IMG/VR virus record: IMGVR_UViG_3300021076_000071 | Location: 1 to 22,761 of that record | DNA from: a virus | Reading direction: 5' to 3' (one strand) | Length of the DNA: 22,761 nucleotides | In this document: positions 1 through 22,761 of the stretch, in pieces | How the letters are laid out: every line of letters begins with the position of its first letter | How positions within the stretch are numbered: the first letter of the stretch is position 1 | Notes under the pieces: model-generated | What the model saw: only the letters and a program-made list of their open reading frames with translations | Database searches by the model: none | Told to the model about the DNA's origin: nothing | Made by a program: the position numbers and the translations under genes

Positions 1-528
1 TGAAGCAGAAGGAACGTTACGTGTTTGAAATTGTACTGCGGCTTCGTATTCTGCGACCGCTCTTAGATACAATTCATCGCTAGAGTATTGACTACGAACA
101 GGCGGCTTCCATGTCTTGCCGCAACGTAGACAACGAATCCACATATCACCATTAGCAAATGTATGCTTTAGTACGGCGTACTGTGAATCGTCACCCTTTC
201 CGCCGATAACGCCTTCAGCGCCATTACCACCTTTACGGTGATTACAACGTCTCTGAGCGGCAGTATCATTTAATGCTAACTGCTTTAAAGTTTCGCCATT
301 TGTTCTACTTCTTTGACGCTTCGTTTCACGTTTTAATTCACGCTCTGCCAAACGTTCTTGTAAATCTTGTAGGTTAGCTTGTTTTTCTAGAACTTCTAAC
401 TTCAAACGTTCTGTTTCTAGTCGCTTGGTTTCGAGTTCTAAAGATTGTAATTCTTCTTTTCCACCTTTCACTATATTGGTGTCTACTTCTGCTGTAACAC
501 CTGCAATGTCTGTAAGTTTGTTACTCAT
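1..528 (-). CDS. Zinc-finger/coiled-coil phage protein, 3' end cut off by window edge
   Basis: The reading frame opens at ATG 528-526, preceded by a strong GGAGGAG ribosome binding site, and stays open for 176 codons to the window edge, so the C-terminus is missing. Residues about 22-75 are very rich in Glu, Lys, Arg, Leu and Gln and look like a long coiled coil or charged helix. A CNH pair (C95, H97) and a CLRCGKTW motif (C133, C136) could together bind one zinc ion as a zinc ribbon. The gene follows the preceding minus-strand gene after 16 bases, so it is the most distal gene of the late cluster visible here. Its role is unknown. Zinc ribbons of this form usually serve in protein or nucleic-acid binding, but the sequence does not show which. 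Confidence 0.85.
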   Translation of the reverse strand, partial: MSNKLTDIAGVTAEVDTNIVKGGKEELQSLELETKRLETERLKLEVLEKQANLQDLQERLAERELKRETKRQRSRTNGETLKQLALNDTAAQRRCNHRKGGNGAEGVIGGKGDDSQYAVLKHTFANGDMWIRCLRCGKTWKPPVRSQYSSDELYLRAVAEYEAAVQFQTRNVPSAS

Positions 529-544
529 TACTCCTCCATTTTTA

Positions 545-1195
545 TTAACTTAATCTGCTACCTGCGTTTCTAAAAGATTGCAGTGTAGAGTTATATCTAG
601 CAAATGCTGCATCGTTTCTAGGTTTACCAAAAACGATATTTGCCTTCTCCTCTGTAATAATTCCTTTTAATATAATTTGCAAAAGACAAGTACGCCATCC
701 TCTACGTCTCTCGGCCAGCGGTGCACCATATTGGTCAAAATTCATGATTGAAAGTTCTGGCATTTGACCAAGTTGAACCCAACAAGCTACTTCTGGTTCT
801 CCTAAACCGCAATGATAATAAATGAGTGTTGCTTTATCAGGATGTGGGTGTTGTTTGTAAAAACATGACACACCTGCTTGTCTAAGTTTGGTAATAAACT
901 CTGCATGAGTCATTACTTTACCTATTCTAGCTTCAACATCTGCGTAATCTTTAGGATCGAGCCATTGATATTGTTTAGCTATGCCTTCATTTATCTCTTT
1001 GTTTTCTGCAAGTACTTCTTGCGCTTCTGAACTAACAGGAGCATCTTGATAATGTTTTGTAGCATAATCTGCTACTTGTGCCGCTAACTCAGGAGACATT
1101 TTAGGCCCGCTGAGTTCACTATCATAAGATTCCCAAGGAGCCGTTTCACTTAAACGTGTGCCTTGAGACTTCTGTATTTCTTGTAGTGTTGGCAT
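545..1195 (-). CDS. Hypothetical phage protein (216 aa)
   Basis: I do not recognise a named family. The start ATG at 1195 has a GAGGAG site three bases upstream. The N-terminal 100 residues are polar and rich in Glu, Gln and Ala. The C-terminal half is more ordered, with aromatic and Cys residues (a CFYKQHPHPDK stretch, then YYHCGLGE) and a strongly basic LAERRRGWR segment. This suggests a folded domain of about 110 residues after a flexible head. No signal peptide or membrane segment is seen. It lies behind a 180-base leader, downstream of head-protein genes and 16 bases upstream of the zinc-finger gene. A virion-associated or late accessory role is possible from position only. Confidence 0.85.
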   Translation of the reverse strand: MPTLQEIQKSQGTRLSETAPWESYDSELSGPKMSPELAAQVADYATKHYQDAPVSSEAQEVLAENKEINEGIAKQYQWLDPKDYADVEARIGKVMTHAEFITKLRQAGVSCFYKQHPHPDKATLIYYHCGLGEPEVACWVQLGQMPELSIMNFDQYGAPLAERRRGWRTCLLQIILKGIITEEKANIVFGKPRNDAAFARYNSTLQSFRNAGSRLS

Positions 1196-1375
1196 AATCT
1201 CCTCTTTTATGCTTAATAACGTCTGCTATTCAATTACGCCTTCGAAATGAGTTCTACGAATTGGTAGCAGTCTCTTCACCCGGCATGTACACACCTGACG
1301 GGAATTGAAGAAAAACCAATATATTAACCGTTATCCAGTAATCCACAAGATAATAGTCAATATATTAGAAAAAAC
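1196..1375 (-). other. Non-coding leader of the distal late genes
   Basis: These 180 bases hold no convincing open frame. A perfect 7-base inverted repeat (TTCAATT 1229-1235 with AATTGAA 1303-1309) could close a domain of about 80 nt on the minus-strand transcript. Inside it CCCG and CGGG can pair around a GTGTGTACATG loop. A TTGACT box is visible on the minus strand near 1356-1351, but no good -10 follows at 16-18 bases, so I do not call a promoter. It is probably a structured 5' leader, like the other long gaps in this gene cluster. Confidence 0.4.
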
Positions 1376-1561
1376 TTATTGATCTTCCTCTTGATCCACT
1401 GCTTCCTGTAATTCATGTTGTTCGCAGAGTTGTAGAAACAAATTATCAGCATAATCTTTTTGCTTGATAATAACACTACGTAAGATACTATTAATCCTAC
1501 GTAGTGTTCTATTTTGTCTACGAAGTACATCAACTACTTCATTATTACCTTCATCATGCAT
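1376..1561 (-). CDS. Small charged helical protein (61 aa)
   Basis: This short gene starts at ATG 1561, after an AGGGGG site four bases away. The product is almost entirely charged and helical: an acidic head, a central Arg/Leu/Ile stretch (VLRRQNRTLRRINSILRS) and an acidic, Gln-rich tail. The heptad-like spacing of Leu and Ile suggests a short coiled coil. It sits 21 bases downstream of the Big2-domain protein gene and belongs to the same late transcript. No family is recognised. Such small helical proteins can be minor structural or assembly factors, but that is only a guess. Confidence 0.75.
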   Translation of the reverse strand: MHDEGNNEVVDVLRRQNRTLRRINSILRSVIIKQKDYADNLFLQLCEQHELQEAVDQEEDQ

Positions 1562-1582
1562 CTCTCCCCCTATGTAGTAATT

Positions 1583-2287
1583 TTACGGCAATACCGTTAC
1601 ATTTACTGTTGCATAAATCTTGTTCAATGGTAGTGTTCCTGCAAATGTGTTACCAGTTGTGCCAGATGTATTATTGAATGCTGGATATGAAACTTCAACT
1701 TCAACGCCGCCCGGAGCAACCGCAGTAATCAAACCGCTAGACGATACAGTAGCAACCGCTGTGGCACTTCCTGAAGGCTGATAGGTGTTACCTGTCAAAG
1801 TCTTAGCAGGATATGCAACATAAGTCAGTTCATTTGTGCCCGCTTCCTGTGAAGTAGCTGTAGCAGCATGTGTTTCTGAAATCGCGCTTGCATTTTCAAG
1901 TGTAAGAGTTGTTGTATCGTTAGCAGTACAAATAAATGTACCATTATTACTTGTATGTGTTACGAAACCGGCAACTTCAAAAGTTTGTCCCTTAAAGTTG
2001 TTAGTTCCACCGCCAGTAATAGTACCAGTGTAAACTGCTGTATTACCACTTGAACTAGCTACTGATGTTAGTACAAATGCTGTGCCGGGATCAATTTCGT
2101 TTCCAGCGGCATCTTCTAGATTTGGATTAAGTTGAAAAGTTTCAGCATAAGTAACACCATCATATGTTCCTCCTGTCACTGACAGGATAACATCATTATA
2201 TCCCGGTGTAGTACTTGATCCTTGATTTCCCTCTACTGCAATTTTTGCAGCTACACCCAAACCTGTTGTTGGACTTGGATAACTCAT
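1583..2287 (-). CDS. Ig-like (Big2-type) structural or decoration protein
   Basis: The 234-residue product is rich in Thr, Ser, Gly and Val, poor in charge, and looks all-beta. Two modules can be seen. Around residues 75-150 there is a module with the pattern GQTFEVAGFVTHTSNNGTF and a TTTLTLENAS tail, which I recognise as a recurrent beta module in phage and bacterial surface proteins. The C-terminal stretch, about 170-234 (ATVSSSGLITAVAPGGVEVEV), matches the bacterial Ig-like Big2 pattern. The gene lies two genes after the major capsid gene and is probably translated at high level. A head decoration protein or head fibre is the best reading; a tail component is possible. The start has a GGAG site about 11 bases upstream. 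Confidence 0.8.
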   Translation of the reverse strand: MSYPSPTTGLGVAAKIAVEGNQGSSTTPGYNDVILSVTGGTYDGVTYAETFQLNPNLEDAAGNEIDPGTAFVLTSVASSSGNTAVYTGTITGGGTNNFKGQTFEVAGFVTHTSNNGTFICTANDTTTLTLENASAISETHAATATSQEAGTNELTYVAYPAKTLTGNTYQPSGSATAVATVSSSGLITAVAPGGVEVEVSYPAFNNTSGTTGNTFAGTLPLNKIYATVNVTVLP

Positions 2288-2305
2288 AATTATTGATTCT
2301 CCGAA

Positions 2306-2818
2306 TTAGCCCTTGTAACTTACACGAGCCTTAACAGTATATGCAAGTGCTGTTCCACTTCCGGCAGCATAACTAGTAGTTGCGATAACTACTGTCCCAC
2401 CGGCTTTTAAGTTGATTAAATATCTACCTTGATTAACTACACCAGCGGCACTTACTGCTGTTACATCTGCTAAAGTTTCTGTTACGGAAACATTGGCATC
2501 AAGATCAGTAAATACTAATGTGATAGCTGGCAAAGTTGCGCCTGTTGGTGTATTAGTTGACACTTCGTAAAGTGACACTTCATATAAACCAGAAGCAGGA
2601 GCGGTAAATGTCAAAACGTTTGCGTTATTGGCAACTTGCGCTGAAGCTACTGCTTTTTGGGCTACATTGGATAATGGCACCCATCCGGCACCGGCACTAA
2701 GAAAGAGTGTACCATCTACAGTGTCGATTGCAAGATTAGGGGCATTAGCTTCGCCTCCAGCAGCAACTGCACCTAAAAGATTAGGGTTGCCTTGGAATAC
2801 TTGATTCAATAAACTCAT
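2306..2818 (-). CDS. Virion protein with shared FQG...GW anchor module (170 aa)
   Basis: The first 50 residues (MSLLNQVFQGNPNL..., then LAIDTVDGTLFLSAGAGW) match the N-terminal module of the two fibre-like proteins at 15218 and 15881. The shared pattern is VFQG, P(N/S)L, (A/V)D(T/V)V, L(F/Y)(L/I)S.G.GW. The remaining 120 residues are Ala/Val/Thr-rich and all-beta in character, like a small jelly-roll or Ig-type domain. The gene sits directly after the major capsid gene, separated by a strong hairpin (2840-2863), and has a good AGGAG site. It is probably a head decoration or fibre protein. The shared module suggests a common docking point on the particle. Confidence 0.8.
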   Translation of the reverse strand: MSLLNQVFQGNPNLLGAVAAGGEANAPNLAIDTVDGTLFLSAGAGWVPLSNVAQKAVASAQVANNANVLTFTAPASGLYEVSLYEVSTNTPTGATLPAITLVFTDLDANVSVTETLADVTAVSAAGVVNQGRYLINLKAGGTVVIATTSYAAGSGTALAYTVKARVSYKG

Positions 2819-2839
2819 TATTTCTCCTATTAACTAAAG

Positions 2840-2863
2840 TAGGGGTGAGAGCACCCACCCCTA
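2840..2863 (-). other. Strong hairpin between capsid gene and next gene
   Basis: On the minus-strand transcript, TAGGGGTG and CACCCCTA form a perfect 8-bp GC-rich stem with an 8-nt loop, 13 bases after the capsid stop codon. No U-run follows, so it is not a standard terminator. It could stabilise the abundant capsid mRNA against 3' exonucleases, or act as a processing or partial attenuation site. Confidence 0.6.
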
Positions 2864-2876
2864 AAGGTGTTAGCGA

Positions 2877-3911
2877 TTAGCTAATAGCTGAAGCCGCATC
2901 AATTTCACGGATTCTGATAGTTGTATCAGGTCCAAGTGAAGTTGTGAAGTGAACACGGTAGCTTGTCCATCCGGGGATTAAACCTTCAGGATCGGCTACT
3001 GATGGCTCTGCATTTTGTACAATATTGCACTTAATGTTCTGCCATTCTCCGTCACCAAAGCCTACGTCGCCTTGTGCGCCAAGCTTGATGCTAAAGATAC
3101 CGTCACGTCCAAAGATATAAGTACGTAGAGCAGTTAATCCTGTTACGCTCTTATAGTTTGAAGTTGAAGTAACTTGATTTGTTTGGAAGAAACGAACGCC
3201 AGTTGAAGGCAATTCGATCATTTCTGTCAAATCAACAGAAATTAAATCTTCCATCTTGGCAAGACCTACTGGTGTGTGCTTCAAAATATCAATTGGTGAA
3301 TCGTTGCTGTTGTCAGCAAGAACGTCACCAAGAGCAAATGGGTGAATTACACCACAAAATGTCTTTGAAGCCTCATCGAACGGACGAACCGAACGACCAG
3401 CAAGGCTCTGCACTGAGTTTCTAATCTGGTTCAAACTTAGAGTTGTGAACGCAGAAGTTGATGTTGCTCCAAGTTGTACAAGCACGCTTGAGTCAACGGC
3501 GTTTGCGCCGTCTGATGTTGCGCGTACAAGGGCGCTTAGAGATTCACCCAAACGATATGCCAATTCACGAGCTACGTTCTCAACTGTGTTATCGATAGCT
3601 GTTGCTAGAGATAGACTTGAGAAGTTTGCGTAATCGGCATACTCACCGATAGTTGCAGTAGTTGTAAGAACTTGAACCGCAATACCGCTTCCAACTGTAC
3701 CTTCTGTAGTCTGAGTTGTGTTAGCTGCCAGAGGAACATACATAAACATTTCATACTGGTTACCAGACTTCATGGGTAGGTCCAAACGCTCTGAGCAAGC
3801 AACGAATGGAGTTTGTGCCTTCAGGTTTTCACGAAACTTTTTGTCGTAATAACGAACTGTTGACTGAGGCAAATTTGACTGACTATTACTAGATGGGCTA
3901 TAACCGGCCAT
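2877..3911 (-). CDS. Major capsid protein, N4-gp56 type
   Basis: The 344-residue product has the profile of the N4 gp56 family of HK97-fold capsid proteins. The early segment STVRYYDKKFRENLKAQTPF is followed by LPMKSGNQYEMFMYVPLAA and a TEGTVGSGIAVQV stretch. Next come ATIGEYADYANFSSL and a long helix with the ELAYRLGESL pattern, in the order usual for this family. About 340-400 residues is a normal length. It forms the icosahedral shell. The start ATG lies 8 bases after AAGG. It is the only late gene with its own recognisable promoter (4100-4128) and a long leader with a duplicated hairpin, which fits high-level or separately controlled synthesis. The scaffold-like gene lies upstream and decoration-type genes downstream. 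Confidence 0.93.
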   Translation of the reverse strand: MAGYSPSSNSQSNLPQSTVRYYDKKFRENLKAQTPFVACSERLDLPMKSGNQYEMFMYVPLAANTTQTTEGTVGSGIAVQVLTTTATIGEYADYANFSSLSLATAIDNTVENVARELAYRLGESLSALVRATSDGANAVDSSVLVQLGATSTSAFTTLSLNQIRNSVQSLAGRSVRPFDEASKTFCGVIHPFALGDVLADNSNDSPIDILKHTPVGLAKMEDLISVDLTEMIELPSTGVRFFQTNQVTSTSNYKSVTGLTALRTYIFGRDGIFSIKLGAQGDVGFGDGEWQNIKCNIVQNAEPSVADPEGLIPGWTSYRVHFTTSLGPDTTIRIREIDAASAIS

Positions 3912-4099
3912 TTTATATACCTTATATATAAAAGAAACTCTACCTTTTCCCTCCAGAAATAATAGGTTCTACGTCTTTATCGCGTAAACTACTTCACTAC
4001 AGTAATCCGACTGTGTTTTTCATCTACTTCAGTTAAGACTTCAACTAAAGTTGCCTCACGCTAATTGGTGGCTCTACAGTAATCCGACTGAGAAATCCA
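3912..4099 (-). promoter_or_regulatory. Capsid mRNA 5' leader with two copies of a hairpin element
   Basis: This is the leader of about 180 nt between the capsid promoter and the capsid ATG. A 17-base element occurs twice without change, at 4074-4090 and 3997-4013 (minus strand CAGTCGGATTACTGTAG). Each copy can fold as CAGT-CGGATT-ACTG, a short hairpin presenting GGA in its loop. A further hairpin pairs GTTTACG with CGTAGAAC just upstream of a GGAGGG sequence at 3949-3954. The repeats start close to the expected transcript end, so they are more likely RNA elements than DNA operators, though either is possible. Confidence 0.6.
3997..4090 (-). repeat. Direct repeat, 17 bases x 2, spacing 77
   Basis: Two identical 17-base copies lie at 3997-4013 and 4074-4090 in the capsid leader. 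Flanking bases differ, which marks the boundary of the element. I did not see the full element elsewhere in the window. Confidence 0.9.
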
Positions 4100-4128
4100 A
4101 TTATAATAATACTGTTTACACTAGTCTA
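4100..4128 (-). promoter_or_regulatory. Sigma-70 type promoter for the major capsid gene
   Basis: Read on the minus strand, a -35 TAGACT (4128-4123, four of six consensus bases) is separated by exactly 17 bases from a perfect -10 TATAAT (4105-4100). The -35 overlaps the stop codon of the acetyltransferase gene. Transcription would start near 4093, giving a leader of about 180 nt to the capsid gene. It can boost capsid synthesis independently of the long upstream transcript. Confidence 0.65.
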
Positions 4129-4563
4129 TCTAGGATCACTAGTATTATTACCTAAACTTTTTACCATAACTAATGCATCTTGCATTCTACCGTAAAAATC
4201 TTCTTTGATACTTTTTACTCTATATCCCAAATCGAAATATAGCTTTTGGGCAGGATTGTTCACATCTACATACAAATATGTAAAATCTTGTCCTTTATAA
4301 CATTCATTACACTTGTTTATTAATGCCGTTGCAACTCCCTTATTGCGATATTCAGGAAGCACGGCAATGTTGTAAATATATGGGCCTTCTTTATATGTAG
4401 ATAACAAAAAACCTACTACTTTATCGTCTACAAGGGCCATCCATAATTGACCTTTATGCACTTGTTCCAATAATTCTACATTGGATTGTGGTTTAGCATG
4501 ACATGTTTGGTTAATTTTGAAAATCGATCCTAACTGTTTACCATCATATTCTCTAATTTCCAT
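4126..4563 (-). CDS. GNAT-family N-acetyltransferase
   Basis: The 145-residue product has the GNAT fold pattern. A beta strand IYNIAVLPEYR (about 63-73) leads into the acetyl-CoA pyrophosphate loop RNKGVA (73-78), the expected R/Q-x-x-G-x-G/A motif, followed by the helix TALINKC. VNNPAQKLYFDLGY (101-114) is the usual C-terminal motif B. Length is normal for a single-domain GNAT. It would transfer an acetyl group from acetyl-CoA to an amine; the substrate cannot be told. The gene sits between the scaffold-like gene (11 bases upstream) and the capsid gene, whose promoter overlaps its stop. This placement hints at modification of a head protein, or a host-modifying role with the gene merely lodged here. 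The ribosome binding site is weak. Confidence 0.88.
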   Translation of the reverse strand: MEIREYDGKQLGSIFKINQTCHAKPQSNVELLEQVHKGQLWMALVDDKVVGFLLSTYKEGPYIYNIAVLPEYRNKGVATALINKCNECYKGQDFTYLYVDVNNPAQKLYFDLGYRVKSIKEDFYGRMQDALVMVKSLGNNTSDPR

Positions 4564-4574
4564 TGGGAAACTCT

Positions 4575-5489
4575 TTACTTTCTATTGCCTGATGCCATTA
4601 ATTTTTCTACTTTACCGGCAAAATCTTTATCATGTAGCAAGCGTTTCTTATACTCATCGCTAGGCATGGCGGCAATTGCTTGCGCCCCTGTTAATCTATG
4701 TGTTTGTTTATCTACTACAAATTCATAAACAATATCACTACCCGGTGCAATAGGAGTTCCTATTGACGAACTATCATCATTATTTAATCCAGATGATACG
4801 CGCTTAATAACTACAGGCTCTTGCTGCTGAATTTGCTCTGTTACAGGTTCTACTGCTGGAACTACTTCTTGTGTAGGCGCTGCCCCAAGAATCATAACTC
4901 CCTGCTGCTTAAGAGTATCATAGGCTTTTTGGAAATTAGCCTTGACTGGTTGTAAATTATAACGTACCATCCAAGCTGTGATATTCTCAAGATTTTCTTG
5001 ACACTTGTAATAATCGGGATTATCTCTAGAGAAAGCTTCAGCCTCTAGTTTAGCTTTGAGATTTAAATTTTCCTGTCTCAAATGTGTTACTTCTGACCCA
5101 ATTTCATTTAATGGCGCTCCTACTTGTGCTTCCACAATTGTATTAACTGCTTCAAAAGCTGTGGTAGGGTCTTGTAACTTGCGGGCCAAATCATAACGTT
5201 CTTCATCAGTAAGATCACGCGGAGTAAATTCAGTGAACCCATCAAAAGTAGGCGCACTTTCATCAATTTCTTCGGTTTCAACTACTCCAAGACGAATCTT
5301 CTTAGTTTGTTCACGCAATTTTCGAATCAATAAAATATTCTGTTCACGAAGCTTTTCAGCTAACTCGTCTGCTGTGGTGTACTTAATAACCTGTATGCCG
5401 CCAATTGGTCTACCTTCTGCATCGGTAGGTTGATATTTATATTCTTTTTCTTCTAATGTCGTATTTTGTTCTACTGATTGTTCACTCAT
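4575..5489 (-). CDS. Probable capsid scaffold/assembly protein
   Basis: The product is about 304 residues, acidic, Gln/Glu-rich and largely helical. There is a coiled-coil stretch around residues 120-160 (a region with HLRQENLNLKAKLEAEAFS), a low-complexity VP/EQ linker at about 205-230, and a short basic C-terminal helix. This architecture and its place two genes before the major capsid gene fit a scaffolding protein. No enzyme motif is seen. I chose ATG 5489, ten bases after GGAGG. A GTG at 5495 would add two residues but lies very close to the site. The upstream gene stops at 5492, so the two genes are translationally coupled. Confidence 0.75.
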   Translation of the reverse strand: MSEQSVEQNTTLEEKEYKYQPTDAEGRPIGGIQVIKYTTADELAEKLREQNILLIRKLREQTKKIRLGVVETEEIDESAPTFDGFTEFTPRDLTDEERYDLARKLQDPTTAFEAVNTIVEAQVGAPLNEIGSEVTHLRQENLNLKAKLEAEAFSRDNPDYYKCQENLENITAWMVRYNLQPVKANFQKAYDTLKQQGVMILGAAPTQEVVPAVEPVTEQIQQQEPVVIKRVSSGLNNDDSSSIGTPIAPGSDIVYEFVVDKQTHRLTGAQAIAAMPSDEYKKRLLHDKDFAGKVEKLMASGNRK

Positions 5490-5491
5490 GG

Positions 5492-5860
5492 TCACATTTC
5501 CTCCTCTGTTATGTTTTCCGTATCGTCAAAATCTAATCCCGGCGCTGCTTCTACAGTTTTACCCGTATTGTGTGCATGTATATACTGCATGACTAATTCA
5601 TTAATATTTTCAAGCCACAGTGTATAAAATTGTGCGGCAGTTTTTGCTTGATTTTGCCGTGATAATACTTCATTCGGAATTGCCGGATCAGCATTAATTA
5701 ACTGTTTAATGAACCAATCGACTGATTTTCTTAATATCTTAGTAATTACTTTGAATCCGGGTTGTCCATAAACTGAAGCTAACGCTGATAATTCTTCTGG
5801 CTGCAATTCAAATTCCGGGTCAAAAACGAATTCTTCTTGTGGCGCTTCTTGATTGTCCAT
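5492..5860 (-). CDS. Hypothetical head-module protein (122 aa)
   Basis: The protein is small and acidic, with Asp/Glu-rich ends and a helical middle (KVITKILRKSVDWFIKQLI, then QAKTAAQFYTLWLENINELV). The start has a perfect GAGGAG site five bases upstream. Its stop codon lies two bases before the ATG of the scaffold-like gene, and the binding site for that gene is inside this one, so the two should be made together. It is not a family I recognise. The position between portal and scaffold genes suggests an assembly cofactor or minor head protein. Confidence 0.8.
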   Translation of the reverse strand: MDNQEAPQEEFVFDPEFELQPEELSALASVYGQPGFKVITKILRKSVDWFIKQLINADPAIPNEVLSRQNQAKTAAQFYTLWLENINELVMQYIHAHNTGKTVEAAPGLDFDDTENITEEEM

Positions 5861-5877
5861 GTCTCCTCTCCCAAGGA

Positions 5878-6219
5878 TTACTTTTTCCTACGTCTAGCTC
5901 TTAATTTAGTCAACTTATCTTGTAACTCTAATGATTTAGTCAACTTATCTTGTAACTCTAATGCGTGACGTTCAATCTGAATAATTCTTAATTCCTTGAA
6001 ATCACATAAATTTCTAAGATTATTGATAGTACTGGTGTCTTTATATGCTTCTTCATTCATTCTAAGAAACTGCTTGTGATAACCTTCGTTACTTCTTAGA
6101 AGAGTAAATGCCTTATCTCGCCAGTATTTTGTACCGTCAGGTTCACAAGTCTCAATAACGCATTTTTCTTGCACATTACATACAACTGGTTGTTTCTTTT
6201 TTGAAAACCAAAATCTCAT
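5878..6219 (-). CDS. Hypothetical basic protein with internal duplication (113 aa)
   Basis: The start ATG 6219 has a strong GGGGAGG site. The N-terminus is basic (MRFWFSKKKQ), with Cys residues at about 14, 20 and 25, and the C-terminus is a basic coiled coil ending in RARRRKK. A 10-residue segment (LELQDKLTKS) occurs twice in tandem, from a 30-base DNA duplication (5904-5963) that keeps the frame and would lengthen the helix by about three turns. The gene lies behind a structured leader, directly after the portal gene in the direction of transcription. The function is unknown; the basic tail could bind DNA or an acidic partner. Confidence 0.78.
   Translation of the reverse strand: MRFWFSKKKQPVVCNVQEKCVIETCEPDGTKYWRDKAFTLLRSNEGYHKQFLRMNEEAYKDTSTINNLRNLCDFKELRIIQIERHALELQDKLTKSLELQDKLTKLRARRRKK
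5904..5963 (-). repeat. Perfect tandem 30-base duplication inside a gene
   Basis: The bases at 5904-5933 are repeated exactly at 5934-5963. The unit is 10 codons, so the reading frame is kept. The absence of any difference between copies indicates a recent duplication or ongoing unit exchange. Confidence 0.93.
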
Positions 6220-6366
6220 AATTCCTCCCCTAAGTATTGTTTACGTCTCTCCGTTATGTCACGCCATAAACCCGCGTTTGGTGGCCTTTGGATGGTATAG
6301 TCGCTAACTACCTTATTACCGACACTATAAGTTCGGCTGCTTGCTTAAGCTACATCCCATTTAAGG
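6220..6366 (-). other. Structured leader between portal gene and head-assembly genes
   Basis: These 147 bases carry no open frame of note. On the minus-strand transcript two hairpins are visible. TATAG-TCG pairs with CGACTATA with a 2-nt bulge, near 6329-6294. GCCA-AAAC pairs with GTTT-TGGC around a GCGG loop, near 6285-6263. A GGGGAGG site follows for the gene starting at 6219. No good promoter was found. It may be an RNA processing or translational control region. Confidence 0.45.
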
Positions 6367-8478
6367 TTATTGTACTTCTGGTTCCGAACCTTCAATACCT
6401 GTGGTATCTGGTTCGCCTTCATTTGCCTCACTCTTCGTACTATTCAAAACCGCACCCACAACTAATCTTTCCCTAATTCTACCGTCAATAGATTGTTGTT
6501 GTAATTGCGCTTTTTGTTGAGCATTTTGGGCGCTCACGGCTTGTTGTGTGGCAAGTTTGGATTGTTGCTGTGCTGCCTGTGACTGAGCCTGACGTTTATC
6601 TTTCATGGCTTGTGTCATAGGTTTAACAATATCATTAAAATCTTTCCATTCACTAGCTTGCATCCACATCTTCAAAATCTCTTTGAAATCAATGTATTCC
6701 TCATTAATATCAGCAAGATTTTCTTGGATCGTAGGATTCTCAAATATCTGAGTAATCAGTGTCATTGATTGTGACATTGTTCTCTTAGCTGCAAGAGAAG
6801 CACCAGCCAAAACTTCATATTCAAGAACTGAATCATGAAATTCTTGCAAGTCAAGTTCAAAATCTTTACCTAACTCGGTTCCAAGAATTCTATAAATCTC
6901 AGCATCTGAGAAGTTTTCAAACACAAGCATATCAAGAATATACAACCACGGTTTAAACACCTGCTCAATAAAATTATCAAGCGGGCCATCTAATCTTGTG
7001 GCAGAAGCACCTGCAAGATTAGTTGCTCCAGTGGCTGTACGTCCCATCGAAGATCGTGGGCCTGAAGTAGAGCCTTGTACAAGCTGTTGGTCGGCTCCAG
7101 AACTACTTTCAGTAGCTTTTTCGGACTCGGCAAGTGCAGACCAAACATCAGGCGGAACTTTAGGAGTTTCCAACAGTTTAAACGCCTTTTCAACTTCCGT
7201 ATCTACTGTCAGGATTTTACCTAATCCAGTTCTAATCATCTGCGTTGGTGAATTGCTGTCTCTTTTACGCAGATAAATTGGATTAACACCAAATGACAGG
7301 ATTTTCAGGATAGCGTTGATCGTTCCTTGATCCACACGTTGATTTTGTCCTACAATCAGACCCAATCCCATTCCATAAAATGCTTTTGGTCTGTTCCACC
7401 AATTAGCTGAAAGGAACGGGATAACGCCAAAATTGTTAGGTCCAGAATACAATTTATGTTTTCTTTGGACAACAATAATCTTTCTTTTCTTATCCCAATA
7501 CTCAAGAACTTCTAACTTTTTCATTAAAAGGTCAGGAGAAACTTGTATATTAATTTCTTCTGCGTGATGCACTACACCTTTGATAAATGTAGCTTGGTCT
7601 GTTACTGAAGGTCCAGATGTACTTGCATCTGAAGGAGGCATAAACCAATCTCTTAGTTCTTTTTCATTTGGTAATGTCCATCCGGGTTTGTCAGGATGCC
7701 CTTCAGGTAATTCAGCAATACCTTTAATTAAATCCAATAGTTGATAATAATCCATGTAACGTTGATCTATAGCAAAATCTGCTTTACGAATATCGCCTAC
7801 AGGTGTATGCGGATCAACGAATACTTTATCCAACTGTTTACTTTCAATAAATGGTCTTGGTGCCCACCGTCTGTCAATGGTAATGTCAGGGGGAGAATCT
7901 TTAGGAATCATAGCTGTTGCTTGATATCCAGTAGGACCTCCTGAAATCTTATCTACTGTAGCTTTTCTTTTCTTGACAATAATCTCTTTATATTTAATGC
8001 CCCATTTCCAAATACCTGTGCCAAACAGGGCCATTTGTTCTAGCCCTATCTTAGTATCCATTTTAAAATTACAATCAACTAACAAAGCAGAAAATAAAGC
8101 TGTCTTAGCATCCACCGTATCTTGTGATACGCCCGGACGCGGGCGCAACACCATTGGCGGGTCTGTATAAAATAATCCTTTATAAAGTTGTGGAACAATG
8201 GCGTTCATTACTTTAGCAACTGTAAAACGCTGCACATTGGGTTCTAAAATGTAAGTATTTTCATATACCGACATTGGGCGCGGCGATTGATAAAGCAAAT
8301 CCGCATCTCTCCACAATAAAGCATATTGTTTATCTTGAATAAATTGTTCTGCTTTTGTTGCGGAACCTACAACTAAAGATACTTCTGCATTAGTATTAGA
8401 TAATTTTCCACCTACTTTATAATCCTGTGGTGTTAATTGGGCGTTCGGATTTGGTGAATCAGTCGGAATTGCTGACAT
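6367..8478 (-). CDS. Portal protein
   Basis: At 703 residues this has the length and composition of a portal (head-tail connector) protein, the dodecameric ring at one capsid vertex through which DNA is packaged and ejected. It lies immediately after the large terminase gene, the usual order. The N-terminal third has a WRDADLLYQSPRP segment, then a portal-like helical region (NAIVPQLYKGLFYTDPP). The middle has ALFGTGIWKWGIKY and a GVIPFLSANWWNRP segment. The stem and crown region is followed by a Gln/Ala-rich coiled coil (about 625-670), typical of the portal barrel. Assignment rests on overall pattern and position, not on a catalytic motif. The start overlaps the stop of a 56-residue gene by one base (TAATG) and uses the GGAGGAG inside that gene. 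Confidence 0.9.
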   Translation of the reverse strand: MSAIPTDSPNPNAQLTPQDYKVGGKLSNTNAEVSLVVGSATKAEQFIQDKQYALLWRDADLLYQSPRPMSVYENTYILEPNVQRFTVAKVMNAIVPQLYKGLFYTDPPMVLRPRPGVSQDTVDAKTALFSALLVDCNFKMDTKIGLEQMALFGTGIWKWGIKYKEIIVKKRKATVDKISGGPTGYQATAMIPKDSPPDITIDRRWAPRPFIESKQLDKVFVDPHTPVGDIRKADFAIDQRYMDYYQLLDLIKGIAELPEGHPDKPGWTLPNEKELRDWFMPPSDASTSGPSVTDQATFIKGVVHHAEEINIQVSPDLLMKKLEVLEYWDKKRKIIVVQRKHKLYSGPNNFGVIPFLSANWWNRPKAFYGMGLGLIVGQNQRVDQGTINAILKILSFGVNPIYLRKRDSNSPTQMIRTGLGKILTVDTEVEKAFKLLETPKVPPDVWSALAESEKATESSSGADQQLVQGSTSGPRSSMGRTATGATNLAGASATRLDGPLDNFIEQVFKPWLYILDMLVFENFSDAEIYRILGTELGKDFELDLQEFHDSVLEYEVLAGASLAAKRTMSQSMTLITQIFENPTIQENLADINEEYIDFKEILKMWMQASEWKDFNDIVKPMTQAMKDKRQAQSQAAQQQSKLATQQAVSAQNAQQKAQLQQQSIDGRIRERLVVGAVLNSTKSEANEGEPDTTGIEGSEPEVQ

Positions 8479-8648
8479 TATATCTCCTCCTTTTCAGTCG
8501 ATTTCTTATAAATTCTATAAAGTAATCTTGTATAACGGTCTAATATATAGATAGAAAATACTTTACCATACAAGTTTTCGCCGGGAAAGTCTTTCTTATA
8601 TTTTTCAAGAACTTGCTCTTTAATTTCTTTTAAAGTTTTTCCAGACAT
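8478..8648 (-). CDS. Small basic protein between terminase and portal (56 aa)
   Basis: This frame starts at ATG 8648 after a good GGAG site and ends with TAA at 8480-8478, sharing one base with the portal ATG. It begins nine bases after the terminase stop. The product is Lys- and Tyr-rich and helical (MSGKTLKEIKEQVLEKYKKD, then an IYILDRYTRLLYRIYKK helix). Exact fitting between two neighbours, its own binding site and the stop-start overlap argue that it is real. No family is recognised. It could be a small packaging or portal assembly factor. Confidence 0.75.
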   Translation of the reverse strand: MSGKTLKEIKEQVLEKYKKDFPGENLYGKVFSIYILDRYTRLLYRIYKKSTEKEEI

Positions 8649-8657
8649 ATTAACTCC

Positions 8658-11453
8658 TTAACGCATTAAATCTCGCAAAGGGTCCATAAATGGCTCATCT
8701 GTAAGATGCTGAGTTTGCGATTTTTCTATAGCGTATTGTGTACTAGGATTATCGTCTAATGTACCTGCTTCGTTATAGCGTGCATACTTGCCTATACAGT
8801 AAGTTCTATCGTATATGTCTTGTGACTTCATGTTTGAAGAATAATCCTGATTAATAGAATTCATCTTCTGATCCATATCCGCATAACCGCCATACTGTTC
8901 TACTAACAATGAGATAGCAGAAACAATATCATCGTGTTTGTCGTCACTTGTGCCAGTAAACTTTTCCATTTCGTCATATATTTCTTCCAACCCTTCACAA
9001 GAGTTCAAGAAATATAAACGATCATCTCCTAACAATCTAAGCACTGGCTTTGCTTTTAATTGCTTTGATCTTAATTTGCTTCCATGACCTAAAGAAACGT
9101 ATTCTACTGGAATGGAAACTTTTAAATTATCCATTTCGCGGCGTAATTCTTTACTAAACCATCTAACGCCTACTGAATCCTCAATAGCTATTCTTTTCGG
9201 TTTCCATTTATAACCTGTATTGGCTATAACTTTAGGCAAGTCATATTCACCGTAACGGCCCCTAACCATGTTAACGATATAGAATCTACCGCCAAATATA
9301 ATAGCCGTCATAATAACTGTATAATCGGCCCATGATTTTGTGCTATATGCAGTATCTACAGCAGTTACAACAATTCCTTGCCCGATTGGAGGCATTTGAC
9401 TATGTGGAATTGTTCTGCGTATTAGCAATTCTCTAGGAAACTTAACCGCATTCATCTTTCTAGGATTGTTTAAATACTTGATAGCAAAGGTGCTACCAGT
9501 TTTATCAGTTTTCTTTTCCTTAGAAAGAAATTCATAATCTAAACGATCTGGAAACCAAAGTATCCAATCGTCTTTAGTCATTTCCTCTTCAATTTTTCCA
9601 TTTTTTGTAGCAACTTCTGTAGGCCACCACGCGGCACGTAGATATAACTTACAATAAACAGAACTATTAAATCTACCACTATCTACTGATCCGAATATTC
9701 CCTCAACTATACCTTGTTCTTTAGCAAACTTTTCTTCTTGTCTAATTGTTAGACCATAGAAATCACAGTTATGTGAGCAGCATCCATCAGCAATGTAGTT
9801 ATGAGTTTCCGTTTCGAAACAATATGTCAATTCTTCGTCATAATCTTCAACAGATACTAAGTAATCTTTTTCTGTAATATTTTGTCCAAAAAGACTTTCT
9901 ATTAACACATCGTTTCGTGTTGGATTTATTTCTGTAACAAATTTATATCTAGCTTTCCAACCGCCCAATAATTTAAATTCATGCTTTTGGCTGCATCCTT
10001 CCGATTGTGATACGTATTCAGTATATTCAAAACCACAATCATCTAGAGACTTTCTCATACTATTTACAACTTCTGGATTGTGCTGTGTTTGGCAAATAGT
10101 TATAGTACCACTAGGTTGGTTCGGATTCTTTTGAAAACTTCCTTCCCCGTCGTACAAACCAGCAAGATAACCAGATTCCCTTGTGTTTTTCTTCTCTAGT
10201 GGTGTTAATAAACGTCTTACAAACTTTTGATCGTGATATTTAAATCCAATTGTTGCATACTCAGTGTTTTCAGAACCATTTGCGCCTTTCCACCACAAAT
10301 GATTATCAGTAGAAATTACAATACGTCCAGAATTAAATGTGTACTTATAAACATGTCTCAATTTAGGATCAAATACATTAGTTACTTTTGATTTTACCAA
10401 CATAGAGCGTTTGCCGCGTTCATTGGTAAATCCAACAACTTCGTCTCCTATTTTAATATCCATAATTGGTTTTTGTGACCAATCAGACATTGTTATTAAA
10501 GTTTCTCCAACTAAACACTCATCGTACCATGTTCCAATAACATCAAAGAACCCATAAGGGTTCAACATGGCTTTGTTAATTTCAATCTGCTTGTTTATTT
10601 TAACAATTCTATCAGGTGTTTGGCTGTTCTCATTTGTAACCACATCGTCTAACTTTAGAATGTCAAAGTGCGAACCAGAAAGTGCTTGCTCAATAGAGGC
10701 TGCACGAACTGTAGGTTCTTTTTTCTCAGATTCCGCTGGAGTTTGGTATTCAAACATAGTTCCATCGGAAGGAGTTATGCAGTGTTCGGGAAACAATACT
10801 TGAAATAGACTTTCAGACCACTCGCCTGTTATTTTATCCATTATGGCGCGTGGTGCGTGCATCATCTTCTTCTTTAAGTTGAATTCACCTGTTTCTTCTA
10901 ATGTAAAGTGTCTTTTAATTTCGCCAACGAAATCGCCAGCTAGGTCATAAACTCCGGTTAAAATTAGAATAGTTATAGCCGGAAAACAAATAACCCATTG
11001 AATGCAATCTGCCATATCAATGCTAGATTTAAAACCGCCTCTAGGGACTAGTAACATTCTATCTTTTAAATCTGGATATTGATTGGCAAAATCCTTGAAT
11101 GTTGTAAATGTAGGGTCTTTCTTAACGAAAAAGTTATTACATATCTCTTCATGAGTTTCAATAGTAGTTTCGTTATAACTCTCTAGTAGGTGACACAAAA
11201 AGAATAAATTAGTTTGAGACATGAAACGATATTTTAATAAATCGTTAATTTCTTCTACCGATAAATCATCTACTTTTTCTTTGTCTAATTTAATTGCCCA
11301 TGATTGTAGAACTGTCTGCTGTGTTTTATTTGATAACTTGTAAAAGCTTTTTACTGCTTTAGTTTGAAATTCATCATCAGATATGTTCTTATATTGGTAA
11401 TTGGGTGAGTGTCTGCATGTGTTATATAACTCTTTTAACTTTTCTAATTTCAT
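8658..11453 (-). CDS. Large terminase subunit (packaging ATPase-nuclease) with intein
   Basis: The 931-residue precursor holds a two-part terminase of 681 residues after splicing. The ATPase half has an adenine-binding helix region, a Walker A motif PRGGFKSS (137-144) and a Walker B motif FDILKLDD (263-270). The following DVIGTWYDE (304-312) is interrupted by an intein (313-562) and resumes as CDFYG. The nuclease half has the RNase H-like acidic residues VTAVD (D700), IAIED (E758, D759) and DDKHDDIVSA (D841, D842). It drives DNA into the prohead through the portal and cuts concatemers. Active enzyme needs intein removal. No small terminase gene is recognisable; one of the small genes just upstream may serve. 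A GGGGGA site precedes the ATG. Confidence 0.95.
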   Translation of the reverse strand: MKLEKLKELYNTCRHSPNYQYKNISDDEFQTKAVKSFYKLSNKTQQTVLQSWAIKLDKEKVDDLSVEEINDLLKYRFMSQTNLFFLCHLLESYNETTIETHEEICNNFFVKKDPTFTTFKDFANQYPDLKDRMLLVPRGGFKSSIDMADCIQWVICFPAITILILTGVYDLAGDFVGEIKRHFTLEETGEFNLKKKMMHAPRAIMDKITGEWSESLFQVLFPEHCITPSDGTMFEYQTPAESEKKEPTVRAASIEQALSGSHFDILKLDDVVTNENSQTPDRIVKINKQIEINKAMLNPYGFFDVIGTWYDECLVGETLITMSDWSQKPIMDIKIGDEVVGFTNERGKRSMLVKSKVTNVFDPKLRHVYKYTFNSGRIVISTDNHLWWKGANGSENTEYATIGFKYHDQKFVRRLLTPLEKKNTRESGYLAGLYDGEGSFQKNPNQPSGTITICQTQHNPEVVNSMRKSLDDCGFEYTEYVSQSEGCSQKHEFKLLGGWKARYKFVTEINPTRNDVLIESLFGQNITEKDYLVSVEDYDEELTYCFETETHNYIADGCCSHNCDFYGLTIRQEEKFAKEQGIVEGIFGSVDSGRFNSSVYCKLYLRAAWWPTEVATKNGKIEEEMTKDDWILWFPDRLDYEFLSKEKKTDKTGSTFAIKYLNNPRKMNAVKFPRELLIRRTIPHSQMPPIGQGIVVTAVDTAYSTKSWADYTVIMTAIIFGGRFYIVNMVRGRYGEYDLPKVIANTGYKWKPKRIAIEDSVGVRWFSKELRREMDNLKVSIPVEYVSLGHGSKLRSKQLKAKPVLRLLGDDRLYFLNSCEGLEEIYDEMEKFTGTSDDKHDDIVSAISLLVEQYGGYADMDQKMNSINQDYSSNMKSQDIYDRTYCIGKYARYNEAGTLDDNPSTQYAIEKSQTQHLTDEPFMDPLRDLMR
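9768..10517 (-). mobile_element. Intein in terminase, with one LAGLIDADG motif
   Basis: Residues 313-562 of the terminase precursor (250 aa) form an intein. Splicing blocks are clear: an N-terminal CLVGETLIT (nucleophile C313), block B STDNHLW (T382, H385), block F TYCFETETHNYIADG, and the C-terminal SHN (H561, N562) followed by Cys563 as the +1 residue. One LAGLIDADG motif, GYLAGLYDGEGSF (about 428-440), is present; a second copy is not obvious, so the homing endonuclease is small or degenerate. The insertion lies in the conserved segment after Walker B, where loss of the intein leaves essential residues joined, a typical choice of selfish inteins. Confidence 0.95.
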
Positions 11454-11477
11454 GTAGATTCCCCCGCATAATCTACT

Positions 11478-11687
11478 TTACTTCTTCCAACCTTCCATAG
11501 TTGACGCAAAATTAGCCATATGACGTACATGCTCATTTGAAGAATTCTTTGCCGCTTCTAACTTTGCTGCTGGAATTTTCTCGCCTTCTGGAACCCCAAG
11601 TGCGCGATGTAAGCCGCCCTTATTCATATGCTTAAGGGCGCGATGCAATGACACCGGATAACCTTCTTTTGTTTTATCTTCTGCCAT
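11478..11687 (-). CDS. Small basic protein upstream of terminase (69 aa)
   Basis: A short Lys/His/Ala-rich protein with the pattern KGGLHRALGVPEGEKIPAAK followed by a helix (KLEAAKNSSNEHVRHMANFAST). I recognise this pattern from other phage genomes only as an unnamed small protein. The start has an AGGAG site. It ends 24 bases before the terminase ATG and begins 11 bases after the His-rich gene. A role as a small terminase is not supported: it is too short and shows no helix-turn-helix. It may be a virion or packaging accessory protein. Confidence 0.8.
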   Translation of the reverse strand: MAEDKTKEGYPVSLHRALKHMNKGGLHRALGVPEGEKIPAAKLEAAKNSSNEHVRHMANFASTMEGWKK

Positions 11688-11698
11688 GTTGTCTCCTG

Positions 11699-12391
11699 TT
11701 ATTGTGCTCCCATTGGTGATGGGGCACCTGCTCCCGGTGTTGGCGCTGCGCCGCCCGGTGCTGCACCACCTGCTGCTGGAATGCCGCTTTGTCCTGCATC
11801 AGCTTCCGCTTCGCCCGGATTTGGTGTACCCATGTTTTGCATCATATGCTCTGCCATTTCATCGTCGCCTGAAGTTACGTGTTCTTCGTCGGGATGAACG
11901 TCAGGATGCGTATGGACATGTGTATGAATGTGGCCTTTTCCGCCATGTGCTTTTCTTGTAACAATGTGCTTAATTTCCTTGGCAGGTTTTGCTTCTTTCT
12001 TTCCGCCTAGTTCATCCGATACATCATATTTTTTACTTGTTGCCATTTTACCCTCACGGTGTTTGTCTGCATCTTCTTTATTTAACACTGCTTCGCCTTT
12101 ATGTAGAATAGCTGGACCCGTTTTAGGAACGTAATCAGTACCTTTTTCATATTTAGGTGGAGTAGTTGTTTTCTTTGTAGCAGTGGATGCAGGTTTTTTA
12201 TCATCATCTACAGCCCATCCTAACGATTTTGCTGTAGGCTTGGTAGCATTTGGGTCGGGTGCGGGAGTCTTATGGACACCGGGCAACCAACTAGGTGTGT
12301 ATTTATCCACTGCATTCAAAACGTTTTGCACTGGTTTCACGAAAGTATTTTTCGCTGTATCTATTAAATTATCGGCTGGACCCTGTGACAT
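11699..12391 (-). CDS. His-rich, low-complexity protein with GPAILHKGEAVL motif
   Basis: The 230-residue product is mostly disordered. There is a Pro/Thr/Lys-rich first third, then the motif VPKTGPAILHKGEAVLNKED (88-107), which recurs in many phage virion proteins. A His cluster follows (HGGKGHIHTHVHTHPDVHPD, 149-168), with more acidic residues and His171, and the tail is Gly/Ala/Pro-rich (about 199-230). The His-acid cluster could bind metal ions. The gene overlaps the end of the phosphatase-like gene by 23 bases and has its own GGAG site inside it, so the two are coupled. A flexible structural or ejected protein is plausible; the sequence does not settle it. Confidence 0.8.
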   Translation of the reverse strand: MSQGPADNLIDTAKNTFVKPVQNVLNAVDKYTPSWLPGVHKTPAPDPNATKPTAKSLGWAVDDDKKPASTATKKTTTPPKYEKGTDYVPKTGPAILHKGEAVLNKEDADKHREGKMATSKKYDVSDELGGKKEAKPAKEIKHIVTRKAHGGKGHIHTHVHTHPDVHPDEEHVTSGDDEMAEHMMQNMGTPNPGEAEADAGQSGIPAAGGAAPGGAAPTPGAGAPSPMGAQ

Positions 12392-12902
12392 TTTTAATCT
12401 CCATGTTATCTAATTCTGACCAATGACTGCGCATTACTTGTCTAATTCCCATGCCGGGATCATATTTTGGATAAATACCTTTATATATCTTCTCAGATTG
12501 ATGAAAATTATGAGGCATATCACCTATAGATCGTAAAAATGCTAAACCTGTACTTGGTCCACGTGATTCACCTTGATTACAAGCTATCAAAATATTCTTA
12601 CCATCATTTAACTGTCTAATAACATAATCTAATGCTAACTTAATACATTTGAAAGGAATTATATTAGGATCATCCACATCAATAATATTTATAGCTATTC
12701 GATTGTCGGCTTCTACAGAAAGGTAATTTTTACCTTTAGGTGCGCCGGGAGTTGTGTATTGTAAAGTTTCTTTATGCCCGCCGGGACCATATTTGCACAT
12801 TCTAGCAGAGCGCCAATTACTTTCTTTTTCTATTTTTTTGTAATCAGAATCGTCGCCCACACATACAATTGCGCCGTTTTGTGCTTGGTAAATTTTATCC
12901 AT
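12369..12902 (-). CDS. Dual-specificity/tyrosine phosphatase-like protein (Cx5R)
   Basis: The 177-residue product has the cysteine-phosphatase signature C108-NQGES-R114 followed by GPSTGLAFLRSI, as in the P-loop and following helix of dual-specificity phosphatases. An upstream IIDVDDPN strand-loop (about 73-80) could supply the general acid Asp. The residue before the Cys is Ala rather than the usual His, which occurs in some divergent members. If active it would remove phosphate from Tyr, Ser/Thr, or a small molecule or RNA cap. The gene lies between an exported Ig-like protein and the His-rich protein in the late cluster, with an AAGG site. A phosphatase made with virion proteins is unusual; packaging into the virion or late host modification are options. 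Confidence 0.72.
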   Translation of the reverse strand: MDKIYQAQNGAIVCVGDDSDYKKIEKESNWRSARMCKYGPGGHKETLQYTTPGAPKGKNYLSVEADNRIAINIIDVDDPNIIPFKCIKLALDYVIRQLNDGKNILIACNQGESRGPSTGLAFLRSIGDMPHNFHQSEKIYKGIYPKYDPGMGIRQVMRSHWSELDNMEIKNVTGSSR

Positions 12903-12913
12903 TATATTATCCT

Positions 12914-13702
12914 TTAAGGAACGTGCGCGGCATTAATATTTAATGGAACAGTAGGAGGCCCTGTGACCTCAGTATATGTGTAACCGTTGTTATTAGACAA
13001 CTGTGTGCCGTTGCTGAGAACTGTGTATAATTGTACGTAAATTGTTGCGCCGTTGGCCGGTATATTAACAGTTGTGCTAGTGCCGGACAAAGGGCCAATA
13101 TTTACTAAATCATATCCACCGGGCGTTGTGCCAACATGTAAATAATATCCTGTAACACCGCCTACCCCGGCTCCTGTAGTCCAAGTAAATGTAGTTGCTA
13201 CAGATGTGAGAACACTATTGGGTGACGGACTGGTTATAGTTCCCGCGATTCCTATAAGTGGGACTTGAGCAGGTACGGCATATACGGAGGGTAAACCACC
13301 TGCATTCCATGTTAAACTAGCAGTATAAGTATATGTATTTCCATAACTTACAGTAGTGTCATAAAAAGGTCCACCAGTGTTTGAAGTTTCTAATAAACTT
13401 TGCCCATTGGTAACGCTTACTGGAGTCCATGCGGAAGGCACTGCTAATATCCCGCTGTTAACATAGCAACCTTGTGTAGAACTGTTAGTACATCTTAAAA
13501 TATTTATTGTAGCCGGTCCTGCCGTTTCAATGCCGTTTGCAGTTGTTTCAGTAGCAGCAATATCATTCCCGTTTGTCCATGTCAAATCTATGCAAGGAGT
13601 TGTTAAAGTGCAATAAGATGGAGTAGAAGTCTGTGCTTTAACTGTTAAAGAACCAAAAAAACATAAGACAGTTAGAATTGCAACTTTTATAAACTTTTTC
13701 AT
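12914..13702 (-). CDS. Exported Ig/Fn3-like protein
   Basis: The 262-residue product starts with a clear Sec signal peptide (MKKFIKVAILTVLCFFGSLT, likely cut after VKAQ at about residue 24). Two beta-sandwich modules follow. The first (about 25-145) begins CIDLTWTNGND, as in fibronectin type III repeats. The second (about 150-245) carries TFTWTTGAGVGGVTGYYLHV and ATIYVQLYTVLSNG, a pattern I associate with secreted proteins of Acidobacteria and relatives. A phage gene with a host signal peptide is odd for a virion part. It may be a surface-exposed or periplasmic protein, for example affecting superinfection or adhesion, or a gene acquired from the host. GGAG precedes the start. Confidence 0.75.
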   Translation of the reverse strand: MKKFIKVAILTVLCFFGSLTVKAQTSTPSYCTLTTPCIDLTWTNGNDIAATETTANGIETAGPATINILRCTNSSTQGCYVNSGILAVPSAWTPVSVTNGQSLLETSNTGGPFYDTTVSYGNTYTYTASLTWNAGGLPSVYAVPAQVPLIGIAGTITSPSPNSVLTSVATTFTWTTGAGVGGVTGYYLHVGTTPGGYDLVNIGPLSGTSTTVNIPANGATIYVQLYTVLSNGTQLSNNNGYTYTEVTGPPTVPLNINAAHVP

Positions 13703-13725
13703 ATATCTCCAAGACTCAAGGGCGC

Positions 13726-13801
13726 TGGCCCTCCTAGCAGGATTTAAACCCGCATTTCATCGTCCGTAGCGATGCGTCTTATTCAGTTATACCATAGAAG
13801 G
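13726..13801 (-). tRNA. tRNA-Arg (anticodon ACG)
   Basis: The minus strand folds as a 76-nt cloverleaf. The acceptor CCTTCTA pairs with TAGGAGG, with encoded discriminator G and CCA. The anticodon stem CATCG/CGATG encloses loop CTACGGA (anticodon ACG). The T stem is GCGGG/CCTGC with loop TTTAAAT. The D stem has one mismatch and the T loop has T in place of the usual C56, so it is slightly degenerate. A34 would need conversion to inosine by host TadA to read CGU, CGC and CGA. It lies nine bases from tRNA-Asn and is probably processed from the same late transcript. Confidence 0.88.
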
Positions 13802-13810
13802 GTAAAAGGA

Positions 13811-13885
13811 TGGCTCGCCCCGCAGGAGTCGAACCTGCATCTAACTGGTTAACAGCCAGCCGCTCTGCCTTTGAGCTAGAGACGA
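13811..13885 (-). tRNA. tRNA-Asn (anticodon GTT)
   Basis: A 75-nt cloverleaf on the minus strand: acceptor TCGTCTC pairs with GGGGCGA (two G-U pairs), D stem GCTC/GAGC, anticodon stem GCTGG/CCAGT with loop CTGTTAA, T stem GCAGG/CCTGC with loop TTCGACT, discriminator G and encoded CCA. The anticodon GTT reads AAC and AAU. It lies just downstream of the gene ending at 13890 and upstream of tRNA-Arg. Confidence 0.95.
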
Positions 13886-13889
13886 ATAT

Positions 13890-14120
13890 TTACGATAGAT
13901 AAACTACATCGTTCATAACAGTAATGTTACTACAGTTAACTTCAAACCAAGCGCGTGGCTCAATTGAGTTATCTTTAGTGCTGTCAAAACGAGAAGTCAC
14001 GGCACAACCAAAAATTTTTATATCTTTCACAATCTTTTCGGTCGAAATATCACCCTTGTCATATGACCAGACAAATGGGAAATCCTGACTTCTATTGTAG
14101 TATACCCTAATCCGATACAT
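13890..14120 (-). CDS. Hypothetical protein (76 aa)
   Basis: A small mixed alpha/beta protein (MYRIRVYYNRSQDFPFVWSY, then a basic KIVKDIKIFGC stretch and an ITVMNDVVYLS strand). The start ATG shares one base with the preceding stop (TAATG), with a GAAGGG site upstream, so it is coupled to the gene at 14120-14341. The stop lies five bases before the tRNA-Asn 5' end. No family is recognised. Confidence 0.75.
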   Translation of the reverse strand: MYRIRVYYNRSQDFPFVWSYDKGDISTEKIVKDIKIFGCAVTSRFDSTKDNSIEPRAWFEVNCSNITVMNDVVYLS

Positions 14121-14341
14121 TAGTCAAGCCCTTCTAGAACAATTTCTTTCTTTTTTTCAAGTTTCTGTTTTTGTAATGCTTCCTGTTGGCACAAGTCGAT
14201 AAAATTACGTAAAACTACGTTAGCAAAATCTGTTGCGAATTGTATTGCGCTGTCGGGTAATAAAATTGCTATCCCTTTATCGCTCCATATCTTAGCAAAC
14301 ACTTCAGCTTCTTTCTTTTCTACCTTAAACCCCAATGGCAT
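14120..14341 (-). CDS. Hypothetical protein (73 aa)
   Basis: I place the start at ATG 14341 (MPLGFKVEKKEAEVFAKIWS), five bases after a GGGGAGAG site. A TTG at 14371 would add ten residues but has no better site and would lie deep in the upstream gene. The protein is helical, with a hydrophobic middle (IAILLPDSAIQFATDFANVV) and a highly charged Lys/Glu tail. It overlaps the preceding gene by 17 bases and ends in a TAATG overlap with the next. No function is visible. Confidence 0.75.
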   Translation of the reverse strand: MPLGFKVEKKEAEVFAKIWSDKGIAILLPDSAIQFATDFANVVLRNFIDLCQQEALQKQKLEKKKEIVLEGLD

Positions 14342-14651
14342 TTTCGCTCTCCCCTGTTTTGATGTTAGCAAAAACTTCTTTCAAATTGGTTAATTCGTTT
14401 ACTGGTGTTTTTAATTCCTCTATAACTTGTTTAATTTCTTCAGCTTGCTCTTCATCCGGTTCAAATAATTTAGATAAACGATTACCAAACATTCCAATAA
14501 TCATTAAAAGTATTTCAGCACGTTCTTTTCCTGTTGCTGATAACCATAAACTTATCATCGAAGATTTGAATCTACTGGTATTTTCCGAGCGCATATCATC
14601 GGCCATGCGATTAAAGCGGCCCTGATGTTGTTTCAATCCTGTAATTGGCAT
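14325..14651 (-). CDS. Hypothetical helical protein (108 aa)
   Basis: A helical protein starting MPITGLKQHQGRFNRMADDM with a strong GAGGAG site seven bases before the ATG. A central segment, SSMISLWLSATGKERAEILL, is moderately hydrophobic but not long enough to call a membrane span with confidence. The C-terminal half is acidic (FEPDEEQAEEIKQVIEELK) and probably coiled coil. It lies 17 bases after the JAMM protease gene. No family is recognised. Confidence 0.75.
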   Translation of the reverse strand: MPITGLKQHQGRFNRMADDMRSENTSRFKSSMISLWLSATGKERAEILLMIIGMFGNRLSKLFEPDEEQAEEIKQVIEELKTPVNELTNLKEVFANIKTGESENAIGV

Positions 14652-14668
14652 CTTTCTCCTCTGAAAGA

Positions 14669-15088
14669 TTAATTATAATTGATTTTACAAGGCAACGCGC
14701 TAGTAGGAGTCCAAAAACGTACTCTTGTCTTTCCTTTAAGAATAGAGCATATTCCACAAATTACTTGTTGCTGTGTAATAGCGGCTTTATAATCCTGACC
14801 ACTCATCACTGCATCCCAATTTGGATGTGAGTGTATGTCACCAATTATAGTCTTGCCTTGTTTTTCAATTTTATCTTTTAATTTTGTATACTCTTCGCTT
14901 GTCCAAGCTACTATATTTTCGGATTGATCTGCATATTCTTTAGTATATAAAAAATCTGTTATTTCTACTGTATCTACTGAAATAATATGTCCAGCAAGAT
15001 ACGCTTGAATCTCCAATGGGGATGCCTTTCTTGCTAATTTTCTAAAATAATTCAAGGCATGTTTGTTAACCTTAACTTTTGAGAACAT
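14669..15088 (-). CDS. Stand-alone JAMM (JAB/MPN) metalloprotease-like protein
   Basis: The 139-residue protein has a complete JAMM zinc site: H86-S-H88, seven residues, S96, two residues, D99 (in IHSHPNWDAVMSGQD). An upstream Glu in SPLEIQAYLAG (E26) matches the catalytic Glu. JAMM enzymes cleave isopeptide or peptide bonds next to ubiquitin-like tails. In many tailed phages the domain is fused to NlpC/P60 in tail assembly protein K, but here it is alone, with no NlpC/P60 part. It sits after the fibre-like genes and a leader with strong hairpins. A tail-assembly protease or an enzyme acting on a host ubiquitin-like conjugation or defence system are the main options. The ribosome binding site (GGGG) is weak. 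Confidence 0.85.
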   Translation of the reverse strand: MFSKVKVNKHALNYFRKLARKASPLEIQAYLAGHIISVDTVEITDFLYTKEYADQSENIVAWTSEEYTKLKDKIEKQGKTIIGDIHSHPNWDAVMSGQDYKAAITQQQVICGICSILKGKTRVRFWTPTSALPCKINYN

Positions 15089-15217
15089 CAGTTACCCCGG
15101 TCTTCCTTATTATATTCTCCGTGTACGTGGGAGTGCCGATGGACACCCCCACTAAGATTGGCGGTTTTCCCGCCATAGCAGCGCTATTATTTACTATAAG
15201 TATGGCTGCGCTAAAAC
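15089..15217 (-). other. Leader with tandem strong hairpins upstream of the JAMM gene
   Basis: On the minus-strand transcript three stems follow each other: AGCGC/GCGCT (15212-15180), TGGCGG/CCGCCA with a 5-nt loop (15175-15159), and the 9-bp GTGGGGGTG/CACTCCCAC with one G-U pair (15152-15127). None is followed by a U-run, so they are not simple terminators. An alternative GCCATA/TATGGC pairing competes with the first stem. It may be a processing, attenuation or translational control element at the border between fibre genes and the next block. Confidence 0.6.
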
Positions 15218-15865
15218 TTATGAACTAGGCCAAGCGATAAAATTGTAAGTATCCGTTGTTCCAACACTATTAGTAATTGTAATAGATGAACCAGTAACAG
15301 TTAATACCGTATGAACATCGTTAGCAGCACTTGTAATATCTCTAACAATCACAATAGGAGGATGTGCCCATGCTCCAGAACTAGGGCCATTTTGAAATGT
15401 ATACGTTCCAGTTCCACCGACTAATGTAATGGTACCGGCATTGTCAGTAGCAGAAGAAGATTGGATACCAACAGTAGAATCTATAGTAGAGTCAAACTCA
15501 ATTGCCTCTGTTTCTGAATAAATCACAACTAGGCCTACTGCACCTAGTTGCAGCCCGTTAGCGCCATTAGCAAAAACTGCCACACCTGACGTAGAACCAC
15601 CATCTTGAACAGTGAGCCAACCGGGAGTTGTGATACCTGCGTCAATAGTGGAATCTTCTAACGAACCGGCTCCTGAGGCAACTGGAACATAACCTGTAGT
15701 TAAATCTCCAGTAATTTCACCAGATGTTTCTACTTCCTGCCAACCTTCGCCAAACGACAAATACAATTGTTTATTTACAACATCAACGCCCAATGAAGGC
15801 GACTGTGCTGTACCGGGCGCTGCCACATCTCTTGGTGGACCTTGAAATATGCTATCAAATGCCAT
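15218..15865 (-). CDS. Fibre-like virion protein with shared anchor module (215 aa)
   Basis: The first 50 residues (MAFDSIFQGPPRDVAAPGTA, then LGVDVVNKQLYLSFGEGWQE) are nearly the same as those of the next gene at 15881, and related to the protein at 2306. The rest is Thr/Ser/Gly-rich and all-beta, with a spacer (TGYVPVASGAGSLEDSTIDAG) and a C-terminal domain ending TITNSVGTTDTYNFIAWPSS. This fits a short fibre or decoration protein, with the head anchoring it to the particle and the tail facing out. An AGGAG site precedes the start. The pair at 15218 and 15881 looks like an anchor duplication with different tips. Confidence 0.8.
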   Translation of the reverse strand: MAFDSIFQGPPRDVAAPGTAQSPSLGVDVVNKQLYLSFGEGWQEVETSGEITGDLTTGYVPVASGAGSLEDSTIDAGITTPGWLTVQDGGSTSGVAVFANGANGLQLGAVGLVVIYSETEAIEFDSTIDSTVGIQSSSATDNAGTITLVGGTGTYTFQNGPSSGAWAHPPIVIVRDITSAANDVHTVLTVTGSSITITNSVGTTDTYNFIAWPSS

Positions 15866-15880
15866 TACTACTCCTATTAA

Positions 15881-17014
15881 TTAACCTATTAACCATATAC
15901 TGCCGTCGCTATACACCGGAACTTTATGTGTACCGCCACCTGTGTAGGCTGCACCAAAATTACCTGAAGCGGTTAATGTAGAATCACTTACAAAAGCTCT
16001 TGCTCCGACTCCGACTGTTGCAGCAGAAGGCAATGCTGTGCCGCCCGTTGCTTGATATATAATTCCAGCTTTAGTATATGGAACAGTTAAAGGACCAGCC
16101 AGTACAGCCGAATCATCATAACCATCAAGCCATAAAATCTGATTGTAATCTAAATCCCAAAATCCATAACCATATTGCTGTGGTCCTGTAGGCGGGGATG
16201 TTGACGTTGCATTCATTTCCCAATGCCAACCACTTCCTACATTGTAGCACATTGTTCCAGAGCCGCCCGCATTTGCGGGTCCATTGACTCCATATAAATC
16301 ATTGTTGATACTAAAATCCGCTATTTGTGGGAAACATGCAAATGATCCACTTGTATCTGTACCGGAAGAAGGAATGCTAGGTATTGGAACTGATACTGTA
16401 GAAGTAATCTGAAATGATGTAGGTGTAGGTATAGCACTTACAGTAAATAGATTGTTGCCTACGCCGTTCAAAACTGCATTATAATTTAATGGAGCAAGGC
16501 TTCCTGAATAGCCGAAAAATATCATAGTCTGGTTTAAAAGCAAACTATGAGGTATTTTTGTCGTAACCGTTAATACTCCACCTGAATACGTGTAACTTGA
16601 TATATTGTTAGCAGTAAAAGGATAAGTATTGTTTATCGCAAACTGCATATCATTATATAGCAGTGGAGGCATTGGTGCAGACCAAGCAAGAATTGTTGTT
16701 GGACTATCACCACCCGGATCAAACATCGCAAGGGCTGCGCGGGGCGTATTACCATCCGTGCTTGCTGGAAACACTAATCCATCTGGGCCTACACATACGT
16801 TCCCGTCAAATGTGGCGTTTCCGTTTACGGTTAAGTCACCGCTTACATCTAAATCACCGGGAACTACACTACTTGCTTCTATTTCTTGCCAGCCTTGGCC
16901 GGACGAAATGTACAAATTTCTATTTACAACGTCTACGCCCAATGAGGGCGATTGTGCTGTGCCGGGTGCCGCTGTGTCACTGGGCGGTCCTTGAAATACT
17001 GAATCAAATGCCAT
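15881..17014 (-). CDS. Fibre-like virion protein with shared anchor and C-terminal YSDG domain (377 aa)
   Basis: The N-terminal module (about 1-52) is the same anchor as in the gene at 15218. A short NGNATFDGNV segment follows, then a large beta-rich middle (about 100-300) including a module with the pattern LTVTTKIPHSLLLNQTM. The C-terminus has GARAFVSDSTLTASGNFGAA and ends HKVPVYSDGSIWLIG, an end found in many phage fibre and appendage proteins. This is the best receptor-binding or surface-fibre candidate in the window. The start overlaps the 55-aa gene by 11 bases and has only a weak GGAAAAAG site, which suggests coupled translation. Confidence 0.82.
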   Translation of the reverse strand: MAFDSVFQGPPSDTAAPGTAQSPSLGVDVVNRNLYISSGQGWQEIEASSVVPGDLDVSGDLTVNGNATFDGNVCVGPDGLVFPASTDGNTPRAALAMFDPGGDSPTTILAWSAPMPPLLYNDMQFAINNTYPFTANNISSYTYSGGVLTVTTKIPHSLLLNQTMIFFGYSGSLAPLNYNAVLNGVGNNLFTVSAIPTPTSFQITSTVSVPIPSIPSSGTDTSGSFACFPQIADFSINNDLYGVNGPANAGGSGTMCYNVGSGWHWEMNATSTSPPTGPQQYGYGFWDLDYNQILWLDGYDDSAVLAGPLTVPYTKAGIIYQATGGTALPSAATVGVGARAFVSDSTLTASGNFGAAYTGGGTHKVPVYSDGSIWLIG

Positions 17015-17171
17015 TATCTTTTTCCAATAATAAATCTTTTTTAATTTCTTCTTTGTCTGCTTCTTCTACTGGTATCAATGTAACAGAGTTATTTGTAAAT
17101 ACATTCTTCCTGATTGCTTCATCTCTGTCTAATCCACGAAGATTGCTTATACAGTTTGACGCTTTAAGCAT
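17004..17171 (-). CDS. Small acidic/basic helical protein (55 aa)
   Basis: The frame starts at ATG 17171, after an AGGAAA site, and ends TGA at 17006-17004, overlapping the next gene by 11 bases. It starts just two bases past the stop of the gene at 17173. The product begins MLKASNCISNLRGLDRDEAI and ends with a Glu/Lys-rich helix. It fills an otherwise empty gap, with a binding site and overlaps typical of this gene cluster, so I think it is real. No family is recognised. Confidence 0.7.
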   Translation of the reverse strand: MLKASNCISNLRGLDRDEAIRKNVFTNNSVTLIPVEEADKEEIKKDLLLEKDNGI

Positions 17172-17172
17172 T

Positions 17173-17448
17173 TTAATTTCCTAAGAACGATAGAACATCA
17201 TTCATTGTGCCCGTAATCCATAATTGATTTGTATTGCTGCCTGAGAATGGAGCTTGTTGCCCTGCTCCTAAGATAAAACCTGTAGAAGAGGTTACTGCTG
17301 GATTGGGACTAATTTCAATAGATGCTGAATTTCCAGACTTAGCTGCTAATGTTCCACCATTCTGTAAAATATGAGCAGGGAGTTGTTGTGGTGTAGCACT
17401 TGCTGCAACAGTTACTTGAAACGCAACGGAATTACCGACTGATGGCAT
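17173..17448 (-). CDS. Small structural-type beta protein (91 aa)
   Basis: The first gene of the leftward late cluster. The product is Ala/Ser/Gly/Asn-rich with few charges (FQVTVAASATPQQLPAHILQ, then SASIEISPNPAVTSSTGFIL and NQLWITGTMNDVLSFLG). It looks like a small beta-sandwich. I recognise the pattern as a small unnamed phage protein that tends to lie near fibre or head genes. A TGGAG site lies six bases before the ATG, directly after a terminator-like hairpin, so its expression may depend on read-through. Confidence 0.8.
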   Translation of the reverse strand: MPSVGNSVAFQVTVAASATPQQLPAHILQNGGTLAAKSGNSASIEISPNPAVTSSTGFILGAGQQAPFSGSNTNQLWITGTMNDVLSFLGN

Positions 17449-17459
17449 TTTGACTCCAG

Positions 17460-17492
17460 AAAAAGCAAAAGGGACCAGATTATTCCAGTCCC
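17460..17492 (-). terminator. Terminator-like hairpin in the late leader (possible attenuator)
   Basis: On the minus-strand RNA, GGGACTGG and CTGGTCCC pair (8 bp with two G-U pairs) around an AATAAT loop, followed at once by TTTTGCTTTTT. This is the form of an intrinsic terminator, but it lies only about 12 bases before the first late ATG and inside the leader. It may stop early transcription until an antitermination event, or hold back the adjacent ribosome binding site. Confidence 0.6.
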
Positions 17493-17629
17493 TTCTTCTC
17501 CATATGTTATTGAATAATTGGACCGGCTAACGTCTTTCTCTCCGACTCAATTAGCAATTATTCAAATTTCAGGACGCCACAACGACAGACGAATCTGCCG
17601 TGGAGGAGGTGTGACGCCCTTTTCCCTTG
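17493..17629 (-). other. Structured leader upstream of the late cluster
   Basis: On the minus strand an 11-base perfect inverted repeat (17555-17565 with 17510-17520) encloses a further GCTAA/TTAGC stem (17555-17551 with 17530-17526), making a long hairpin with one 6-nt bulge and a loop containing GGAGAGAAA. Upstream is CGGCAGA-TTCG-TCTGTCG (17600-17583), a 7-bp stem with a UUCG loop, and before it ACCTCCTCCA (17610-17601), which could pair with GGAGG ribosome-binding sequences. Together these suggest a regulated RNA leader. Confidence 0.6.
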
Positions 17630-17635
17630 TTTAAC

Positions 17636-17665
17636 CTTATACTACCATTTTACCACAGGTGTCAA
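17636..17665 (-). promoter_or_regulatory. Sigma-70 type promoter for the late cluster (proximal)
   Basis: On the minus strand a perfect -35 TTGACA (17665-17660), an 18-base spacer and -10 TATAAG (17641-17636, five of six). Transcription would start near 17629 and give a leader of about 180 nt to the gene at 17448. It lies about 590 bases downstream of a second, stronger minus promoter. Confidence 0.65.
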
Positions 17666-17726
17666 TAGTAAATAAACCGTTTGTTATCAACATAACAATA
17701 TTGTAACATGCTGATTCTATTTGATA

Positions 17727-17760
17727 TATAAAATAGACATTTATTGTAAACTATTTTATA
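17727..17760. repeat. Perfect 10-base inverted repeat in an AT-rich tract
   Basis: TATAAAATAG (17727-17736) and CTATTTTATA (17751-17760) are exact complements with 14 bases between. The surrounding 17666-17800 is very AT-rich, with a further overlapping CTATTT/AAATAG pair. Candidates are a melting region of a replication origin or an operator. No iterons are obvious. The stretch has no gene. Confidence 0.5.
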
Positions 17761-17910
17761 ATTATTTTTATCTATCTTATATTAATCTATAATCGTTTCA
17801 GGTGGAGAAGAGAAAGTATCTCCTTGACCCTACCAGTGAAAGTATAGAGTAGATAAGTTACTTATTAGATTTGTGGATGTAAAGTTATTAATTGTTTCAG
17901 TCTGGAGTTA

Positions 17911-18154
17911 GAGATTCTAATTCTTGGTCAATACCAGCGTATTAGTTACGCCCTGCGGGGTTCTTTCAGAAACGGCATCATGTAGATTGTACGGTATACA
18001 TGGGTCCGGGTTGTTTACGCATCCATCTGAAATGGTTTCCTGTATAACTACATCCACCTAGTTATACCTCAGTCCCTGTCTAATCAGGGAGCCGCAACCA
18101 CCTACCATTTGCGGTTGAATTTGAATAAATAAGGAGTCACCCTTTATTTTTCAA
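17911..18154 (-). ncRNA. Array of seven hairpins in the divergent region (candidate regulatory RNA)
   Basis: Within 245 bases these perfect stems follow each other (plus coordinates): TTAGA/TCTAA near 17917-17930, GCGTA/TACGC 17937-17951, TTTCAGA/TCTGAAA 17964-18032 enclosing CATGTA/TACATG, TATAACTA/TAGTTATA 18043-18066, TCCCTG/CAGGGA 18073-18090, CCGCAA/TTGCGG 18092-18114, and an AT-rich stem 18121-18154. No protein is encoded. A consensus minus promoter at 18222-18250 would transcribe the whole array leftwards, so I assign the minus strand. On that strand two loops share TAGGTGG. It matches no RNA family I know. Confidence 0.5.
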
Positions 18155-18221
18155 CAAGTTAAGGTTAAAATGGGCGATAGAGTACACCAAGGCCCATCGA
18201 GTATTATCTTATACAAACGCC

Positions 18222-18250
18222 ATTATATCAAAGAACGAGTTGTTTGTCAA
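18222..18250 (-). promoter_or_regulatory. Consensus leftward promoter
   Basis: On the minus strand TTGACA (18250-18245), a 17-base spacer and TATAAT (18227-18222), a full match to the sigma-70 consensus. Start of transcription is expected near 18215. The RNA would run through the hairpin array and AT-rich tract towards the late genes. Its -35 box lies 25 bases from the -35 box of the rightward promoter. Confidence 0.85.
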
Positions 18251-18275
18251 GTAAAATCGCAAAAAAACTTTCAAG

Positions 18276-18304
18276 TTGACAAAAATTCTTTTCTGTAGTA
18301 TAAT
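18276..18304 (+). promoter_or_regulatory. Consensus rightward promoter for the DNA polymerase gene
   Basis: TTGACA (18276-18281), 17 bases, TATAAT (18299-18304), a full consensus match. The expected start point (18311-18313) coincides with the polymerase ATG at 18313, so the mRNA would have almost no leader. Confidence 0.87.
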
Positions 18305-18312
18305 CTGACTCA

Positions 18313-21099
18313 ATGATTATAAAGGAAAGAGAACTTAAACCGATTGTCTTAAATCCACCACCAAACATCATCAAGGTATTAGATGATGCTGGTGTCGAAA
18401 AGTTGCTTGAATTTTTAGAGAATAATAAAGAAGTAGGTTTCGATATTGAAACTTCTCTACATAAAGACTTTTGGTTTCGCAGAGTTAGAACAATCCAGTT
18501 CGGCAACAATAACGTTCAATATGTTATTGATGTAAAAGCCTTCTGCAACAATAACTCTGATCTTTTATTTAATTGTCAAGGAGAATACGGTAAGAGTTTA
18601 TTTAAGTCACCTAGATTAAAAGAATTATTAGGAAAACTGGAACCTTACTTATGCTCAAATAAAATTACCAAAGTTGGTGTGAACCTTGGGTTCGAATATC
18701 TCTGCTTCTATTGGTCATTTGGTCTACGTATATGGGGTCTATACGATTGCATGTTGGCAGAAAAGTGTATCTATGCAGGAATGAGCGGCAAAGCATCACT
18801 TAAAAATTACGATTTCTATGCCATGGAATCAATGGTCGAGCGTTACTTTGGATTCTTAATTGACAAAGAACTGCAAACATCGTTTAATCTAGATGATGAA
18901 ATTTCAAATGCACAATATGAATACGCCGCACTTGATACACGCATTCCGCTTGCGATTAAAATTATGCAAACGATCATTGCCTCTGGTGAGACACCCGCAA
19001 GCTTGAGAAAAAAAGGAAAGCACAGTATTGCAGAACATTTTGATTATCTAGACAGTATACTTTTTGGAGATGTACTACACGAACCGATTAGAATTGAAAA
19101 CGAAGCCATCGGTGCATTTCAAGATATGCACCTTCATGGGGAGCGTGTTGATACTGTTAAGTGGTTAGCTCGTGTTGAAAAAGCTGAAAAAGGATTGGTA
19201 GAAGTACTGCACAAATTAGATGAAGTCTTTGTTCCAATTGTGGGATCGAAGAATGAAGCAATCGATGAAGCAAAGATTGAAGATTTGGAACAACATTGGA
19301 AATTACTAACTGCCCCATCGTTCGCAGAATTAGAGTTAAAGTTAGAAGTAAAAGGGCTGAGTAAATGGGTAAAAAATAATCCATTTCAGTTTGATGGAAT
19401 TGTCGAAAAACAGGATTATCTTTCCGAAAGATTGAAACAATTGACAGAGTTAGAAACTTTGCGTAAAGCTGAAAAAGAATTACTTAAAAAAGAATGCAGC
19501 GAATTAAAAAAGAAACGCACCAAGATTAACAACCTGAAAGAAAAGTGTGAAGGTGAGGCACTGATTAACTATAGCTCAGATGCCCAATTGCTTGTAGTTT
19601 TAAAAGAAAATTTTCCAAAGCTTAAAAAATTAGACTGTCTGGATGATGAAACTTTAGAAGAGTATGAAAATGTTCCTGTGATGAAACTGATTCGTGAATA
19701 TCATGGATTAGCAAAGGAAATCGGAACATACGGAACTGCATGGGCGCAAAAGTGGAGTACCCACCCGTGCAAGGAAGAAGGCTGGCTACACCCTCAAGAC
19801 GGCAGATTACATCCGAACTATAATCAATATGATGCTGACACAGGGCGTAGCAGTTCTTCACAACCTAATGGTCAGAATCTACCCCAAGGCGAAGAGACAA
19901 GAAGTTGCTTCATCGCTGACCCACCTAACGAAGATATTAGAATTAGTAATTGTTGCAATGCAGAAACAGAATATACACCACCGTTCGATTATGCAACTTG
20001 TAAGCAGTGTGGAAATTTATGTAACACACACGCAGAAGAATATGAAATTGTCACAGCCGATATGTCGGGCGCAGAACTTCGTATTATTGCAGAAGATTCT
20101 GGCGATCCAGTTTGGATTCTAGCTTTTGCTAAAGGTGAGGATGTTCACTCAGTAGGAACAGAACTTTTGTATGAAGATATTTGGCTCAACGAAACATTGC
20201 GTTCAATTTTCCATCCTGATAAATGGACATTACAAGATTGTAAAGACGAAGTAGTTCTTGAAATTGACAAAGGCGGTGGTAAAGTAAAGAAGATTGGGCC
20301 GTGTGCATATTATGCGTATAAGGATAACGGAGAATTAGCACATCATAAATGCGACTGTCCGATGCACAAAGAGCGCCGTGACCATAACAAAGCTACTAAC
20401 TTCTTGCTGGCTTATGGCGGCGGTGCGCCCACACTGGCTAAAAGAATTAAGCAACCGTTGAAAGTTGCAAAACATCTAATGGCTTTGCATGAAGAGAAAA
20501 ACCCGAAAATTTGGGCCTATCTCAAGAAGTCTGGTGAAAAAGCTGGCCGAGAGTTTAAAGCATTTGATTTATATGGACGTAGGCGGTTACTTCCAGAACC
20601 AACATACGAACGTGCAACTGAAAATTGTAAGGAATATAATGAACAAAAATTAAGGCTTTCAGAAGCAGATATAGCAATGAACATTAATGCGTTCATTCTT
20701 GCTAAAGGAAGAAAACCAACTGCTGATGAAAAATTTGAATTGACGCATCGTAAGCCTACAGCTAGTGAAATTGGACAAAGTTATTATCAAATGTCTAACA
20801 GTATCGAGCGTCAGGGCAAGAATATGCGGATTCAAGGCACCAACGCATCCATAGCGAAGATTGCAATGGGATGCGGTTATGATCCTGATGGTAAACCGTT
20901 CTTGTGGCACACTTTACCATTATATAGAGCAAAACTAATCAAATTCGTACACGATGAACTGGTCGTTCAATGCCCAAAACAATATTCAAAGCAAGTTGCT
21001 GCGTTAATTGGTGATGCGTTCAAAAGGGCGGCGGCAATCAAAATGAAACAAGTTATTATGGAATTTGATTATAATATAGCGGCGTATTGGAGCAAATAA
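18313..21099 (+). CDS. DNA polymerase, family A (3'-5' exonuclease plus polymerase)
   Basis: The 928-residue protein has an exonuclease domain with Exo I FDIETS (43-48), Exo II VGVNLGFEY (121-129) and Exo III YAALDTR (204-210). After a long helical region comes the polymerase domain: DTGRSSSSQPNGQNLP (509-524), motif A TADMSGAELR with D583, motif B around KATNFLLAYGG (K693, Y701), RQGKNMRIQGTNASIAK (833-849) and motif C VHDELV with D881. There is no 5'-3' exonuclease domain. It replicates the phage genome. Two Cys-rich inserts stand out: C547/C548/C563/C566/C570 just before motif A, and C643/C664/C680/C682 between motifs A and B. ATG 18313 has no ribosome binding site upstream and lies at the likely transcript start. 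Confidence 0.96.
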   Translation: MIIKERELKPIVLNPPPNIIKVLDDAGVEKLLEFLENNKEVGFDIETSLHKDFWFRRVRTIQFGNNNVQYVIDVKAFCNNNSDLLFNCQGEYGKSLFKSPRLKELLGKLEPYLCSNKITKVGVNLGFEYLCFYWSFGLRIWGLYDCMLAEKCIYAGMSGKASLKNYDFYAMESMVERYFGFLIDKELQTSFNLDDEISNAQYEYAALDTRIPLAIKIMQTIIASGETPASLRKKGKHSIAEHFDYLDSILFGDVLHEPIRIENEAIGAFQDMHLHGERVDTVKWLARVEKAEKGLVEVLHKLDEVFVPIVGSKNEAIDEAKIEDLEQHWKLLTAPSFAELELKLEVKGLSKWVKNNPFQFDGIVEKQDYLSERLKQLTELETLRKAEKELLKKECSELKKKRTKINNLKEKCEGEALINYSSDAQLLVVLKENFPKLKKLDCLDDETLEEYENVPVMKLIREYHGLAKEIGTYGTAWAQKWSTHPCKEEGWLHPQDGRLHPNYNQYDADTGRSSSSQPNGQNLPQGEETRSCFIADPPNEDIRISNCCNAETEYTPPFDYATCKQCGNLCNTHAEEYEIVTADMSGAELRIIAEDSGDPVWILAFAKGEDVHSVGTELLYEDIWLNETLRSIFHPDKWTLQDCKDEVVLEIDKGGGKVKKIGPCAYYAYKDNGELAHHKCDCPMHKERRDHNKATNFLLAYGGGAPTLAKRIKQPLKVAKHLMALHEEKNPKIWAYLKKSGEKAGREFKAFDLYGRRRLLPEPTYERATENCKEYNEQKLRLSEADIAMNINAFILAKGRKPTADEKFELTHRKPTASEIGQSYYQMSNSIERQGKNMRIQGTNASIAKIAMGCGYDPDGKPFLWHTLPLYRAKLIKFVHDELVVQCPKQYSKQVAALIGDAFKRAAAIKMKQVIMEFDYNIAAYWSK

Positions 21100-21483
21100 A
21101 TGAATGAATTTAAAACAGTTATACCAATTCCTGTGTTTAATTATAAGATTTTTGTAATCTTTACAGATGATTTAATTAAAAGTGCTGATAAACTTGCCGA
21201 ACAAGGCAAAATAGCGCGTCTACACGGAATAGATGATACTAGTGATGGATTTCATGTTCCGCTTAATAATCAAAGTTATTCTTATATTGTTTTAAAATAT
21301 GATGCTACTATAAATCATATTACCCACGAGACGTATCATGCTGTGTCTACTATGTTTAGATGGATTTCAGCAAAACATGAAGAAGAAATTACAGCATACT
21401 TTTTAGGTTATTTAGTAAGTTTATTAATAACAGATCAAGAAAAAGCGAAAAAAGCACTTGACAAACAAAACAAAGTATGTTAG
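21100..21483 (+). CDS. HExxH-motif protein, possible zinc metallopeptidase (127 aa)
   Basis: The ATG directly follows the polymerase TAA, with TTGGAG inside the polymerase gene as binding site, so translation is coupled. The protein has H76-ETY-H80 (in ITHETYHAVSTMF), the zinc-binding HExxH pattern, followed by EEE at 94-96, which could give the third ligand in the gluzincin manner. A hydrophobic helix ITAYFLGYLVSLLI (97-110) comes next. I recognise this arrangement as a widespread unnamed small phage protein. Peptidase activity is inferred from the motif only. The C-terminal codons contain the promoter of the next gene. Confidence 0.82.
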   Translation: MNEFKTVIPIPVFNYKIFVIFTDDLIKSADKLAEQGKIARLHGIDDTSDGFHVPLNNQSYSYIVLKYDATINHITHETYHAVSTMFRWISAKHEEEITAYFLGYLVSLLITDQEKAKKALDKQNKVC

Positions 21484-21486
21484 AAT
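21458..21486 (+). promoter_or_regulatory. Promoter of the gene at 21497
   Basis: TTGACA (21458-21463), 17 bases, TAGAAT (21481-21486), 11 of 12 consensus bases, embedded in the end of the preceding gene (the -10 overlaps its TAG stop). The expected start near 21493 leaves a leader of only about 4 nt before ATG 21497. Confidence 0.75.
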
Positions 21487-21496
21487 GGGTCTATAA

Positions 21497-21883
21497 ATGG
21501 ATGGAGTTCAACGCATCAATAGTAAATGGTTTAAGTCCAGTCATTTACTTTTTGAAGATAATGGCCCGCACAAACCGGGCGCAAAGACAAAGCAGTTTAG
21601 CATATTTAACACAAAATATGTTTTATTAGGATATGCTAAATGGTGGGGCGGCTGGCGACAGTACGTTTTCTTTCCGTTGGACTCCACCGTTTTATTGAAT
21701 CACGATTGTTGTTTTGAAATATCTGAGTTTCTAGTATTAGTAAATCAGTTGCACATGGAAAGATTACCATATAAAGTGCGCGAAAGAGTTATGCAAAAAG
21801 CTATGCGGGAAAGAAGAAAACAACAAATAGCAGCAAGAAAGAACTTGACAAATCAAACAGAACCTGCTAAGATAGAAATATAA
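21497..21883 (+). CDS. Hypothetical protein with WWGGWRQYVFFP motif (128 aa)
   Basis: The protein has an aromatic core (YVLLGYAKWWGGWRQYVFFP, about 41-60), then CCFEISEFLVLVNQLHMERL and a strongly basic helix (KVRERVMQKAMRERRKQQ). I recall the W-G-W-x-x-Y-x-F-x-P pattern from small unnamed phage and bacterial proteins. The basic tail may bind nucleic acid. There is no Shine-Dalgarno site before ATG 21497, and its promoter lies so close that the transcript would be nearly leaderless. It lies in the replication arm, so an early function is likely, but none can be assigned. Confidence 0.8.
   Translation: MDGVQRINSKWFKSSHLLFEDNGPHKPGAKTKQFSIFNTKYVLLGYAKWWGGWRQYVFFPLDSTVLLNHDCCFEISEFLVLVNQLHMERLPYKVRERVMQKAMRERRKQQIAARKNLTNQTEPAKIEI
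21845..21873 (+). promoter_or_regulatory. Promoter of the gene at 21897
   Basis: TTGACA (21845-21850), 17 bases, TAAGAT (21868-21873, four of six), lying in the last codons of the preceding gene. The expected start near 21880 gives a leader of about 17 nt that contains the GGAGG site of the next gene. Confidence 0.65.
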
Positions 21884-21896
21884 GAATGGAGGAAGC

Positions 21897-22130
21897 ATGG
21901 GATTTTATGTAGGAGATAAGGAACCAGATTCTTTACCAAACATTCAACTCTCGTTGGAAAAAGAGGCTGAAGATTTTGATACAATTGACGTTTATGCTGA
22001 AACAGACGAATATGACGGAACAGTGTTTTCGTTTGTCACTGAAGAAGATGGAAACGGTAAGTTAAAGAATTTCGTATACATTAACCGTACATTGTTGAAA
22101 GATTTGGGCGTTGTTGTAAAAAATATGTAA
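21897..22130 (+). CDS. Small acidic protein (77 aa)
   Basis: The start ATG 21897 lies four bases after GGAGG. The product is strongly acidic (KEAEDFDTIDVYAETDEYDG), with a beta-like second half (TVFSFVTEEDGNGKLKNFVY, then INRTLLKDLGVVV). Small acidic early phage proteins sometimes mimic DNA or bind host enzymes, but no specific motif supports that here. No family is recognised. Confidence 0.78.
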   Translation: MGFYVGDKEPDSLPNIQLSLEKEAEDFDTIDVYAETDEYDGTVFSFVTEEDGNGKLKNFVYINRTLLKDLGVVVKNM

Positions 22131-22143
22131 GTAAAAATAGTTT

Positions 22144-22185
22144 GTTTATTCTATAAAAATAAACTGGCGGAGGGCTGTGAAGCCC
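22144..22185 (+). other. Two hairpins between small early genes
   Basis: GTTTATT/AATAAAC (22144-22164, 7 bp, 7-nt loop) is followed by GGGCT/AGCCC with a GTGA loop (22172-22185). No U-run follows either stem on the plus strand. They lie between the stop at 22130 and the ATG at 22208 and may protect or space the transcript. No promoter is visible here. Confidence 0.5.
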
Positions 22186-22207
22186 CTATGTAACACGGAG
22201 ATAAAAC

Positions 22208-22402
22208 ATGATTGTTGAAGGTCTAGTAGTTGTAGCATTAGGCGTTGGTGTATATAATTTTTTCACCAACGCATCATTTAAAGCAAAGGTATTAGCAGAC
22301 GCAACCGCACTTGAATCAAAGGTTCCCGGTTTCGTTTCAACAGTGAAGTCAGTTTACGGAAAGGTTGTAGCAGCCGTAGAAGCAGATGTAAAGAAGCTGT
22401 AA
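22208..22402 (+). CDS. Small membrane-type protein (64 aa)
   Basis: The start has a GGAG site seven bases upstream. The first 20 residues (MIVEGLVVVALGVGVYNFFT) form a single hydrophobic helix, probably a membrane anchor. The rest is an amphipathic Ala/Val/Lys helix (FKAKVLADATALESKVPGFV, then KSVYGKVVAAVEADVKKL). It is probably an inner-membrane protein with a cytoplasmic or periplasmic helix. A holin is conceivable, but only one membrane span is seen and no lysis gene is nearby. Confidence 0.78.
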   Translation: MIVEGLVVVALGVGVYNFFTNASFKAKVLADATALESKVPGFVSTVKSVYGKVVAAVEADVKKL

Positions 22403-22412
22403 GAGATATATT

Positions 22413-22508
22413 TCTAGGTAGTGGTAAACACCAAGCCATGTGCGGTCGCACCAAATGTGCAGGTAGATGAAGGGATTAAGTTCGCCGGATCAAAAATCCT
22501 GCCCTAGA
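22413..22508 (+). ncRNA. Candidate structured RNA upstream of the HNH gene
   Basis: TCTAGG (22413-22418) pairs with CCTAGA (22503-22508), closing a 96-nt element. Adjacent to this closing stem, GCAGG (22459-22463) pairs with CCTGC (22498-22502). Within it GTGC-GGTC-GCAC (22440-22451) forms a hairpin that competes with GCAC/GTGC (22448-22460). The element ends about 24 bases before the HNH ATG. It does not match a riboswitch or intron core that I recognise. Confidence 0.4.
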
Positions 22509-22531
22509 GCTAAAAATTTTAGGTATTTTAA

Positions 22532-22761
22532 ATGGCAGAAGCAAGACGAATGTGTTTGTATAGAAAAAATAATCCCGATTACGGTAAGTATCGGAACCAA
22601 GCAGCCGCAATTATAAAAGTTAAAACAGAAGTATTATCCCATTACGGAATAAACGGTAATGCGGTGTGCTGCTGGAAAGGGTGCGATATTAGTGACATTG
22701 ATATGCTTAGCCTTGACCATATTGAAAATAATGGAGCAAAGCACCGTAAAGAGATAGTAGG
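22532..22761 (+). CDS. HNH endonuclease, 3' end cut off by window edge
   Basis: The frame opens at ATG 22532 and runs 76 codons to the window edge. The sequence holds the zinc Cys pattern CCWKGC (about 47-52) and LDHIENNGAKHRKE, the beta-beta-alpha metal core with the first catalytic His in DHI, a downstream Asn, and a further His in the KHRKE segment. This is the form of phage free-standing HNH homing endonucleases. It would nick or cut DNA, possibly to spread its own gene. Only a weak AGG is found upstream, and the leader is occupied by a candidate structured RNA. The C-terminal DNA-binding part is missing. Confidence 0.85.
   Translation, partial: MAEARRMCLYRKNNPDYGKYRNQAAAIIKVKTEVLSHYGINGNAVCCWKGCDISDIDMLSLDHIENNGAKHRKEIV

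Follow-up and report, generated by a model that had tools for sequence, protein, structure and literature searches.

Results

A probable structured RNA gene at the divergent polA locus

The space between the DNA polymerase gene and the structural genes of an uncultured phage family with genomes of ~100 kb very probably contains a separate gene for a structured noncoding RNA of ~410 nt. The gene would lie on the minus strand at the switch between the divergent polA and structural genes, and, judged by alignment with relatives, the fold of the RNA is kept more than its letters. We refer to it as the class A RNA. We analyzed a 22.8-kb piece (22,761 nucleotides) of the IMG/VR virus record IMGVR_UViG_3300021076_000071, which we call the window. 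The structural genes on its minus strand encode a terminase with an intein-like insert, an SU10-like portal and a major head protein. The features described here are listed in Table 1.

Table 1. Features of the polA-structural gene region of the window.
Feature	Position	Strand	Evidence or comment
polA, family A DNA polymerase with 3'-5' exonuclease domain	18313..21099	+	Pfam DNA_pol_A 1e-48, DNA_pol_A_exo1 1e-17
polA promoter, perfect sigma70, divergent	18276..18304	+	promoter scan
ncRNA promoter, perfect sigma70, TTGACA-17-TATAAT, 12/12, TG before -10	18222..18250	-	promoter scan
Class A structured ncRNA gene (probable)	17803..18215	-	both ends inferred: start from promoter, end from last conserved hairpin
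5' hairpin ATGGGC/GCCCAT	18170..18197	-	present in window
AT-rich hairpin upstream of core	18127..18149	-	seen in window; not aligned to relatives
Conserved core, 44 base pairs in 9 helices	17921..18112	-	model R1 bits: window 217.5, L002/L007 181.6, L005 67.2
P3	18106-18104 with 17961-17959	-	long-range; encloses P4 and P7
P4	18100-18097 with 18036-18033	-	carries hairpins P5 and P6
P5 (TCCCTG/CAGGGA)	18074..18090	-	3/6 pairs compensatory
P6 (GTATAAC/GTTATAC in model)	18042..18067	-	6/7 pairs compensatory
P7 (TTTCAGA/TCTGAAA), long-range	17964..18032; 18032-18026 with 17970-17964	-	3/7 pairs compensatory
P9	CGG/CCG, 3x3 internal loop, then 18002-17997 with 17984-17979	-	inside P7
P10 and P11, consecutive hairpins after P7	17925..17950	-	2/4 and 3/4 pairs compensatory
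3' conserved block, CACTGGTARGGTCAAGGAGATAC... hairpin, 35 nt	17805..17839	-	alignment with L002, 89% identical
AT-rich block, directly downstream of RNA	17692..17793	none	base composition; lowest-GC 100 bases of window (15%)
Promoter-like site, 11/12, before structural operon	17636..17665	-	similar sites in relatives
Leader hairpin, one-sided CCUCCUCC bulge, separate from ncRNA	17572..17619	-	same-register pairing in 16/18 lineages (strict script)
Intrinsic-terminator-like hairpin just before first structural gene	17467..17496	-	terminator-like hairpins in several relatives

Two perfect sigma70 promoters lie back to back, one on each strand. The minus-strand promoter, called strong in the first-pass annotation of this DNA, matches the consensus perfectly, and the relatives L002 and L007 have a 12/12 promoter at the matching place. 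The RNA, with a probable start at ~18215, reaches past position 17911, as indicated by the 3' block shared with L002, and it contains no open reading frame longer than 46 aa.

Several other elements surround this locus. A promoter-like site on the plus strand (TAGACA-17-TATAAT, 11/12, 17734-17762) lies past the 3' end of the RNA and would read antisense across it; it was not seen as conserved in relatives. The insert in the terminase large subunit (8658-11453, minus strand) is of the LAGLIDADG/HNH type and is probably an intein. Relatives also have tRNAs beyond polA, as well as a permuted tmRNA (Rfam RF04321) that we found on the plus strand ~0.6-1.9 kb after polA in L002, L004, L005, L006, L008, L009 and L013. 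No such tmRNA was found in the window, whose end lies close to the corresponding position. By polA, the nearest isolate (52.7% identity over 96% of the protein) is the Tunturiibacter phage Tunturi_3, a 97.6-kb podovirus with a host in the Acidobacteriota (PMC11924767).

Covariation supports a multibranched fold

The decisive evidence for the fold is covariation; folding energy alone was not convincing. The overall folding energy of the region was unremarkable (z of -1.1 for the minus strand and -2.0 for the plus strand). The stems described in the first-pass annotation, including the 5' hairpin, are present where it placed them and exceed what is expected from base composition: the stretch 17911-18210 has five perfect local stems of 6 bp or more, compared with 0.69 +/- 0.77 in dinucleotide shuffles (0 of 300 had as many), and six of 5 bp or more, compared with 2.5 (1 of 300).

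We looked for the RNA in relatives of the phage, first in 13 polA relatives and later in 79 loci that aligned to polA, a set that partly repeats the 13. Upstream of polA, L002 (to which L007 is identical here) and L005 have a recognizable class A homologue on the minus strand; with the window, the collections searched contain three distinct class A sequences. In a plain MAFFT alignment, the window and L002 have 44 base pairs in nine helices in common, and all 15 pairs that differ on both sides still pair, the structure itself having been written from these same two sequences. A covariance model built from the window and L002 independently found L005 (67 bits, E 1e-17; E-values for this model, R1, and for the class B model R2 below are rough because calibration was short). 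It had no other match in 0.67 Mb of related loci.

Across the three sequences, in an alignment that was fitted to the model and therefore leans towards the structure, 19 of the 44 pairs were compensatory and 99.2% of cells paired. None of 500 shuffles was as good, and structures slid along the alignment were 37-47% paired. The model was built from two sequences because the first MAFFT alignment of all three misaligned L005 around P5-P6; an extra P7 hairpin of L002 was trimmed, and the two-sequence model was then used to align L005. On the minus strand, the few non-Watson-Crick pairs were all G-U and a single cell was unpaired, consistent with an RNA that is read from that strand. Stem-breaking substitutions without compensation did not occur in L002 or L005. 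Together with the independent match by the model and the lack of an Rfam match (below), the covariation supports the proposal in the first-pass annotation that a new structured phage RNA lies downstream of the strong minus promoter.

The supported fold differs from the hairpin array in that annotation, and has the long-range helices P3 and P7 in addition to local hairpins. P7 encloses, in addition to P9, the conserved motifs RATGCGTRA and CGGACCCA; L002 and L005 have an extra hairpin inside P7 that is absent from the window. The stem CCGCAA/TTGCGG (18091-18113) is peculiar to the window. L002 and L005 instead have the conserved sequence GCGCAAA.GGTA in this stretch, whose 3' part has other supported pairings, GGU/ACC and TGGU/ACCA. 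The heptamer TAGGTGG does occur twice, at 18104-18098 and 18061-18055, as had been pointed out, but neither L002 nor L005 keeps it, and rather than forming a loop the first copy contributes to the 5' strands of two helices. This lack of conservation leaves the common ligand that had been suggested for it unsupported.

The class A RNA did not match known families. The window had no Rfam match at the gathering threshold and none at E<=10, and Rfam searches with the relatives L064 and L032 gave chance matches or none. A blastn search of the leader against phages and plasmids returned nothing beyond short, weak matches to unrelated records. Scanning viral contigs for exact patterns, we found no copy of the 26-nt P6 hairpin, and the class A core only in contigs that were already known. 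A looser scan for the core returned the known contigs and five other stretches, none of which matched R1; a scan of genome contigs returned four stretches, of which 0 of 4 matched R1.

Other structured RNAs occupy the same site in relatives

In most relatives, the noncoding stretch at this site holds a different, unrelated-looking structured RNA. Class B (model R2) was found in about 13 lineages, including Tunturi_3, with the weakest matches in L004 (E 5e-5) and L003 (E 0.007). Of 19 base pairs in the class B matches, 15 were compensatory, and each of the three near-complete genomes searched had a single match. Class C is a candidate class with a 5' element, GUAGCUUCGCGGCACUGCG...AACGGGCC, that we recognized by eye on the minus strand upstream of polA in L006, L008, L013, L025, L031 and L064. 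The element, also written GUAGCUUCGCGGCACUGCG...AAUUAACGGGCCGC, in L008 overlaps the stop codon of the RNase H gene (by eye). The class B model did not recognize the window RNA, and the class A model recognized neither the class B locus of L098 (Tunturi_3) nor the class C locus of L008. These searches, with filters off, gave no support for homology of class A with B or C.

The surroundings of the RNA are similar among lineages. An RNase HI-like gene adjoins the RNA in most other lineages, including L005, where the class A homologue sits behind it; the window and L002 lack it at this place. In many relatives a promoter of its own precedes the RNA, which sits between the RNase HI gene and the structural genes, and in L003-L006, L008, L025 and L064 it follows the RNase H gene without an obvious promoter of its own. 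An open reading frame for an HNH endonuclease or endonuclease VII starts on the minus strand close to the 3' end of the RNA in L002, L003, L004, L006, L008, L025 and L033; these were identified by reading, and by Pfam for three. L032 appears to hold the decayed remnant of such a gene. Because structured RNAs of other classes occupy the same place, the position seems to need an RNA whose sequence is replaceable. As homology among A, B and C was not demonstrable, a shared function is suggested by position.

The structural operon appears to have its own promoter and leader

The first structural gene, at 17448, is downstream from a promoter-like site, a hairpin with a one-sided bulge, and a terminator-like hairpin. 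The bulged hairpin has covarying stems on both sides of the bulge (18 lineages examined). Relatives show the same succession of promoter and CUCCUC hairpin, followed in several of them by a terminator-like hairpin, which indicates that the structural genes have a leader of their own and that the class A RNA need not be the leader of the operon. We found no intrinsic terminator between the RNA and the promoter-like site at 17665-17636, and read-through into the structural operon is therefore possible.

Two sequence motifs were noted in this region. The bulge, CUCCUC(C), resembles the anti-Shine-Dalgarno tail of 16S rRNA, and in Tunturi_3 CUCCUC is exactly complementary to a GAGGAG before the first structural gene. 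The motif TAGAATCA recurs in the AT-rich stretch before the promoter-like site in the window (~17700-17690, minus strand), L002, L009 and L027 and is a possible activator site.

Possible functions of the RNA

Our preferred reading, which we hold tentatively, is that this is a separate noncoding RNA gene that is transcribed from the onset of infection and whose product acts as a folded RNA in trans. From the promoter sequence, the conserved fold, the noncoding stretch and the fixed neighborhood, all of which are observed, we infer transcription, stability, action in trans and a partner. The host sigma70 polymerase would transcribe the RNA at a high rate once the DNA enters the cell, and the transcript would fold into the multibranched core and presumably be stable. 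It would then bind at least one phage or host protein, or assemble with itself, and would not act on the polymerase that makes it. It may also be a sponge or decoy RNA. GOLLD and ROOL are large structured RNAs of phages and prophages that are apparently noncoding and whose function is unresolved (PMC12286853). The class A RNA is also structured, phage-borne and apparently noncoding, and relatives have tRNAs and a permuted tmRNA nearby. However, in the window it had no covariance match to either family, at gathering or at E<=10. GOLLD is longer than 800 nt in many members, whereas the class A RNA would be ~410 nt. GOLLD and ROOL have an elaborate pseudoknotted fold, form a homo-oligomeric cage and lie near tRNA islands. 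The class A core supported here is smaller, with 44 nested pairs, and the RNA is beside polA; the window has two tRNAs at 13.7-13.9 kb.

Alternatively, the transcript could serve as a primer like RNA II of ColE1. It would remain paired with the DNA, either close to its 3' end or within the downstream AT-rich block; RNase HI would trim it and the phage family A polymerase would extend it, so that replication starts at the divergent locus. We consider this possible but doubtful. RNA II, which begins 550 bp upstream of its origin, is cut by RNase H and then elongated by Pol I (PMC5043065). The class A RNA resembles it, as it would be a structured transcript of similar length with a strong promoter, linked to a Pol I-type polymerase and to RNase H. 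All cases have polA alongside, the RNase HI-like gene is beside the RNA in most other lineages, and the distance from the promoter to the AT-rich block, the lowest-GC stretch of the window, is ~420-520 nt. The annotation of Tunturi_3 includes a primase/helicase and UvsX and lists no RNA polymerase. In three of four near-complete genomes, GC skew changes direction at this locus or close to it (Tunturi_3, G004 and G005; weak or none in G008), but we rejected this as proof of an origin as it is confounded by the divergent gene orientation and unclear in one of the four, and for that reason the primer reading stays a rival. Neither the window nor L002 has an RNase H gene next to the RNA (the host enzyme could take its place, as in ColE1), several relatives have HNH or endonuclease VII genes that separate the RNA from the AT-rich stretch, and the AT-rich block may be mere upstream DNA of the second promoter. 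Unlike RNA II, the class A RNA lies at a phage locus and had no Rfam match. RNA I, the antisense RNA of ColE1, covers the 5' end of RNA II, whereas the plus-strand promoter-like site at 17734-17762 lies past the 3' end of the class A RNA. A broader proposal would be that this family of ~100-kb soil phages initiates replication on a structured primer like RNA II. In it, host RNA polymerase makes the transcript, RNase HI of phage or host origin cuts it back, the phage family A polymerase elongates it, and one fold has given way to another several times (A, B and C) at a fixed origin. We consider this rather unlikely.

It is improbable that the RNA is a cis-acting antiterminator or leader for the leftward structural operon, similar to the put RNA of phage HK022, as the first-pass annotation had suggested among other options. 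The RNA is on the same strand as the operon, upstream of it and promoter-proximal, a terminator-like hairpin precedes the first gene, and in both systems hairpins are downstream of a strong phage promoter. But put RNA is ~70 nt with two stem-loops and acts in cis on RNA polymerase (PMC9378689), via the zinc-binding domain of the beta' subunit, whereas the class A RNA is multibranched, with nine helices, covarying or invariant, across 192 nt. Downstream of the RNA, the operon has a promoter-like site and conserved leader of its own, and HNH genes intervene in several relatives. We think it very improbable that the RNA functions in packaging as the pRNA of phi29 does, a ring of structured RNA on the portal: it too is phage-borne and structured, with a strong promoter and a sequence that diverges between relatives, but it is longer than pRNA, has no Rfam match, and is beside polA and not tied to terminase or portal genes. 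The chance is slimmer yet that it is the remnant of a self-splicing intron or homing element. The HNH or endonuclease VII genes near the 3' end of the RNA in seven relatives recall those elements, as well as HEARO and omega RNAs, which have an HNH gene beside a structured RNA. Against this, there is no Rfam intron or HEARO match at E<=10 in the window, the neighboring genes in relatives are small HNH or endonuclease VII genes and not IsrB or IscB, and they are absent from the window and many relatives. The RNA is intergenic, not inside a gene, has its own promoter, and persists without the endonuclease gene in, among others, the window, L005 and Tunturi_3.

There are few large structured phage RNAs, and what they do is unsolved; class A adds a family without an Rfam match. 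The presence of different folded RNAs at a fixed position beside polA and RNase HI links the RNA with replication or the early/late switch, which is a concrete hypothesis. Class B is a second, wider class, and because it is present in a cultured phage, Tunturi_3 on Tunturiibacter, its function can be tested in the laboratory. The class B RNA of Tunturi_3 is at L098 4379-4231 (minus strand) and at about 93.17-93.60 kb in PP885686, where it is unannotated.
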